64,000 bases of DNA from Corynebacterium sp. P4-C1 (GTDB lineage Bacteria; Actinomycetota; Actinomycetes; Mycobacteriales; Mycobacteriaceae), in assembly GCF_030503595.1 (NCBI RefSeq), contig NZ_CP129966.1:2249419-2313418 (forward strand), read 5' to 3'. Below the pieces are notes generated by a model, which saw only the letters and a list, made by a program, of their open reading frames with translations, was not told the DNA's origin and ran no database searches. Numbering within the stretch: position 1 is the first letter of the stretch; every line of letters begins with the position of its first letter. Of this stretch, positions 1 to 64,000 are shown one piece after another. The position numbers and the translations under genes are program-made.

Positions 1-811
1 TGGTCAGGCGGTTCCCGATGATGGGGTGCTGGAATTCCCGCTCGTGGGAGGACACGACGAGGTCGATGTCGGCCATTTCCTCCGGTGCGAGGGGGTATGG
101 GCCCAACGCCATGTCGGTGAAATAGCGGCGGCGCAGTCGGTTGTAGGCGCGGTCGAGAGTTCTCGGGCGTGCACGGTTTAGCCAACGTCGGGTCGTGGGG
201 ATGCGAAGCGAGGATTTTCTTTGCTGGAAGCTGCCGCGGGGAAAAGCAGGGGACATGGCGACCGCGCGGCGGAAAGCGCCGCGGAAATGGTCTCTCCGCA
301 TCAACCACAGGACGATAGCGGCGCCTGCGGACTGCCCAGTGAGGGTGACATTGGTGGGGTCGCCGCCGAAGGACTCGATATTGGACTGGACCCATTCCAA
401 GCCGAGGGCGACGTCATCGGTGGCGCGGTAGTGGTGGGGGTGGTCGTCGGGGAAAGGGACGAGACCGGGCAGCTTCTTCCGGTAATTGATGCGGACGAGA
501 ATGACGCCGTTGCGGGCGAGGTCTTCGCCGGGGGAGCCTTCGTCCTCGTGGTTGCTCATCTCGAAGCGGCCGCCGTGAATGTGGACGACGACGGGGAGAT
601 TCTCACCGGTTTTCGGGGCGACGATGGACAGGGCGGTGGTGTCCGGGGTGGGGCGTTGTGCGTCGATAAGAAGGCCCTTCGGTGCTGGTTCCGCATCGTC
701 GAAGGGCGCCGGAATGCGCGAGTACTGAATGGAGTGGAAATAGGAGATGTCCCCGCGCGCGGTACCGATGATGGTGCCGGCAGGGCACGTCACTTCAACC
801 GGGGAGCTCAT
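1..811 (-). CDS. Type B carboxylesterase family protein, 3' end beyond window
   Basis: An alpha/beta-hydrolase that would hydrolyse carboxylic esters. The minus-strand frame is open from an ATG at 811 to the window edge (about 270 codons), so the C-terminus is missing. An oxyanion-hole HGG lies at about residues 79-81, and the nucleophile elbow GQSAG at about 159-163 with the catalytic Ser at about 161, preceded by the family's typical GGDPTNVTLTGQS context. The acid and His of the triad would lie around or beyond the cut. No signal peptide is seen, so it is probably cytoplasmic. The physiological substrate cannot be told from sequence. It is divergent from the small genes starting at 832. 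Confidence 0.85.
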   Translation of the reverse strand, partial: MSSPVEVTCPAGTIIGTARGDISYFHSIQYSRIPAPFDDAEPAPKGLLIDAQRPTPDTTALSIVAPKTGENLPVVVHIHGGRFEMSNHEDEGSPGEDLARNGVILVRINYRKKLPGLVPFPDDHPHHYRATDDVALGLEWVQSNIESFGGDPTNVTLTGQSAGAAIVLWLMRRDHFRGAFRRAVAMSPAFPRGSFQQRKSSLRIPTTRRWLNRARPRTLDRAYNRLRRRYFTDMALGPYPLAPEEMADIDLVVSSHEREFQHPIIGNRLT

Positions 812-831
812 GGGGCCTAAGCTTAAGCGAC

Positions 832-978
832 ATGATCGATCTCACGCAGGCGAGTCCGTGGCTGCAATTGCCGGTTGTTCTGGCGATCGCGCTTCCGTTG
901 GCTGGGCTCGCGTCCGTCGGGCTGCTGCGGCTAGTGGACTGGCTGGCTGCCGTATTGAATGGAGGATCCCATGGCTAA
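832..978 (+). CDS. Small hydrophobic membrane protein (48 aa)
   Basis: A short frame starting ATG at 832, 20 bp from the divergent esterase start. The product begins MIDLTQASPWLQLPVV and is almost entirely hydrophobic from about residue 13 to 45, with no charged residues except one Arg and one Asp, so one or two membrane passes. Its stop overlaps the start of the next small gene by 8 bases, which suggests translational coupling and a two-subunit membrane unit. There is no recognisable family and only a weak ribosome-binding site, so this remains a prediction. Confidence 0.55.
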   Translation: MIDLTQASPWLQLPVVLAIALPLAGLASVGLLRLVDWLAAVLNGGSHG

Positions 979-1111
979 CCCCGAAGACCTGCGCAAAGAG
1001 GACATGAAGCTGCCGAAGGCGCGCAGGAAGTACCCGCGCTCCCGTGTCACCCAGGCACTGTGGGTGCTCATCGCCCTCGTGGTGGTGATGGGGCTTATCG
1101 GGCTGTTCTAG
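971..1111 (+). CDS. Small single-pass membrane protein (46 aa)
   Basis: Starts ATG at 971, inside the end of the preceding small gene, with a good GGAGG at 961-965 five bases upstream. The N-terminal half is basic and polar (Lys/Arg-rich, residues 8-26); residues 28-46 form one hydrophobic helix, so the positive N-terminus should stay cytoplasmic. The 3' end overlaps the convergent malQ by 17 bases. The tandem arrangement with the upstream hydrophobic peptide suggests a two-component small membrane module. Function unknown. Confidence 0.6.
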   Translation: MANPEDLRKEDMKLPKARRKYPRSRVTQALWVLIALVVVMGLIGLF

Positions 1112-3191
1112 CGCTGGCCTCAGCCACCCGGTGGAACAGGTCGATGTCCTCGAGGTTCTCAATGAGGACAGCGTTTCCCTGTGCGTCGCTCAACGGGACG
1201 CACCAGTTCTTGTACTGGTGGGAATTGGTGCCGGGCTGGTTCTGGATGCGGGTGTCGCCGACCATGTCGACGAGGTTCGTGCAGGTCAAAGCTGAACCCG
1301 TGTCGGCGATGAAGCGGGTGAGGCCCAAGACAAGCTCATCGACGTCGCCGCGTTCGTCCCGTCCGAGGCCGTCGAAATCGGTGTCGGCCAGTGGAGTGCC
1401 CGCGAAATAGCCGTGCTCGCGGGCGGTGTTGAGGACATGGGACTGCCAGGCGATGTCCTCGGCGTCCATCTCGTCGAGGGATTCGTCGACGAGGCCGAGC
1501 TGGGCGCGCAGCTCGTTGTGGGCGCCGGAGAGGTACCCGGCGGTCGGCGGCAAGTCGTGCGTGCCCACCGACGACAAAGCGAGGTTGCGGTACTCCTGCG
1601 GGTGCATCGGGCGTTCGCCGGTGGGGGCGTGCTCGAACCAGATGACGGAGGTGCCCAGCACGCCCCGGTCGCGCAGCTCCTCCTGGACCCACGGCTCGAA
1701 GGTGCCCAGGTCTTCCCCGACAACGACAGCATTGGCGCGGTCGGCCTCGAGGGCGAGAATGCCGAGCATCGCCTCGTGGTCGTAATTCATGTACGCGCCG
1801 TCGGCGGGGGTGCCCATGCGCGGGATCCAGAACAGGCGGAACAGACCCAGAATGTGGTCGACGCGGATCCCGCCCGAGTGGCGCAGGACAGTCTGGAGCA
1901 GCTCGCGCCACGGGGTGTAGCCGGTTTCTGCCAGTTTGAACGGGTTCCACGGCGGCTGGGACCAGTCCTGTCCGTGCTGGCTGTACCCGTCGGGCGGGGC
2001 ACCGACGGAAGCATCCTGGACGAGGACGTCGCGCAGAGTGAAAGCATCCGCGCCACCCGGGTGCACGCCGACGGCGAGGTCCGTCATGATGCCAATGGAC
2101 ATGCCGGCGTCCTTCGCCACCTTCTGGGCGTGCTCGCGCTGCTTGTCGGCGACGAACTGGAGCCACATGTAGAAGCGGACCAGGTCGTCGGAATCGCCGT
2201 CGACCTCGAATTCCGCGCACCAGCGGGCGTAGTTGCGGAGACCCTCTCCCTCGAATTCGACGAAGCGGTCGAATTCCTCGTGGTCGCCTGATTCCTCGAA
2301 GACGTAGAAGAGTTCGTTCAGGGCGGCGAGTTTCGCGTCGAAGATCGGGTCGCGGTCGATGAAGGCGGGGGAGGTGTTGAGAGCCTTGAACTCGGCGGCG
2401 AGCTCGTCGATGTCGGCGCGGGTGTCGTCGTCGAGAAGCGCGTATTCCGGCACGTCTTCGACCGAAATATAGATCGGGTTAATGAAGCGGCGGGAGGTGG
2501 GAAGGTACGGCGAATCCTCGATCGGCGGCAGCGGTTGGGCGGCGTGGACCGGGTTGATAAGCAGGTATTCGGCACCGTGGCGGGCAAGGACCTTTGCGAG
2601 CTCGCCCAGGTCGTGGAAATCGCCGATCCCCCAGGAATGCTCCGAGCGTACCGAGTAGAGCTGCGCCATGACGCCGTAGGCGGGGTTCTGCAGCAGCTCG
2701 AGGTTGCGGCGGATCACCTGGGGCGTGACGACGAGGGTGCACTCCTCGCGGATGTCGCCCGATTCGAGGTGGATCGTGTGCCAACCGGTGGGTAGGTCGC
2801 CGCGGGTATGGAAGGTCGCTTCCCCCCAACCTTCCGTCGGCGGAGCCCAGTTCTCGTCCTGGTAGGCGGGGGACTCGGAACCGTCTTCGAGGGTGATCCA
2901 CACGTGCGCGGGGGCACCTTCGGGGACGTGGACGTTGAAGTAGGTCTCCCGTCCCTCGCGCGCGATCACCACCGGGGGTAAGGGGCGGGTGTCCCAGTGG
3001 GTGCGCCACGCCTGGAGGGCGTCGGTGAGCTCCTCGGGGGCCGGGTCGTCGGAAAGCGGAACATCGAGAGCTTTCAGGAGGAGGACCAGGGAATCGCGCG
3101 GCGAGGCCACGATCTCGTTATTTTGGCCCCGGTACGTCAAAGTGAACCCGTACGCGGTCGCGAGTTGCTCGAGCAGTTCCGTATCAGCCAC
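1095..3191 (-). CDS. malQ: 4-alpha-glucanotransferase (amylomaltase)
   Basis: Cytoplasmic GH77 enzyme that transfers maltosyl and longer glucan units between malto-oligosaccharides, releasing glucose, in maltose and glycogen metabolism. The 698-residue length fits the actinobacterial type with an extra N-terminal domain. Visible landmarks in order are HSWGIGDF, the nucleophile region GGIRVDHILG, the acid/base segment VVGEDLGTFEP and the third carboxylate in GTHDLP. ATG start at 3191. It is transcribed away from fadD15, with about 130 bp between them. Confidence 0.95.
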   Translation of the reverse strand: MADTELLEQLATAYGFTLTYRGQNNEIVASPRDSLVLLLKALDVPLSDDPAPEELTDALQAWRTHWDTRPLPPVVIAREGRETYFNVHVPEGAPAHVWITLEDGSESPAYQDENWAPPTEGWGEATFHTRGDLPTGWHTIHLESGDIREECTLVVTPQVIRRNLELLQNPAYGVMAQLYSVRSEHSWGIGDFHDLGELAKVLARHGAEYLLINPVHAAQPLPPIEDSPYLPTSRRFINPIYISVEDVPEYALLDDDTRADIDELAAEFKALNTSPAFIDRDPIFDAKLAALNELFYVFEESGDHEEFDRFVEFEGEGLRNYARWCAEFEVDGDSDDLVRFYMWLQFVADKQREHAQKVAKDAGMSIGIMTDLAVGVHPGGADAFTLRDVLVQDASVGAPPDGYSQHGQDWSQPPWNPFKLAETGYTPWRELLQTVLRHSGGIRVDHILGLFRLFWIPRMGTPADGAYMNYDHEAMLGILALEADRANAVVVGEDLGTFEPWVQEELRDRGVLGTSVIWFEHAPTGERPMHPQEYRNLALSSVGTHDLPPTAGYLSGAHNELRAQLGLVDESLDEMDAEDIAWQSHVLNTAREHGYFAGTPLADTDFDGLGRDERGDVDELVLGLTRFIADTGSALTCTNLVDMVGDTRIQNQPGTNSHQYKNWCVPLSDAQGNAVLIENLEDIDLFHRVAEASARTAR

Positions 3192-3323
3192 AACACGTCA
3201 TTGTGCCAAAGAATGACGGCCTCCACAGATTTCCTGCGCAAAAGTGCAGGTACTGGTGAGCGGTGAGCTACGGGGCAAGGGTACGGTCATTGTTAGATAG
3301 CCCACACCGAGGGAGGTTTCACA

Positions 3324-5171
3324 GTGACTGCACAAGAATCCAAAGTCTTCACCAAGCCCGCCGAATTCACGCTGGCGCCGGGGGACAACTGCCTGACCAT
3401 GATGCTCGCGCAATGCGAGAAGTATCCGGACCAGACATTCTTCTCCCGCCCGGAAGGCCGTGAGTGGATCGAGGTCACCGGCAAGGAATTCGCCGACCAG
3501 GTCCGCGCGGTGGCGAAGGGAATCGTGGCCAACGGCGTGGAGCAGGGCGACCGCGTGGTGCTCATGGGGGAATCCAGCTACGAGTGGGCGTTGCTCGACT
3601 ACGCGATTTGGGCGGCGGGCGCCGCGAGTGTGCCGGTCTACCCGTCGTCGTCGGAGCACCAGGTGCAGTGGATCGTGGAGGACTCCGGTGCGAAGCTGGC
3701 GCTGACCGACACAGAGTCGAACCGCCGCCTCTACGACCACCTGGTGCTCAACGAGGAGGGAAAGGCGCCCCTGCGCGACTCGCCGACCCAGCTGAAGCGC
3801 ACCCTGTCTTTCGCCACCGGTGCGGTGGGCGCGTTGACCACGGACGGCCGCGAGGTCGAGGACTCCGTGATCGACGAGCGGATCTCCAAGATCCAGCACG
3901 ATGATCTGGCTTCGCTGGTGTACACCTCGGGCACCACGGGCCGGCCGAAGGGCTGCATCCTCACCCACTTGGTGTGGGCCTCTCAGGCGAAGGCGCTGCT
4001 GACCAACCCGATCGGCCACTTGATCAACGACAAGCAGGGCACGCACTACATGACGATCCTTCCGCTGGCGCACGTGCTGGCGCGCTCGGTGGCGCTGGCG
4101 AGCTCCATGGGCGGTGCCCACCAGGCGCACTGGGCGGACATGCGGACTTTGACGCTGGCGCTGCAGCGCTTTGAGCCGGAGATGCTGCTCGGCGTGCCGC
4201 GTGTCTATGAGAAGGTCCGCGACGGCGCCTACAACAAGGCGGCGGAAGGGTCGGACTTTGCGGCGCGCACATTCCTTGAGGCGGAGAAGGTCGCTATCGA
4301 GCACTCCAAGGCGATGGATTCGGGGGAGCGGCTGTCGCTGCGCTCCCGGGTGCGCCACAAGGTCTTCGACCGCCTCGTGTACAAGAAGCTCCGCGACGCG
4401 GTCGGCGGGAAGGCGACGCTGGCGATCTCCGGAGGCTCGGCGATTTCGACCGATCTGCTGCACTTCTTCCGCGGCATGGGCATCCCGATCTACGAGGGCT
4501 ACGGTCTGACGGAGACCGCGGCGGCCGCATGCGTGAACTACCCGGGCGGCACGAAGATCGGCACGGTGGGCAAGCCGAACAACGGCTACTCGGTGAAGAT
4601 CAACGAAGATGGCGAGATCTGCTTCAAGGGCGACGGCGTGTTCAAGGGCTACTGGAACAACGAGGAAGCAACGAAGGAAGCTCTTGTCGACGGCTGGTTC
4701 GTCACCGGTGATCTGGGCGAAATCGACGAGGAAGGCTACGTGAGGATCACCGGCCGCAAGAAGGACCTGATCGTCACCGCCGGCGGCAAGAATATTTCCC
4801 CGGGCCCGCTCGAGGACATCCTGCGCTCGGACAAGCTGATTTCCCAAGCTGTGGTGGTCGGCGACGGCAAGCCGTTCGTCGGCGTGCTGGTCACCATTGA
4901 CGAAGATGAGCTGAGCCGCTGGCGCAAGCAGAACAACATGGGCGAGCGCCCGCTGAAGGATCTGGTGAAGACGCCTGAGCTGCGCGCCGCGGTCCAGGAC
5001 GTGATCAACGAGGCGAACAAGACGGTCAGCCACGCCGAGGAGATCAAGAAGTTCCGCATTCTGACCAAGGAATTGAGCGAGGAGAACGGCGAGATCACCG
5101 CCACCATGAAGGTGAAGCGCAACGTGGTCATCGAGAATTACGCGAAGCAGATCGAGCGTCTCTACCGCTAA
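3324..5171 (+). CDS. fadD15: Long-chain fatty-acid--CoA ligase (FadD15-like)
   Basis: AMP-forming acyl-CoA synthetase (615 aa) that activates fatty acids to acyl-CoA for lipid and mycolate metabolism. The adenylation signature YTSGTTGRPKG lies at about residues 199-209, the GYGLTET motif is in the middle and TGRKKD near the C-terminal hinge; the C-terminal lysine-bearing domain ends in KQIERLYR. The start is GTG at 3324 with a GGGAGG site about 9 bases upstream. It is followed 58 bp later by a degraded second copy of the same gene, so this is the functional copy of a tandem duplication. Confidence 0.93.
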   Translation: MTAQESKVFTKPAEFTLAPGDNCLTMMLAQCEKYPDQTFFSRPEGREWIEVTGKEFADQVRAVAKGIVANGVEQGDRVVLMGESSYEWALLDYAIWAAGAASVPVYPSSSEHQVQWIVEDSGAKLALTDTESNRRLYDHLVLNEEGKAPLRDSPTQLKRTLSFATGAVGALTTDGREVEDSVIDERISKIQHDDLASLVYTSGTTGRPKGCILTHLVWASQAKALLTNPIGHLINDKQGTHYMTILPLAHVLARSVALASSMGGAHQAHWADMRTLTLALQRFEPEMLLGVPRVYEKVRDGAYNKAAEGSDFAARTFLEAEKVAIEHSKAMDSGERLSLRSRVRHKVFDRLVYKKLRDAVGGKATLAISGGSAISTDLLHFFRGMGIPIYEGYGLTETAAAACVNYPGGTKIGTVGKPNNGYSVKINEDGEICFKGDGVFKGYWNNEEATKEALVDGWFVTGDLGEIDEEGYVRITGRKKDLIVTAGGKNISPGPLEDILRSDKLISQAVVVGDGKPFVGVLVTIDEDELSRWRKQNNMGERPLKDLVKTPELRAAVQDVINEANKTVSHAEEIKKFRILTKELSEENGEITATMKVKRNVVIENYAKQIERLYR

Positions 5172-5180
5172 AACCGCACG

Positions 5181-5226
5181 AGCCTCCTGGAAACCAACTA
5201 CTTTGTACTTGAAAACTAAGGAGGCT
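5181..5226 (+). terminator. Long-loop inverted repeat after fadD15
   Basis: An 8-bp inverted repeat (AGCCTCCT at 5181-5188, AGGAGGCT at 5219-5226) with a 30-base loop is followed directly by TTTT. It could act as a weak terminator of fadD15. Its 3' arm contains the Shine-Dalgarno sequence of the downstream pseudogene, so pairing would also hide that site. Confidence 0.35.
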
Positions 5227-5229
5227 TTT

Positions 5230-6864
5230 GTGACCACTTTCACTGTTCCCGCTGGGTTCGTCGTCGCCCCGGACGAGAATTGCTATTCCGCTCTGGTGGA
5301 CACCGCCGAAAAGAACCCGGACAACGTCCTGTTTTCCCGCCCCGGCGAGCACGACTGGGTGGACGTGACCGCCGCTGAATTCGTCGCGCAGGTGCGGAAG
5401 GTCGCGAAGGGGCTCATCGCCATCATGGCCTCCGGGGCGACGACGGTGGCGATCTACCCGACGAGTTCGCTGGACTAGATCCAGTGGATCGTGGAGGATT
5501 CCGGAGCAGGGTTCGCTATCGGGGAGACCCGCGACCACGGTGTGAAATTCGCGCACCTGACCGACTCGCCCGTGGAGCAGATCCTGCTGTTCAACGAAGA
5601 CGCAGTCGGCTATCTCGAACGCGCCGGGCAAATCATCGGCGACGAGGTGCTGGACGAAAGAATCGCGTCGATCCGGCACGACGATATCGCTTCGCTGGTC
5701 TACACCTCGGGCACAACGGGGCGTTCGAAGGGCTGCAGCAGCACCCGATCGGCAAGATCGCGGGGCCGGGCACAAAGATGGTGACGTACCTGCCGCTGGC
5801 GCACGTCATGGCGCGCTCCGTGCACCTGCTGGCGACCATTTCGGGTACGCTCCAAACCCACTGGTCGGATGTGAAGACGGTCGCCGCGGAATTCCAGCGC
5901 GCCCAGCCGGATGTGGTGCTTGGGGTTCCCCGGGTGTACGAGAAGGCGCGCAACGCCGCATACGTGAAGGCGTCGGACGGTTCGGCTATCGGTGCCCGCA
6001 TCTTCAAGGAGGTCGAGAAGACGGCCATCGAGTATTCGAAGGCGCTGGAGGGGAGGGGGCGGCCGTCGATAAGCTTGAAGCTCAAGCGCACGATCTTCGA
6101 CAAGCTCGTCTACTCGAAGATCCGGGAGGCACTCGGCGGCAATGTGCAGTACGGCATTTCGGGCGGGTCGGCTCTGGGGGTGCCGCTCGGGCATTTTTTC
6201 CGTGGGGCCGGACTGCCCGTGTACAAGGGGTATGGGCTCACTGAAACTGCGTCGGCGGCCGCCGTGAATTTCGGGGACGACGCAAAAATTGGGTCCGTGG
6301 GTAAGCCGATGTTCGGTTATTCTGCGAAGACGACCGAGGACAGAGAGATCTGTTTTTCGGGTGACGGAATCTTCGTCGGGTACTGGCAGAACGAGAAAGC
6401 AACAAAAGAAGCGCTTATCGACGGCTGGTTCCACACCGGCGATCTCGGCGAAATCGACGAGAACGGATTCATCACCATCACCGGCCGCAAGAAGGACATC
6501 CTGGTGACATCCGGCGGCAAGAATGTGGCGCCGCAGCCGCTCGAGGAAATGCTGCGCCAGGATCCGCTGATCTCCCAGGCTGTCGTGGTCGGTGACGGAA
6601 AGCCGTTCATCGGGGTGCTGATCGCCCTCGCCGAGGATGCGCTGTCCCGGTGGAAAGAAGCGCGTGGGCTGGACTTGCCCGCATACAAGCTGGCGAAGCT
6701 GCCGGAGTTGCGCGGTGAGGTGCAAGATGCGGTGAACCGGGTGAACGCATCCGTCAGCAGGGCGGAACAGATCAAGAAATTCCGCATTCTTCCCCGCGAC
6801 CTGACGGAAGCGGCCGGTGGTGCTGCGGACCTTCAGCCACCAGATACGGAAGCTTTACGGGTAG
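5230..6864 (+). pseudogene. Second FadD15-like acyl-CoA ligase, degraded
   Basis: A tandem paralogue of the upstream fadD15. A GTG at 5230 with AAGGAGG five bases upstream opens a frame matching FadD15 residue for residue in type, but at least four lesions are visible. A deletion of roughly 25 codons lies near 5425-5450, in-frame stop TAG at 5476-5478, and a deletion plus frame change near 5735 just after the YTSGTTGRSKGC adenylation motif. A further frame change lies near 6815-6830, after which the true family ending (a QIRKLYG-like tail) is read in another frame to TAG 6862-6864. The central and C-terminal half (about 5780-6800) is still one long open frame. It cannot encode a full acyl-CoA ligase. 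Confidence 0.9.
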
Positions 6865-6955
6865 CTCCCCGGCGCGCCGTACAAAACGCTGTGAAACTCT
6901 GGCCTAGAGTCAACGCTCGAACGCCATAACAGGACTTGAGTTGAAGGGGGCCAGT

Positions 6956-7624
6956 GTGCACCGGACTGCCGCGACGCTGCGCCACCGCGAATTGACCCAA
7001 GAGGTCTACAACATCGGAGACGAGGTCGCGGAGTACATCGAGCACATCGCCGAGGCCGTCGCGGATTACGACGGGGAGCTCACCGACGACTGCCTGGCCG
7101 AGTTCTCCGAGATCGTAGATGACGCACGCACCGATGCCCGCCGGGTGGTCGGCGAGCTGATCGGCCTGCGCCAGGCGCTGGTGTCGGGGGTGAAGGCCGG
7201 CTCGATTTCAGCCGCTCTTCCCGCTAGTGAAAGGCTTCCGGAGCCGGAACCGCTGGATGCGGCGGGGCTGTTCGAGCTGTTCCCTCTGAGTTCGCCTACC
7301 CCGGTGAAGGCCATGACGGAGGTGTGCACGCAGCGCACAGACCTGATCGTGCAGCACCTCGGGGAAGTGGTGGACTACACCCTCGAGCAGACCGACATGG
7401 TGGCGCAGAATCTGGCGGCTGTGTCGCTGCCGCACTTGTACGCCCGCGTCGGCGAGCTGGTGGAGTCGGCTGTGGACGGCTGGCTCGACGCTGTGGTCGC
7501 CGAGCACCCCGGTTTCACCCGCGCGATGCGCGGATCCAACCCCCCGAAATTCCTGGAGGAGCGCGCCCGCGTTGACGCCATTGTGGCGAAGGTGGCGGCG
7601 AAGCGGTCGCGCCGCGGCGCATGA
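6956..7624 (+). CDS. Conserved hypothetical helical protein
   Basis: A 222-residue soluble, acidic, mostly alpha-helical protein with no signal peptide or membrane segment and no motif I recognise. I choose GTG at 6956 because GAAGGGGG lies just upstream; a TTG at 6941 is the alternative. Its last codons overlap hemW by four bases (ATGA), so the two are probably co-translated. It is found between fadD15 and hemW, which suggests a conserved but uncharacterised genus-specific protein. Function not inferred. Confidence 0.75.
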   Translation: MHRTAATLRHRELTQEVYNIGDEVAEYIEHIAEAVADYDGELTDDCLAEFSEIVDDARTDARRVVGELIGLRQALVSGVKAGSISAALPASERLPEPEPLDAAGLFELFPLSSPTPVKAMTEVCTQRTDLIVQHLGEVVDYTLEQTDMVAQNLAAVSLPHLYARVGELVESAVDGWLDAVVAEHPGFTRAMRGSNPPKFLEERARVDAIVAKVAAKRSRRGA

Positions 7625-8739
7625 GTTTCGGTGTCTACGTCCATGTCCCGTTCTGCGCGACCCGGTGCGGCTACTGCGACTTCAACACGTACACTCCGTC
7701 GGAGACCGAAACGAGCTATTCCGCCTACCTCGACTCCCTGGACAAGGAGCTTGAACTGGTCGCCGGAAAGGTCGGGGTGGCCGCGGAGACTGTCTTCATC
7801 GGTGGGGGAACCCCATCCCTGTTGGGGGCCGAAGGGCTGGGAAGAATTCTGGACCGGGTCCGGAATACATTCGGCCTGGCCAAAGATGCCGAGGTGACCA
7901 CCGAGTCGAACCCGGAGTCGACCAGCCCCGAGTATTTCGCGGGCCTCAGAGAAGCGGGATTCACACGGGTGTCGCTGGGAATGCAGTCGGCATCGACCCC
8001 GGTGCTGAAGGTGCTCGACCGCCAGCACACCCCGGGTCGTGCGGTGGAGGCGGCCAAAGAGGCGAAACGCGCCGGCTTCGAGCACGTGAACTTGGACCTA
8101 ATTTACGGCACGCCGACGGAGACGGACGACGACGTGCGCACGTCGGTGGATGCGGTGCTCAGCGCGGACGTGGACCACGTTTCCGCCTACTCGTTGATCG
8201 TGGAGGACGGCACCGCCATGTCGCGTAAGATCCGGTCAGGGCAGTTGCCGGCGCCGGAAGAGGACACGTACGCGGACCGGTACGAGATCATTGCTTCACG
8301 GCTCGAGGAAAATGGTTTTGGCTGGTACGAGGTGTCGAACTGGGCGAAGCCGGGCGGAGAGTGCCGGCACAACCTGATCTACTGGCGCGGCGGCAACTGG
8401 TGGGGTGCCGGGCCGGGGGCGCACGGCTACGTGGACCGCTACCGGTACTTCAACGTCAAACGGCCGGAGAAATACAACGTGATGCTGGCGGACGGCGCTC
8501 TTCCTGTCGGCGGCAGCGAGATCATCACGGACGAGGAGCACCACTTCGAGCAGATCATGCTGGGGCTGCGCCTGAAAGAAGGAATCCCGCGGGAATGGGT
8601 GGGGGGAAAGGCGCAGGGGGTCGTCGATAAGCACGTGCGCGGCGGTGTGCTGGCGGAGAAAGACGGGAGAATTTCCGCGACCGACGCCGGAAGATTGCTG
8701 ATCGACGGGGTGGTCACGGACATCTTGGCCGCGGAGTGA
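7621..8739 (+). CDS. hemW: Radical SAM haem chaperone HemW (HemN-like)
   Basis: A 372-residue radical SAM protein. The [4Fe-4S] motif CxxxCxxC is at Cys12, Cys16 and Cys19 and is followed by Asp20-Phe21; the HemN family has a fourth Cys where Phe21 sits, so this is the HemW subgroup, thought to handle haem rather than act as coproporphyrinogen dehydrogenase. The GGGTPS motif follows at about residue 60. Often annotated as oxygen-independent coproporphyrinogen III oxidase. It overlaps the upstream gene by ATGA and lies about 50 bp before hrcA. Confidence 0.92.
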   Translation: MSFGVYVHVPFCATRCGYCDFNTYTPSETETSYSAYLDSLDKELELVAGKVGVAAETVFIGGGTPSLLGAEGLGRILDRVRNTFGLAKDAEVTTESNPESTSPEYFAGLREAGFTRVSLGMQSASTPVLKVLDRQHTPGRAVEAAKEAKRAGFEHVNLDLIYGTPTETDDDVRTSVDAVLSADVDHVSAYSLIVEDGTAMSRKIRSGQLPAPEEDTYADRYEIIASRLEENGFGWYEVSNWAKPGGECRHNLIYWRGGNWWGAGPGAHGYVDRYRYFNVKRPEKYNVMLADGALPVGGSEIITDEEHHFEQIMLGLRLKEGIPREWVGGKAQGVVDKHVRGGVLAEKDGRISATDAGRLLIDGVVTDILAAE

Positions 8740-8789
8740 CGCGGGCGCTACACTCGTGACTTAGCAGTCGAGGAAGGAGAGTGCCAAGT

Positions 8790-9812
8790 ATGGCGGGTGT
8801 CGCGCGCGAACGCAGGCAAGCAGTCCTGCGTGCGATCGTCGCGGACTACATTTCTTCCCAGGAACCGGTTGGCTCGAAGCGCCTCGTGGAACGCCACAAG
8901 CTCAAAGTCAGTTCCGCGACGATCCGCAACGACATGGCCGTCCTCGAAGCGGAGGGCTTCATCGCGCAGCCGCACGCCAGTTCCGGCCGCGTGCCCACCG
9001 AGAAGGGCTACCGCGCCTTTGTGGACGCGATCAACGACGTCAAGCCCCTGTCGCTTCCGGAGCGCCGGGCGATTTCGGACTTTCTCGAGTCCTCCGTCGA
9101 CCTCGAGGACGTGATGCGCAGGTCGGCGCACCTGCTGGCGCAGCTCACGCGGCAGGCGGCTGTGGTCCAGCTTCCCACCCTGGCGGTCTCGCGCGTGAAG
9201 CACTGCGAGGTGGTGGCGCTGACACCGATGCGCCTGCTGCTCGTGCTCATCACGGACAACGGGAGAGTGGACCAGCGGAATGTGGAGCTGGCCGCCCCGA
9301 TCGACGAGGACGGACTGACGCAGCTGCGGGATCTCCTGAACCGGGCCCTGGCAGGCAAGACGATGGGGGATGCGTCGACATCGCTCGCCCTGCTTGCCGA
9401 CGACGCCCCAGCCGCCATCGCCGAGCCGCTGAACAGGGCCATTGCTGTATTGATCGACACGCTGGTGGAGAGCCCGAGCGACCGCGTGCTCATCGCGGGG
9501 GCCGCGAACCTGGTGCCCATGACCACCGACCTGCTCAGCGTTGTCGAGGCGCTCGAAGAACAGGTGGTGGTGCTCAAACTCTTGGCCAACCTGCCGGAAC
9601 TGGGAAACGTCAGCGTGATCATCGGCGCGGAGAACGAGGACGAGGAACTGTCCAAAGCGAGCATCGTCACCACCGGTTACGGTGCGGCCGGAGAAACCCT
9701 CGGCGGGGTGGGTGTCCTCGGCCCGACGTACATGGACTACCCCGGTACCATGCAGAAGGTCGCCGCCGTGGCCCACTACATCAGCCACATCCTCGGCGAA
9801 GAGGGCGGATGA
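8790..9812 (+). CDS. hrcA: Heat-inducible transcription repressor HrcA
   Basis: A 340-residue repressor of chaperone genes that binds CIRCE operators. The N-terminal winged helix is visible (residues about 5-70, with the typical [14 protein letters not shown] recognition segment and [11 protein letters not shown]) followed by the C-terminal dimerisation/GAF-like region. I choose ATG 8790 because AGGAAGGAG at 8771-8779 sits about 10 bases upstream; the GTG at 8781 is too close to it. No CIRCE repeat is seen in front of this gene. It lies 57 bp upstream of dnaJ2, the usual actinobacterial arrangement. Confidence 0.93.
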
Positions 9813-9869
9813 CACCCCGCGTTTTCACACGATTAGAAGATGAACAGATTTAGCGGAAAAGGACTTTAG

Positions 9870-10997
9870 ATGGCTCGCGACTATTACGGCATTCTCGGAG
9901 TGGACCAGGGCGCCACCGACGCGGAGATCAAGAAGGCGTACCGCCGCCTGGCGCGCAAGTACCACCCGGATGTTAACGATACTGAGGAAGCGGCGGAGAA
10001 ATTCCGCGAAATCTCCGTGGCGCAGGAGGTTCTGCTCGACCCGAAGAAGCGCAGCATCGTCGACCGCGGCGGCGACCCGATGGAGCAGGGCGGAGGCCCA
10101 GCCGGCGGCACCGGCGGATTCGGTTTCGGGGACATCTTCGAGGCATTCTTCGGGGACACAGGCGGCGGGCGTGGTCCGCGTTCGCGCGTGCAGCCGGGCA
10201 ACGACGCCCTGCTGCGCACAACGATTTCGTTGGCGGAGGCGTATTCCGGCACCCGCAAGGATGTGACCGTGGATACCGCTGTGCTGTGCGAGCACTGCCA
10301 CGGCACAGGCTCCGAATCGGAATCCAAGCCGGTCACCTGTGACGAATGCGGCGGCCAGGGCCAGGTCCAGCAGGTGCAGCAGTCCTTCCTGGGCAACATC
10401 ATGACCACCACGTCGTGCCCGAAGTGCTCCGGTTTCGGGGAGATCATCACCGACCCGTGCCAGAAGTGCGGCGGGCAGGGGCGTGTCCGTTCGCGCAGGG
10501 ATATCGCCGTGAAGATTCCGGCGGGCATCGTTGGCGGCATGCGAATCCGCATGGCCGGCCAGGGTGAGGTCGGGCACGGCGGCGGCCCGGCCGGCGACCT
10601 GTACGTGGAGGTGGACACGGAGACCCACCCGGTGTTCGTGCGCGAAGGCGACAACCTGCACCTGAAGGTCAACGTGCCGATGTACGACGCGGCACTGGGC
10701 ACCACCGTCGAGGTGGAGAATTTGGCGGGCGAGACCACGACGATCGACATTCCGGCCGGCACGCAGCCGGAGGAGGAGCTCGTGCTTACCGGCCAGGGCA
10801 TGCCGCGCCTGCGCCGGGAAGGCACCGGCGACATGGTCGCGCACGTCCAGGTCGTCGTGCCCACGGAACTGACCAAGGAGCAGCGTCGCAGCCTGGAAGA
10901 GCTGCGCGACGCGCACGGGGATTCCTCGTACGTCGAAGAAGAAGCGGGCCACGACGAGGGCTTCTTCTCCCGTCTCCGCGACCGTTTCCGCCGCTAA
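9870..10997 (+). CDS. dnaJ2: Chaperone protein DnaJ (DnaJ2)
   Basis: A 375-residue Hsp40 co-chaperone that stimulates DnaK ATPase. The J domain holds the HPD tripeptide in KYHPDVND (about residue 33), then a Gly/Phe-rich linker, then a zinc domain with four CxxCxGxG repeats ([32 protein letters not shown]) and the two substrate-binding C-terminal domains. Its TAA shares one base with the start of rsmE, so the two are translationally coupled. Its location after hrcA marks it as the second actinobacterial DnaJ rather than the dnaK-operon one. Confidence 0.94.
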
Positions 10998-11701
10998 TGA
11001 GCCTGCCTTATTTCATCGCCGAGGATCCCGCATCGGGCCGATTGGACGGGCCGGAGGGGCGGCACGCCGTCACAGTCAAGCGCATCCAAGTCGGGGAGCA
11101 CATTGTGCTTTCCGACGGCCGCGGGACCGTCGCCGAAGTCGAAGTCGAAGATATTTCCGGGAAGGACCAGTTGACCGGGCGTGTTGTGGATGTGGCCGAG
11201 GTGCCGAAGCCGGGGCCGGCTGTGATTGTGGTGCAGGCGATCCCGAAATCCGAGCGGGCGGAGCTCGCCGTCGACCTGGCCACGCAGGGCGGGGCCGACG
11301 AGATCTACCCCTGGGTCTCCCACCGGACTATCGCCCGCTGGCAGGGCGCAAAGGTGGGCAAGAACGTGGAGAAATGGCGGGCGACAGCCCGCGAGGCGGC
11401 GAAGCAGTCGCGGCGGCCGTGGATCCCGGAGGTGCACGAGCCGGTGACCACGAACCAGCTGGCGGAGCTGATCCGGGGAGAATCGGCCGTGGTCCTCCAC
11501 GAGGATGCGGAGACGAAGATCGGAGAGGTAGATTTTAGCGTCGACAAGCTGTTCTTGATCGTCGGCCCGGAAGGTGGAATCGGCGACGACGAGCTCGAGC
11601 TGCTCGACGCGCAGAAAGTGAAGCTGGGGCCTGAAGTCCTGCGCACGGCTTCCGCGGCCTTCGCGGGATTGAGTGCCATTGGGGCACTTTCCCGCTGGTA
11701 G
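10997..11701 (+). CDS. rsmE: 16S rRNA m3U1498 methyltransferase
   Basis: A 234-residue SPOUT-fold methyltransferase that uses SAM to methylate N3 of U1498 in 16S rRNA. The characteristic knot region IVGPEGGIGDDE and the C-terminal LGPEVLRTASA motif are present. The length is normal. The ATG overlaps the dnaJ2 stop by one base. Confidence 0.92.
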   Translation: MSLPYFIAEDPASGRLDGPEGRHAVTVKRIQVGEHIVLSDGRGTVAEVEVEDISGKDQLTGRVVDVAEVPKPGPAVIVVQAIPKSERAELAVDLATQGGADEIYPWVSHRTIARWQGAKVGKNVEKWRATAREAAKQSRRPWIPEVHEPVTTNQLAELIRGESAVVLHEDAETKIGEVDFSVDKLFLIVGPEGGIGDDELELLDAQKVKLGPEVLRTASAAFAGLSAIGALSRW

Positions 11702-11711
11702 GGTGAACCGC

Positions 11712-12692
11712 ATGGCAGAACTCGTCTCCAGCTCCTACGAGCTCGACCCGGAACTCGCCCAGGCTGTTTTGGGCATCACCGACGGGAATCTGCGCGCCCT
11801 CAACGAGATTCTGGGCATCGACCTCTTCGCCCGCGGCGGCTCCGTGATGCTGCGCGGGCCGGTGGACAAGGTCGCACACGGGGCGCGGGTGCTCTCCGAG
11901 CTCGAGGCGATGGCGCGCCGCGGCATCGTGATCACGTCCGACGCGGTGAAGCACGCGGTGGACATCATGGCCACGGACATGCCCGAATCCGTGGCGGAAA
12001 TCCTCGGCCAGGAGATCGTCGCGCGCCGGGGCAAGATCATCCGCCCAAAGACGGCGGGGCAGCGCGAGTACGTCGACGCGATCGACGACAACACGATTGT
12101 TTTCGGCATCGGCCCGGCAGGGTCCGGCAAGACATATCTCGCTGTGGCGAAAGCGGTCCAAGCGTTGCAGGCCAAAGAGGTCAAGCGCATCATTCTCACC
12201 CGTCCGGCTGTGGAGGCGGGGGAGAAGCTCGGATTCCTTCCGGGCACGCTGAACGACAAGATCGACCCGTATTTGCGGCCGCTCTACGACGCGCTGCGGG
12301 ACATGCTCGACCCGGAGATGATCCCGAAGCTCATGGAGGCCGGCATCATCGAGGTGGCGCCGCTCGCGTACATGCGCGGACGAACGCTGAACGACGCATT
12401 CGTCATTCTCGACGAGGCGCAGAACACCACCCCGGCGCAGATGAAGATGTTCCTCACTCGTTTGGGTTTTGGCTCCAAGATGGTGGTCACGGGCGATATT
12501 TCGCAGGTGGACCTGCCGCGCGGTGTGATCTCGGGGTTGCGGGTGGCCAGCCGGATCCTCAAGGACGTCGAGGACATCCACTTCCAGGAATTCGGCGCAA
12601 ACGACGTGGTGCGCCACCAGCTTGTCGGCCGCATTGTCGCTGCTTACGATCGGTACGACGCACAACGAGCAGATAAGGGAGAGCAACAGTGA
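11712..12692 (+). CDS. phoH: PhoH-like ATPase
   Basis: A 326-residue cytoplasmic P-loop ATPase of the PhoH/PhoL family, linked to RNA metabolism. Walker [12 protein letters not shown] is at about residues 133-143 and Walker B VILDEAQN follows about 100 residues later. The start ATG 11712 ([11 protein letters not shown]) is preferred; in-frame GTGs upstream overlap rsmE. Four bases overlap ybeY. In many bacteria this gene and ybeY are neighbours and act in rRNA processing. Confidence 0.93.
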
Positions 12693-13258
12693 GCATCGAG
12701 GTCCTCAACGAGTCGGGCGAGGCAGACATCAACGAGGAGATGCTTGTCGACGTCGCCTCCTACGCCCTGACCGCGATGGATGTGCACCCCGACACTGAGG
12801 TGACCATCACGTGCGTGGACACGGACACAATGGCGGACCTGCACGTCCGCTGGATGGACCTGCCCGGCCCAACCGACGTGATGAGCTTCCCTATGGACGA
12901 GCTCACCCCCGGCTCGGGGCGACCGGACGCACCTGCCCCGGGACCGGCGATGCTGGGGGACATCATCCTGTGTCCCGCCTATGACCGGAAGCAGGCGGAC
13001 GCGGCGGGGCACAGCCTCGGCCACGAGATGGCGCTGCTGACCGTCCACGGCTGCCTGCACCTGCTCGGCTACGATCACGCGACCCCGGCGGACGAGCGCG
13101 AAATGTTCGCGCTGCAGAACGAGATCTTGGCCGACTGGTACGACGATCTCTCAGCCCGCGGGGTGGAGTTCCAGCCGAAACCGGACGGCAAGCACGCCTT
13201 CCCGTCGGCGGCGGACCGTGAGGAGCTTGACGGGCTCGTCGAGAAGCGGGGCGAATAA
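12689..13258 (+). CDS. ybeY: Endoribonuclease YbeY (rRNA maturation factor)
   Basis: A 189-residue metal-dependent endoribonuclease in 16S rRNA 3'-end maturation and ribosome quality control. The three-histidine zinc motif is intact in [11 protein letters not shown] near residue 115, followed by the usual EREMF. GTG start with a four-base overlap with phoH; it ends directly against the start of the next gene. The C-terminus is about 35 residues longer than the enterobacterial enzyme, common in actinobacteria. Confidence 0.93.
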
Positions 13259-14596
13259 GTGGATCTGTGGGTGACCTACCTGCTCATCTCGCTGGTGTCC
13301 CTGCTGGGGGCGGGCGTGATGAAAATGCTCGAGTCCGCGCTCGTGCCCATCTCGCGCGCCCGGGTGGAATCGATGGCGAAGGACGATGTCGGCGGCGCTG
13401 CGTCGCTGCTGCGCGTCGTGGACGCGCGGTCGAACCATCTGGGCCTGCTGGCGCTGATCCAGACGGTGCTGGACACGCTCGCCGCTGTGTTCGCCCTGCT
13501 GACCGCCTTGGACCTGATTCCGCAGCGCGGCTGGGCGATCACGGTGGCGATCATCGTGGTTACGCTCATGCGCTTCGGCATCATCGGCGTGATCGCGCGG
13601 CGTGCGGGCAAGCTCAATCCGTACTCGATCTCTCTGCGCGCGGCGCAGATCCTCACCGTCGTCTATGCCGTGTTGGGGCCGGTGTCGAAGCTGCTGATCT
13701 GGATCGGCAACCTCGTCACCCCCGGTGAGGAATCGCTGGAGAACCCGTACGCCACCGACGTGGAACTGCGCGAGGCGGTGGACATCGCGCAGGAACAAGG
13801 CGTGGTGGAGACTGTCGAGCACCGCATGATCCAGAATATTTTCGACCTGGCCACCACTCATGCGCGGCAGGTGATGGTGCCGCGCCCGGAAATGGTGTGG
13901 ATCGAGGCGGAGAAGACCTCCGGCCAGGCGGCGAACCTGATGATCCGCTCCGGCCATTCCCGCGTGCCTGTGATCGGAGAGAGCGTCGACGACATTGTCG
14001 GCGTGATCTACTTGAAGGACATCGTGGAGCGCACCTACAACCGCACCGACGGCGGCAGCGGCGTCGCCGTGTCCGACATCATGCGCGAACCGAAATTCGT
14101 CCCCGACTCCAAGCCGCTGGATGATTTGCTCGCGGAGATGCAGCGGGACCAGACGCACATCGCGGTGCTTGTCGACGAGTACGGCGGGATCGCCGGGCTG
14201 ATGACAATGGAGGACATCCTCGAGGAGATCGTCGGTGAGATCGCGGACGAGTACGACGCCGACGAGGAAGCGCCGATCGAGCCGGTCGAGGAACGGACAT
14301 ACCGCGCGCAGGCGCGGCTTCCGCTCGATGACCTGGTCGATTACCTCGAGGACGAACTCGACTACGACCTCGAATTCGACGAGGAAATCACCGACAACGT
14401 GGAGACGGTGGCCGGGCTGCTGTCGTATGAATTGGGGCGCGTGCCGCTGCCGGGCTCGTATGTGGAAGTCGACGGGTTGCGCTACACCGCGGAAGGCGGT
14501 CACGATCGCCGCGGGCGCGTGAAGGTGCGTACCGTGCTCATCGACGTCCCGGAGCAGCCCCGTGAACAGGACAGGTACCACGACGGTGCACAATAG
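13259..14596 (+). CDS. Hemolysin-type CBS/CorC-domain membrane protein
   Basis: A 445-residue protein of the CNNM/CorC family. The N-terminal DUF21-like transmembrane part has about three to four hydrophobic helices (residues 1-150), then a CBS pair (about 205-325; contains VMVPRPEM and YLKDIVE) and a C-terminal CorC_HlyC domain. Family members are implicated in magnesium or cobalt efflux. GTG start immediately after the ybeY stop, so one operon with phoH-ybeY. The gene normally lies immediately before era; here two kinase-like genes intervene. Confidence 0.9.
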   Translation: MDLWVTYLLISLVSLLGAGVMKMLESALVPISRARVESMAKDDVGGAASLLRVVDARSNHLGLLALIQTVLDTLAAVFALLTALDLIPQRGWAITVAIIVVTLMRFGIIGVIARRAGKLNPYSISLRAAQILTVVYAVLGPVSKLLIWIGNLVTPGEESLENPYATDVELREAVDIAQEQGVVETVEHRMIQNIFDLATTHARQVMVPRPEMVWIEAEKTSGQAANLMIRSGHSRVPVIGESVDDIVGVIYLKDIVERTYNRTDGGSGVAVSDIMREPKFVPDSKPLDDLLAEMQRDQTHIAVLVDEYGGIAGLMTMEDILEEIVGEIADEYDADEEAPIEPVEERTYRAQARLPLDDLVDYLEDELDYDLEFDEEITDNVETVAGLLSYELGRVPLPGSYVEVDGLRYTAEGGHDRRGRVKVRTVLIDVPEQPREQDRYHDGAQ

Positions 14597-14600
14597 GTGC

Positions 14601-15452
14601 ATGAAGAACGTTCTCTCCATCCAGTCGGCGGTCGCCTACGGCCATGTCGGGAATTCGGCGGCGGTGTTTCCGCTCCAGCGGATCGGGCATGAAGTGTGGC
14701 CGGTCTACACCGTGAATTTCTCCAACCACACCGGCTACGGATCGTGGAAAGGGCCGATGATTCCGGCGGAGGACGTGCGCGAGGTCATCGCGGGGATCGA
14801 CGACCGCGGAGCCCTCAAGGATGTCGACGTGGTCCTTTCCGGCTACCAGGGCGGCGACGACATCGCCGAGGTGATCGTGGACACCGTCGCGCGTGTGAAG
14901 GAGCTGAACCCTAAGGCCGTCTACGCGTGCGACCCGGTGATGGGCAACGCGAAATCCGGCTGCCACGTCTCGGACAATATTCCGCCGCTGCTGCGCGACA
15001 AAGTCGTGCCGGTCGCCGACATTATTTCCCCGAACCAGTTCGAACTGGGCTACCTGACCGGGGTTGAGTGCTCCGGACTCGACTCGACGCTCAAGGCGGT
15101 CGAGGAGGCGCAGCGCATGGGGCCAGAGACTGTTCTGGTCACCTCCGTGGAGCGGCCTGACCAGCCAGCGGACGTGCTCGAAATGATCGCGGTGGACCAG
15201 CATGGCGCGTGGATCGTGCAGACACCGCGGCTGCCGTTCAAGCGCAACGGCTCCGGGGATGTCGCGAGCGCACTGTTCACCGGCCACTACATGGAATCGG
15301 GCGACGCGGCGGATGCGCTGGCGAAGACGGCGAGCAGTGTGTTCGACCTGCTGGAAGCCACCTACAAAGCGGATGCGCCGGAGCTGCTCCTGGTGGAGTC
15401 GCAGGAGTTCTACGCGAACCCGCGCATGCAGTTCGAGGTCACCGCGCTGTGA
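14601..15452 (+). CDS. pdxY: Pyridoxal kinase PdxY-like (copy 1)
   Basis: A 283-residue ribokinase-fold kinase expected to phosphorylate pyridoxal in vitamin B6 salvage. The N-terminus NVLSIQSAVAYGHVGNSAAVFPLQ matches the substrate pocket of PdxY/PdxK; PNQFELGYLTG and the catalytic anion-hole motif GSGD (about residue 219) are present. I choose ATG 14601, four bases after the preceding stop, rather than an upstream in-frame ATG inside it. The GTG of copy 2 overlaps its stop. The catalytic signature GTGD is changed to GSGD, a conservative swap. Confidence 0.88.
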   Translation: MKNVLSIQSAVAYGHVGNSAAVFPLQRIGHEVWPVYTVNFSNHTGYGSWKGPMIPAEDVREVIAGIDDRGALKDVDVVLSGYQGGDDIAEVIVDTVARVKELNPKAVYACDPVMGNAKSGCHVSDNIPPLLRDKVVPVADIISPNQFELGYLTGVECSGLDSTLKAVEEAQRMGPETVLVTSVERPDQPADVLEMIAVDQHGAWIVQTPRLPFKRNGSGDVASALFTGHYMESGDAADALAKTASSVFDLLEATYKADAPELLLVESQEFYANPRMQFEVTAL

Positions 15453-17221
15453 ATATCCTCTCCATCCAGTCGGCGGTCTCGTACGGGCACGTGGGCAATT
15501 CCGGCGCCGTGTTCCCGATGCAGCGTCTCGGCCACGAGGTGTGGCCGGTGCACACCGTCAATTTCTCCAACCACACCGAATACCCGTCGTGGCGCGGCCC
15601 GAAAATCGCGCCGCGAGATGTCGCCGATGTGCTCGACGGAATGTGCTCCGCCTACCCGCTCGTGGACGTGGTTCTGACCGGCTACCTGGGATCCTCTGCG
15701 TTGGCGTCTGTCATCGTCGGAGCGGTGGGGGAGATCAAGCGGGCGAACCCGGAAGCGGAGTGGGTGTGCGACCCAGTGATCGGCAACGCCAAAGTCGGTT
15801 CGTTCGTCGACGACGACATTCCGGCGATCTTCAAAGAGGAGATCATCCCGCTGGCCGACGCCATCTGCCCGAACCAGTGGGAGCTGGCGCTGCTCACCGG
15901 CAGGGAGCTGAACAGCATCGGGGAAACGGTCGATGCCGCCCGGGCGCTGAAGAGCAGGGCCCTGATCACCAGCGTGGACACGGGGAACCCTGAGACGATC
16001 GGCATGCTAGACATCTCCGAGGAGGGAGCCTGGTACGTGGAAACACCGCGCATCGGGGGAAACGTCGTCGGCGCCGGCGATCTCGCCGCCGCGATGTACA
16101 CCGCGCTCATCGACGAGGCTCCAGCCGATCGTCTCGAGCACATCGCCGCGTCCCTATACGGCATGGTCGTGGCCGCGCAGAAAACGACCCGGCTGGACAA
16201 CAGCTTCGCCGGGTTGCCGTTGGTGGAGCGGCAGGACCTCATCGTGGCACCGGAAGACAGTTTCAGTGCCGTACCATCAGCAGGCATGGACCACCTTTCC
16301 CAGTTCACCGACACCCCGGAGGGCTTCCGCTCCGGATTCGTCAGCTTCGTCGGCCGCCCTAACACGGGCAAATCGACGCTGACGAATGCTCTGGTGGGCG
16401 AGAAGATCGCCATCATGGCCGACCAGCCGGAGACCACCCGCCACCCGATCCGCGGCATCGTCAACCGCGACGACGCGCAGATCGTCGTTGTGGACACGCC
16501 CGGCCTGCACCGCCCGCGCACGCTGCTGGGCGAACGCCTCAACGAGGTGGTCAAGGACACTTTCGCGGACGTGGACGTGATCGGACTGACCATTCCCGCG
16601 AACGAGAAGATCGGTCCCGGCGACCGCTGGATCCTCGACGCGGTGCTGAAGACGAAGCCGGGCACCCCGATTGTCGGCATCGTGACCAAGCTCGACCGCG
16701 CCGGGAAGGACCAAGTGGGCGAGCAGCTGGTGCGGCTGCACGACATGCTGGTGGAGGCCACCGGCAGCGAGAACGTCGATGTCGTGCCCGTGTCCGCGAC
16801 TGAGGATGTCCAGCTGGACGTGCTTCTCGACGTGTTGGCTTCCCACCTGCCGGAAGGGCCCCGTTTCTACCCGGAGGGGCACGTCACCGACGAGGACACC
16901 GAGACGCGCATCGCCGAGCTGATCCGCGAAGAGGCGCTGCGCGGCTTGCGCGACGAACTGCCGCACTCCGTGGCGGTGCAGGTGGACGAGATCATCAACG
17001 AAGGCGGCCGCGCCAAGATCTACGCGGTGATCTACCTCGAACGTCCGGGCCAGAAAGCGATCATCGAGGGCCGGGACGGCCGGCGCCTGTCCGGTATCGT
17101 GCAGCGCTCGCGCAAGCAGATCATGGAGCTGGTCGGCCAGAATGTCTATTTGGACCTGCGCATCAAAGTGCTGAAGAACTGGCAGTCTGACCCGAAGCAT
17201 TTGGGGCGCCTTGGCTTCTAG
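15449..17221 (+). CDS. PdxY-like kinase (copy 2) read in frame into Era
   Basis: One uninterrupted frame of 590 codons. Residues 1 to about 279 are a second pyridoxal-kinase-like protein (NILSIQSAVSYGHVGNS, PNQWELALLTG, and GAGD in place of GTGD), homologous over its whole length to copy 1. The frame then continues without a stop into Era, whose usual start Met falls at 16286. The junction sits exactly where copy 1 ends, so the kinase stop codon seems to be lost. GTG 15449 overlaps the copy 1 stop by four bases. Either a bifunctional kinase-GTPase is made, or Era starts internally, or both. Lost stop and internal initiation cannot be separated from sequence alone. Confidence 0.75.
   Translation: MNILSIQSAVSYGHVGNSGAVFPMQRLGHEVWPVHTVNFSNHTEYPSWRGPKIAPRDVADVLDGMCSAYPLVDVVLTGYLGSSALASVIVGAVGEIKRANPEAEWVCDPVIGNAKVGSFVDDDIPAIFKEEIIPLADAICPNQWELALLTGRELNSIGETVDAARALKSRALITSVDTGNPETIGMLDISEEGAWYVETPRIGGNVVGAGDLAAAMYTALIDEAPADRLEHIAASLYGMVVAAQKTTRLDNSFAGLPLVERQDLIVAPEDSFSAVPSAGMDHLSQFTDTPEGFRSGFVSFVGRPNTGKSTLTNALVGEKIAIMADQPETTRHPIRGIVNRDDAQIVVVDTPGLHRPRTLLGERLNEVVKDTFADVDVIGLTIPANEKIGPGDRWILDAVLKTKPGTPIVGIVTKLDRAGKDQVGEQLVRLHDMLVEATGSENVDVVPVSATEDVQLDVLLDVLASHLPEGPRFYPEGHVTDEDTETRIAELIREEALRGLRDELPHSVAVQVDEIINEGGRAKIYAVIYLERPGQKAIIEGRDGRRLSGIVQRSRKQIMELVGQNVYLDLRIKVLKNWQSDPKHLGRLGF
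16286..17221 (+). CDS. era: GTPase Era (domain or internal start)
   Basis: A 311-residue GTPase needed for 16S rRNA processing and 30S assembly. G1 GRPNTGKST, G3 DTPGLH, and G4 TKLD are intact, and the C-terminal KH RNA-binding domain carries the GRDG loop. ATG 16286 (MDHLSQFTD) is the likely native start, but it lies in frame within the longer kinase-Era frame and has only a weak AGCAGG nearby. Its stop overlaps recO by 11 bases. The position before recO and uppS is the normal actinobacterial order. Confidence 0.88.
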   Translation: MDHLSQFTDTPEGFRSGFVSFVGRPNTGKSTLTNALVGEKIAIMADQPETTRHPIRGIVNRDDAQIVVVDTPGLHRPRTLLGERLNEVVKDTFADVDVIGLTIPANEKIGPGDRWILDAVLKTKPGTPIVGIVTKLDRAGKDQVGEQLVRLHDMLVEATGSENVDVVPVSATEDVQLDVLLDVLASHLPEGPRFYPEGHVTDEDTETRIAELIREEALRGLRDELPHSVAVQVDEIINEGGRAKIYAVIYLERPGQKAIIEGRDGRRLSGIVQRSRKQIMELVGQNVYLDLRIKVLKNWQSDPKHLGRLGF

Positions 17222-17948
17222 ACCCAGCTTCCGCGACCGCGCCTTCGTCGTGCGCACCTACGACTTCGGCGAAGCCGACCGCGTCGTCGTGCTGCTCACA
17301 GAAAACCACGGTCTCGTCCGGGCCGTAGCGAAAGGCGTGCGGAAGACGAAGAGCCGTTTCGGTTCGAGAGTGCAGCCGTTCGTGGACATCGACGTGCAGC
17401 TCTACCCGGGCCGCAACCTGGCCACCATCACACAGGCCGACACCGTCGCGTACTACGGGCGCGGCATCATCGAGGACTTCGACCGCTACACCGCCGCCTG
17501 CGCCGTGCTGGAGGCGGCGGAGAAGCTCAGCTACGCCGACGAGGCGGATTCCTTCCTGTTCGCGGAAGTGGGAACAGCGCTCGAGGCTCTGCAGGACACG
17601 GATTTCCCCACACTGGTGCTCGACGCATTCATCCTGCGGGCCACCGCGCATGCCGGCTGGGGGCTGAGCCTGTTCGATTGCGCCCAGTGCGGCCGCCCGG
17701 GGCCGCACCACGCCTTCCACCCGGCCGTCGGCGGGGCGGCGTGCGTGCACTGCCGTCCGCCTGGCTCCTTCGATGTCCAGGAGGACACCCTGCACATCAT
17801 GTGGCTGCTCGCCGGGGGCTACCGCGGCGCGGCGGAGCAGAAGCTGACTGAGACGACGGCAATTCAGGTGCACCGGCTATCCACCGCCCACCTGCAGTTC
17901 AATGTGGAATCGGCCGTGTCTTCGCTGAAGATCATGGAGCAGGCATAA
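17211..17948 (+). CDS. recO: DNA repair protein RecO
   Basis: A 245-residue recombination mediator that loads RecA with RecR. The N-terminal OB fold starts [15 protein letters not shown]; the four-cysteine zinc site is seen as CAQCGRPG and CVHCRPPG about 20 residues apart. The start is TTG 17211 within the end of era, with GGGGCG just upstream. Its stop shares a base with the uppS start. Confidence 0.92.
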
Positions 17949-18688
17949 TGGGCGGGGTGAGCACCATCCCCGATATCCCCTGCGAGTTCATTCCCCGACA
18001 CATTGCCATGGTCATGGACGGCAACGGCCGTTGGGCGCAGGAACGCGGCATGCCGCGCACCGAAGGCCACCGTGTCGGCGAGAAGGTGCTGATGAACATG
18101 GTCGACGCGGCTATTGAGCTCGGCGGGGTCGAATGGCTCTCCGCCTACACGTTCTCCACGGAGAATTGGCGGCGCAGCGCGGAGGAAGTCCGCTTCCTCA
18201 TGGGCTTTTCCCGGGACATCATGCGTGCAGAGCGCGACCAGCTGCACGAGAAGAATGTGCGCATCGTGTGGGTGGGCCGGCGCCCGCGCCTGTGGCGCTC
18301 GGTCATCCGTGAGCTGGAAGCGGCCGAGGAACTGACCAAGAACAACACGGGCCTGACGCTCGCTATGTGCATCAATTACGGCGGCAGGGCCGAGCTTGTC
18401 GACGCCGCGCGTTCGCTCGTCCAGGCGGCCTCCCGCGGGGAGATCAAGGCGGGCCAGATCAACGAGAAGACGCTCGCCGAGTTCCTGTACCGCCCTGATA
18501 TGCCGGACGTGGATTTGTTCCTCCGCCCGTCGGGTGAGCAGCGCACCTCGAATTTCCTGCTGTGGCAGTCGGCGTACGCGGAGATGGTGTACCGGGACAT
18601 CCTCTGGCCAGATTTCACTGCCGATGATTTGTACGATGCGGTGCTGGAATACGCCAAGCGCGACCGCAGGTTCGGAGGTGTGAAATGA
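17948..18688 (+). CDS. uppS: Isoprenyl (decaprenyl) diphosphate synthase
   Basis: A 246-residue cis-prenyltransferase making the polyprenyl carrier for peptidoglycan and arabinogalactan synthesis. Catalytic Asp lies in VMDGNGRWA (about residue 24), and the conserved [15 protein letters not shown] segment binds the IPP diphosphate. ATG start overlapping recO by one base, and a four-base overlap with the next gene. Product chain length (C50 in mycolata) is inferred from the lineage. Confidence 0.92.
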
Positions 18689-19779
18689 CAGGGACCGCAC
18701 CGGTGCAGCAACCCACCCGCAGCCAAATCCGCAAGTGGCGCCAGTACTTGGCCAACGAGCGGGCTGAGGCGGCCACCTACCGCGAGCTGGCGAAGAAGCG
18801 GGAGGGGGATGAGCGCGAGATCCTCGAGGAGATCGCTGAAGCGGAATCGCGCCACGAGAAATACTGGCGCGACAAGCTCGGCCCGGAAGTGGGAATGCCC
18901 ATCAAGCCGGACCTGCACACGCGCTTCATGTCGTTCATGGCGCGCAATGTGTCGCCCGTTTTCGCCCTGGCCTTGATGCAGACCTCGGAGCAGCGTTCCC
19001 CGTACCTCGACGACGAGGACGCCTCCGACGAGATCGCGGCGGATGAGGCGATGCATGCGGAGGTCGTCCGCGCGCTGGCCTCTCAAGGCCGGGAGAAGCT
19101 CTCCGGGTCCTTCCGTGCGGCAGTCTTCGGCGCGAATGACGGTCTGGTCTCCAACGTCGCGCTCGTGCTCGGCGTGATGGGTTCCGGAGTGTCCTCGAAT
19201 TTCATCTTGCTCACCGGCATTTCCGGTCTGCTAGCGGGCGCCCTGTCGATGGCGGCGGGCGAGTACGTCTCGGTGAAATCGCAGGCGGAGCTTCTCGACG
19301 CATCGACGCCCGCCCCCGAGGCCCGCGACCTGCTGCCGAAACTGGACGTGAACCAGAACGAGCTCGCCTTGGTCTACCGCGCACGCGGGATGAGCGCCGA
19401 AGAAGCCGACACCCAGGCGAAGAACGTGTTCTGGTCCATGATGACGGGGCACCAGCACCACCACGTCGAGGACGGGTTGGAACCGGAGGACACCGATGCC
19501 AGCGGCGCTTGGTCGGCGGCGATCGCGTCGTTCGTCTTCTTCGCCACCGGCGCTTTCATCCCGATCATCCCGTTCCTGTTCGGCGCCAGCCCGCGCCTAG
19601 GTGCGATCGTGGCGTTGATTCTCGTGTCCGGGGCGTTGCTGATCACCGGTGGAATCACTGGGCTGCTCTCCGGAAAGAAACCTGCGCTGAGGGCGTTCAG
19701 GCAGCTGGTGATCGGACTCGGTGCTGCTTTGGTGACGTACCTGCTCGGCGCGCTCTTCGGCTCGGTGGTGGGCGCTTAA
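18685..19779 (+). CDS. Ferritin-like plus VIT1/CCC1 metal transporter
   Basis: A 364-residue fusion. Residues about 15-140 form a ferritin/rubrerythrin-like helical domain with metal-ligand patterns (Glu-rich helix [12 protein letters not shown], then EAESRH, and later DEAMHAEV). The rest is a VIT1/CCC1 membrane domain with about five helices, starting with the signature [16 protein letters not shown]. The same architecture is known in MbfA-type iron/manganese exporters. It overlaps uppS by four bases and converges on zur, whose end overlaps it by four bases. Iron or manganese detoxification is inferred from family. Confidence 0.88.
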
Positions 19780-20213
19780 CGCTTCCTGCAGGTCCCGCAG
19801 ACACCGAAGATCTCGGCGTCGTGGCCGCTGAGCTCGAAGCCGTATTTCTCGGCGGTTTGCTTCGCCCATTCTTCGACTGGGCCGCCGTCGATCTCCTCGC
19901 TCCGTCCGCAGTTCGTGCACACCAGGTGGTGGTGGTGACGGTCAGTCAAGCAATGACGGTAGAGGGTCTCGCCGGTGTCGGAGTTGAGCGCGTCGACTGC
20001 GCCGACCTCGGTGAGTGTCTGCAACGTGCGGTAGACTGTGGTCAGGCCGACCTTCTGGCCGCGGTCGGTGAGTTCCCGGTGGATGGACTGGGCCGAAGCG
20101 AATCGGTCGATTTCCTGGAGCACGTCGACGACGGCGCTGCGCTGGCGCGTGTTGCGCGCTCCGATTTTCGGGGTCTCGTTCCTTGCCGGGCGGGTAGTCA
20201 TGCCCTCCACCAT
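19776..20213 (-). CDS. zur: Zinc uptake regulator (Fur family)
   Basis: A Fur-family metalloregulator that represses zinc uptake genes when zinc is bound. The helix VGLTTVYRTLQTLTE is the DNA-reading segment; the sensor site is RHHHHLVCTNCGRSEEI, and the structural zinc pair is CGTC at the C-terminus. Length 145 aa from ATG 20213, or 141 from ATG 20201; the second is preceded by GGAGGG, but only one base away. Five bases separate it from the ArsR-type gene upstream, so they form one operon. Confidence 0.9.
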   Translation of the reverse strand: MVEGMTTRPARNETPKIGARNTRQRSAVVDVLQEIDRFASAQSIHRELTDRGQKVGLTTVYRTLQTLTEVGAVDALNSDTGETLYRHCLTDRHHHHLVCTNCGRSEEIDGGPVEEWAKQTAEKYGFELSGHDAEIFGVCGTCRKR

Positions 20214-20218
20214 ATTGC

Positions 20219-20686
20219 TTATGAGTGTGGAGGTGCAGAGGTGTCCGGTGCAAGACCCGGATCGGTTTCTGGAGTGCAGTCCGGCAGGGGCCCGAATGCG
20301 GCGGCCGCGCCTGCGCTGTTCGAGGCGTCGATGAAGTCCGGGGAGGGTTTCCGGCGGGCAGCGAGCTCGTCCTCCGGTGCCTCATCAGCGCGTTCCGTGA
20401 GCAAGGAGATGGATTCGAGGGTGGGGATGATGCCGGGGACGGCGAGCCGGTACACCACCTCGCGGCCGGAGCGGGTGGCCTCCACGAGGCCCGCGTTCTT
20501 GAGCACCCGCAAATGCTGGCTCACGAGCGGCTGGGACTTGTCCAGGATGCGCACGAGTTCGTGCACGACGTGATCGCGGGTGTTCAGCAGAAGAAGAACA
20601 TGCAGGCGCAAGGGAGAGTCGAGTGCGCTGATGACCTCCGCGGTACGGCTCAATTTGTCCGCGGGCCACGTCGTGGGGTCGCTCAT
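20219..20686 (-). CDS. znr: ArsR/SmtB-family regulator (Znr-like)
   Basis: A 155-residue winged-helix repressor. The recognition region SQPLVSQHLRVLKNAGLVEATRSGREVVYRL is typical of ArsR/SmtB proteins. The C-terminal 45 residues are a low-complexity Ala/Pro/Ser-rich tail without a recognisable fold. It is first in a two-gene operon with zur and adjacent to glyS, the place where corynebacteria carry znr, so zinc sensing is likely. Metal ligands cannot be assigned with certainty. Confidence 0.85.
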   Translation of the reverse strand: MSDPTTWPADKLSRTAEVISALDSPLRLHVLLLLNTRDHVVHELVRILDKSQPLVSQHLRVLKNAGLVEATRSGREVVYRLAVPGIIPTLESISLLTERADEAPEDELAARRKPSPDFIDASNSAGAAAAFGPLPDCTPETDPGLAPDTSAPPHS

Positions 20687-20925
20687 CTTCCTCGTCGTCT
20701 CCAGGTGTGCAGAAAACTTAGATTGTCGCTTTAGTTTAATAAGAAGGTGTCCTAGTTTTCAGCTAGGCCCCAGAAAAAACGGGATGATCGCTTGTTTTTT
20801 GAGGAAAGAAAGACGCTTTGCTTTGCCGCTGGCCGCCACGCCTGTGTTTCCGGCGACCGGCTACACTTGTTCCCGTTGACGTAACGAACGAGTTACCCGA
20901 GTTATTCAGGAGAGTTGAACTACCC

Positions 20926-22308
20926 ATGGCTTCGACCGTGATCGATACCGTTGTGAACCTGTGTAAGCGCCGCGGCTTGGTGTACCCAGCCGGTGAGATT
21001 TACGGCGGCACCCGGTCCGCATGGGATTACGGTCCGCTGGGAGTGGAGCTGAAAGAGAACCTAAAGCGCCAGTGGTGGAAGCACATGGTCCAGTCGCGCA
21101 ACGATGTCGTCGGCGTGGACACCTCCATCATCCTCCCGCGCCAGGTGTGGGTCGCCTCCGGCCACGTCGATGTGTTCACCGACCCGCTGGTTGAGTCCCT
21201 GTACACCCACAAGCGCTACCGCGCCGACCACCTGCTCGAGGCGTACGAAGAGAAGCACGGCCACCCGCCGGCAAACGGCCTGGCCGACATCAACGACCCG
21301 GAGACCGGCCAGCCGGGCAACTGGACGGAGCCGCGCGAATTCTCCGGCCTGATGAAGACGTACCTGGGTCCAGTCGACGACAAGGAAGGCCTGCACTACA
21401 TGCGCCCGGAGACGGCGCAGGGCATCTTCGTGAACTTCAAGAACGTCATGACCTCGGCGCGTATGAAGCCGCCGTTCGGCATCGCGAACACCGGCAAGTC
21501 TTTCCGCAATGAGATCACGCCGGGCAACTTCATCTTCCGCACTCGTGAGTTCGAGCAGATGGAGATGGAATTCTTCGTCAAGCCGGGCGAGGACGAGAAG
21601 TGGCACCAGTACTGGATCGACGACCGCCACCAGTGGTACATTGACCTGGGCATCAACCCGGACAACCTGCGTCTCTACGAGCACCCGCAGGAGAAGCTGT
21701 CGCACTACTCCAAGCGCACCGTGGACATCGAGTACGCCTTCGGCTTCCAGGGCTCCAAGTGGGGCGAGCTGGAGGGCGTGGCTAACCGCACCGACTACGA
21801 CCTGAAAACCCACGCGGAGGGCTCCGGCGAGGACTTGAGCTTCTTCGACCAGGAGACCAACGAGCGCTGGATCCCGTACTGCATCGAGCCAGCTGCCGGT
21901 CTCGGCCGCGCGATGATGGCTTTTCTTATCGACGCCTACCACGAGGACGAGGCCCCGAACGCCAAGGGCGGCGTGGACAAGCGCGTCGTGCTCAAGCTCG
22001 ACCGACGTCTCGCACCGGTGAAGGTGGCTGTGCTCCCGCTGTCCAAGAAGCCGGAGCTGTCCGGCCCGGCGCAGGAGCTGGCGGACACGCTGCGCCAGCA
22101 CTGGAATGTCGACTACGACACTTCCGGCGCCATCGGTCGCCGCTACCGCCGCCAGGACGAGATTGGCACCCCGTTCTGCGTCACCTACGACTTCGACTCG
22201 CTGGAGGACGGCGCTGTGACCGTACGCGAGCGCGACACCATGGAGCAGGAGCGCGTCAAGATCGATGAGCTTGAGTCCTACCTGGCCGCACGCTTGATCG
22301 GCTGCTAG
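20926..22308 (+). CDS. glyS: Glycyl-tRNA synthetase
   Basis: A 460-residue class II aminoacyl-tRNA synthetase of the dimeric type. Motif 2 ([21 protein letters not shown], about residue 195) and motif 3 ([14 protein letters not shown]) are intact, with a C-terminal anticodon-binding domain. The start is ATG 20926 with CAGGAGA at 20907-20913 about 12 bases upstream. The 239-bp space from znr contains a possible -10 TACACT at 20862-20867 but no T-box-like fold that I can see. Confidence 0.95.
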
Positions 22309-22320
22309 GGGCAAAAGACC

Positions 22321-22839
22321 ATGCACTACGTCAGCTGGGACCGCGCGGACCGCGAAGCCCCCGTCCTGCTCGTCGAGGAAGGGCCGGCCGCGTTGGCGAA
22401 GTTCACGCACGCGAACGCCGAGCTCACGTCGGGCGAGGTGTGGGAGCTGGTGACCACCCCGGAAGGTGGCGCCGTGGCTCAGCAGGACGGCCGCGAGGTC
22501 GTCCGCGCGGAGGGCTCCCTGCGCCGCGACAAGCAGATCCCGGTCACCGTTGAGGGCCGCCGCTACGTGCTCGTTGCGGAGACGTCCAAGAACTGGATCA
22601 TCGACGACGCGAACGGGGAGAAGATCGGCCAATTCACCTCCGATCACAACGGTGTGCGGCGTTCCATCCTCGAATTCGAGGGAGAAACGGCGCTGAACCC
22701 GGTCGACGTCATCGCCCTCGCCTGGGTCAGCCGCCTCGTGCTGGAGGCGCGGAAGATGATCAACTCGACCGCGTTGATCGGCTTCCTGGTCTTCCTCAGC
22801 GTGTTCATCGTTCTCGTCTGGCTCATCGGGCCGAGGTAG
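22321..22839 (+). CDS. Conserved hypothetical protein, C-terminal anchor
   Basis: A 172-residue protein starting 12 bp after glyS. Residues 1-140 look like a small beta-rich domain (repeated V-T-x-E-G/R patterns, as in LURP/scramblase-like folds, but I cannot prove this). Residues about 145-169 are a single transmembrane helix with the short C-terminus GPR. The neighbouring gene 22843-23283 has a similar beta-rich pattern, so the two may be related. No enzyme motif. Confidence 0.75.
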   Translation: MHYVSWDRADREAPVLLVEEGPAALAKFTHANAELTSGEVWELVTTPEGGAVAQQDGREVVRAEGSLRRDKQIPVTVEGRRYVLVAETSKNWIIDDANGEKIGQFTSDHNGVRRSILEFEGETALNPVDVIALAWVSRLVLEARKMINSTALIGFLVFLSVFIVLVWLIGPR

Positions 22840-22842
22840 AAC

Positions 22843-23283
22843 ATGGCGGGTGCGGTGAAAGCAGTGTGGGAAAAAGCGGCTCTCGTCGCTGAGAGCGGCA
22901 CAGTCATCGCCGCAGTCACCGCCGGGAACGAACTGGTGGCAGACGGAACAAAGATTTCCGTCTCCCACACAGCCGGCGCGCTGCGCTGGGAAGTCTCCGG
23001 CGCAGCGGCGGAGGAAGACTTCCAGATCCGCATGCGCGGGCTGGGCACAGGCACGCTGACCGCGCAATGCGGCCCGCGCCGCTACACCGCGCAGCGTGAC
23101 GGCACCTTCAGCACGAAACGGTCCATCGTCAACGAAGAGGGGGAGCTCGTCGCACGCACCGCGCCCCGCAACGGGACAGAACTGCACGTCGAGCTTTACG
23201 ACGCAGCCCCCGTCGCCGACCTCGCCTTCATCACCTGGGCGCTGACCCTCATGGACACACCAGGGCGCAGGACGAAGATCTAG
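22843..23283 (+). CDS. Conserved hypothetical beta-rich protein
   Basis: A 146-residue cytoplasmic protein, three bases after the previous gene and probably in the same operon. The patterns RYTAQRDGTFSTKRSIVNEEGE and the end PVADLAFITWALTLMD resemble the corresponding parts of the upstream gene (RYVLVAETSKNWIIDDANGEKI, and PVDVIALAWVSRLVLE), which suggests divergent tandem paralogues; only the upstream copy has a membrane anchor. Function unknown. Confidence 0.7.
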   Translation: MAGAVKAVWEKAALVAESGTVIAAVTAGNELVADGTKISVSHTAGALRWEVSGAAAEEDFQIRMRGLGTGTLTAQCGPRRYTAQRDGTFSTKRSIVNEEGELVARTAPRNGTELHVELYDAAPVADLAFITWALTLMDTPGRRTKI

Positions 23284-23289
23284 CCGGGG

Positions 23290-25281
23290 CTAGAAGCTGC
23301 CGCCGCGGCCGTCCATGCCGCCGGCGAACCCGCCTCCGCCACCGCCACCACCGCTGAAGCCGCCGCCTCCGCCGCCAAAGCCGCCGCCGAAACCACCCCC
23401 GCCGGAGAGCAGTGAGCCCCAGATGATGGCGTTGGCCATACTGTTCATCGACTGGTTGGTCTGCTGGCGGCGGTAGTGGTTGATATCGCCCTCCGCGCTG
23501 CTCACCGCTTGGCGGGCGGTGTTGGTGGCGCTGCGCGCGGAATCAATCGCGCCGCGGGTGTCCTTGACACGGTTGTTCTGGGCTTCCGCGTACTGGCGGC
23601 CGGCCTCCGCCAACAGCGCGCGTGCCTGGGAGCCGATGATCCGGCCGTGGGACTGGATGAGGTCCTGGGCGCCCTGAATCTGCGCCGCCGCGACCTGGAG
23701 CTGCTGGTCGAGGATCTGGAGCTGGCGCTGCTGATCGCTGGCGGCGCCGCGGGCGGTGTCAATCTCGGCGTCGATATCCGCGTCCAGCTCCGTCAACTCC
23801 GTGTACAGGGCGAGGGGATCGGTCTGCTCGCGGTTGCCCATGGCGCCGAGCTCCCTGCGAGCACGGTCGGCGACGGCATCGAGGGCGGTGACGTCGATAC
23901 GCGCGCCCGTGCTGCGCTCGGCCTTGAGCCGCTCAATATCGTCGAGCTCGTCCTTGATCTCCTGGACTAGGGCGGGCAGGTTGGTGCGCGCCGTCTGGAT
24001 ATTTGTGTCCGCGTGCTCGATCGACGCGAGATTCGTGTCCGCGACATCGACGGCGTGCTTCGCGGCGCGCAACACATCCACGAGAGCGCCCTGCTTGCCC
24101 GCCGGCTGGCCGGCGAGACTGCGCGCCTCCTCGATCTGCCGCTCGGCCTCGTCGATGGATTCGGAAGCGATGTCCGTGTTGTGGCTGATGGACTCCAGAA
24201 GCTGCTCTGAATAGCGGGACCGCAAATCCTCGAGCGTGCTGCGCGCGGGCTCAATGCGGGCGCGCAGGTCGACCGTGCGCTGGAAAATTCCGTCGATCTC
24301 GCTGTCGGCGCGCATGAGCACATTGCGCATGTCCTGAAACTCCTGGCTCTTGTCCCGCAGAGCCTGCTCCGCCTTGCCACAGGAGGAAATGATGTCGATG
24401 AGCATGGCACGCTTATCGGGCTCGGTCTCCGGGATCGAGTCGTAGAGCCGGTGGTGGGTCGTGAACGCGCGCTGAAGCGCGGACGTCGCCTCGTTCATCG
24501 CGGCCGTGAACGGGCGGACGCGCTCAGCACCGAACTCGGCGTTGGCGACCTGGAGCTCCTCCTTGCCCACGCGGATCGACTCGTCGGTGTCCACCAGAGC
24601 ATCCTGGGCGAGCTGTTCCAGGGTGTGCGTGGGCAGACGGCCCAGGGACTCGGTGTCGCCTGGGGCCAGCTCGCGTGCCGACGACAGCTGCTCCTCATCC
24701 CGCTTCCTGTTCCGGTTCCGGCCGTAGAGCCAGAAGCCGCCGCCGGCGAGCGCCGCCGCGCCCACACCGCCGGCGACGAATGCCGCACCCTCACCGTCGG
24801 AGGAGCCGTTGACAGCGTTGATGGCGTCCAGGCCCGCCGCCCCGTAGTTCTTGTTCGTCAACTGGCTGTACGCCGCGTCGGACATCTTGTCTACGTCGCC
24901 AGCCGCCCACTGGGAACCGGCGTTGACGTTGTACTTGCCCTCCTCAGGCGAAATCGCGATCACCGCGGTATTAGGGCCTTTGTCCGTGACAGCCTCGCGC
25001 ACCCACGTCGCCGGGTCCTCGCCGCCGAAGGATGACAGGTACACCACATACGCGTTGAGCTTCTTCGACTCCTTCAGCTTCGCGATGGCGTCCTCGATCT
25101 CCGCCTTCTCCCCGCCAGAGAGCACGCCAGCCTCGTCGACGACGTTGTCCTTCAGCTCAGTCGGAGCCATCTGCGTCAGCACAGAATCTGTCACAGCCAA
25201 CGCCTGGGGAGCGGCGGACAAAGCGACGCCGCCGGCGAGCAGCGGGGCGGCCAGGGCAATACGGAGATAGCGCGGAGTCAT
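23290..25281 (-). CDS. TPM-domain secreted/membrane protein, Gly-rich tail
   Basis: A 663-residue protein. A signal peptide (residues about 1-28, ending in AQALA-like sequence) precedes a TPM (YgcG/Psb32-type) domain at about 35-150, a Gly-rich stretch and a single transmembrane helix at about 168-190, a basic RNRNRKRDEEQ stop-transfer, a long coiled-coil region (about 200-600) and a terminal tract of about 35 residues that is nearly all Gly and Phe. The TPM domain would face outside. ATG 25281 is chosen over GTG 25287. It converges on the glyS-linked genes. A role in envelope assembly is a guess. Confidence 0.88.
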   Translation of the reverse strand: MTPRYLRIALAAPLLAGGVALSAAPQALAVTDSVLTQMAPTELKDNVVDEAGVLSGGEKAEIEDAIAKLKESKKLNAYVVYLSSFGGEDPATWVREAVTDKGPNTAVIAISPEEGKYNVNAGSQWAAGDVDKMSDAAYSQLTNKNYGAAGLDAINAVNGSSDGEGAAFVAGGVGAAALAGGGFWLYGRNRNRKRDEEQLSSARELAPGDTESLGRLPTHTLEQLAQDALVDTDESIRVGKEELQVANAEFGAERVRPFTAAMNEATSALQRAFTTHHRLYDSIPETEPDKRAMLIDIISSCGKAEQALRDKSQEFQDMRNVLMRADSEIDGIFQRTVDLRARIEPARSTLEDLRSRYSEQLLESISHNTDIASESIDEAERQIEEARSLAGQPAGKQGALVDVLRAAKHAVDVADTNLASIEHADTNIQTARTNLPALVQEIKDELDDIERLKAERSTGARIDVTALDAVADRARRELGAMGNREQTDPLALYTELTELDADIDAEIDTARGAASDQQRQLQILDQQLQVAAAQIQGAQDLIQSHGRIIGSQARALLAEAGRQYAEAQNNRVKDTRGAIDSARSATNTARQAVSSAEGDINHYRRQQTNQSMNSMANAIIWGSLLSGGGGFGGGFGGGGGGFSGGGGGGGGFAGGMDGRGGSF

Positions 25282-25352
25282 GGGCACAAGAGTACCCGTG
25301 GGCGCGTGGTAGCCGTGGGTTTACGCGATTCCCGTCTAGGCTCGATGGCGCT

Positions 25353-26618
25353 ATGACGTACCAGTATGATTCGGCGGATCTCGCCCGCCGCGTGGTGGAG
25401 GGGGAGAAGGGCTCCCAACTCACCCGCATGCAGGAGCACCGCGATGCTTTCGCCCGCGACCGCGCCCGCGTGCTGCACTCGGCGGCGCTGCGTCGCCTAG
25501 CGGACAAAACCCAGGTTGTCGGGCCGCGCGACGGAGACACCCCGCGCACCCGCCTGACGCACTCGCTGGAAGTCGCCCAAATTTCCCGCAGTATCGGCAT
25601 GGGACTGGGACTCAATCCCGACCTATGCGAAATGGCCGGCCTCACCCACGACATCGGGCACCCGCCGTACGGGCACAACGGGGAGGTGGCGCTCGACGAG
25701 CTCGCCGCCGGCTGCGGCGGCTTCGAAGGCAACGCCCAGACCCTGCGCATTCTGTCCCGCCTCGAGCCGAAAGTCCTGGACGGCGGGCAGTCCTTCGGCC
25801 TCAACCTCACCCGGGCGGCACTCGACGCCGCGTGCAAATACCCGCGCACACGCACCAACCCGGACGGGACGATCAGCCGGAAATACGGGGCCTACGACGA
25901 AGACGCCGAGGTTCTGGCGTGGCTCCGTGAGGGGCACACGGACGATCTGCCGCCGATGGAAGCGCAGGTGATGGACTGCTCCGACGACATCGCCTACAGC
26001 GTCCATGACGTGGAGGACGGAATCGTCTCCGGCCGCGTCGACCTCAAGGTGCTGTGGGACCTCGTCGAGCTGGCCGCGCTCGCAGCTAAAGGGGCGGCGG
26101 CGTTCGGGGGAACGGCAGACGAGCTTATCGACGCCGCCGCCCGCCTCCGCTCCCTCCCCATCGTCTGCGCCGCCGCGGATTTCGACTTCTCGCTCACCGG
26201 CTACGTCACCTTGAAGAAGATGACCTCCGAGCTGGTCGGACGCTACGTTGCCGCCGTTATCACCGCGACGAAGGAGGCCAATCCGTTCCCCGTCGGACGC
26301 ATGCACGGCGAACTGGTCGTCCCGCCGGAGGCGGAGGCAGAAGTACGGCTACTCAAGACTGTGGCTGTGCTCTACGTCATGGACATGCCATCCCATATCG
26401 CGCGGCAGGACCGGCAGCGCAGCCGCATCGTGCGCGTCTACGACTACCTGAATGCCGGCGCTCCCGGAGCTTTGGACACCATGTTCGCCGCCTGGTGGCA
26501 CGAAGCCGACTCGGAAGCAGCCCGCCAGCGCGTGATCATCGATCAGATTGCCTCCATGACCGAGTCCCGCCTCGAGCGCACGGCGAAAAAGACCGCTTCC
26601 TTGGACGGGTACCTCTAG
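25353..26618 (+). CDS. dgt: Deoxyguanosinetriphosphate triphosphohydrolase-like
   Basis: A 421-residue HD-domain dNTP triphosphohydrolase which cleaves dNTPs to deoxynucleoside plus tripolyphosphate. The metal-binding residues are visible as HSLEVAQISR, HDIGHPPYGHNGE and DDIAYSVHD. ATG 25353 is only 72 bp from the divergent TPM gene. Position upstream of dnaG is usual for corynebacteria. Confidence 0.92.
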   Translation: MTYQYDSADLARRVVEGEKGSQLTRMQEHRDAFARDRARVLHSAALRRLADKTQVVGPRDGDTPRTRLTHSLEVAQISRSIGMGLGLNPDLCEMAGLTHDIGHPPYGHNGEVALDELAAGCGGFEGNAQTLRILSRLEPKVLDGGQSFGLNLTRAALDAACKYPRTRTNPDGTISRKYGAYDEDAEVLAWLREGHTDDLPPMEAQVMDCSDDIAYSVHDVEDGIVSGRVDLKVLWDLVELAALAAKGAAAFGGTADELIDAAARLRSLPIVCAAADFDFSLTGYVTLKKMTSELVGRYVAAVITATKEANPFPVGRMHGELVVPPEAEAEVRLLKTVAVLYVMDMPSHIARQDRQRSRIVRVYDYLNAGAPGALDTMFAAWWHEADSEAARQRVIIDQIASMTESRLERTAKKTASLDGYL

Positions 26619-26619
26619 G

Positions 26620-27570
26620 TCAGAATGAAAGGTCCCGGCGACGTAGCCGCCGTGCCCCGAGCACCTCACCTACGAACCCCTCCGGGTCGGCCTCGATTTC
26701 CCGGGTAGTGAAGTGGAGCTTGCGGTATCCGCGCGCCGCAGCCCACCGGTCGCGCTTCCGCAGGTTCCGGGCAAGCATCCGCCCGTGCGGTTCTTCTTCG
26801 AGCTCACGGAACAGTGGGTCCTCGTCGACCGCGATGACTAAGTCATTGCCGGCTAGGAGAACGGCGTGCCCCATTTCATCGAGTTCGCAGTTGATGCGGA
26901 CCCGGACAGGGGAGTCGAGAAGAAGCGAATACGCGAGCAGGTACCGGTAGGACTTCAGCTCCTTGGCGGTGTGCGGAAGCGACGCGGCCATCCGCTTCCG
27001 GTTCGGGTGAAGCGGCCCTTCGAAATCCCGTGCATAAGCAGAAATCCCCTCCGCCGTCAGTCCGCGCTCGAGCAACCAGCCCGCCGCGAGCCACGCATTC
27101 GAATTCTGCCGCAGCCGGCACATATCCAGGTACGTCCGCAGCGGATCCGTCACGCGCACGCCGTCGAGCTCCTCGATTTCCTCCTCCCGGAGCTTCATGG
27201 ACTTGAACCGCACACCATGGGGCAGCATGCTTTTCGACGGCTGGTACCCCGACGGCAGTGCAAACAACACCGAGTGGTCCTTCGGCGGGATGAACCACAT
27301 GCCCCATTGCGCGGCCGCCCAGGGGCCGACTAACACCGCCTTCCGCGATTCCTGCGAGGCTGCGGCTCCCCGCACCACCAACTGGCGTCTCAGGCCGAGG
27401 CTGCGGAACCACTCGGCCGCGACTGCGCTGGTCGGCGAGATCTGGCGGAGATTAGGGGGAAGGTTCCCTGTACCCTTTCGTGAAACCTGAATCCGTTCGC
27501 GGATAAACCTCTGGCGAATCTCCCGAACGTCCTGTTTAGCAAAGCTTTCCCAATCCCGACCCCCAGCCAT
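26620..27570 (-). CDS. Hypothetical protein with nuclease-like C-terminus
   Basis: A 316-residue minus-strand protein that starts ATG 27570 (AGGAG two bases upstream) and ends one base beyond the dgt stop. The N-terminal half resembles the AbiEi-like/winged-helix proteins common in actinobacteria (TDPLRTYLDMCR). The C-terminal segment has the spacing of the DUF559/Vsr-like endonuclease fold: E-x-D in NCELDEMGHAV, then DED, R-rich helix LRKRDRWAAARGYRK, and F-x-T-x-E. I see no partner toxin gene beside it. Family assignment is from pattern only. Confidence 0.7.
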   Translation of the reverse strand: MAGGRDWESFAKQDVREIRQRFIRERIQVSRKGTGNLPPNLRQISPTSAVAAEWFRSLGLRRQLVVRGAAASQESRKAVLVGPWAAAQWGMWFIPPKDHSVLFALPSGYQPSKSMLPHGVRFKSMKLREEEIEELDGVRVTDPLRTYLDMCRLRQNSNAWLAAGWLLERGLTAEGISAYARDFEGPLHPNRKRMAASLPHTAKELKSYRYLLAYSLLLDSPVRVRINCELDEMGHAVLLAGNDLVIAVDEDPLFRELEEEPHGRMLARNLRKRDRWAAARGYRKLHFTTREIEADPEGFVGEVLGARRLRRRDLSF

Positions 27571-27625
27571 GTCTCCTGTTTACCCCGGATGAATTCAGGA
27601 TTCTCTCCAAAACCCGATAAAAGGA

Positions 27626-27657
27626 CCGATATTGCGCACTGAAATGCGCAATATCGG
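27626..27657 (-). terminator. Strong intrinsic terminator, possibly bidirectional
   Basis: A perfect 13-bp stem (27626-27638 with 27645-27657, core CCGATATTGCGCA) around the six-base loop CTGAAA. T-rich sequence follows on both strands (CGTTTT on plus; TTTTAT on minus). It lies downstream of the ribonuclease-barstar operon, whose transcripts it should end. Confidence 0.85.
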
Positions 27658-27766
27658 CCCGTTTTCACCTTCTGGAATCAGGTTTTAGGCAACGGTGCTG
27701 ATGCACTACCCAGGGTGCTCTGTTTCTCAGAGAGCGGAAAGGGGAAGGACAGCGGGCAGGTGCGCT

Positions 27767-28087
27767 CTACATGTGTGTCAGTGCCACGCCTTCGCAGGTG
27801 AACACGTGTAGAAGTTGGTCGCCGAGATCCCTGGGTACGCGCCAATCCGTGACGATGACTCGATCCACCCGCGTTTCGCGCAGAAGGTCGGCGAGGGCAT
27901 CGAGGTTACGCGGCACCGGACGGGTCGGGGTGTTCTCCTCCACTTCTCGGGAGTCGTAGACGGCGTCGATGATCGCGGTTCCGAGGTCCTCGACTGAGTG
28001 GATGGGCCGAGTGACGCACACAGTGTTCGCAGTGTTCGCAGAGGTCGCGGTGTTCTCGGTGTTCTCGGTGTTCGCGGGAGTGCTCAT
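27767..28087 (-). CDS. Barstar-family ribonuclease inhibitor
   Basis: A 106-residue protein with the barstar core: the RNLDALADLLRE helix corresponds to the YGENLDALWDCL segment whose Asp plugs the active site of the ribonuclease, followed by the DRVIVTDWR and LLHVF strands. The first 25 residues are an Asn-Thr-Glu-rich repeat (NTENTENTATSANTANT) not found in barstar. The start ATG 28087 overlaps the stop of the ribonuclease gene by one base (TAATG), so the inhibitor is translationally coupled to its enzyme. It should protect the cytoplasm. Confidence 0.85.
   Translation of the reverse strand: MSTPANTENTENTATSANTANTVCVTRPIHSVEDLGTAIIDAVYDSREVEENTPTRPVPRNLDALADLLRETRVDRVIVTDWRVPRDLGDQLLHVFTCEGVALTHM
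28023..28076 (-). repeat. Six 9-bp tandem repeats in barstar N-terminus
   Basis: Six consecutive nine-base units read on plus as GTGTTCGCA twice, GAGGTCGCG, GTGTTCTCG twice and GTGTTCGCG. On the minus strand they encode the Asn-Thr-x repeat of the barstar-like protein. Unit number could vary by slippage without changing frame. Confidence 0.85.
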
Positions 28088-28518
28088 TACTTGACATCCA
28101 TTTCGCAGAACGACTCGTAGTGGTCGTCTGTGTAGTAGTACACGTCCGGGTCGGTCTCGGTGCCTCCGCCGGTGACGATGCGGCGTTCCCCGCGGTGCTT
28201 CAGGCCCGGGGTGGGAACGGTGTACTCCCGGTAGTAGTCGGAGTCCTCCTCCGGGAGAACGCGCTCGTAATTGCCGAAGTGGGCACCATCGTTCTGGGGG
28301 TAGGTGAAGGGGCCGTTGGAGTGGATGTCGTCGATAAGCTCTGTTGCTTCTTGCGGAACCGACGTGCACGCGCTGATGCCGTCCGTTGCTTGCGGGGCGC
28401 TGGCGGTCTCCGGATCGTGCAGGATGGTGTAGACGATTGACACCAAAGTGATGAGCCCGACGATGAGAATCAAAGGCAGAGCCACCGAATGGCTCGAACT
28501 GTCTCCTTCAGTAGACAT
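28087..28518 (-). CDS. Guanyl-specific ribonuclease Sa-like, membrane-anchored
   Basis: A 143-residue protein. After 12 polar residues comes one hydrophobic helix (about 13-32), then a complete N1/T1 (RNase Sa/barnase) domain. Residues matching the RNase Sa catalytic set are visible: Glu in YREYTVPTPG, Arg in RGERRIVTG, His in DDHYESF, plus two cysteines that would form the usual disulphide (CTSVP and ESFCE). The helix could be an uncleaved signal anchor or a signal peptide. It lies first in an operon with barstar and upstream of dnaG on the other strand. A secreted RNase with private inhibitor is the simplest reading. Confidence 0.9.
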   Translation of the reverse strand: MSTEGDSSSHSVALPLILIVGLITLVSIVYTILHDPETASAPQATDGISACTSVPQEATELIDDIHSNGPFTYPQNDGAHFGNYERVLPEEDSDYYREYTVPTPGLKHRGERRIVTGGGTETDPDVYYYTDDHYESFCEMDVK

Positions 28519-28558
28519 GCGTTCATTTTAAACACACGCGCGCGGTAGGATGTGCGCC

Positions 28559-30460
28559 ATGGCTAGGGGCAGAATTCCGGATAGTGATATCGAGGCTATT
28601 CGCGAGCGCGCCAACATCGCCGACATTGTGGGGGAGTACGTCCAGCTCAAACCCGCCGGGCACGACTCGCTGAAGGGGCTGTCCCCGTTCAAGGACGAGA
28701 AGACGCCGTCCTTCCACGTGCGCCCCGCGCGCGGCTATTACCACTGCTTTTCCACGGGAAAAGGCGGCGACGTCTTCTCCTTCATGATGGAGATGGAGCA
28801 GCTCAGCTTCCCCGAGGCCGTCGAAGCGGTGGCCGAGGAGATCGGCTACCACATTAATTACCAGGGCGGATCCACGGGCGCGCGCGACGTCAAACCCGGT
28901 ACCCGCGCGCGACTGCTCGCCGCGAATAAGGCCGCGCACGAGTTTTACCGCGACAAGCTCGAGCAGCCGGAAGCCGAAGTGGGGCGTCGTTTTCTGCTCG
29001 ACCGCGGCTTCGATAAGGAGATCATCCACCACTTCGAATGCGGGTACGCGCCCGACGGGTGGGACACAATGACAAAGCACTTGCTCCGCAAGGGCTTCGA
29101 TGTCCAGGAGCTTATCGATGCCGGTTTGTCCACGATGGGGCGCCGCGGGCCCATCGACAAGTTCCGTCGCCGTCTCCTGTGGCCCATCAAGGACGTGGCC
29201 GGCAACGTCATCGGTTTCGGTGCCCGCAAGCTTTTCGATGACGACACCATGGGCAAGTACATGAACACCTCGGACACGATGCTGTACCACAAGTCAAAGG
29301 TGCTGTTCGGCCTGGATCTGGCCAAGAAGAATATCGCCCAGGGCCACCAGTGCGTCGTGGTGGAGGGTTACACGGACGTGATGGCCATGCACGCCGCCGG
29401 TGTGACCACCGCGGTGGCATCGTGCGGCACCGCCTTCGGCAAGGACCACATGAGCATCATCCGCCGCCTGATGCTGGACGACAATTACTTCCGCGGCGAG
29501 TTGATCTACACCTTCGACGGCGACGAGGCTGGGCAGAAAGCCGCCATGCGTGCTTTCGAGGGCGACCAGCAGTTCACCGGCCAGTCCTTTGTTTCCGTCG
29601 CTCCCGACGGCATGGACCCCTGCGACCTGCGTATGGCCAAGGGCGATTCCGCCGTGCGCGACCTTGTGGCCTCCCGGGTTCCCATGTTCGAGTTCGTCAT
29701 CGAATCTCTGCTCCAGGATTACTCCCTGGACACCCCCGAGGGCCGCCTGCAGGCTTTGCGCCGCACCGTTCCCGTCGTCGCCCAGATCCGCGACACCCCG
29801 CTGCAGACCGAGTACGCCCGCCAGCTCGCCGGTTGGGTCGGCTGGCCTGATCCGAGCGAGGTGATCCGGCAGGTCCGTAAGGAGGCCAAGAACCCCAAGC
29901 TGGTCAAACGGACCGTCTGGGAGGGCACTTCCACCACGGCGAACCAGCCCGCTCCTAACCAGCCCGCCTTCGAGCTGCCCAACCCCGACGACCCGATGCT
30001 GTGGGCCCAGCGGGAGGCGCTCAAGGTGGCCCTTCAATATCCGGAGGCTGCCGGCAGCTACTTCGACGGCATCAACCCCGACGCGTTCACCCACCCCGCC
30101 TACCGCGCTGTCCGCGACGCCATGGGCAGAGCTGGCGGCACGTCGAATTCCGCCGCAATCGGGGCCGGCACCTGGATCTCCCACGTCGCCGACGAGATGC
30201 TCGATCCCACCGGCCGCACTTTCGTGTCCGAGCTCGCCGTCGAGGAGATCCTCGCCGAGGACCCCGCCTCCTACGCTGACTCTGTCCTTTCCCGCCTGCA
30301 GGAAGTCCGCGTGGGCAACCAGATCGCCCAGCTGAAGTCTCAGCTGCAGCGTATGCGCCCCAGCGACGACGAGATGGCCTACAACGCTTTGTTCTCCGAC
30401 CTGGTCGCTCTCGAGCAGGCGCGGCGGGAGCTCAATGACCGGGCGTTCAGGGGCAACTGA
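28559..30460 (+). CDS. dnaG: DNA primase
   Basis: A 633-residue primase that makes RNA primers for replication. The TOPRIM core is intact (VVEGYTDVMAMHAAG and later FDGDEAGQ), and a C-terminal helicase-binding domain is present. The N-terminal CHC2 zinc domain has lost three of four ligands: Ser42, Lys45, Cys63, Thr66 in place of Cys/His/Cys/Cys (segments LSPFKDEK and HCFSTG). ATG 28559 (MARGRIP) is chosen over ATG 28550. It is divergent from the ribonuclease gene with about 40 bp between starts. Confidence 0.94.
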   Translation: MARGRIPDSDIEAIRERANIADIVGEYVQLKPAGHDSLKGLSPFKDEKTPSFHVRPARGYYHCFSTGKGGDVFSFMMEMEQLSFPEAVEAVAEEIGYHINYQGGSTGARDVKPGTRARLLAANKAAHEFYRDKLEQPEAEVGRRFLLDRGFDKEIIHHFECGYAPDGWDTMTKHLLRKGFDVQELIDAGLSTMGRRGPIDKFRRRLLWPIKDVAGNVIGFGARKLFDDDTMGKYMNTSDTMLYHKSKVLFGLDLAKKNIAQGHQCVVVEGYTDVMAMHAAGVTTAVASCGTAFGKDHMSIIRRLMLDDNYFRGELIYTFDGDEAGQKAAMRAFEGDQQFTGQSFVSVAPDGMDPCDLRMAKGDSAVRDLVASRVPMFEFVIESLLQDYSLDTPEGRLQALRRTVPVVAQIRDTPLQTEYARQLAGWVGWPDPSEVIRQVRKEAKNPKLVKRTVWEGTSTTANQPAPNQPAFELPNPDDPMLWAQREALKVALQYPEAAGSYFDGINPDAFTHPAYRAVRDAMGRAGGTSNSAAIGAGTWISHVADEMLDPTGRTFVSELAVEEILAEDPASYADSVLSRLQEVRVGNQIAQLKSQLQRMRPSDDEMAYNALFSDLVALEQARRELNDRAFRGN

Positions 30461-30480
30461 GAGACACTAGTATCTAGCCC

Positions 30481-31095
30481 ATGACCATCCTCGTCCTGGA
30501 CTCCCGCTGGCCCGACATGATCCCGCTGGCCGCCGCCACGAGCCTCGAAGGCCCCGTCGTCTACACCGACGAGGTGCCGGTCTCCGTCCGCTGGAACCTC
30601 GGGGATATCAGCACGACGGAGTCTGCGACGGGGACGCTGGTCACGACCGATCCTGATGACGTGGAGGTGCGCACACGCATCGCGGCGGGGGAGAAGGTCA
30701 TTGAGGCTCCGTCGCTAAGCGACCCGCTCCACCAAGCCCAGCAGGTCATGCGCACTGCCCGTACCCGCGGTGAGTGGGAGATGGCGCAGACGCACGAGAC
30801 GCTCATTGAGTACCTCGAGCAGGAAACGCATGAGTTTATCGACGCCATCCGCAACCACCACCCCGACACCGCCCTCAAGAAAGAGCTCTCCGACCTCCTT
30901 CTCCAGGTCCTCTTCCACGCTGAGATCGCGTCCCGCCGCGGCGCCTTCACTTTCCCGGATGTCGCCCAAGCCTTCGTGGACAAGATGCGCAACCGCGCCC
31001 CCTACTTCTTCGACGGCTCCACCGGCACCGTCCCGGTCGACGAACAGGACCGCCTGTGGGCGGAGGGGAAGCGGCGGGAAAAGAAAAATTCGTAG
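30481..31095 (+). CDS. mazG: MazG-like nucleotide pyrophosphohydrolase
   Basis: A 204-residue protein. The C-terminal half is a MazG domain that hydrolyses NTPs to NMPs and PPi: QTHETLIEYLEQETHEFIDAI, then ELSDLLLQVLFHAEIA with the EExxE/ExxD metal ligands. The N-terminal 85 residues are unlike the E. coli MazG repeat and match the longer actinobacterial form. ATG 30481 lies 20 bp after dnaG. Confidence 0.88.
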   Translation: MTILVLDSRWPDMIPLAAATSLEGPVVYTDEVPVSVRWNLGDISTTESATGTLVTTDPDDVEVRTRIAAGEKVIEAPSLSDPLHQAQQVMRTARTRGEWEMAQTHETLIEYLEQETHEFIDAIRNHHPDTALKKELSDLLLQVLFHAEIASRRGAFTFPDVAQAFVDKMRNRAPYFFDGSTGTVPVDEQDRLWAEGKRREKKNS

Positions 31096-31122
31096 TAGAG
31101 GGGCCTGTTCGACCTCTCGGTC

Positions 31123-31371
31123 GTGGAAGGGGCTTGGCAGGAGCCGCTGACGGTCATGGTTAAGTTTGGGATACGCCTTGAAGTTATCGAGCCCGCTCCG
31201 GTAATCAGGAAATCTAAAAAAGTGCGGTTTTTCAGGGATCGTTCACGACTTGTACCTGATGGTCCGCGGCAAACTCTGAACCAGGTCATAACCAAAGTGC
31301 TTGAAGGGATGGATCCAATCAACGGTGAGGTAGGCCCGAGTAAGGATGGAAATCCGTGCTTCACCGCTTAG
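31123..31371 (+). CDS. Hypothetical short ORF, possible gene remnant
   Basis: An 82-codon frame (GTG 31123) between mazG and the minus-strand secreted protein. It has strand-helix-like composition (KSKKVRFFRDRSRLVPDGPRQTL) but no clear ribosome-binding site and no family that I recognise. A stop lies just upstream of it in frame. It may be the tail of a lost gene rather than a gene. The 31096-31467 interval otherwise shows nothing I can name. Confidence 0.3.
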   Translation: MEGAWQEPLTVMVKFGIRLEVIEPAPVIRKSKKVRFFRDRSRLVPDGPRQTLNQVITKVLEGMDPINGEVGPSKDGNPCFTA

Positions 31372-31467
31372 GGGGCGGGGCCCTCTCTTTACTGCCTCCG
31401 ATTCTTCGAATGATGGGATGAAGTTGGCCCAATTGCGGGTCAGCGCCTACGCCGTTTAGCAAGCGCC

Positions 31468-31908
31468 TTAGAAGCGGCTCACGTTCGGCGCGATAGCCGG
31501 CAGCACGTTGCGCAGCTCGGGCAGGCCGGCCTGGGAGGAGAGCTCCGAGGCGAAGTCGATGGCCTGGGACTGCGGGGTGACGGGGTCGGGCTTGACCACG
31601 CCGCACTGGAGGGCGCGGTTGCCAATGGCGTTGACGGTGGGGGCGCCGAGGAGGGCGAAGGCCGGGTCGGTGCCGATCTTGCTGTTGAGGGTGGCGGTCA
31701 GCTGGGAGCGGGTGGTGTCCTGGCCGACGAGCTTGGCGCCGCGCAGTAGGGTGCCCACGCTGTTGCAGTCGAGGTTGGCGATGTTGCCGTTGAGGGCGCT
31801 GACGAGGGCGAGGGTGTTGTTCTGTGCGTCGGCTTGGTTGGAGGAGATGACGCCGGTGGTGGCGACGGCGGCCAGTGCGGTGGCGATGGCAGCGGTGCGG
31901 AAACGCAT
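31468..31908 (-). CDS. Secreted two-cysteine protein, PorB/PorC-like
   Basis: A 146-residue protein with a signal peptide (residues 1 to about 30, MRFRTAAIATALAAVATTG, cleavage after QADA). The mature part is all helical with exactly two cysteines (LDCNS and LQCGVVK), which could form a disulphide. The start ATG 31908 has GAAAGGA nine bases upstream. It shares its layout and the C...T.R..L...N...PA...IGNRA..CG.VK pattern with the protein at 33419-33988. The location with a transglycosylase and eno is where C. glutamicum keeps its PorB/PorC anion channels, hence the call. Confidence 0.7.
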   Translation of the reverse strand: MRFRTAAIATALAAVATTGVISSNQADAQNNTLALVSALNGNIANLDCNSVGTLLRGAKLVGQDTTRSQLTATLNSKIGTDPAFALLGAPTVNAIGNRALQCGVVKPDPVTPQSQAIDFASELSSQAGLPELRNVLPAIAPNVSRF

Positions 31909-32067
31909 GGTGGGGGAGTCCTTTCGGGCTGTTTGCATGGGGATGCGCGAATCTGGTTTTCCAGACGAACGTTGATACTACAGTGACTGTAGTGAAAGTT
32001 GTGGCTTAAAGGCGAATTTCCGTGGGGAAGAATGGGTCCGCGGGGGCGGGCGGTAAAGTGAGCGATC

Positions 32068-32886
32068 GTGAACCCGTCTCGTAGAAACCCAGGGCGCCCG
32101 CGCAACGCCGCGGGCTGCGGGTGCGGGGGAGCGCTGATCATCGTGATGGCGATCGTGCTAATCATTTCGCTGCTGATGTGGCTATTCAGCATTCTCGACG
32201 CGCCGCTCAGCACGAAGAAGCGGGCACCCGTTCCGGCGGATGTGCCCCCGGCAGCGGCGGTGAGCCCGCCAGACATTGACGTGCATGGGCCCGGGCGCAC
32301 CGCGGATCAGCTCGCGAACTGGGCGGCACCGATCGCGGAAAGCATCGATATCTCACCGCAGGCGGTGCGGGCTTACGGCAACGCGGAACTCATCGCGCGG
32401 GAAGCGTGGCCCGGGTGCAACCTGCACTGGAACACGCTCGCGGGGCTCGGCTGGGTGGAAACGCGCCACGGCACCTACACCGGCAAGATCGCGTCGGGCG
32501 CTCGGCTTGACGACGCTGGCCGCCCCACTCCACCCATCATCGGTCCGGCGCTGGATGGCGATGGTTTCGCGCATGTCCCCGACACTGACGGTGGTGAGCA
32601 CGACAACGACGCCGAGTACGACCGGGCTGTCGGGCCGATGCAGTTCATTCCCGAGTCCTGGGCGCGCTACGGCCGGGACGCGGACGGCGACGGTTACGCC
32701 GACCCCCAGCAGATTGACGACGCGGCGCTCGGAGCGGCGAATCTGCTGTGTGCCGGGGGCCGCGACCTGGATACGCCGGAGGACTGGCAGGAGGCGATTC
32801 TCGGGTACAACCAGTCGAACGATTACGTGATCAGGGTGCGTGACGCGGCGGCAAACTACGCGCTTGGCCAGCCGGCGCATAGGTAG
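32068..32886 (+). CDS. Lytic murein transglycosylase (MltB-like)
   Basis: A 272-residue envelope protein. After a short basic N-terminus there is one membrane helix at about residues 20-44 (IIVMAIVLIISLLMWLF), then a SLT/MltB-like domain. Catalytic Glu lies in GLGWVETRHG (about residue 132), followed by AVGPMQFIPESWARYG and the DGDGYADPQQIDDAA segment typical of this family. GTG start at 32068. It lies between the two PorB/PorC-like genes and would cleave peptidoglycan outside the membrane. Confidence 0.88.
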   Translation: MNPSRRNPGRPRNAAGCGCGGALIIVMAIVLIISLLMWLFSILDAPLSTKKRAPVPADVPPAAAVSPPDIDVHGPGRTADQLANWAAPIAESIDISPQAVRAYGNAELIAREAWPGCNLHWNTLAGLGWVETRHGTYTGKIASGARLDDAGRPTPPIIGPALDGDGFAHVPDTDGGEHDNDAEYDRAVGPMQFIPESWARYGRDADGDGYADPQQIDDAALGAANLLCAGGRDLDTPEDWQEAILGYNQSNDYVIRVRDAAANYALGQPAHR

Positions 32887-33145
32887 AAAAGGCTTGGCTC
32901 GGGGCTAGGTTTGGAGCTGGGTGGGTGAGCCTGGCCTGAGGATTTGGGGACGGTTGCCGGGGCTCAATCGTCGGGAGAATCTGAGTGCCTCTTCGGTCCG
33001 TGCATTCAAAAAGAACTTGAAGCGATTCTTCGCGAAGCCGAGAAACGAGGCTGGATAAGTCTGTCCACGTTTCGTCTTCGAACCCTAACTATTCTCGCGA
33101 ACTTGTGAAGCAGTTGAAGAGGGTGACCTGCTGGGAGGAGAGGTC

Positions 33146-33346
33146 ATGACAAGCATCATCTCTATCGAACAACGTTGCCAGCGGCCGAAGTGCAGCAACG
33201 AGAGTTTTGATGACTTCTTGGACTGTGGTTTAGACAAGTTTTACGAAATCGGAGTCGAAGCTGACTACTTGGCTGACCTGGATACTCTTCGGGTTGAGTG
33301 GATGATCTCTGTCGACGAGGAGGGGTCTGGGGTGCCCGCTTTATAA
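33146..33346 (+). CDS. Small hypothetical protein (66 aa)
   Basis: ATG 33146 has a strong GGAGGAGAGG site just upstream. The product is acidic with three cysteines (ECQR-like CQRPKC and DCGLDK). No family is recognised. In the 260 bp before it there is a decayed coding-like stretch (32930-33108) that reads QKELEAILREAEKRGW and ends in a stop, so both may be pieces of one lost gene or an imported remnant. Confidence 0.4.
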   Translation: MTSIISIEQRCQRPKCSNESFDDFLDCGLDKFYEIGVEADYLADLDTLRVEWMISVDEEGSGVPAL

Positions 33347-33366
33347 GTTATTCCTGGCCGCGTGAA

Positions 33367-33398
33367 AAGGCCTTCTCCTGGGAGGGGAGAGAGGCCTT
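33367..33398 (-). terminator. Intrinsic terminator of the PorB-like gene
   Basis: On the minus strand an imperfect stem (AAGGCCT with AGGCCTT plus a further TCTCC/GGAGA part, one bulge) closes over a short loop and is followed by TTTTC. It lies 20 bp downstream of the stop of the secreted protein at 33419. Confidence 0.75.
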
Positions 33399-33418
33399 CA
33401 TTTCAAGAGATTTTCTGC

Positions 33419-33988
33419 TTAGATGCTGGAGCCAGCCGGCAGGTTCGCGTTGACCTGCGCGCGGTATGCGTTGATCTGGTTCTTGAGCTGTGCCTGGGCG
33501 GCAGAGGACATTTGGGCCGGGTTGCCGATGGCCTGGTTGACCTGGTTGACGATCTGGTTGACCGGGTTGGCCGGAAGTGCCGGTCCCGGTGCCGACGGGC
33601 GTGCCGGGGCGGGAACGCCCGGGAGGCGGTTGGACGGGGCCGGCGCGTTGTTTCCGCCGTTGCCGGTCTTGACCAGGCCGCACGCGACGGCGCGGTCCGC
33701 GACCTTGTTGATGGTGCCGCCAGCGGCGGCGCGCAGGGCCGGCTTGGATGCGAGCTCGGCGTTGGCCATGTTCACCAAGTCGGTGCGGGTGGTGTTGGCG
33801 TTCACGCGGCCGGTCTTGTCCAGCTGCTTCTTCAGGTCGGGGCAGGAGATGGTGTCGGCCTGCGCGGCGACTTTCATGAGGTTCTTAAAGTTGGCGGTCT
33901 GGGACTGTGCCGGCGCGGCAGCGAAGAGTCCGGCGGAAACGACGAGGGCGGCGGCAGCGGCCGCGGTTTTGGCGGGGGTGAAACGCAT
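33419..33988 (-). CDS. Secreted two-cysteine protein, PorB/PorC-like, Pro tail
   Basis: A 189-residue paralogue of the gene at 31468. A signal peptide (MRFTPAKTAAAAAALVVSAG, cleavage near AQSQ) precedes a helical domain with two cysteines (ISCPDLKKQL and ACGLVK). A Pro/Ala-rich linker (PAPARPSAPGPALPANP) and a 50-residue amphipathic Asn/Gln-rich helix (NQIVNQVNQAIGN) are extra compared with the other paralogue. ATG 33988 has a GAAGGA site. Channel function is inferred only from synteny with eno and from size. Confidence 0.7.
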   Translation of the reverse strand: MRFTPAKTAAAAAALVVSAGLFAAAPAQSQTANFKNLMKVAAQADTISCPDLKKQLDKTGRVNANTTRTDLVNMANAELASKPALRAAAGGTINKVADRAVACGLVKTGNGGNNAPAPSNRLPGVPAPARPSAPGPALPANPVNQIVNQVNQAIGNPAQMSSAAQAQLKNQINAYRAQVNANLPAGSSI

Positions 33989-34159
33989 AGTCGGTCCTTC
34001 CTTGGCGGGCGGGCTGGGGTCTTTGAACGCGCTAAGGCCTAGCAGAGTGAAACGCATGGGGCGGAAGTGTCGCATAGTGCATATGTGTCTTTGCTGAGGT
34101 GTTAGCCCCGACTGGCGCCGAAGGCTCTGACCGGCAGGCCGATTTTCTGGAACAATTGA

Positions 34160-35473
<1,314 letters not shown>

Positions 35474-35532
35474 CGGCACGTAGCGCGCCTTCCGCCCGCG
35501 GGTAGCGGGGCCACGTAGACTACACAGTCACT

Positions 35533-36114
35533 ATGGCCACTTCTTCCGCACGAGGCGCTCTCCGAAGCGACACCAGCCCCCAGCACACCGGCATGCCCGG
35601 ACGTGCTGGGGGCTCACGTCGTCGTCCGACGACGGTGCCCGTGGCCAGCCGCGACGCCGAGCGGGCCGCGAGGAAGCAGAAGCGCTCGCGCACAGACATG
35701 CTCAAAGGCGACATTGTCGGTGTCGCCGTCTTGATCACGGTCGTACTCGTCGTTCTCGTCGCGATCGCAGTTCCGCTGCGCAACTATTACACGGGTAAGG
35801 CCGAGATCGCGCGTCTCAACGAGTCGATCGCGGCGAAGCAAGAGGAAAAGGCCCAGCTTCAGGAGGATCTGGAGCGCTACAGCGACCCCGAGTACGCAAA
35901 GCAGGAGGCCCGTCGCCGGCTCAGCATGGTGGAGCCGGGGGAGACCGCGTGGCGCATCATCGACCCGCGCATGGAGGGTTCGACGATCACGAGCGAGCAC
36001 GCGGAGGACCCTAACGCGGGTGCGCCGTGGAACGAGATCCTCTGGAATTCCTTGCGCGAGGTTCCCAAGGAAGAAGAGGCAGCTCCGCCCGAGGAGATCC
36101 CCGAACAGCAGTAG
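35533..36114 (+). CDS. divIC: Septum formation initiator FtsB/DivIC
   Basis: A 193-residue divisome protein. A basic disordered N-terminus of about 60 residues is followed by one membrane helix at about 62-82 (VGVAVLITVVLVVLVAIAV) and an extracytoplasmic coiled coil (about 90-125, INESIAAKQEEKAQLQEDLERY-like), then the conserved DPEYAKQEARRRL and PGE motif, and an acidic tail. Gene order directly after eno is diagnostic in actinobacteria. Confidence 0.92.
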   Translation: MATSSARGALRSDTSPQHTGMPGRAGGSRRRPTTVPVASRDAERAARKQKRSRTDMLKGDIVGVAVLITVVLVVLVAIAVPLRNYYTGKAEIARLNESIAAKQEEKAQLQEDLERYSDPEYAKQEARRRLSMVEPGETAWRIIDPRMEGSTITSEHAEDPNAGAPWNEILWNSLREVPKEEEAAPPEEIPEQQ

Positions 36115-36130
36115 CCTGTCGTGTGCGACA

Positions 36131-36688
36131 ATGAGCGTCATGCAGAAACCCACTGAGGAAGAGCTCGCCACCGTCGCTCGGCAACTCGGCCGCATTCCGC
36201 GCGGCGTGCTCGAGATCGCGTACACGACGCCAGACAAGCAACCGGCGGTAGTCACGACTGCACCCAAGCTTGACGACGGCACCCCGTTCCCCACCCTCTA
36301 CTATCTCACCGATCCACGCCTCACCGCGGAAGCGTCCCGCCTCGAGGTCGCCCAGGTGATGAAGTGGATGGAAGCCCGGTTGGGCTCGGACACGAAGCTG
36401 AAGGCAGACTATGAGGTCGCGCACCGCCATTACCTGGACAAGCGCAATTCGATCGAGGACCTTGGCACTGATTTCTCTGGTGGCGGCATGCCGGATCGTG
36501 TGAAGTGCCTTCACGTCCTGATCGCGTACGCTCTCGCCGAGGGGCCGGGCCGCGTGCGCCTCGGCACGGAGGCGGTCGCTCTCGCCGCCGAGCACGGTAA
36601 TCTGCGCGGGACGGCTATTCCCGCTGACTGGCCGGCACTCGCGGATCTCGGCATTTCACTCGAGGAAGCAGGGGAGGGGCTGGCATGA
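36131..36688 (+). CDS. DUF501 family protein
   Basis: A 185-residue cytoplasmic protein of the actinobacterial DUF501 family, whose function is unknown. Start ATG 36131 (MSVMQKPTEEE) or the ATG at 36140; no strong ribosome-binding site decides. Conserved features are GRIPRGVLEIA, FPTLYYLTDP, HYLDKRNSIEDL and PDRVKCLHVLIAYALAEG. It overlaps ppx by four bases, so it belongs to the eno-divIC-ppx operon. Confidence 0.9.
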   Translation: MSVMQKPTEEELATVARQLGRIPRGVLEIAYTTPDKQPAVVTTAPKLDDGTPFPTLYYLTDPRLTAEASRLEVAQVMKWMEARLGSDTKLKADYEVAHRHYLDKRNSIEDLGTDFSGGGMPDRVKCLHVLIAYALAEGPGRVRLGTEAVALAAEHGNLRGTAIPADWPALADLGISLEEAGEGLA

Positions 36689-37623
36689 CCCGCGTAGCAG
36701 CCGTTGACTGCGGCACCAACTCCATCCGCCTGCTCATCCACGACTCGGAAGCCGGCGAAATTTGCCGCGAGATGACTATCGTGCGTCTCGGTGAAGGTGT
36801 CGATGCCACAGGCCGTTTCACCCCGGACGCTATCGCCCGCACCCGCGACGCCCTTGCCGCTTATGCCGAGCGCATGGAGGCCGAAGGCGTGGAGGCTGTC
36901 CGCATGGTCGCCACTTCCGCGACCCGTGATGCCGCGAACCGCGACGAATTCTTCGGCATGACCCGCGAACTGCTCGGCCGGATCCAGCCCGGCGCCAACG
37001 CCGAGGTCATTTCCGGCGAGGAGGAGGCCGCCCTGTCTTTCCGCGGCGCCACCGCCGACCTTGCCGCCGACCGAGGCCCTTTCTGCGTCATCGACCTCGG
37101 CGGCGGCTCCACCGAAATCATGGTGGGCACCTCCGAGGAGATTCTCGGCGCTTACTCGACGCAGATGGGGTGCGTGCGGATCACCGAACGCTTCATGCGT
37201 ACTGATCCGCCCACCGAGGCCGAGACCGCCGCCGCTCGCGAGTACATCGATGGGCAGATCGCCGCGGCTCTCGAAGTCGTGCCGTTGGGTGAGGCTGATA
37301 CCTTCGTCGGCTGCGCGGGCACCTTCACCACTCTGAGCGCGATCGCGCAGGGGCTGGACTCCTACGACCCCGAGGCCATCCACTGCTCCGAGATCACATT
37401 CGGCGAGATGCGGGATGTCACCGCGCAGCTGCGGTGCCAGACGGCTGCGCAGCGCCTCGAAGATCCCGTCATGCACGCGGGGCGTGCCGACGTCATCGGC
37501 TCCGGCTCCACCGTCGTCGAACAGCTAATGACTGCCATCACGCGTGAGACTGGCGGTGCCGCTGAGTCCTTCGTCATCAGTGAGAAAGACATTCTCGACG
37601 GAATCGTCGCGGGCTTGCTCTAG
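36685..37623 (+). CDS. ppx: Exopolyphosphatase Ppx/GppA family
   Basis: A 312-residue ASKHA-fold phosphatase that removes terminal phosphate from polyphosphate or pppGpp. Phosphate-binding loops DCGTNSIRLLI (N-terminus) and IDLGGGSTEIMVG (about residue 136), and the catalytic Glu region ISGEEEAALSF (about 110) are present. It is the short two-domain actinobacterial form, without the C-terminal HD domain. ATG start within the DUF501 end. Converges on the YtxH-like gene. Confidence 0.93.
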   Translation: MTRVAAVDCGTNSIRLLIHDSEAGEICREMTIVRLGEGVDATGRFTPDAIARTRDALAAYAERMEAEGVEAVRMVATSATRDAANRDEFFGMTRELLGRIQPGANAEVISGEEEAALSFRGATADLAADRGPFCVIDLGGGSTEIMVGTSEEILGAYSTQMGCVRITERFMRTDPPTEAETAAAREYIDGQIAAALEVVPLGEADTFVGCAGTFTTLSAIAQGLDSYDPEAIHCSEITFGEMRDVTAQLRCQTAAQRLEDPVMHAGRADVIGSGSTVVEQLMTAITRETGGAAESFVISEKDILDGIVAGLL

Positions 37624-37629
37624 CTCCGC

Positions 37630-37902
37630 CTAGTCCTCATCGGGCTCGTAAATCGTGTGCTCGAGTTCGCCGCCCTTCCCGCGGCTGCCCCGGCGGAGAT
37701 CCTTCACCTCGCGCATGCGCGGGTCCGGGTCGAGCTGGTTCGCGATCGTCTTGCGCGTCGAGCGGACAACCTGCCGCGTGAGCGGGGAGTTGACCACCTT
37801 CTGGGTCGTGTCCACGATCTGGTGGTAGCGCTTGCGCCCGGCTTTTGATCCCATGACATATCCGGCAGCGGCACCAATCGCCAGCTGGGTCAAACGTCCC
37901 AT
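37630..37902 (-). CDS. Small YtxH-like protein
   Basis: A 90-residue protein. The N-terminus LTQLAIGAAAGYVMGSKAGRKRYHQI matches the Gly/Ala-rich YtxH-type short membrane helix with its GxKAGRKRY motif; the rest is basic then acidic, with RGSRGKGGELEHTIYEPDED at the end. ATG 37902 with AGGAGG eight bases upstream decides the start. Function is unknown; some family members respond to stress. Confidence 0.8.
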   Translation of the reverse strand: MGRLTQLAIGAAAGYVMGSKAGRKRYHQIVDTTQKVVNSPLTRQVVRSTRKTIANQLDPDPRMREVKDLRRGSRGKGGELEHTIYEPDED

Positions 37903-38072
37903 GGTTTTCAGCCTCCTTATAGAGCTCCGAGCCAGTTCCATTTCACCTTAGCGAACTCGCGGCGTAGAAGTGACTCGGGTGGATTGCCGGGCACGGACAA
38001 CCCACAGTTATACTTTGACGACGCGCCTGAACCACCGTGCCCACGGATCCGTGGGCACGTCCGGCGCAGCGA

Positions 38073-38146
38073 GGGGCTATAGCTCAGTCGGTTAGAGCCG
38101 CGGACTCATAATCCGTTGGTCGCGGGTTCGAGCCCCGCTGGCCCCA
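38073..38146 (+). tRNA. tRNA-Met (CAT)
   Basis: A 74-base cloverleaf. The acceptor pairs GGGGCTA with TGGCCCC, discriminator A; the anticodon loop CTCATAA gives CAT; the T arm has GGTTCGAGC. CCA is not encoded. The absence of initiator features (first pair G-C) makes it the elongator Met, although a tRNA-Ile2 with modified C34 cannot be fully excluded. Confidence 0.93.
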
Positions 38147-38168
38147 CTATCTCGACGCGTCACCGTGA

Positions 38169-38867
38169 TCAGGAAAGGTCCTTTACGAGGCGCTCCGCGA
38201 GCTCCTGCGACGAGGACGGGTTCTGCCCGGTGTACAAGTTGCCGTCAACAACGACGTAGGAGGCGAACGGCTCGGGAGCCTTTTCGTACTTCGCTCCGAG
38301 CTCCACGAGCCTGTCCTCCAGCAGCCACGGCGCCTTCTCGGCAAGGCCGCCGGCGCGCTCCTCGTCGTTGGAAAAGCCGGTCATCGCACGCCCGGCGAAT
38401 GGCGAGCCGCCGGGCGCATTCACGGTCGCCAGCACAGCGGCCGGGGCGTGGCAGAGGAGGGCCGTAGGCGCGTTATCAGCCATGCGCTGGTCAAGAATGC
38501 GTCCTGACGTCTCGTTGACGGCGAGGTCTTCCATCGGCCCATGCCCGCCGGGGTAGAAGACGAGGTCGTAATTTTCGGCCTCGACATCATCAAGGCTGAG
38601 CGGCTGCGCCAGAACAGGTTCCAGCTCTTCCAGCTTCGTTTTCACCGCTGCGAGTGTCTCAGCGTCGACCGCATTCTCATTCAGGCTTGCCTGATCGACG
38701 GTCGGAGCTTTGCCGCCCGGGGTTGCCACATCCACATCCCAGCCTGCGTCGGTGAAAACCGAATACGGCGTCACCAACTCCTCGGCCCAGAAGCCGGTGG
38801 GGTGAGGCGTGCCGTCGTTAAGCGTCCACTGCTCGGCCGCCGAAACGATCATGAGTACCTTGGTCAT
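38169..38867 (-). CDS. DJ-1/PfpI family (Hsp31-like) protein
   Basis: A 232-residue class I glutamine-amidotransferase-like protein. The nucleophile elbow LLCHAPAAVLA (Cys about 138) is present, preceded by FYPGGHGPMEDL. Close homologues act as glyoxalase III or protein/nucleotide deglycase, or as chaperones. It starts ATG 38867 and lies 9 bp downstream of an oxidoreductase gene on the same strand, so they form a two-gene stress-type operon. Confidence 0.87.
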   Translation of the reverse strand: MTKVLMIVSAAEQWTLNDGTPHPTGFWAEELVTPYSVFTDAGWDVDVATPGGKAPTVDQASLNENAVDAETLAAVKTKLEELEPVLAQPLSLDDVEAENYDLVFYPGGHGPMEDLAVNETSGRILDQRMADNAPTALLCHAPAAVLATVNAPGGSPFAGRAMTGFSNDEERAGGLAEKAPWLLEDRLVELGAKYEKAPEPFASYVVVDGNLYTGQNPSSSQELAERLVKDLS

Positions 38868-38876
38868 GTTGTCCTC

Positions 38877-39875
38877 CTAAAACTTGACGATCATCTTGCC
38901 GGTGTTGCCGCCGCTGAAAAGCTCCAGGAATGCATCCGGCATGTTCTCGATGCTGTCGCGCACCGTCGTTTCGTAACTGATGGAGCCGTCGACGACGAGC
39001 GGCGCGATCTTCTCCTGGAATTCCTCGGCCAGGTGGGAATACTGTCCCACCACGAACCCACGCAGCGTGAGGCACTTGCCGATGGACAAGCCCAGATTGC
39101 GCGGCCCCGGTGCGGGCTCGGTGTCGTTGTACTGCGCGATCGCCCCGCACATCGCGATGCGGCCGAACGTATTTGCGTTGGCGATCGCCGCCTCGAGGTG
39201 GTCCCCACCGACGTTGTCGAAGTAGACGTCGATGCCCTCCGGCGCGGCCTTGGCGAGCTGGCCACTCACATCGCCGTCCTTGTAATTGAATGCCTCGTCG
39301 AAACCGAGCCCCTTGATGTAGTCGATCTTCTCCGCAGAACCTGCAGACCCGATCACCTTCGACGCACCGAGATGCTTCGCGATCTGCCCGGCCGCCGAGC
39401 CGACAGCGCCCGCCGCGCCCGAGACGAACACGACATCGCCTTCTTTCATTTCTCCGACGGCGGTCAGACCGACATAGGCGGTCAGGCCGGTCACGCCGAG
39501 GATGCCCAGATAGGACTCAGCAGGGGCGATGCTGGTGTTGATGGGTTCAACCTCATCCTCGTTGAGGACGGCGTGCGTGCGCCATCCTGCGAAGTGCCGC
39601 ACAGTGTCGCCCACCTTGAACCTCTCCGAGCGCGACTCCGTGACAGTGCCGATGGCTGTGCCCGTTAGTGGCTCGTCGATCTGGAACGGCGGGATATAAG
39701 ATTTCACGTCGTTCATTCGCCCGCGCATATAAGGGTCGACGCTGGCGTAGGTGTTCTCGACGAGGAGCTGACCGTCGGAAAGCTGCGGAAGCTCTGCTGT
39801 CTCGAGCCGAAAATTCTCGTTAGTCGGCGCGCCTTCTGGGCGGGAGGCGAGGACCCATTGTTTGCTCGTGGTCAA
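38877..39875 (-). CDS. NADP-dependent MDR oxidoreductase (leukotriene B4 12-HD type)
   Basis: A 332-residue zinc-free medium-chain reductase of the curcumin/alkenal reductase group. The dinucleotide loop VSGAAGAVGSAAGQIAKHLG is at about residue 147, YMRGRMND near the N-terminus and YFDNVGG in the middle. I choose TTG 39875 (MTTSKQWVLASRPEG) with AAGGAG six to seven bases upstream; longer frames have no ribosome-binding site. It probably reduces alpha,beta-unsaturated carbonyls. Operon with the DJ-1-like gene downstream. Confidence 0.9.
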   Translation of the reverse strand: MTTSKQWVLASRPEGAPTNENFRLETAELPQLSDGQLLVENTYASVDPYMRGRMNDVKSYIPPFQIDEPLTGTAIGTVTESRSERFKVGDTVRHFAGWRTHAVLNEDEVEPINTSIAPAESYLGILGVTGLTAYVGLTAVGEMKEGDVVFVSGAAGAVGSAAGQIAKHLGASKVIGSAGSAEKIDYIKGLGFDEAFNYKDGDVSGQLAKAAPEGIDVYFDNVGGDHLEAAIANANTFGRIAMCGAIAQYNDTEPAPGPRNLGLSIGKCLTLRGFVVGQYSHLAEEFQEKIAPLVVDGSISYETTVRDSIENMPDAFLELFSGGNTGKMIVKF

Positions 39876-40035
39876 AGCTGTGCTCCTTAATTTTTGTCGT
39901 CGTAGCCCGACCGTAGACTCGCTACTCGTCGGGGAGCTTTTCGCGTCCAGATCCATCCGCGGCACCCAGACAACGCTTAACGTAACGACACGCGGGGTCA
40001 CCCTTATTCCATCCGCCTCCGCTGCACAATAAAAA

Positions 40036-40071
40036 CACCCCGCTACCAGCTTGAAAACTAGTGGCGGGGTG
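40036..40071 (-). terminator. Intrinsic terminator left of the island
   Basis: An 8-bp stem CACCCCGC (40036-40043) with GCGGGGTG (40064-40071), 20-base loop, followed on minus by TTTTT. This was probably the original terminator of the tRNA-Asn gene before an element inserted into that tRNA; the tRNA now lies 9 kb away. Confidence 0.75.
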
Positions 40072-40080
40072 AATATAAGC

Positions 40081-40105
40081 GCTCCTCCAACTGGGCTCGA
40101 ACCAG
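40081..40105 (+). other. Left attachment site (att) of tRNA-Asn island
   Basis: Twenty-five bases identical to 49394-49418, the 3' end of the tRNA-Asn gene plus one base (starts GCTCCTCCAACTGGG, ends CGAACCAG). Identity ends at 40106. The repeat in the same orientation bounds a 9.3-kb segment that carries a tyrosine integrase directly next to this copy, the classical signature of site-specific integration into a tRNA. Confidence 0.9.
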
Positions 40106-40150
40106 GTAGAGTAATTAAGGTAGAAATATAAAATACCTGCGTATAAACGT

Positions 40151-40220
40151 TTATTGACGACATTGAACGCCATTGAACGTCAATCAGTGCCAATAGATGT
40201 AGCATGTATGTAGCACGCAA
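40151..40220 (+). repeat. Putative integrase arm-type repeats
   Basis: Three consecutive ten-base units sharing ATTGA(A)CG (from 40151) are followed by the tandem GTAGCATGTATGTAGCACGC. The last is repeated, with two mismatches over 22 bases, at the other end of the island (49315-49336). Short repeats just inside an att site, upstream of an integrase, are the usual layout of arm-type binding sites. Confidence 0.55.
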
Positions 40221-40230
40221 GGAGGAGCGC

Positions 40231-41340
40231 ATGCCACAATCACGAGGACGCCGCGCACGGTGGGGGTCAATCAAGAAATTGCCCTCCGGACGCTGGCAAG
40301 CGTCTTACCCGGACCCGTCAGCAGAAGGCACCCGCAAACGCATCACAGGACCAACCACATATGACAGGCGTGCAGACGCAGAAGTGTGGCTCGCCAGCGA
40401 ACACGCCCTCATAGCCCAGCACGCATGGACACACCCACGCGAACGAGAAGAGACCCAAGCACGCGAGGCGGCAGAACGACAGCGAGGTGCAGTTACGTTC
40501 AAGCAATACGCAACACAATGGGTTGACACCCGCACGAACTCACAGGGAGATAGGCTCGCCAGCAGAACACGCGAGGAGTACAGGCGCTATCTCACCGACA
40601 GGCTCAGCGTATGGGCCGACATGCCGATCAACGCGATCACGCCCGACCAAGTACGAACGTGGCACGCAGAACAACTCAAATCCGGCAAGAAGACGTCTGT
40701 AGGACGCCAATACGACCTGATGAAGAGCGTGTTGAAGACCGCCGAGGAAGACGGACTCATAGCAAAAAACCCGTGCAGGGTACGCGGCGGGTCGAAGACA
40801 TCCACAGAACTCACCGTGACGGCACCAACCGACTCAGAGCTAGACATCATTATTGAGGCGATGCCTGAACACCTTCGCTACCCAGTCATTACTGCAGCAG
40901 CGGCGGGTCTGCGCTGGGGAGAGATACAAGCACTGACACGTGATGACTTCACGGTCACACGGGACGAACGCGGCGAGATCGACGCCGTGCACATCAACGT
41001 GGACAAGGCAGAGGTACGACTCGCAGGCGGCACCCGCGAAGTCAAACGGCCCAAGTCACGAGCCGGAGTGCGCAGCGTAACTGTCTTCGGCAACGACGCA
41101 CGATCAATCGCAGACCACGTAAACACGCACGGAGACCAACTGCTCAACGTTACCTATTCAGGTTTCCAGTACCACTGGCGAAAGGCGCGAACACAAGCAG
41201 GACGCCCAGACCTACACTTCCACGCATTGCGGCACTACTCAGGCACACGGTTTGCACAGGCAGGGGCTACACTCGCAGAGATCATGGCATGGCTAGGACA
41301 CTCAGACGTCGCCAGCGCGATGCGTGCTGTCAAGGGGTGA
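40231..41340 (+). pseudogene. int: Tyrosine recombinase/integrase, C-terminus lost
   Basis: A phage-type integrase. ATG 40231 has GGAGG five bases upstream. The N-terminal AP2-like/SAM-like DNA-binding part and the catalytic domain are visible: Arg in AAAGLRWGEIQAL, His-x-x-Arg in FHALRHYSG and the third motif WLGHSDVASAMR. The catalytic Tyr normally follows MR within a few residues, but an IS30-family element begins exactly there (about 41322) and the frame ends in four IS-derived codons. The protein therefore cannot perform strand transfer. The missing end is not found on the far side of either IS30 copy. Confidence 0.9.
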
Positions 41341-43036
41341 ATGCGCCACTTCGACCGGGAGGTAGTTGTGACGCGTTGGACTCCGAAGGATGTTAAGGAT
41401 GCTGCTGTTGAGCGCGTGGTGGCAGGCGAGGCAGTTAGCCTGGTCGCGCGTGATGTGGGTGTAGGCCCCGAATCGGTTTACGGTTGGTTGAGGGTAAGAG
41501 GTGTCGAACCTCCAGGCAGGCGTGCGAGTCGTTTGCGTGATCCGTTTGTCCGTGAGGCTGTTGGGTTGGTGCGTGCAGGTATGTCGATCAGTCAAGCAGC
41601 ACAGACTGTTGGAATATCGACTGGCTTGCTTCACAGCAGGTTAAAGAAAGCTGGTGTAATCGAAGTGCGGCCTAGACGCGCCCACTTGTCACCTGATGAA
41701 CGTGCCCAGGCCGTGGAGCGAGTGCTTGCTGGTGAGAGCTGTCAGACAGTGGCTGATGCTATCGGTGTGCATCCTTCTACCGTGTATGGGTGGATAAGGA
41801 AGCAGCGGTATGCGAAGTTACGCCGGCAGCGACATCGTCGAACGCCTGATGAGGCGGTGGTGTCTTTGCCAGATACAGGCAAGAAGCTGGGTAAAGATTC
41901 TGTTATGCCAGCACCGATGAAAACTCAAGCCGTTGATGGATTTCCTAGCGGCGTATTCGACAAACACGCCTTAGTAGGGCGTGGTCGCAGGCTTACTGTT
42001 GAAGACCGTGTTGCTATTGAAGCGGGATGTCGTGTCGGTGATTCGGCACGAGCCATCGCGCAGAAAATAAATAGGCACCACAGTGTCGTCGCTCGTGAAA
42101 TCACCCGTAATGGTTGGAAGATCGTCGATGAGGACGGCACAGAGCAGCTGCGGTATAACGCCCACAACGCTGCTGTTTCTACTGCTGGTCGGATGGTGCG
42201 GCCAAAACTACGCAAGCTCGATGAAAGCCCAACGCTTCGGGGTGTAGTAGTCGATTGCCTTGCCCGCAGGTGGTCACCTGGGCGCATTAGTGCATGGCTT
42301 GAGCATGCTTTCAGCGATGATGAAAGCATGCGTATTTCCCACGAAGCGATCTACAGTGCCTTATACATTCAAGGCAAAGGCAGCCTGCGAGCCGAGCTTG
42401 AAGAAGTCATGAAGACTAAAGACGTACTTATCCGCGGCGGCTCAACACGCAAGCGTCGTGCCCGAAACGCTGGCGTGTTAACCGGTCGCCCTTGGATCAA
42501 AGGTGCTGAGATCACCCACCGCAGCCCGGAAGCTGATGACAGGGCTATTCCCGGGCACTGGGAGGGCGACCTTGTTATTGGTAAAGGTGGCAAAAGCGCG
42601 CTGATTACCCTAGTAGAGCGCACCAGCCGTTACACCCTGCTTGGACACCTTCCCGATGAGCACAGTTCACACACCGTGGTCGCAACCCTGCAGGACATGG
42701 TCAAAGACCTCAACACCGAGCAGCTAAAGACCATCACATGGGACCAAGGCGCAGAAATGGCTGTCACAGCACAAGTCCAGATTAAAGACGGCTGCCAGGT
42801 GTTTTTCTGTGAACCGCACTCACCGTGGCAGAGACCAACCAACGAGAACACCAACGGCGAGATCAGGCGCAGGTTCTACAAAAAGGGCACCGACTTTGCC
42901 ACCGTCACACCCGAACATGTCGCGTGGGTGCAAAATGAGCTCAACGAAACACCCCGACAAATCCTCGGCGGCGCAACCCCACGTGAAATACTTAACGAAC
43001 TATTCAAGCGTGGCGCATCCACCGCTTGATTCCGCC
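41322..43036 (+). mobile_element. IS30-family insertion sequence, copy 1 (intact)
   Basis: 1,715 bp, identical in length to copy 2 after the nested IS256 is removed. The left end starts near GCGTGCTGTCAAGGGGTG and the right end is CAAGCGGTGGATGCGCC-like read inward from TTCCGCC; inverted ends share TCAAG-GGTG-ATGCGCC with few mismatches. There is no target duplication between its own flanks. It carries one transposase gene. It truncates the integrase on its left. Confidence 0.9.
41341..43029 (+). CDS. IS30-family transposase with extra HTH repeats
   Basis: A 562-residue transposase. The N-terminal 180 residues hold three helix-turn-helix repeats (each with an A-V-x-R-V/L ... SVYGW or STVYGW type pattern), then the IS30 HTH_38 region (LTVEDRVAIEAG...SVVAREITRNGW) and a rve-type catalytic core. 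DDE residues are visible as Asp in HWEGDLVIG, Asp in TWDQGAEM and Glu in ENTNGEIRRRFYKKG. ATG 41341, or GTG 41368. The frame is intact, so the element may be active. Confidence 0.92.
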   Translation: MRHFDREVVVTRWTPKDVKDAAVERVVAGEAVSLVARDVGVGPESVYGWLRVRGVEPPGRRASRLRDPFVREAVGLVRAGMSISQAAQTVGISTGLLHSRLKKAGVIEVRPRRAHLSPDERAQAVERVLAGESCQTVADAIGVHPSTVYGWIRKQRYAKLRRQRHRRTPDEAVVSLPDTGKKLGKDSVMPAPMKTQAVDGFPSGVFDKHALVGRGRRLTVEDRVAIEAGCRVGDSARAIAQKINRHHSVVAREITRNGWKIVDEDGTEQLRYNAHNAAVSTAGRMVRPKLRKLDESPTLRGVVVDCLARRWSPGRISAWLEHAFSDDESMRISHEAIYSALYIQGKGSLRAELEEVMKTKDVLIRGGSTRKRRARNAGVLTGRPWIKGAEITHRSPEADDRAIPGHWEGDLVIGKGGKSALITLVERTSRYTLLGHLPDEHSSHTVVATLQDMVKDLNTEQLKTITWDQGAEMAVTAQVQIKDGCQVFFCEPHSPWQRPTNENTNGEIRRRFYKKGTDFATVTPEHVAWVQNELNETPRQILGGATPREILNELFKRGASTA

Positions 43037-43044
43037 CCCCTGGC

Positions 43045-43072
43045 TTGAACATATGGCGATGAAAACTAGATT
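43045..43072 (+). promoter_or_regulatory. Putative mntH promoter
   Basis: TTGAAC (43045-43050) and TAGATT (43067-43072) separated by 16 bases, beginning only nine bases outside the right end of IS30 copy 1. The mntH start follows 33 bases later. An AT-rich TTTCAAGTAGTTGAA imperfect dyad overlaps the start-site region and could be an operator. Confidence 0.5.
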
Positions 43073-43105
43073 TCAAGTAGTTGAACTTTTGGTATGGAGA
43101 TGCCT

Positions 43106-44290
43106 ATGCGTAAGACCTTAATCAGCCTCACCGGCCCCGCCTTCGTTGCTGCAGTGGCTTACGTCGACCCCGGCAACGTAGCCGCCAACATCAGCGCCGG
43201 CTCCCACTACGGCTACCTCCTGGTGTGGGTACTCGTCGTGGCCAACCTCATGGCCATGTTCATCCAGTACCACTCCGCCAAACTGGGCCTAGTCACCCAC
43301 CGCTCCCTGCCGGAAATCATGGGCGAGCGTCTCTCCCGCCGCGCGCGCCTAGGCATGTGGGCCCAGGCCGAGCTCATCGCCGCGGCCACCGACCTCGCCG
43401 AAGTCATCGGCGGCGCCATTGCCCTGCAACTCCTCTTCAACCTCCCCCTGTTCGCGGGCGCGCTCATCATCGGCGCGGTCTCCATCATTCTCCTCATCTT
43501 CCAGAAGAAGAACCAGTGGTTCGAGGGGCTTGTCATCGGCCTGCTCCTGGTCATCTGCATCGGCTTCCTTGCCGGCCTCGCCATCGCCCCGCCCGACCCC
43601 GCCGACGTGGCCGGCGGCCTCATCCCCCGCCTAGAGGGCAAGGACAGCATCCTGCTGGCCGCCTCCATGTTGGGCGCCACCGTCATGCCGCACGCCATTT
43701 ACCTACACTCCTCCCTGACCAAGCAGCGCTACCCCGACCTGGAAATCCCCCACGTGCTGGCCGGCACCCGCGCGGACATCGCCGTGGCGCTGTCCATCGC
43801 CGGGCTCGTCAACGTGGGCCTGCTGGTCCTGGCGGGCTCGGCCCTCTACGGCGTGGACGGCACAGAGACCATCTCCGGGGCCCACACGGCGATTGCCAGC
43901 CACCTCGGCCCGCTGGCCGGCGTTCTCTTCGCCATCGGCCTGCTGGCCAGCGGCCTCGCCTCGACGTCAGTGGGCGCCTACGCCGGCTCCGAAATCATGG
44001 ACGGCCTGCTTCACATCAAGGTCCCCCTACTAGTCCGCCGCCTGGTCACGCTCATCCCGGCGCTGGTCATCATCGGCTGCGGGGTCGACCCCACTATGGC
44101 ACTGGTGGTCAGCCAGGCACTTCTTTCCCTGGGCATCCCCTTCGCCATCATCCCGCTTTTCCGCTATGCCGGCTCCCGGGACGTCATGGGTGAGTTCGCC
44201 GCGAAACCCTGGTCTATGGCCGTGGGCTGGACGCTTGCCGCGCTGGTCATCGCACTCAATCTCGCCCTCGTGCTCCTGCCGCTGCTCTAG
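43106..44290 (+). CDS. mntH: Nramp-family Mn2+/Fe2+ transporter
   Basis: A 394-residue proton-coupled divalent metal importer with 11 predicted membrane helices. The TM1 metal motif DPGN (in AYVDPGNVAANIS) and the TM6 motif MPH (GATVMPHAIYLHSS) are both intact. ATG 43106 is preferred over 43094 and 43100 because GGAGA lies five bases upstream. It sits between two IS30 copies as the first gene of the island cargo. Manganese import is inferred from the family. Confidence 0.93.
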   Translation: MRKTLISLTGPAFVAAVAYVDPGNVAANISAGSHYGYLLVWVLVVANLMAMFIQYHSAKLGLVTHRSLPEIMGERLSRRARLGMWAQAELIAAATDLAEVIGGAIALQLLFNLPLFAGALIIGAVSIILLIFQKKNQWFEGLVIGLLLVICIGFLAGLAIAPPDPADVAGGLIPRLEGKDSILLAASMLGATVMPHAIYLHSSLTKQRYPDLEIPHVLAGTRADIAVALSIAGLVNVGLLVLAGSALYGVDGTETISGAHTAIASHLGPLAGVLFAIGLLASGLASTSVGAYAGSEIMDGLLHIKVPLLVRRLVTLIPALVIIGCGVDPTMALVVSQALLSLGIPFAIIPLFRYAGSRDVMGEFAAKPWSMAVGWTLAALVIALNLALVLLPLL

Positions 44291-44310
44291 GCCGCCTACA
44301 ATCAGCAGCC

Positions 44311-44700
44311 ATGATTGAAGTAGCAGCCGTCGTCATCCGCAACCCACAAGGCCACGTGCTTACCGTGCGCAAGAAGTCCTCCACCAAGTACCAACTGCCC
44401 GGCGGCAAGCCCGAGGCGGGCGAGGCGCTTGTCGACGCCGCCCTGCGCGAAGTTGCCGAAGAAGTAGGCCTCACCCTCGACGCCGAGAGCCTCAACAAAC
44501 TCGGCACCTTCGACGCTCCCGCCGCCAACGAACCGGGCGAGGTCGTCGTCGGCACCATCTTCACCTACACCCGCACCGTCACCGCCGACGAACCCCATGC
44601 CGCCGCCGAAATCGGCGACACCGCCTGGGTCAACCCAGCAGCCCCCGACCGCGAGCTTGCACACCTGCTGCGCGACCGCGTCTTCCCCACGCTGGCCTAG
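44311..44700 (+). CDS. NUDIX hydrolase
   Basis: A 129-residue MutT-like pyrophosphohydrolase. The Nudix box is complete: GGKPEAGEALVDAALREVAEEVGL, with REVAEE binding metal. Starts 20 bp after mntH, probably the same transcript. Substrate (oxidised nucleotides or other NDP-X) cannot be told. Confidence 0.9.
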   Translation: MIEVAAVVIRNPQGHVLTVRKKSSTKYQLPGGKPEAGEALVDAALREVAEEVGLTLDAESLNKLGTFDAPAANEPGEVVVGTIFTYTRTVTADEPHAAAEIGDTAWVNPAAPDRELAHLLRDRVFPTLA

Positions 44701-44726
44701 CGCCAACTGTCAACACTTCGGCGTCA

Positions 44727-44755
44727 TTGACCTCGAAACCATCAAGAGCTACCCT
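44727..44755 (+). promoter_or_regulatory. tetR-doxX promoter (leaderless)
   Basis: -35 TTGACC (44727-44732), 17-base spacer, -10 TACCCT (44750-44755). The start codon at 44763 follows seven bases after the -10 box, so transcription would begin at or next to the ATG, giving a leaderless mRNA. There is no Shine-Dalgarno sequence, in agreement. Confidence 0.65.
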
Positions 44756-44757
44756 TT

Positions 44758-44782
44758 TGAACATGTTCACTGAACACGTTCA
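44758..44782 (+). promoter_or_regulatory. Putative TetR operator overlapping its own start
   Basis: Perfect palindrome TGAACATGTTCA (44758-44769) and the near-palindrome TGAACACGTTCA (44771-44782), centre to centre 13 bases. The first contains the ATG of the tetR gene. Two closely spaced dyads at the transcription start fit autorepression by the encoded TetR-family protein. Confidence 0.6.
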
Positions 44783-45338
44783 CTCATCGCGCTCGGCCGC
44801 CAAAGCTGGCACCGTCAGCAAGGTCCTAGCCACCGCCTACGAACTCTTCCTCACTCAGGGCTACGCCACCACCAGCATCCGGACTATCGCATCCGAAGCT
44901 GGCGTTAGCGTGGGAACCGTCATGGGAGTCGGCGACAAACAAACGCTGCTCATCCGCACCATTGGCCAACACATTTCAGAACTCCACGATGACATCCGGG
45001 GACAATCCGATAGCCTTCTCGATGTCCTGAGACCTTTCCTCCAGATGTTTACCGGCCACGAAGAGCTCTCCCGCGCCTTTGGCGCAGCACTCATCCAACA
45101 AGGCAATCAAGGCGAAGCGCTCACCGCACTCAAAACGCTCCTGACCGATGAAATCACCCTGCGACTCGGCACCAGGCTCAGCAGCGCCGATGCGGCCGAG
45201 TACGCCGACCTGCTGTACAACGTCTACCTCGGCTTACTCATCGGCTGGGCCGCCGGAATCTACGACACCGAGCACCTCACATCCCAAGCCGCCTCATCGA
45301 TCGAACGCCTCAACACCGCATTCGGAGTAACCCAATGA
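44763..45338 (+). CDS. TetR-family transcriptional regulator
   Basis: A 191-residue regulator. The N-terminal HTH is visible (VLATAYELFLTQGYATTSIRTIASEAGVSVGTVMGV); the C-terminal ligand-binding domain is variable. I choose ATG 44763 on the promoter evidence. Its stop overlaps the DoxX-like gene by four bases (ATGA), so it most likely controls that gene and itself. Effector unknown. Confidence 0.88.
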   Translation: MFTEHVHSSRSAAKAGTVSKVLATAYELFLTQGYATTSIRTIASEAGVSVGTVMGVGDKQTLLIRTIGQHISELHDDIRGQSDSLLDVLRPFLQMFTGHEELSRAFGAALIQQGNQGEALTALKTLLTDEITLRLGTRLSSADAAEYADLLYNVYLGLLIGWAAGIYDTEHLTSQAASSIERLNTAFGVTQ

Positions 45339-45697
45339 TCCTAGAATCTTCCCCAGCCTGGCCCTCCCTTCTACTAGCAGCCATTCTGCTTGGCGACGCC
45401 GCCCTCTCCCTCAAACCAGTCCCCTTCATCGAAGCCTGCCTCAGCGGCGTCAAACTCCCCAAGGACTGGTGGTGGGCGCTCATTGTCATCAAGTGCCTCG
45501 CCGCCGTAGGACTCATTGCCGGCCTCTGGTTCCCCGGCGTAGGAATCACAGCCATGATTGGAGTCATCGCCTATTTCTGCGCGGCCGCAGCAGCCCATGT
45601 CCGCGCCCACTTCCTCGGTAGCGCATTCTGGATCAACTGCTTAGGCATGCTCGCATTCTCCATCGGAGTACTGATCCTGACGCTCGCACTGAATTAA
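45335..45697 (+). CDS. DoxX-like membrane protein
   Basis: A 120-residue protein with four membrane helices, characteristic of DoxX/DoxX-like proteins (WWALIVIKCLAAVGLIAGLW, then AYFCAAAAAHVRAHF with a basic His/Arg patch). Translated with the TetR gene through a four-base overlap. DoxX proteins are linked to redox stress or quinone chemistry; the role here is inferred from that alone. Confidence 0.82.
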   Translation: MILESSPAWPSLLLAAILLGDAALSLKPVPFIEACLSGVKLPKDWWWALIVIKCLAAVGLIAGLWFPGVGITAMIGVIAYFCAAAAAHVRAHFLGSAFWINCLGMLAFSIGVLILTLALN

Positions 45698-45785
45698 GAC
45701 ACCAGTCAACCTTTCACGGCTTCCTGAAGGCAGATACATCATTGCACCTCTTGAATGATGACTTGATGCTTTCTACCCTAAAGGT

Positions 45786-46028
45786 ATGCGCACGACGATA
45801 AACCTCCCGCCGAAACTCCTTGAAGAAACGAAGGTCCAAGCCAAAGCCAACAATGTCACTTTGAGCTCATACGTCGAAGAGGCGGTCCGCGCTGCCCTCA
45901 AGAAGGAAGCCCGCATCAGTACCGAAGACACCCCCGTTAACCTGCCCTCCTTCGATTGCGGCGGACCGGCTCTAGTTGATCTCAGCAACAAAGAAGCTGT
46001 GTGGGCGGTACTCGATGATCATTCCTGA
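45786..46028 (+). CDS. vapB: VapB-like antitoxin (ribbon-helix-helix)
   Basis: An 80-residue protein with a RHH DNA-binding N-terminus (MRTTINLPPKLLEETKVQAKANNVTLSSYVEEAVRAAL) and an acidic/hydrophobic C-terminal tail that would wrap the toxin. Overlaps the start of the PIN-domain gene by 14 bases. Because the toxin gene is truncated, it is now an orphan antitoxin. A weak promoter-like region lies at 45740-45780. Confidence 0.82.
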   Translation: MRTTINLPPKLLEETKVQAKANNVTLSSYVEEAVRAALKKEARISTEDTPVNLPSFDCGGPALVDLSNKEAVWAVLDDHS

Positions 46029-46150
46029 TGTCAACATTCTCGTTTATGCCTTCCACTCCGCTGCACCGCAACATAAACCCGCTCAACAATGGCTAAGTAG
46101 TGCTCTAAATCGGCATGAAACAATTGGACTCCTGGATGTTGTGGCAACGG
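46015..46150 (+). pseudogene. VapC-like PIN-domain toxin, truncated by IS30
   Basis: ATG 46015 opens a frame that begins MIIPDVNILVYAFHSAAPQHKPAQQW, with the first PIN-domain Asp and the usual helix. After about 45 codons (DVVATG) the IS30 copy 2 begins and the frame runs 14 codons into the IS to a stop at 46194. The other three acidic residues of the active site are missing, so it should have no RNase activity. Confidence 0.85.
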
Positions 46151-46169
46151 GCGTGCTGTCAAGGGGTGA

Positions 46170-47169
46170 ATGCGCCACTTCGACCGGGAGGTAGTTGTGA
46201 CGCGTTGGACTCCGAAGGATGTTAAGGATGCTGCTGTTGAGCGCGTGGTGGCAGGCGAGGCAGTTAGCCTGGTCGCGCGTGATGTGGGTGTAGGCCCCGA
46301 ATCGGTTTACGGTTGGTTGAGGGTAAGAGGTGTCGAACCTCCAGGCAGGCGTGCGAGTCGTTTGCGTGATCCGTTTGTCCGTGAGGCTGTTGGGTTGGTG
46401 CGTGCAGGTATGTCGATCAGTCAAGCAGCACAGACTGTTGGAATATCGACTGGCTTGCTTCACAGCAGGTTAAAGAAAGCTGGTGTAATCGAAGTGCGGC
46501 CTAGACGCGCCCACTTGTCACCTGATGAACGTGCCCAGGCCGTGGAGCGAGTGCTTGCTGGTGAGAGCTGTCAGACAGTGGCTGATGCTATCGGTGTGCA
46601 TCCTTCTACCGTGTATGGGTGGATAAGGAAGCAGCGGTATGCGAAGTTACGCCGGCAGCGACATCGTCGAACGCCTGATGAGGCGGTGGTGTCTTTGCCA
46701 GATACAGGCAAGAAGCTGGGTAAAGATTCTGTTATGCCAGCACCGATGAAAACTCAAGCCGTTGATGGATTTCCTAGCGGCGTATTCGACAAACACGCCT
46801 TAGTAGGGCGTGGTCGCAGGCTTACTGTTGAAGACCGTGTTGCTATTGAAGCGGGATGTCGTGTCGGTGATTCGGCACGAGCCATCGCGCAGAAAATAAA
46901 TAGGCACCACAGTGTCGTCGCTCGTGAAATCACCCGTAATGGTTGGAAGATCGTCGATGAGGACGGCACAGAGCAGCTGCGGTATAACGCCCACAACGCT
47001 GCTGTTTCTACTGCTGGTCGGATGGTGCGGCCAAAACTACGCAAGCTCGATGAAAGCCCAACGCTTCGGGGTGTAGTAGTCGATTGCCTTGCCCGCAGGT
47101 GGTCACCTGGGCGCATTAGTGCATGGCTTGAGCATGCTTTCAGCGATGATGAAAGCATGCGTATTTCCC
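46170..47169 (+). pseudogene. IS30 transposase, N-terminal fragment
   Basis: Codons 1-333 of the transposase identical to copy 1, with all HTH repeats and the start of the catalytic domain. After MRIS the frame enters IS256 and ends at 47195. The DDE catalytic residues are on the other side of the insertion, so this piece is inactive, though it could still bind IS ends. Confidence 0.9.
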
Positions 47170-48608
47170 GAGGGTGTCAGGAAGTTTGTGTGTGAGGCTC
47201 TGATCTGAAGGAGTTTCACTGATAATGACTGCTGTGTCACCGAAGAAAGGCCATGACCCGGCGAGGGTCAACGAGATCAGCGAGAAGCTGATGGAAAATC
47301 CTGAGCTGGCCAGCCTGATCAGCGAGCTGTCGGCCTCTGCTGATGATGCAAGCGACCTGGTTAAAGGCCTGTTGCAGGCATCGATCAACGCTGGTCTGCA
47401 GGCGGAGATGGATGCGCATTTGGGCTACGGCCATGCCGACCGTAAGGCGAAGGCCCGGGTGGAAACCGCACAGGAGAGCAATCACCGCAACGGGTCGTAC
47501 ACCAAGACCGTCAATTCTGGGTATGGCGCGTTGGAAGTGACTATGCCGAGGGATCGTGCTGGCACGTTTGTTCCAAAGATGGTGCCGAAGGGATCCCGTC
47601 GGCTGACAGAGCTCGACGACATGATTATCTCGTTGTACGCCGGCGGGATGACCGTGCGCGATATTCAGCACCATCTCGCCGGCACCCTGGGGGTGGATAT
47701 GAGCCCAGATACGATCAGTACCATTACCGATGCGGTGTTGGATGAGGTGCTGATCTGGCAGAACAGGCAACTCGACGAGTTCTACCCAGTGATCTTCCTT
47801 GACGCGCTGCGAGTGAAGATCCGCGATGGTCACCGGGTGGTCAACAAAGCCTGCTACATAGCCATCGGTGTGGATATCGACGGCATCAAGCACATTTTAG
47901 GATTGTGGATCGCAGACAATGAAGGTGCCGCATTCTGGGCATCAGTCTGCGCAGATTTGGCCAACCGTGGCGTCCAGGACGTGTTCATCGTGTGTTGCGA
48001 CGGGCTCAAAGGCCTGCCGGAAGCCGTGGAGGCAACCTGGCCGAATTCGATGGTGCAGACCTGCATCGTGCACCTGATTCGAGCTGCGAACCGGTGGGTG
48101 TCCTACCAAGACCGCAAACCCGTATCGAGGGCGCTACGTGAGATCTACACGGCCGCCAACGAGGACGCCGCCCGTGCCAGCCTGGATGCTTTCGAGGCCT
48201 CAGAGTTGGGCCGTAAATACCCGCAGTCGGTCAAAGTCTGGCGCGACGCCTGGGACCGGTTCGTGCCGTTTTTGCAGTTCCCGCCGGCGGCCCGGCGGGT
48301 GCTCTACACCACCAATTCGATCGAATCGCTGAATGCTGAACTGCGTAAAGCTACCCGTAACCGGGGCCAATTCCCGAACGATACCGCGGCGCTGAAGACC
48401 CTATGGTTGATGATCTGCAACATCGAAGACAAGCGCGCCGCCCAGCGAGCGAAGAAGGCGAAGCGCGACATCGAATGCAACGGCTATATTGAAGGAGCGA
48501 AAGCCAACGGGTGGAAACAAGCCATCAACCAACTAGCCGTGGCGTACCCCGACCGATTCGCGGACTACTTGTAAACCAAACCCCGCACACAAACAATCGG
48601 ACACTCTC
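47170..48608 (+). mobile_element. IS256-family insertion sequence inside IS30 copy 2
   Basis: 1,439 bp with imperfect inverted ends GAGGGTGTCAGGAAGTTTGTGTG-like and GAGAGTGTCCGATTGTTTGTGTG-like (from each end inward). The insertion duplicated eight bases, TATTTCCC, at 47162-47169 and 48609-48616; copy 1 of the IS30 has this sequence once. The same element, same length, occurs at 61109-62547. Confidence 0.95.
47225..48574 (+). CDS. IS256-family (Mutator) transposase
   Basis: A 449-residue transposase. DDE residues are visible: Asp in VIFLDALRVKIRD, Asp in VCCDGLKGLPEAV and Glu in NSIESLNAELRK, with the diagnostic C-x2-H region TCIVHLIR. ATG 47225 follows GAAGGAG. The frame is complete and identical to the one at 61164. 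Confidence 0.95.
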   Translation: MTAVSPKKGHDPARVNEISEKLMENPELASLISELSASADDASDLVKGLLQASINAGLQAEMDAHLGYGHADRKAKARVETAQESNHRNGSYTKTVNSGYGALEVTMPRDRAGTFVPKMVPKGSRRLTELDDMIISLYAGGMTVRDIQHHLAGTLGVDMSPDTISTITDAVLDEVLIWQNRQLDEFYPVIFLDALRVKIRDGHRVVNKACYIAIGVDIDGIKHILGLWIADNEGAAFWASVCADLANRGVQDVFIVCCDGLKGLPEAVEATWPNSMVQTCIVHLIRAANRWVSYQDRKPVSRALREIYTAANEDAARASLDAFEASELGRKYPQSVKVWRDAWDRFVPFLQFPPAARRVLYTTNSIESLNAELRKATRNRGQFPNDTAALKTLWLMICNIEDKRAAQRAKKAKRDIECNGYIEGAKANGWKQAINQLAVAYPDRFADYL

Positions 48609-49305
48609 TATTTCCCACGAAGCGATCTACAGTGCCTTATACATTCAAGGCAAAGGCAGCCTGCGAGCCGAGCTTGAAGAAGTCATGAAGACTAAAGACG
48701 TACTTATCCGCGGCGGCTCAACACGCAAGCGTCGTGCCCGAAACGCTGGCGTGTTAACCGGTCGCCCTTGGATCAAAGGTGCTGAGATCACCCACCGCAG
48801 CCCGGAAGCTGATGACAGGGCTATTCCCGGGCACTGGGAGGGCGACCTTGTTATTGGTAAAGGTGGCAAAAGCGCGCTGATTACCCTAGTAGAGCGCACC
48901 AGCCGTTACACCCTGCTTGGACACCTTCCCGATGAGCACAGTTCACACACCGTGGTCGCAACCCTGCAGGACATGGTCAAAGACCTCAACACCGAGCAGC
49001 TAAAGACCATCACATGGGACCAAGGCGCAGAAATGGCTGTCACAGCACAAGTCCAGATTAAAGACGGCTGCCAGGTGTTTTTCTGTGAACCGCACTCACC
49101 GTGGCAGAGACCAACCAACGAGAACACCAACGGCGAGATCAGGCGCAGGTTCTACAAAAAGGGCACCGACTTTGCCACCGTCACACCCGAACATGTCGCG
49201 TGGGTGCAAAATGAGCTCAACGAAACACCCCGACAAATCCTCGGCGGCGCAACCCCACGTGAAATACTTAACGAACTATTCAAGCGTGGCGCATCCACCG
49301 CTTGA
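48609..49305 (+). pseudogene. IS30 transposase, C-terminal fragment
   Basis: The remainder of the transposase interrupted at 47169, carrying all three catalytic acids (HWEGDLVIG, TWDQGAEM, ENTNGEIRR) but lacking the DNA-binding N-terminus. The frame is continuous with the end of IS256 from 48511, so a short chimeric product is possible but unlikely to transpose. Confidence 0.9.
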
Positions 49306-49314
49306 TTCCGCCAA

Positions 49315-49336
49315 GTAGCACGTTTGTAGCACGCAA
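49315..49336 (+). repeat. Right-end copy of the GTAGCAC arm repeat
   Basis: A 22-base direct repeat of 40199-40220 with two mismatches (GTAGCACGTTTGTAGCACGC). It lies between the right end of IS30 copy 2 and the right att site, so it belongs to the original integrative element. Confidence 0.6.
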
Positions 49337-49364
49337 TGCAACGATGACACTCGGAACAAGTAAA

Positions 49365-49388
49365 AAACCCACCGTTACCAGTGGGTTT
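49365..49388 (-). terminator. Intrinsic terminator of tRNA-Asn
   Basis: An 8-bp perfect stem AAACCCAC (49365-49372) with GTGGGTTT (49381-49388) and loop CGTTACCA. On the minus strand it is followed by TTTTTTA. It lies six bases past the tRNA 3' end; it was supplied by the integrated element, replacing the older terminator now at 40036. Confidence 0.8.
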
Positions 49389-49393
49389 GTGTT

Positions 49394-49418
49394 GCTCCTC
49401 CAACTGGGCTCGAACCAG
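49394..49418 (+). other. Right attachment site (att) within tRNA-Asn
   Basis: The 25 bases repeated at 40081-40105. They include the T-arm 3' half and acceptor 3' strand of tRNA-Asn, so the tRNA stayed whole after integration. Confidence 0.9.
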
Positions 49419-49467
49419 TGACCCTTCGATTAACAGTCGAATGCTCTGCCAACTGAGCTATGGAGGA
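49395..49467 (-). tRNA. tRNA-Asn (GTT)
   Basis: A 73-base cloverleaf on minus. Acceptor TCCTCCA pairs with TGGAGGA, discriminator G; D arm AGCTCAGTTGGCAGAGC; anticodon loop CTGTTAA gives GTT; T arm GGTTCGAGC. CCA is not encoded. It is the target of the genomic island to its left. Confidence 0.95.
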
Positions 49468-49526
49468 ATATTTGCTGTAGCTTTGCAATTCTTAGTGAAT
49501 CAGGCGCTGCTGTGCAACGTGTTGAT

Positions 49527-49556
49527 ACTCTAGCGTCTCACTGAACAAGGTTACAA
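49527..49556 (-). promoter_or_regulatory. Possible tRNA-Asn promoter
   Basis: On minus, TTGTAA (49551-49556) and TAGAGT (49527-49532) are 18 bases apart, about 60 bases before the tRNA 5' end. Moderate match only. Confidence 0.35.
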
Positions 49557-49608
49557 ATCGCCTGTATGGGGACGCTTTTTGTTGTTCCAGATCGCCCCCG
49601 CAACCGCT

Positions 49609-51255
49609 CTACACGTCGTAGCTCATCGGCGCGCCGGGGCCGAGCGGGATGCCGAGGAAGTACCAGGCGAGGAAGAACAGGAACCAGCCGGCGCACATGG
49701 CGATGGAGTAGGGCAGGGCGAGGGACATCAGGGTGCCCACGCCGGCCTTCTTGTAGTACTTCTGCAGGAACGTCAGGGCGACGGCGAAGTACGGGGACAT
49801 CGGGGTGATGATGTTGGACGGGGAGTCGCCGATGCGGAACAGCATCTGGCTGACTTCGGGGGAGACGCCGACGTACATCATCATCGGCACGACCACGGGC
49901 GCCATGAGGGCCCACTGGGCGGAGCCAGAGGTGATGAAGAGGTTGAGCAGCGCGACCATGAGCACGAACGCGGCGAAAAGCAGGATGTTCGGCAGGTCCC
50001 ACGTCTGGAGGAGCTCAGCGCCGCGGATCGCCGTCCACGAGCCGAGGTTCGACCACTGGAACCACGCGAGGAACTGGGAGACGGCGAAGAAGAGCACCAT
50101 CATGGGCAGCAGGGACTCAAGCCCCTTGGCCATGAATGACGGGATGTCGGACGGTGATTTCACGGTGCCCACGATGAGGCCGTAAACGAGGCCGGTGATG
50201 AAAAACGCCAGGGCGATCGGCACAGCGATGGCTTGGATGAGCGGGGACTGCATGAAGCCCTCTTCGGGGCGCGCGAAGGGGGAGGCGGGCGCGAACAGCA
50301 GGGCAAAGTAGACGGCGAAGAACGCGAGCAGCGCGACGCCGGACCAGATCAGGCCCTTTTGCTCCAGGGGGGACAGGGCGAGGTCGTCTTGTGAGGCGCC
50401 CTCAGAGTCACTGTCTGAGTCACTGTCAGAGTCCGAAGAAGCATCGGAGTCAGCGTCATCCGGCTCCGTGTCGTCGTCGAAGGCGAGCTCGGAGGGGTCG
50501 ATGTGGTCGTCGTCGATAAGCTGTTTGGCTTTTTTGTCCACGTAGAACTCGGTGACTGCCGTGATGATCAGCGACAGGACCACAGCGGACGGGATGACAA
50601 AGAAGATGTTGGCGAGGGGCGAGACGACGTAGTTTTCGTCGACAAGCTGTGCCGCGGAGGTGGAGATGCCGGCGAGCAGCAAGTCAGTGATGTTGAGGAT
50701 CAGCGACGCGTTGAAGCCCGCCGACGATGCCGCGAACGCGACCATTGCGCCCACGATGGGGGAGCGGCCGACCGCGTAGAACGCCATCGCGCCGAGCGGA
50801 ATGACGATCACGTAGATCGCGTCGGACGCAACGGAGCCGGTGACGCCCGCGAGCGCCACCATGAACGTGAGCATCTTCGGGCTGACACGCACCACCATGC
50901 GGCGCACCAGTGCGGACAGGAGGCCGGCTTTCTCCGCGACAGCGACGCCGAGCATCACCGCGAGGATCACGCCGAGCGGCGGGAAGGAAATGAAATTCTC
51001 CACCGCGTCCGACACCATCCGGGAGAGGTTCTCGCCCGTGAGGAGGTTCTGCACGCGGATTTCCTCGCCGGATGACGGATCGACGGCGCTCAATCCCGCG
51101 TGGCTAGCCAGCCACGACGTCACTGCCACGACGCCGGACAGGATCACGAATAGCCAGAACGGGTCGGGCAGTTTGTTGCCGATCTTCTCGATCCAGCCGA
51201 GGAACCCGGCCGACTCGTCCGTGCGCTTGCGCTTGGTTGTTGTCGTTGCGCTCAT
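49609..51255 (-). CDS. AbgT-family transporter
   Basis: A 548-residue integral membrane protein of the AbgT (aminobenzoyl-glutamate transport/antimetabolite efflux) family with about 12-14 helices. Conserved family stretches are GVTGSVASDAIYVIVIPLGAMAF, the ASSAGFNASLIL loop and the second-repeat FITSGSAQWALMAPVVVPM, and GDSPSNIITPMSPYF. A cytoplasmic loop at about 250-285 is an acidic tract dominated by Ser-Asp pairs. ATG 51255. It lies directly outside the tRNA-Asn island. Confidence 0.92.
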   Translation of the reverse strand: MSATTTTKRKRTDESAGFLGWIEKIGNKLPDPFWLFVILSGVVAVTSWLASHAGLSAVDPSSGEEIRVQNLLTGENLSRMVSDAVENFISFPPLGVILAVMLGVAVAEKAGLLSALVRRMVVRVSPKMLTFMVALAGVTGSVASDAIYVIVIPLGAMAFYAVGRSPIVGAMVAFAASSAGFNASLILNITDLLLAGISTSAAQLVDENYVVSPLANIFFVIPSAVVLSLIITAVTEFYVDKKAKQLIDDDHIDPSELAFDDDTEPDDADSDASSDSDSDSDSDSEGASQDDLALSPLEQKGLIWSGVALLAFFAVYFALLFAPASPFARPEEGFMQSPLIQAIAVPIALAFFITGLVYGLIVGTVKSPSDIPSFMAKGLESLLPMMVLFFAVSQFLAWFQWSNLGSWTAIRGAELLQTWDLPNILLFAAFVLMVALLNLFITSGSAQWALMAPVVVPMMMYVGVSPEVSQMLFRIGDSPSNIITPMSPYFAVALTFLQKYYKKAGVGTLMSLALPYSIAMCAGWFLFFLAWYFLGIPLGPGAPMSYDV

Positions 51256-51351
51256 GTGCGGCAGCTTACAGAACGATTTGCGTGAGTTTCGGGCAAAGGA
51301 CCGACGGATGTGATGCGCGCTACTAAAGCTTCAGGTAGCTAACGATGGTCA

Positions 51352-51681
51352 ATGCAGTGGGGAGGCACCGTGTACACCCGTACCGACACGTGGTTTTCTT
51401 CCGGAGGTGTGCGGTGCGCGGCCGCCGTGTACCGCCCGGACAGCGTGGAGGAAGCGTGCCCGACGATCGTGATGGGTCACGGCTTCGGCACGCCGCGTGC
51501 TGTTGCGCTGTACGTGTACGCCGCTGCGTTCGCGCGCGCCGGGGTACGGGGTCGTCGTCTTCGATTACAGGCATTTCGGGGAGAGTAAGGGGGCCATTTC
51601 GACCCGTATATTGAGCCGTTGTACTCCTGCATCATCCGCGAGCAGCTGGATTTTCTCGAACGGCGGGTAGGTTCCGGCTAA
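51352..51681 (+). pseudogene. Alpha/beta hydrolase fragment with frameshifts
   Basis: The first frame reads RPDSVEEACPTIVMGHGFGTPRAV, with the HGFG oxyanion motif of dienelactone-hydrolase-like enzymes, then runs out of frame after AAAFARAG near 51541. The expected continuation YGVVVFDYRHFGES follows in a second frame, and a third frame gives PYIEPL... REQLDFLERR to a TAA at 51679-51681. The nucleophile Ser and His regions are absent, so only the N-terminal third remains. Confidence 0.75.
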
Positions 51682-51710
51682 CCACGTGCGGGGCTGGCTA
51701 GGCTGGTGGC

Positions 51711-52550
51711 ATGGAACTCGCCCCGTATCTCCGTGATTGGCCCGCCGACACTGTTGCCGCCGCGCTGATAACGCCCGGCGCCGCCAGTTCGGGGGCCCCG
51801 GCCACCCACGGCGACCAGGAGCACGTCTTCGAGCTCGCCAGCGTGACCAAGCTGCTTTCCGCCTATGCCTTTCTCATGGCTGTTGAGGAGGGCGTCTTTG
51901 AGCTGGACACCCCCTGCGGGCCGGAAGGCTCCACGGTGCGGCATCTCCTCGCGCACACGTCCGGCGTGGGCTTTGACACCCGCGAGCAGCAGAAGCCGGC
52001 GGGGGAGCGCCGCATCTACTCGTCGGCCGGCTACGAGATTCTCGCTGAGCGCCTCGAAGACGAAACCGGGATGTCTTTCGGCGAATACGTTGCACAAGGC
52101 GTCTTCGAACCCCTCGGCATGGGCTCGACCGAGATCTACGGTTCGGCGGGGCACGGGGGGAGGTCGAGCGTCGATAATTTGCTCTCTTTCGCGCGCGAGC
52201 TCGCCGCACCCACGCTCATCGACGCATCCACCCTCCGCACCGCCTTCACCAACCAGTACGGCGATGTCCGCGGCATTGTCCCCGGCTACGGCATGCAGAA
52301 ACCCTGCCCCTGGGGCCTCGGCTTCGAAATCAAGGCCGGCAAATCCCCCCACTGGACCGGCGACGGCATGCCCGCGGACACCGTCGGGCACTTCGGCATG
52401 TCCGGCACCTACCTGTGGTTCGTGCCCGCCTGGTCCGACTCGCCCGCAGCTGGTGCCGCGATGGTCGCCCTGACGGACCGCGAATTCGGCGACTGGGCCA
52501 AACCCCTGTGGCAAGAAACCAATACCCGCATATTTGCCGAGCTGGTTTAG
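51711..52550 (+). CDS. Serine hydrolase, class C beta-lactamase/esterase-like
   Basis: A 279-residue penicillin-binding-fold hydrolase. Catalytic Ser44 and Lys47 lie in the SVTK motif (ELASVTKLLSAY), the second motif is Tyr in RRIYSSAGYEILAERL, and the third is HFG in VGHFGMSGT in place of KTG/HTG. No signal peptide, hence cytoplasmic esterase or peptidase rather than a true beta-lactamase. ATG 51711. It is 13 bp upstream of the GTG of the next gene. Confidence 0.85.
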   Translation: MELAPYLRDWPADTVAAALITPGAASSGAPATHGDQEHVFELASVTKLLSAYAFLMAVEEGVFELDTPCGPEGSTVRHLLAHTSGVGFDTREQQKPAGERRIYSSAGYEILAERLEDETGMSFGEYVAQGVFEPLGMGSTEIYGSAGHGGRSSVDNLLSFARELAAPTLIDASTLRTAFTNQYGDVRGIVPGYGMQKPCPWGLGFEIKAGKSPHWTGDGMPADTVGHFGMSGTYLWFVPAWSDSPAAGAAMVALTDREFGDWAKPLWQETNTRIFAELV

Positions 52551-52563
52551 CTACGATACATGC

Positions 52564-53505
52564 GTGTATTTCGGTGGCATTGACAACGCAGTAGGCCAGG
52601 CCATTGCGATCCTCGACCTGATCGGCGTGTTCCTCAACGCCATCATCGGCGGGACCGTGGCACGGCGGATGAGGTTCGACGCGGTGGGCTTTATGCTCAT
52701 CGCCATCATTTCCGGCATGGCCGGCGGTATGATGCGCGACGCGCTGATCGGCAACACGCCCGTCGCCGCGCTCGTCGACCCCTGGTACATCTCCATCGCC
52801 GTGCTCGGTGCGGCCGTCGCCTTCTTCGCCAACTTGAGCGGCTACTTCTGGGAGCTCGCCCGCTTCCACGGAGACATGATCATCCTCGGTGTGTGGTGCA
52901 CGACCGGCACCATCACCGCCATTGGTGCTGGCGTCGCGTGGCCGGGCTGCATCCTCATGGGCGTGCTCTCCGCGACCGGCGGCATGGTCATCCGCGAAGT
53001 CCTCATCGGGCGCATCCCCCGCATCCTCAACGACCAGCAGATGTACGTCGTCCCCGCCATCGCCGGTTCCATTACCGCGATGATCTTGTACAACCTCGGG
53101 CACCCCACGGCAGCTCTCGCCGCTGCGCCCCTGGTGGCCTTCGTCCTCGGCACCGCCGCGTACTGGGCCGGCTGGTACGTCCCCGTCACGATGGAGAACG
53201 CCCCCATGAATACCTGGGCGCGGTTCATGTTCACGCGTATGCGCAGGCTCGAGCCGTCCGCTTTGCGACGCTGGCGCCACACCAAATCCTCCATCCCCCA
53301 ACAGGACCCGCTTGCCGACGACGGCATGATGCCCACCAAGGGCGAAGTCCGCGAACAGCTCCGCGGGGGTGTCGTGCCCCTTCGCGGCATCGGGCCAGAG
53401 CCGAAGCCCGCCACTCCCGATGAATTCCTGAGCGCTCTCTACCGCGTGTTCGTTGACCCTCAGGGCGAGGATTCCGAGGGCGGCTGGGCCCGCAAACTGA
53501 ACTAG
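52564..53505 (+). CDS. UPF0126/TRIC-like glycine-repeat membrane protein
   Basis: A 313-residue protein with two repeats of a three-to-four-helix glycine-rich domain (GFMLIAIISGMAGGMMRDALIGNTP and GCILMGVLSATGGMVIREVLIGRIP), i.e. the conserved G-G-x-x-R-D/E-x-L motif that marks the bacterial TRIC/UPF0126 family, possibly cation channels. An extra soluble C-terminal tail of about 95 residues is rich in Arg and Pro. I choose GTG 52564; TACGAT eight bases upstream looks like a -10 box, so the mRNA may be leaderless. Confidence 0.85.
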   Translation: MYFGGIDNAVGQAIAILDLIGVFLNAIIGGTVARRMRFDAVGFMLIAIISGMAGGMMRDALIGNTPVAALVDPWYISIAVLGAAVAFFANLSGYFWELARFHGDMIILGVWCTTGTITAIGAGVAWPGCILMGVLSATGGMVIREVLIGRIPRILNDQQMYVVPAIAGSITAMILYNLGHPTAALAAAPLVAFVLGTAAYWAGWYVPVTMENAPMNTWARFMFTRMRRLEPSALRRWRHTKSSIPQQDPLADDGMMPTKGEVREQLRGGVVPLRGIGPEPKPATPDEFLSALYRVFVDPQGEDSEGGWARKLN

Positions 53506-53534
53506 CAGGCCTGAACTAGCCGGCCTGAACTAGC
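53497..53534 (+). repeat. Three 14-bp-period copies of the TRIC stop region
   Basis: The ten-base unit CTGAACTAGC occurs at 53497, 53511 and 53525 with four-base spacers (AGGC, CGGC). The first copy encodes the last codons and the TAG stop of the preceding gene, so the stop is duplicated downstream. Confidence 0.85.
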
Positions 53535-53546
53535 CCGCGGACGCTC

Positions 53547-53599
53547 AACCCTCAACCTGATCTTGAATGATCGGGGGGATCAAGCACTTGTTGAGGGTT
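53547..53599 (+). terminator. Long-loop inverted repeat downstream of TRIC gene
   Basis: AACCCTCAAC (53547-53556) and GTTGAGGGTT (53590-53599) are perfect inverted repeats around a 33-base loop which itself holds a CTTGA/TCAAG pairing. No T-run follows, so it may be a terminator, RNA structure or protein site. The rest of 53506-53757 shows no gene. Confidence 0.35.
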
Positions 53600-53757
53600 G
53601 CCCCTGTGACTGGAGCGAAGCAACAATTGTGCCGAGTCACATGAGGGCGTTGGGGAAGACGAACCTCGTCTGGCGCACCGCAGCCAAAGCCATAGTCGCA
53701 GATCGTCATGGCGGACACCGTGCGGTGCGTTCTATCAGCGAAAGGAACCTTCCCTCC

Positions 53758-54087
53758 ATGACCACCACGTTGGCCCACGCCGCCCGCGATGCAGCTGAAG
53801 CGTCCCCCCGCACCCGCTGCGTCCTGTCGATTTCCTCCATGCCGCGCCACCTGCGCCTGCGCGTCGAGGGCCTCATGTACGAACACCTCAGCGATCCTGC
53901 TCCCGCGCCGTCGTTGGTCAGCATCTGGGACACGGCCTGGTTCACCCGCTGGCGGCACGAACCCGCCCGCGCCGGGACAGTCAGCTGCCGCGAGGTCATC
54001 GAAGCGCCGGAGAAAGAGATCGCTACCTTCCGTAGCGCGCTCGCTGAACTGGCGCAGACATTCCGTTTCAGCGCGAGCGTCAGCTAA
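53758..54087 (+). CDS. Conserved hypothetical protein (109 aa)
   Basis: ATG 53758 with AAAGGAA about 9 bases upstream. The product is a soluble protein with an N-terminal Ala-rich helix and a Trp-containing centre (SIWDTAWFTRWRHEPARAG); no membrane segment. It converges on the acyl carrier protein gene and overlaps it by four bases. No family recognised. Confidence 0.7.
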   Translation: MTTTLAHAARDAAEASPRTRCVLSISSMPRHLRLRVEGLMYEHLSDPAPAPSLVSIWDTAWFTRWRHEPARAGTVSCREVIEAPEKEIATFRSALAELAQTFRFSASVS

Positions 54088-54404
54088 TTCCCGCGCTTCT
54101 CGTCGAAGAATTGCGCCAGCTCGCCCATCGAAGAGCCCGGACCAACCGTCTCCTTGTCGACACGCACCCCGAAGTACTCTTCCGCGCGCACCGCGAGCTC
54201 GATCCGCGTCAGTGAGTCCACCCCCAAGCTGTCGAGCGTGTCGTTCACCCCGACTGCTTCCGCATCCTCGACTGCACCCACTTTCTGGAGCAGAGACGCG
54301 AGCTGAGCCAGTGTGCTGCCCCCAGAGGAAATGCCCGCGTCGTCCTCGGGCTCGGAGGTGTCCAAGCCCAGCTTTGCTAGATCGAGACGCTGCGAAAGTT
54401 CCAT
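54084..54404 (-). CDS. acpP: Acyl carrier protein
   Basis: A 106-residue carrier protein. The 4'-phosphopantetheine attachment Ser lies in LGVDSLTRIELAVRAEE (about residue 68), with the usual four-helix pattern. The N-terminal 30 residues precede the normal ACP core, as in the mycobacterial/corynebacterial form. ATG 54404 is chosen; TAGAAT at 54414-54419 would put the start of transcription within a few bases, so the mRNA may be nearly leaderless. It lies downstream of aceE on the same strand. Confidence 0.88.
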   Translation of the reverse strand: MELSQRLDLAKLGLDTSEPEDDAGISSGGSTLAQLASLLQKVGAVEDAEAVGVNDTLDSLGVDSLTRIELAVRAEEYFGVRVDKETVGPGSSMGELAQFFDEKRGN

Positions 54405-54464
54405 GCGCCCCATTCTAGGAGGGCAGCCGCATGCCGCGCCGAACAACCGAGACCGCAAACGAAA

Positions 54465-54492
54465 AGCTCCCCGCCACAGGGAGCGGGGAGCT
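54465..54492 (-). terminator. Intrinsic terminator of aceE
   Basis: On minus, a perfect 9-bp stem AGCTCCCCG / CGGGGAGCT with a ten-base loop, followed by TTTTC, 38 bp after the aceE stop. Confidence 0.9.
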
Positions 54493-54529
54493 CAACTAGA
54501 AGCGCCGGAGTTGAATCCGGAGCGTTCTC

Positions 54530-57295
54530 CTAGTCGTCGGAGCCAGCGCGAGCCGGGACAGCAGCCGCGGGATCATCAACCTTCAGGTCCTTGGCGGCCT
54601 GGGCGGCGACGGAGATGTCGATCTTGCCCTCGTCGGCAAGCGACGTCAGTGCCGCGACAACCATGGACTCGGCGTCGATGTTGTAGTAGCGGCGTGCGGC
54701 CTCGCGGGTGTCGGAGAAACCGAAACCGTCTGCACCGAGAACCGTGTAACGGCCCGGGACGTACGGACGGATCATCTCCTGCAGCTCGGTCGTGAAATCG
54801 CTGGTAGCGATGTACGGGCCCTCGGTCTGCTTCAGCTGCTTCGTCGCGAATGCTTCGCCCGGATCCTCGGCCGGGTTCTGGATGCGTGCCTTGTTGCGGG
54901 CAGCACCGTCGCGTGCCAGCTCGGTCCAAGACGTGACGGAGTAGACGGCAGCGCCGACGTTGTACTGGTCCTGCAGAATCTTCTGCGCGCGCAGAGCCCA
55001 CGGCATAGCCACACCGGAAGCGAGCAGGGAGACGTTGTTCTCCTTCTCCTCGCCGCGGTCGTAGAGGTAGATGCCTTTGTGCAGGCCCTCGACGTCCAGG
55101 TTCTCCGGGCGTGCCGGCTGGTGCATCGGCTCGTTGTAGACGGTGAGGTAGTACATCACGTTCTCGCCGCCGTCCGGACCGTACATGCGCTCGATGCCGC
55201 GGTTGACCAGGTACGGCATCTCGTACGCGAATGCCGGGTCGTAGGCGACGATCGACGGGTTCGTCGACGCCAGGACGTGGGAGTGGCCGTCCATGTGCTG
55301 CAGGCCCTCACCGGTCAGGGTAGTGCGGCCGGCGGTTGCGCCGATGATGAAGCCGCGGCCCATCTGGTCGCCGGCGGCCCAGAAGTTATCGCCGGTGCGT
55401 TGGAAGCCGAACATCGAGTAGAAGATGTACATCGGGATCATCGGCTCGCCGTGCGTTGCGTAGGAGGTCGCAGCGGCGATGAAGCTTCCCGAGGAACCGT
55501 CCTCATTGATGCCCTCGTGGAGGATCTGGCCCTCCGGCGCCTCACGGTAGGAGAGCTGCAGATCGTGGTCGACCGGGACGTAGTTCTGGCCCTTCGGGTT
55601 GTAGATCTTCAGGGTCGGGAACCAGGAGTCGAGACCGAAGGTGCGGGCTTCGTCCGGGATGATCGGGACGACGCGCTTGCCGATCTCCTTGTCGCGCATG
55701 AGCGCCTTGAAGGTGCGGACCAGTGCCATGGTGGTGGCGACCTTCTGCTTGCCGGAGTCCTTGAACATCGGGCGGTAGGTCTTCTCCAGGTCCGGGACCT
55801 CGAGGGGGGTGTAGTTCTCGCGGCGCTGCGGGAGCGGGCCGCCGAGCTCCTTGCGGCGCTCGAGCATGTACTTGATTTCCTCGGACTCCAGGCCCGGGTT
55901 GTAGTACGGCGGCAGGTACGGGTCCTTCTCCAGCTCCTCGTCGGAGATCGGGATTTCCTGCATGTCGCGGAAGAGCTTCAGGTCGTCGAGCGTCAGGCTC
56001 TTCATCTGGTGGGTCGAGTTGCGGCCCTCGAAGCTGTGGCCGAGGCCGTAGCCCTTGACGGTGAGCGCGAGGATGACGGTCGGCTTGCCGTTCTTGGTCT
56101 CCAGTGCCTTCTTGTATGCTGCGTAGACCTTGCGGTAGTCGTGGCCGCCGCGGCGGAGGTGCCAGATCTCCTCGTCGGACATGTCTTCGACGAGTTTTGC
56201 GGTGCGCTCGTCGCGGCCGAAGAAGTGCTCGCGGACGTAAGCGCCGTCGTTAGCCTTGAAGGTCTGGAAGTCGCCGTCCTTGGTGTTGTTCATGAGGTCG
56301 ACGAGTGCTCCGTCCTGGTCCTTCTCGAACAGCTCGTCCCACTCGCGGCCCCAAGCGATCTTGATGACGTTCCAGCCGGCACCCTTGAAGAAGGATTCGA
56401 GCTCCTGGACAATCTGGCCGTTGCCGCGCACCGGGCCGTCGAGACGCTGCAGGTTGCAGTTGACGACGAAGGTCAGGTTGTCCAACTCGTACAGGCGGGC
56501 CATCTGGAGCAGACCGCGGGATTCTGGCTCGTCCATTTCGCCGTCGCCGAGGAATGCCCAAACGTGCTGCTGGTCGGTGTCCTTGATGCCGCGGTGCTGC
56601 AGGTACTTGTTGAAGCGTGCCTGGTAGATCGCGTTCATCGGTCCGAGGCCCATGGACACGGTCGGGAACTCCCAGAACTCCGGCATGTCGTGCGGGTGCG
56701 GGTAGGACGGCATGCCCTGGCCCGGGTGGGAGTGCTGCTGGCGGAAGGCATCCATCTGCTCTTCGCTCAGGCGGCCCTCGAGGAACGCACGTGCGTACAT
56801 GCCCGGGGAAGCGTGGCCCTGCATGAAGACCTGGTCGCCACCCTGCGGGGCATCCTTACCGTGGAAGAAGTGGTTGAAGCCGACCTCGTACAGTGCCGCT
56901 GCGGAAGCGTAGGTGGAGATGTGGCCGCCGACCTTGATGCCGGGGCGCTGGGCGCGGTGCACCATGATGGCTGCGTTCCAGCGGATCCAGCGGCGGTAGC
57001 GCTTCTCCATTGCCTCGTCGCCCGGGAACTCGGGCTCGAGCTTGGTCGGGATCGTGTTGACGAAGTCAGTCGACGTCAGTGCCGGCATCGGCACGCGCTG
57101 GGCGGATGCGCGCTCAAGGAGGCGCAGCATGAGGTAGCGGGCGCGATCCGGGTCGGAGGTCTCGAGGAGACCGTCCAGGGAGTCCATCCATTCCTGGGTT
57201 TCTTCCGGGTCGGCATCGTGCAGATATGACGCGACACCGTCACGGATGACAGGGATGTTCGAATCGTTCAGCTTTTCGGGGTCAGACAAGACCAT
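54530..57295 (-). CDS. aceE: Pyruvate dehydrogenase E1 component (homodimeric)
   Basis: A 921-residue thiamine-diphosphate enzyme that decarboxylates pyruvate and acetylates the E2 lipoyl domain. The TPP motif begins [12 protein letters not shown] and ends with VVNCN about 30 residues later; GHxSPG-type motifs ([13 protein letters not shown]) and the [15 protein letters not shown] segment are conserved. ATG 57295 touches a GGAGG directly; TTG 57289 (LSDPEKLND) has the same GGAGG at the ideal six-base spacing and may be the true start. It is divergent from the DUF3052 gene by about 195 bp, as usual in corynebacteria. Confidence 0.95.
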
Positions 57296-57489
57296 CCTCC
57301 GATTTCGTGGTGTGGTTTCCACCGGCTTTTCGCACATCAGGGCGCCTTTGCTCTAGCCCTTGTGGCGCGAACTTGCGGGTGCCTACGGGATTCAAGGATA
57401 CGTTCTTTTCTCAAGTGTCGCCCGCGGGGGTAAATGTAGCTGTATCCTGGCTGTATTCTTATTCGCCATTCAAGGAGGAAGTGGAGATA

Positions 57490-57900
57490 GTGAGCGCCGC
57501 CGGTGCTGCAAACTACGTGGACAAGCTCGGTATTCACAAGGATGAGGTTGTCCAGGAGCTCGGTTGGGACGACGATTGCGACGCGTCTATTTCGGAGTCC
57601 ATTGAGGACGCGATCGGGGAGGCCTTGCTCGACGTGGACACGGATGAGCTCTGCGATGTTGTCCTGCTCTGGCACCGCGCCGACGACGAGGATCTCGTCG
57701 ATTCGCTCGTGGACGCCACGCGCAACCTCTCTGATTCCGGCCGTATCTGGCTGCTCACGCCGGGTGCCAACCAGCCCGGCGAGGTCCACCCCGGCGATAT
57801 TTCGGAGTCTGCCCAGCTCGCGGGCTTGGTGCAGACCAAGGCGGACCGCCTCGGCGACTGGCAGGGATCGTGCCTGCGCAGCGCCGGTGCGAAGCGGTAG
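57490..57900 (+). CDS. DUF3052 family protein
   Basis: A 136-residue acidic protein (VDKLGIHKDEVVQELGWDDDCD, then DVVLLWHRADDEDLVD and GRIWLLTPGANQPGEV). This actinobacterial DUF3052 family has no established biochemical role. GTG 57490 is 11 bases past AAGGAGG (57472-57478); GTG 57481 is too close. Located head-to-head with aceE, the usual place. Confidence 0.88.
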   Translation: MSAAGAANYVDKLGIHKDEVVQELGWDDDCDASISESIEDAIGEALLDVDTDELCDVVLLWHRADDEDLVDSLVDATRNLSDSGRIWLLTPGANQPGEVHPGDISESAQLAGLVQTKADRLGDWQGSCLRSAGAKR

Positions 57901-58351
57901 CGCTGCTCGGGGCTCCTCGCTTATCGACGAACCACCGCGCCCCTTTTTCCTGTGAGATTCGACACGACACCTTTTTCGACGCCATTTTCTACCCCCGTTT
58001 TGTCCGATCGTGGCCATAGCGGCACTGAATCAAAGCAGTTTGCGGGGACCTGCATGATGCCCGCTATCGTGCGTCCGGCGAGCGGAGGGGTCCAGGTGGA
58101 CCCCTGCCAGAACTCCTCAAGATTTCGCTCAGAGCTCCACCAGGGCTCCTGCACGGCCGACCAAACCTTTCCGACCGGAGAGCAAGAGACACTGACCCAT
58201 TCTCGCCAGCCACAGTTTTCGGGCGTGCTTGATCGGCGGTCCTGCGTGGTGTTTCGCGGGATCGCCGTGTCAGCGGTTGAGTAGTCGGGTTCGTCCCAGC
58301 AGTCGGGTTTGCGTCTGCAGTAGAGCAGTCGGGCTGCGCCGGGGGGTTTGT
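57901..58351. other. Intergenic region without a recognisable gene
   Basis: About 450 bp with no credible gene. The only structure that stands out is a 20-bp dyad at 58086-58105. The short frames on both strands lack start signals. Confidence 0.6.
58086..58105. repeat. Perfect 9-bp dyad
   Basis: AGGGGTCCA (58086-58094), GG, TGGACCCCT (58097-58105). Followed by no T-run. It may be an operator or recombinase site rather than a terminator. Confidence 0.7.
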
Positions 58352-59497
58352 TTATGGTCCTGCTTGTGTGCCGAAGAGTTGTTTCATGGCTCCGTAGGTG
58401 TGGCGGTTGTTCGGTACTGGTGTGCCCCTGGGCGATACCCAGGTCGGTGTTCCGGCCCTGATCTCAATCCGGCCCCTAGTCCTCTTGCCCGGGTCATCAT
58501 CGTTGGTGCGGTTGTGGTACCTGCACAGGATCGACAGGTTATCCATATTCGTCAACCCACCCCGCGACCAGGCAGTGACATGGTGGACCTCGCAGTTATC
58601 CGCCGCGTGCCGGCAGCCTGGTACCGGGCAGGTGGTGAGCACCATCCGGGCTAGATCCCGCTGCTTGGCATTGGCCAAGCGCTTGGTGTCATACAGGTTC
58701 ACTGCACCTGCCTGCGGGTGGAACACCGCGACTTCCAAGGTGGAACCGTGAAACCGCGCTAAATACTGCGCCCCGGTCATCGTGGTGCCATCGGATAACC
58801 CCAGCACCACATCATCACCATCACCGGCCAGAATCCTGGTGTAGTCATCGAGCGGGATGAGTACTACCGGGCGCGGCACCGCCGCGGCCACACCACCAGC
58901 ACCAGCACCATCGCCGTTGTTGGTGGTGGTGGTGCGGATCAGGTCGACGAACGCGTCATACATCTGGCCTGCCACCGGCCTATCCGGGCGCAGGTCACGC
59001 CGCAAGGCGAACTCCACCGCTGCTATAACGTGCTCGTCCCCGGTCACCGTCATCGTGCGGGTGTTCCTATAGGACCCGGTGAACCGCACACCCAGTGCAG
59101 GGGCACCACGCCCACCATCACCGCCTCCGTCCCCGTCACTGTTGCCGTGGTTGGGGAGGATGTCGGCGGCGTGACGTTTCAGCGTGTCGTAGGTGCCACG
59201 CACCGACAACAACGCCAGGCGCAACCCCCACTTCCCGGCATCATCAGACACGCCACGCACACAGGATTCGATGAAGACTAACTGGTCCAACGACTTCGAT
59301 GTCTCACGTGCCAGGCGCACCGCGTGGCGCTGCTTGCGGGTAAACCGTGTCGGGCCGAAATACACCTTCGCCAAACCGGACCACTTGCGTACCGTGACCG
59401 GGTTGATGCCGGCACGCACCGCCACCTGACGGTCGAACCCCGCCAGGATCCCCATCGGGGAGGATACGGAAGCGATGAAAGCGTCGAAATCGTTCAT
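58352..59497 (-). CDS. HNH endonuclease-domain protein
   Basis: A 381-residue protein of the DUF222/HNH group common in actinobacteria. The C-terminal HNH motif is intact: CPVPGCRHAADNCEVHHVTAWSRGG then NLSILCRYHNRTN (zinc-binding Cys, catalytic His pair, Asn-His). The middle has a Gly/Asp-rich linker (NGDGAGAGG). ATG 59497 is chosen; an ATG at 59509 is an alternative. Many copies of such genes exist in these genomes and their function is unknown. Confidence 0.85.
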   Translation of the reverse strand: MNDFDAFIASVSSPMGILAGFDRQVAVRAGINPVTVRKWSGLAKVYFGPTRFTRKQRHAVRLARETSKSLDQLVFIESCVRGVSDDAGKWGLRLALLSVRGTYDTLKRHAADILPNHGNSDGDGGGDGGRGAPALGVRFTGSYRNTRTMTVTGDEHVIAAVEFALRRDLRPDRPVAGQMYDAFVDLIRTTTTNNGDGAGAGGVAAAVPRPVVLIPLDDYTRILAGDGDDVVLGLSDGTTMTGAQYLARFHGSTLEVAVFHPQAGAVNLYDTKRLANAKQRDLARMVLTTCPVPGCRHAADNCEVHHVTAWSRGGLTNMDNLSILCRYHNRTNDDDPGKRTRGRIEIRAGTPTWVSPRGTPVPNNRHTYGAMKQLFGTQAGP

Positions 59498-59820
59498 GAC
59501 CCCGAACATAAAAACAACCCCGACACCACAACACACCCCCAACCCACACCTGTGGATAACCCAAGAACCACAAGGTCAACGGCATGTGGAAAACGAACAA
59601 AGAGGCCTCGACACCAAGAAGCGCCGCACCAACAAGGCACCAAAAGGCGCAGGAGCTAAACGGTGTTAGAGGAGAACCGGTTCCACGAACAGTGACAAAA
59701 CTGCGGAATCGGTGGCGGACGCGGCGGCCGAAGCTGCCGGAAGTGGGCTGAGCGAACGCCAGGTGAGCAGTGTAGAAAGAGATAGCGCCCACTGCAGCAT
59801 GGGTATGCGAAGTGGGCGAG

Positions 59821-59866
59821 TGGTGCGCCATGACGGGCTCGAACCGCCGACCTACTGGGTGTAAAC
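59821..59866 (-). repeat. 3' half of a tRNA-Val (TAC), island att remnant
   Basis: Read on minus: TTTACACCCAGT, then AGGTC, T-stem GGCGG with loop TTCGAGC and CCGTC, acceptor 3' strand ATGGCGC, A and encoded CCA at the end (59823-59821). The anticodon loop is cut just before the TAC anticodon; no 5' half precedes it. This is not a functional tRNA but the copy left by site-specific integration into a tRNA-Val gene. Confidence 0.8.
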
Positions 59867-59923
59867 AAGCCCCGCGTTAATGTCCATCTTTATCAACGCA
59901 GGTCACATGGCATTTCCGGTTGA

Positions 59924-59981
59924 GGCCACATCGGGCCGAAACAGGGGGTTGACAGCATATTGTGGTCAAAATGTGGCCACA
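59924..59981. repeat. Three TGTGG(C/T)CA motifs by the tRNA-Val remnant
   Basis: The motif occurs as GGCCACA (59924-59930, minus), TGTGGTCA (59961-59968) and the palindrome TGTGGCCACA (59972-59981). Clusters of short repeats next to an att site are often integrase arm sites. The rest of 59867-60157 has no gene. Confidence 0.4.
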
Positions 59982-60157
59982 AACCCCACCGGCCCCAAGG
60001 CAGGTTGGCAACGCTAATTCATTGACGGGGCGGTAGCTCGAACGACCTTGGAAACAGTTCAGGTTCATTGGCACCGAGAACGCGTCCCGGGTCCCGACGT
60101 TCTCAGTGACGGCCGAGATATCTTCTGGAACGCGCCAGTAGACCCAGGAGCCAACGG

Positions 60158-60400
60158 TTAATCAGCGCGTCCGGAACCTATCAACTCGATCACATCGCGG
60201 GGGAGCGGTGTAGTAACTTCGCGACCGTTCACGGAGACTACAAATTCCAAGTTGGCAGGATTAACGCTGAGATGAGCACAGACATTTTGGATTTTTTCAA
60301 CAGGTATTAAGCCCGAGATGATTTCACCCGGTTGAACTTCACGTTGGAGGTATGACCCCGGCTTGGGGAATGGGGGCGTTTCATCTAGATCGATTAACAT
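60158..60400 (-). CDS. Small hypothetical protein (80 aa), second of a pair
   Basis: ATG 60400 begins MLIDLDETPPFPKPGSYL; the product is acidic with a hydrophobic, strand-like core (EFVVSVNGREVTTPLPRDVIELIG). The start overlaps the stop of the upstream 49-codon gene (ATGTTAA), which is the reason to prefer it to GTG 60424. Lower GC than its surroundings suggests acquisition. No family recognised. Confidence 0.6.
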   Translation of the reverse strand: MLIDLDETPPFPKPGSYLQREVQPGEIISGLIPVEKIQNVCAHLSVNPANLEFVVSVNGREVTTPLPRDVIELIGSGRAD

Positions 60401-60543
60401 GCTTTCGTTATGCCTATCGGGCACAGTTCGTAAAGCTGGGGCCCAGTGTATAGCTTCATGCGGCCAGCATTGAACAATCTCAGCGCTACACGTTCTTTCC
60501 CCGCATCCGCTTCGAAAATTCCGGACACTGTTAACTCTCCCAT
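60394..60543 (-). CDS. Small hypothetical protein (49 aa), first of a pair
   Basis: Minus-strand frame from ATG 60543 with GGAG seven bases upstream. Reads MGELTVSGIFEADAGK, then ERVALRLFNAGRMK and a C-terminus with two cysteines. It overlaps the following gene by seven bases, indicating translational coupling. I do not recognise it. Confidence 0.5.
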   Translation of the reverse strand: MGELTVSGIFEADAGKERVALRLFNAGRMKLYTGPQLYELCPIGITKAC

Positions 60544-60776
60544 GGCACCACTCCGCTTCTACGAATAATGAGAGAAGTCTAGCGCTACCAGAATTGTTTG
60601 TCGGTGTTGTTCAGGGTTAAGGCTTAAGACTACTAGTTAGGCATGGTCCTGAGCGGATTATGAGTTTGTCGGTTAGGCTCGCAGGTGTTCATCTTCTTGG
60701 GGCTGAACTGACTACGGTTTGTCTGATTTCGGGGCAGTGAAGTCTCGTTATTTTGTCGATTTTGGAAGGTTTTGCT

Positions 60777-61034
60777 GTGTTGTATTTTTTGGCTGAGCAA
60801 GGTTCTGACCCGAACAATACGTGGTGGGGCATCGTACCTATTTTGCTTATTGGTGTGCCGCTTGTTATTTGGTTGTGCGCTGCGGTGTCAATCGTGCGGT
60901 CTGGTTTTGGCTGGGGCGTTAAGCTTTTGTTGATTTTGGCAGCGCTTGCATTTCCGCTCATTGGCCCTCTGCTGTGGTTTGTGGCTGGTCGGGGCACTGA
61001 GTCGAATACACAGCTAGATGTTGAGCGTGGTTGA
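60777..61034 (+). CDS. PLDc_N-domain small membrane protein
   Basis: An 85-residue protein with two membrane helices (WGIVPILLIGVPLVIWLCAAV and LLLILAALAFPLIGPLLWFVAG) in the pattern of the N-terminal domain of phospholipase D/cardiolipin synthases (P-x-x-G-P-x-x-W), but without a catalytic domain. GTG 60777 lies seven bases after GGAAGG (60764-60769). Strongly T-rich coding sequence, unlike its neighbours, suggests transfer. Confidence 0.65.
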   Translation: MLYFLAEQGSDPNNTWWGIVPILLIGVPLVIWLCAAVSIVRSGFGWGVKLLLILAALAFPLIGPLLWFVAGRGTESNTQLDVERG

Positions 61035-61108
61035 AAATCAATTCCTTGTTAGGTGATTTTAAGGAGTAGGTTTTTGCCCCCGCGGTAATAGATTCGATGC
61101 GGCCTTTA

Positions 61109-62547
61109 GAGGGTGTCAGGAAGTTTGTGTGTGAGGCTCTGATCTGAAGGAGTTTCACTGATAATGACTGCTGTGTCACCGAAGAAAGGCCATGACCCGG
61201 CGAGGGTCAACGAGATCAGCGAGAAGCTGATGGAAAATCCTGAGCTGGCCAGCCTGATCAGCGAGCTGTCGGCCTCTGCTGATGATGCAAGCGACCTGGT
61301 TAAAGGCCTGTTGCAGGCATCGATCAACGCTGGTCTGCAGGCGGAGATGGATGCGCATTTGGGCTACGGCCATGCCGACCGTAAGGCGAAGGCCCGGGTG
61401 GAAACCGCACAGGAGAGCAATCACCGCAACGGGTCGTACACCAAGACCGTCAATTCTGGGTATGGCGCGTTGGAAGTGACTATGCCGAGGGATCGTGCTG
61501 GCACGTTTGTTCCAAAGATGGTGCCGAAGGGATCCCGTCGGCTGACAGAGCTCGACGACATGATTATCTCGTTGTACGCCGGCGGGATGACCGTGCGCGA
61601 TATTCAGCACCATCTCGCCGGCACCCTGGGGGTGGATATGAGCCCAGATACGATCAGTACCATTACCGATGCGGTGTTGGATGAGGTGCTGATCTGGCAG
61701 AACAGGCAACTCGACGAGTTCTACCCAGTGATCTTCCTTGACGCGCTGCGAGTGAAGATCCGCGATGGTCACCGGGTGGTCAACAAAGCCTGCTACATAG
61801 CCATCGGTGTGGATATCGACGGCATCAAGCACATTTTAGGATTGTGGATCGCAGACAATGAAGGTGCCGCATTCTGGGCATCAGTCTGCGCAGATTTGGC
61901 CAACCGTGGCGTCCAGGACGTGTTCATCGTGTGTTGCGACGGGCTCAAAGGCCTGCCGGAAGCCGTGGAGGCAACCTGGCCGAATTCGATGGTGCAGACC
62001 TGCATCGTGCACCTGATTCGAGCTGCGAACCGGTGGGTGTCCTACCAAGACCGCAAACCCGTATCGAGGGCGCTACGTGAGATCTACACGGCCGCCAACG
62101 AGGACGCCGCCCGTGCCAGCCTGGATGCTTTCGAGGCCTCAGAGTTGGGCCGTAAATACCCGCAGTCGGTCAAAGTCTGGCGCGACGCCTGGGACCGGTT
62201 CGTGCCGTTTTTGCAGTTCCCGCCGGCGGCCCGGCGGGTGCTCTACACCACCAATTCGATCGAATCGCTGAATGCTGAACTGCGTAAAGCTACCCGTAAC
62301 CGGGGCCAATTCCCGAACGATACCGCGGCGCTGAAGACCCTATGGTTGATGATCTGCAACATCGAAGACAAGCGCGCCGCCCAGCGAGCGAAGAAGGCGA
62401 AGCGCGACATCGAATGCAACGGCTATATTGAAGGAGCGAAAGCCAACGGGTGGAAACAAGCCATCAACCAACTAGCCGTGGCGTACCCCGACCGATTCGC
62501 GGACTACTTGTAAACCAAACCCCGCACACAAACAATCGGACACTCTC
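61109..62547 (+). mobile_element. IS256-family insertion sequence, second copy
   Basis: 1,439 bp, same length and sequence as 47170-48608. The target duplication is GGCCTTTA at 61101-61108 and 62548-62555. Clean ends and exact duplication show a recent simple insertion. Confidence 0.95.
61164..62513 (+). CDS. IS256-family (Mutator) transposase
   Basis: Identical to the 449-residue transposase at 47225. The catalytic acids (FLDAL, CCDGL, IESLNAE) and the start with GAAGGAG are all retained, so the copy should be competent for transposition. Confidence 0.95.
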   Translation: MTAVSPKKGHDPARVNEISEKLMENPELASLISELSASADDASDLVKGLLQASINAGLQAEMDAHLGYGHADRKAKARVETAQESNHRNGSYTKTVNSGYGALEVTMPRDRAGTFVPKMVPKGSRRLTELDDMIISLYAGGMTVRDIQHHLAGTLGVDMSPDTISTITDAVLDEVLIWQNRQLDEFYPVIFLDALRVKIRDGHRVVNKACYIAIGVDIDGIKHILGLWIADNEGAAFWASVCADLANRGVQDVFIVCCDGLKGLPEAVEATWPNSMVQTCIVHLIRAANRWVSYQDRKPVSRALREIYTAANEDAARASLDAFEASELGRKYPQSVKVWRDAWDRFVPFLQFPPAARRVLYTTNSIESLNAELRKATRNRGQFPNDTAALKTLWLMICNIEDKRAAQRAKKAKRDIECNGYIEGAKANGWKQAINQLAVAYPDRFADYL

Positions 62548-62899
62548 GGCCTTTAGGAAGTGTGACAAACGTCTCCATCGGTCAATGTCGTAGTTGCGCA
62601 CAGCGGGCCCGTCCCGCAGCATCTCTAGCACGGGCATAAGCGTTCTCTTGCCGGTTATCCTTGACTGTGGCAAACCGCACTTCCGGCGTGGTGAATTCAG
62701 ACCATGGAACCCCCAGGCTGCCCTGATGCGTCCCGCCCGCCGAAGTATACTGGGTCTAGTGTGGTACCCAAGGTTGGCTAGCGGTTCTCCAGGTAAGCTA
62801 GGACCTCGGTTAACGTGTAGGTCTTTCGGTGGGTCTCGGGGTCTTTCTCTGAAGTGTCTTGGGTTTAGTTCCGATCATTTCTAGAGAAGGATTGGGATC

Positions 62900-63217
62900 A
62901 TGCCAAGGAAGTACAGTGACGAGTTCAAGGCCAAGGCAGTGCGTTTGGCTGGGGACCTTGTTGAGCTCGAAGGGTGTTCGAGATGGGGTGCAGCCGTAGA
63001 GATCGGTGAAAAGCTCGGCATTCCAGCGCACACGCTCAACGATTGGTTGAAGCCGAATATGGTCTCATCCGATGTTGAGGTTGGTGCCGGCGAGTCAACG
63101 GCTGACGAACTGAAGCGGCTGCGGAAAGAGTTTAAGGAGCTACGCAGGGCTAATGAGATCTTGAAAACCGCGTCAGCTTTTTTCGCGGCGGAACTCGACC
63201 GTCCCACCAGAAGATGA
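62900..63217 (+). CDS. IS3-family transposase OrfA
   Basis: A 105-residue DNA-binding protein. A helix-turn-helix (KYSDEFKAKAVRLAGDLVE ... GEKLGIPAHTLNDWLKP) is followed by a leucine-zipper-like helix LKRLRKEFKELRRANEILK. ATG 62900 follows AGAGAAGG. Near its 3' end TTTTTTCGC (about 63177) could be the slippery site for programmed -1 frameshifting into OrfB. Confidence 0.9.
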   Translation: MPRKYSDEFKAKAVRLAGDLVELEGCSRWGAAVEIGEKLGIPAHTLNDWLKPNMVSSDVEVGAGESTADELKRLRKEFKELRRANEILKTASAFFAAELDRPTRR

Positions 63218-64000
63218 TCGAATACATCGATGTGTACCGCGATCGCTTCGGGGTCGAGGCTATCTCACGTTGAAAGAGACAGAATGTGGGATCATCACCT
63301 CTCGCGGTTACCGAGCAGCGAAAACACGAGCGCCGTCGGCGAGGAGTTTGTCAGATGCGCTGCTTATTCCTGAATTGGTGAGGGTCTACGAGGACAACTT
63401 CAGTGTCTACGGGGTCCGCAAGATGTGGAAGGCTATGCAGCGCGCCGGCTGGAGCATCGGTCGTGATCAGACCGCGCGTTTGATGGAGCAAGCTGGCTTT
63501 TACGGCCGCAGGCGTGGCCGCACACCGATGACAACGCTTCGGGCCAACGTGCCAGATTGCCGCCCTGACCTGGTCAACCGTGATTTCACTGCCCCCGCAC
63601 CGCACCGGTTGTGGGTCGCTGACATTACCTATGTACGCACCTTGTCTGGTTTTGCCTACACCGCGTTTATCACCGATGTGTACTCCAGAAAGATCGTCGG
63701 TGTCGCGACCCGGGCGAGCATGCGTACCGATGAACTGCCGCTGGAGGCCTTTGAGCACGCCCTGTATCACGCTGGTGATCTTCGCTCAGAAGGGCTTGTC
63801 CACCACAGTGACCGCGGCTCGCAGTATGTGTCGATCCGTTACGGTGAAGCGCTCGCCCAGGCCGGTATCGATCCGTCTGTCGGCACCGTTGGCGACTCCT
63901 ATGACAACGCGTTGGCTGAAACGGTCAACGGGCTCTACAAAACAGAGCTGATTTATCCCCACCGGCCGTGGGCATCGGTCGGTGAAGTCGAGATTGCCAC
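63214..64000 (+). pseudogene. IS3-family transposase OrfB, frameshifted, partial
   Basis: ATG 63214 overlaps orfA in the -1 frame (MIEYIDVYRDRFGVEAISR) and then hits TGA at 63271-63273. The expected family sequence resumes in the next frame, ETECGIITSRGYRAAKTR, and stays open to the window end with two visible DDE acids (WVADITYV, and Asp of DVYSRKIVG) plus NALAETVNGLYKTEL, carrying Glu. A single missing T at 63270/63271 (CGTTTG to CGTTG) accounts for it. Without correction the OrfAB transposase cannot be made. Confidence 0.82.

Follow-up and report, generated by a model that had tools for sequence, protein, structure and literature searches.

In-frame fusion of a second pyridoxal-kinase-like gene to era in a few Corynebacterium species, with a predicted leaderless start for free Era

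The window analysed here, a stretch of 64,000 nucleotides from Corynebacterium sp. P4-C1, carries two pyridoxal-kinase-like genes in a row, the second of which runs without a stop codon into the gene for the GTPase Era, forming a single uninterrupted frame of 590 sense codons (15449-17218) closed by a TAG at 17219-17221. In profile searches residues 1-274 cover nearly all of the pyridoxal kinase model and residues 293-590 all of the Era model, and the era ATG at 16286 stands five codons past the point where the matches to the kinase models end. Judged by these matches, the join sits at the natural end of the kinase. An earlier sequence-only reading had stated both that kinase and Era share a stop-free frame of 590 codons and that the join falls exactly where the kinase paralogue ends, and both statements hold. 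The features of the locus are as follows.

14601..15452, + strand: pdxY1, pyridoxal kinase PdxY, the ordinary copy (PRK05756, 380 bits, cut-off 292; TIGR00687, 313 bits, cut-off 144.5)
15449..15452, + strand: GTGA overlap of the pdxY2 start codon (GTG) and the pdxY1 stop codon (TGA), read from the sequence
15449..16285, + strand: pdxY2, second pyridoxal-kinase paralogue, full length, without a stop codon of its own (TIGR00687, dN/dS)
16271..16285, + strand: junction, the five codons VPSAG between the end of kinase homology (the model match ends at residue 274) and the Era Met
16272..16277, + strand: TACCAT, predicted -10 box of the era promoter, 8 nt before ATG 16286 (sequence comparison)
16286..17221, + strand: era, GTPase Era, 311 aa, with a predicted leaderless start at ATG 16286 (NF000908, TIGR00436)
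16340..16684, + strand: GTP-binding domain of Era, MMR_HSR1, residues 298-412 (domain search)
16955..17185, + strand: KH domain of Era, KH_2, residues 503-579 (domain search)

The GTGA overlap between pdxY1 and pdxY2 recurs in all five genomes that carry the fused frame (see below), while C. lubricantis has TAATG. No ribosome-binding site was seen in the sequence at the GTG start of pdxY2, which suggests that this gene is probably translated by coupling from pdxY1 across the overlap. Another overlap in the same gene row occurs at the far end, where the next listed frame, recO-like by reading, has its TTG start inside the last era codons (17211-17221).

The Era part belongs to its family by score, with 327-330 bits against NF000908 (cut-off 237) and 203-205 bits against TIGR00436 (cut-off 116), and like other members it has a complete GTP-binding domain followed by a complete KH domain. 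It is the only Era found in the genome (search at E <= 0.001); beyond it, that search matched pdxY1, and a Der-like protein, which has two G domains, gave two weak matches. What sets it apart from GTPase Era elsewhere is that its frame extends upstream through an entire kinase, which would stand in front of it when read from the operon mRNA. The C-terminal end of Era is free in the fusion. Among 55 eras whose start is led by a promoter box (discussed below), the stretch ahead of the conserved GF(R/K)SGF is 7 to 60 residues long, which argues that the genus tolerates additions at the N-terminal end of Era. In era (16286-17221), L001 and L005, the two genomes of the window's species, show five amino-acid-changing and two silent differences, a pattern unlike the strong constraint between species and one of too few changes to interpret.

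The kinase part is full length and a member of the pyridoxal kinase family, scoring 225-228 bits against TIGR00687 (cut-off 144.5), but with 265-268 bits it falls under the cut-off of the stricter PdxY model PRK05756 (292), which pdxY1 passes. The GxGD motif with its Asp is kept, as VVGAGD in the window; of 20 PdxY2 rows, 19 read VGAGD or VGSGD, and the one that did not match the pattern is that of C. lubricantis. The active-site cysteine of PdxY is Cys122 of the E. coli enzyme; all 20 PdxY2 rows have a serine where all 25 PdxY1-type rows have a cysteine, and the NHTGYG of the PdxY1 type reads NHTEYP in PdxY2. These two replacements suggest that the substrate of PdxY2 may have changed relative to that of PdxY, and PdxY2 is named here as a kinase paralogue, one whose substrate may differ from that of pyridoxal kinase. 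A literature search for PdxY together with Cys122 found no paper. The genome also has a PdxS homologue, and gave no match to the PNPOx_N family. Purifying constraint on the paralogue is strong in the species that carry the fusion, as dN/dS for pdxY2 lies at 0.07-0.11 (dS 0.5-1.0; six pairs from four fused species), with 0.085-0.13 for pdxY1 and 0.05-0.09 for era in the same species, and at 0.31-0.39 when pdxY2 is compared with the C. lubricantis copy. The low values within the fused species make it very probable that the PdxY2 protein is produced and matters, and they rule out a decaying copy for the fused clade. Elsewhere in the genus, in C. bouchesdurhonense (L045, about 4853-5053), the tandem pdxY2 looks broken, with stops in the place of its first codons and an in-frame stop 66 codons on, and PdxY2 therefore seems dispensable in that species.

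Comparison with era in close relatives, proposed by the sequence-only reading as a check, shows the join in some of them too: among the matches listed, the frame is open through both genes in 5 of 242 genomes of the genus, spread over four species, namely the window's own genome (G000), a second one of the same species (G183) and three of other species (G172, G229 and G009). Ten further listed genome rows align over both genes, nine of them nearly in full and one (G133) partially, and each has at least one internal stop. Searched with the kinase alone, 16 of the 242 genomes show a close PdxY2 (E <= 1e-80), and in the same five only is it joined to Era. Among the best 120 of 3850 hits in a collection of 5.8 billion proteins, eight protein clusters carry the full join; they align along 100% of the query with 89-100% identity, and several comprise many members or contigs. 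Among those 120 hits full-length matches end after the eight clusters, and no more distant PdxY2-Era fusion was seen, although one remote in both halves could escape this search. The open frame in relatives, the protein clusters and the selection on the kinase thus bear out the earlier claim that a second pyridoxal kinase is really fused in frame to Era.

The openness of the junction as such says little about the join. In a neutral simulation, the 13 codons before the era ATG stay open in four lineages by chance with a probability of about 0.36-0.58, which makes the open linker uninformative as evidence for fusion, and the linker's own dN/dS is loose (0.2-1.1, on few changes); on these comparisons the meaning of the join rests on selection on the kinase, not on linker openness. 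From -150 to +73 nt of the era ATG, the other two frames are free of stops in the five fused genomes, two of which have a single exception at -65 or -62, and no such stop lies within 60 bases of the junction in any of the five. A scan for X-XXY-YYZ heptamers from -120 to +30 found TTTCCCA at +10 only, inside era, and on both counts escape by frameshifting at the junction was rejected. Given the selection on PdxY2 and the lack of a nearby other-frame stop, translating PdxY2 should yield PdxY2-Era. In the structure predicted by AlphaFold for the fusion (78 aligned sequences), two parts are folded and the joint between them is of low confidence, with pLDDT <50 at residues 278-287, a mean of 79.7 and a pTM of 0.51, and the model therefore predicts no fixed arrangement of kinase and Era.

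How free Era might be made from the same locus is suggested by the DNA just ahead of ATG 16286. The sequence-only reading had supposed that a start here would depend on a weak ribosome-binding site and internal initiation, and the best Shine-Dalgarno match is indeed only 3 of 6 in all five fused genomes. The same five genomes all have TACCAT at a spacer of 8 before the ATG, as expected of the box of a leaderless gene. In C. glutamicum, according to a part of PMC3890552, 33% of mRNAs are leaderless and TAnnnT lies 3-11 nt upstream of about 97% of start sites, and for mycobacteria a part of PMC4633059 describes an ATG or GTG at the 5' end as both necessary and sufficient. The era locus resembles the leaderless C. 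glutamicum genes of the former source, as far as that part goes, in having a TAnnnT box a few bases before the ATG, which in C. glutamicum is also the mRNA 5' end; it differs in that the box lies inside the frame of the upstream fusion partner and in that its transcript start is predicted, not mapped.

The box is widespread ahead of era in the genus. With starts picked without regard to the box, 42 of 70 non-fused eras have TANNNT 6-9 nt upstream of the nearest in-frame ATG (15 of 85 were dropped, having no usable nearest ATG), and 35 of the 70 have it at exactly 8 nt; the 42 stand against a mean of 2.2 and a maximum of 8 of 70 in 1000 rounds of simple shuffles; after thinning of similar sequences the pattern is found in 34 of 54. 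When the box was allowed to guide the choice of start, 55 of 90 eras had one, 46 of them at a spacer of 8, a count that is not independent because the box helped choose the start codons. The other 35 of the 90 lack a box 7-9 nt before an in-frame ATG or GTG, and some of them (L015-L017) show a GGAG-like ribosome-binding site instead. A spacer of 8, that of the fused genomes, is the commonest among the eras examined. Within the fused frame the box region is spelled GTA CCA TNN GCA GGC, in codons that are rare in eight frames of the window (GTA 0.8% of 253 Val, CCA 6.8% of 133 Pro, GCA 7.3% of 288 Ala). Its fourfold sites are identical in the four species at 4 of 4 positions, as compared with 46 of 131 in pdxY2 overall, and the TNN codon varies among Ser, Tyr and Cys while its T stays constant. 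By this pattern the box is conserved as DNA and not as protein, and ATG 16286 looks less like a start with a weak ribosome-binding site than like a leaderless one, conserved as such. A generic sigma-70 scan of 14400-17400 gave no promoter on the + strand, and no -35 element was seen by eye for the era promoter.

Relatives of the fused species show how close the two genes can come. In the kinase tree the PdxY2 branch is separate from PdxY1 and is joined by stand-alone kinases of other corynebacteria, though the program issued a warning on long branches, including that of the C. lubricantis copy. In C. lubricantis the kinase and era lie in one frame with two stops between them, a TGA 18 and a TAA 9 bases before the era ATG. 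Three non-fused genomes have the box at the spacing of the fused ones: in G146 and G154 it reads TACCCT and takes up the final two codons of the kinase, whose stop is 8 bases ahead of the era ATG, and in G010 it reads TAGCAT and comes immediately after a kinase stop that stands 17 bases ahead of the ATG. In this comparison four rows (L006, L097, L063 and L061) bear on the pdxY2 stop, the kinase tail taken for the other five (L001, L005, L007, L008 and L009) being that of pdxY1, and the box and spacer can be read in all nine. In the Era tree the Eras of the fused genomes and of the fused protein cluster P0008 group together (support 88/96, under the program's star threshold), which makes a single origin of the fusion likely. 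The join is found in at least five lineages, that of P0008 being known from the protein collection only. A sister of P0008 in the kinase tree (support 100/94), the metagenomic kinase P0121 (285 aa, 85% identity), passes through the linker and the Era Met and meets a stop six codons later; the join may have been undone in that lineage, or its metagenome contig, of 2037 bases, may be wrong. No stand-alone Era was recognised for P0121 among the best 120 of 7999 hits, and the Era tree does not place the closest short Era among them, P0241 (319 aa, 87%), within the fused group.

We consider it probable that the locus has two products, a kinase-Era fusion translated from the operon mRNA and a free Era made from a promoter within the kinase's final codons. 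What this explanation takes directly from the DNA is the open frame and its conservation, the selection on both halves and the conserved box at its usual spacing. The ancestor shared by a small Corynebacterium clade would have lost the pdxY2 stop at a time when the kinase end and the era promoter were already touching or overlapping. Ribosomes on pdxY2 in the operon mRNA, arriving there by the presumed coupling from pdxY1, would continue into era and produce PdxY2-Era, of 590 aa and about 64 kDa. A second, shorter mRNA, driven by TACCAT in the last kinase codons, would begin at or just before ATG 16286 and give ordinary Era, of 311 aa and about 34 kDa, by leaderless initiation. Both products would then accumulate, and free Era would be what made the loss of the stop tolerable. 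Where the sequence-only reading posed a choice between the fusion and an Era starting at 16286, the evidence thus favours both.

Of the other explanations, one holds that in effect free Era alone accumulates, with PdxY2-Era hardly translated or cleaved at the junction. The low confidence of the model at residues 278-287 would suit cleavage and the bare GTG start of pdxY2 would suit poor translation, yet the dN/dS of pdxY2 indicates a kinase protein that is made and matters, and we regard this explanation as unlikely. Distinctly unlikely, too, is a join that was itself selected, the kinase bringing B6 sensing or phosphorylation to Era and the 30S subunit, or coupling the amounts of the two proteins, an idea compatible with two products. 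Speaking for it are the presence of the join in the lineages listed above, that of P0008 included, the retained GAGD motif of the kinase, and a comparable join of kinase and GTPase, cytidylate kinase-Der, that forms the NCBIfam family NF007071. Against it, the model shows no order between the domains, the openness of the linker is expected by chance, the join is apparently undone in P0121, and PdxY2 itself is broken in C. bouchesdurhonense and was found, at the threshold given above, in a small minority of the genomes. That ATG 16286 is silent and Era always bears the kinase in these species would fit the poor Shine-Dalgarno match, the open frame and the selection on both halves, but it leaves a -10 box at the usual spacing and a set of frozen rare codons without obvious use if nothing starts there, and it is improbable. 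Equally doubtful is an elaborated form of the selected join, a gene with dual output in which PdxY2-Era would deliver a diverged kinase of the B6 type to 30S subunits under assembly and let ribosome maturation respond to the state of B6 or ATP; Era in unmodified form would come from the internal leaderless promoter, and the two mRNAs would be made in a regulated ratio. A sequencing or assembly error, in the form of a lost base or missed stop such as the sequence-only reading had raised for the junction, is virtually excluded, as independent assemblies of four species, many contigs and the eight fused protein clusters share the open frame. The fusion is most likely a tolerated by-product and not a selected device. 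Provided that the metagenome contig of P0121 is sound, not all relatives have retained it; it is confined to a handful of species and is readily explained by stop loss between touching genes.

The locus is surprising in one respect, the joining of an essential GTPase to a metabolic kinase, and it offers a natural case of a ribosome-assembly GTPase of this kind in frame with such an enzyme. Its relatives display the preceding stages, from genes that are apart, through a kinase stop beside the era promoter box, to genes that are fused. With this locus one can test the idea that leaderless promoters within coding ends allow stop loss and fusion while the free downstream protein stays. For annotation pipelines it is a warning that both products of such a locus may be real. 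The suggestion that a vitamin B6 kinase joined to Era would be a new domain combination stands as far as the protein-collection and literature searches reach: no description of an Era-pyridoxal kinase fusion was found, and among the papers listed by the broader literature searches (15 of 1283 and 8 of 45) none was on the combination. By name, the family of cytidylate kinase with GTPase Der (NF007071, PRK09518) is similar in joining a small-molecule kinase to a ribosome-assembly GTPase, while in PdxY2-Era both the kinase and the GTPase are different ones; a literature search on cytidylate kinase with Der found no paper. In the present genome the cmk- and der-like genes, so named by reading of their translations, adjoin with a 4-base overlap (L003 2154-2157) and are unfused.
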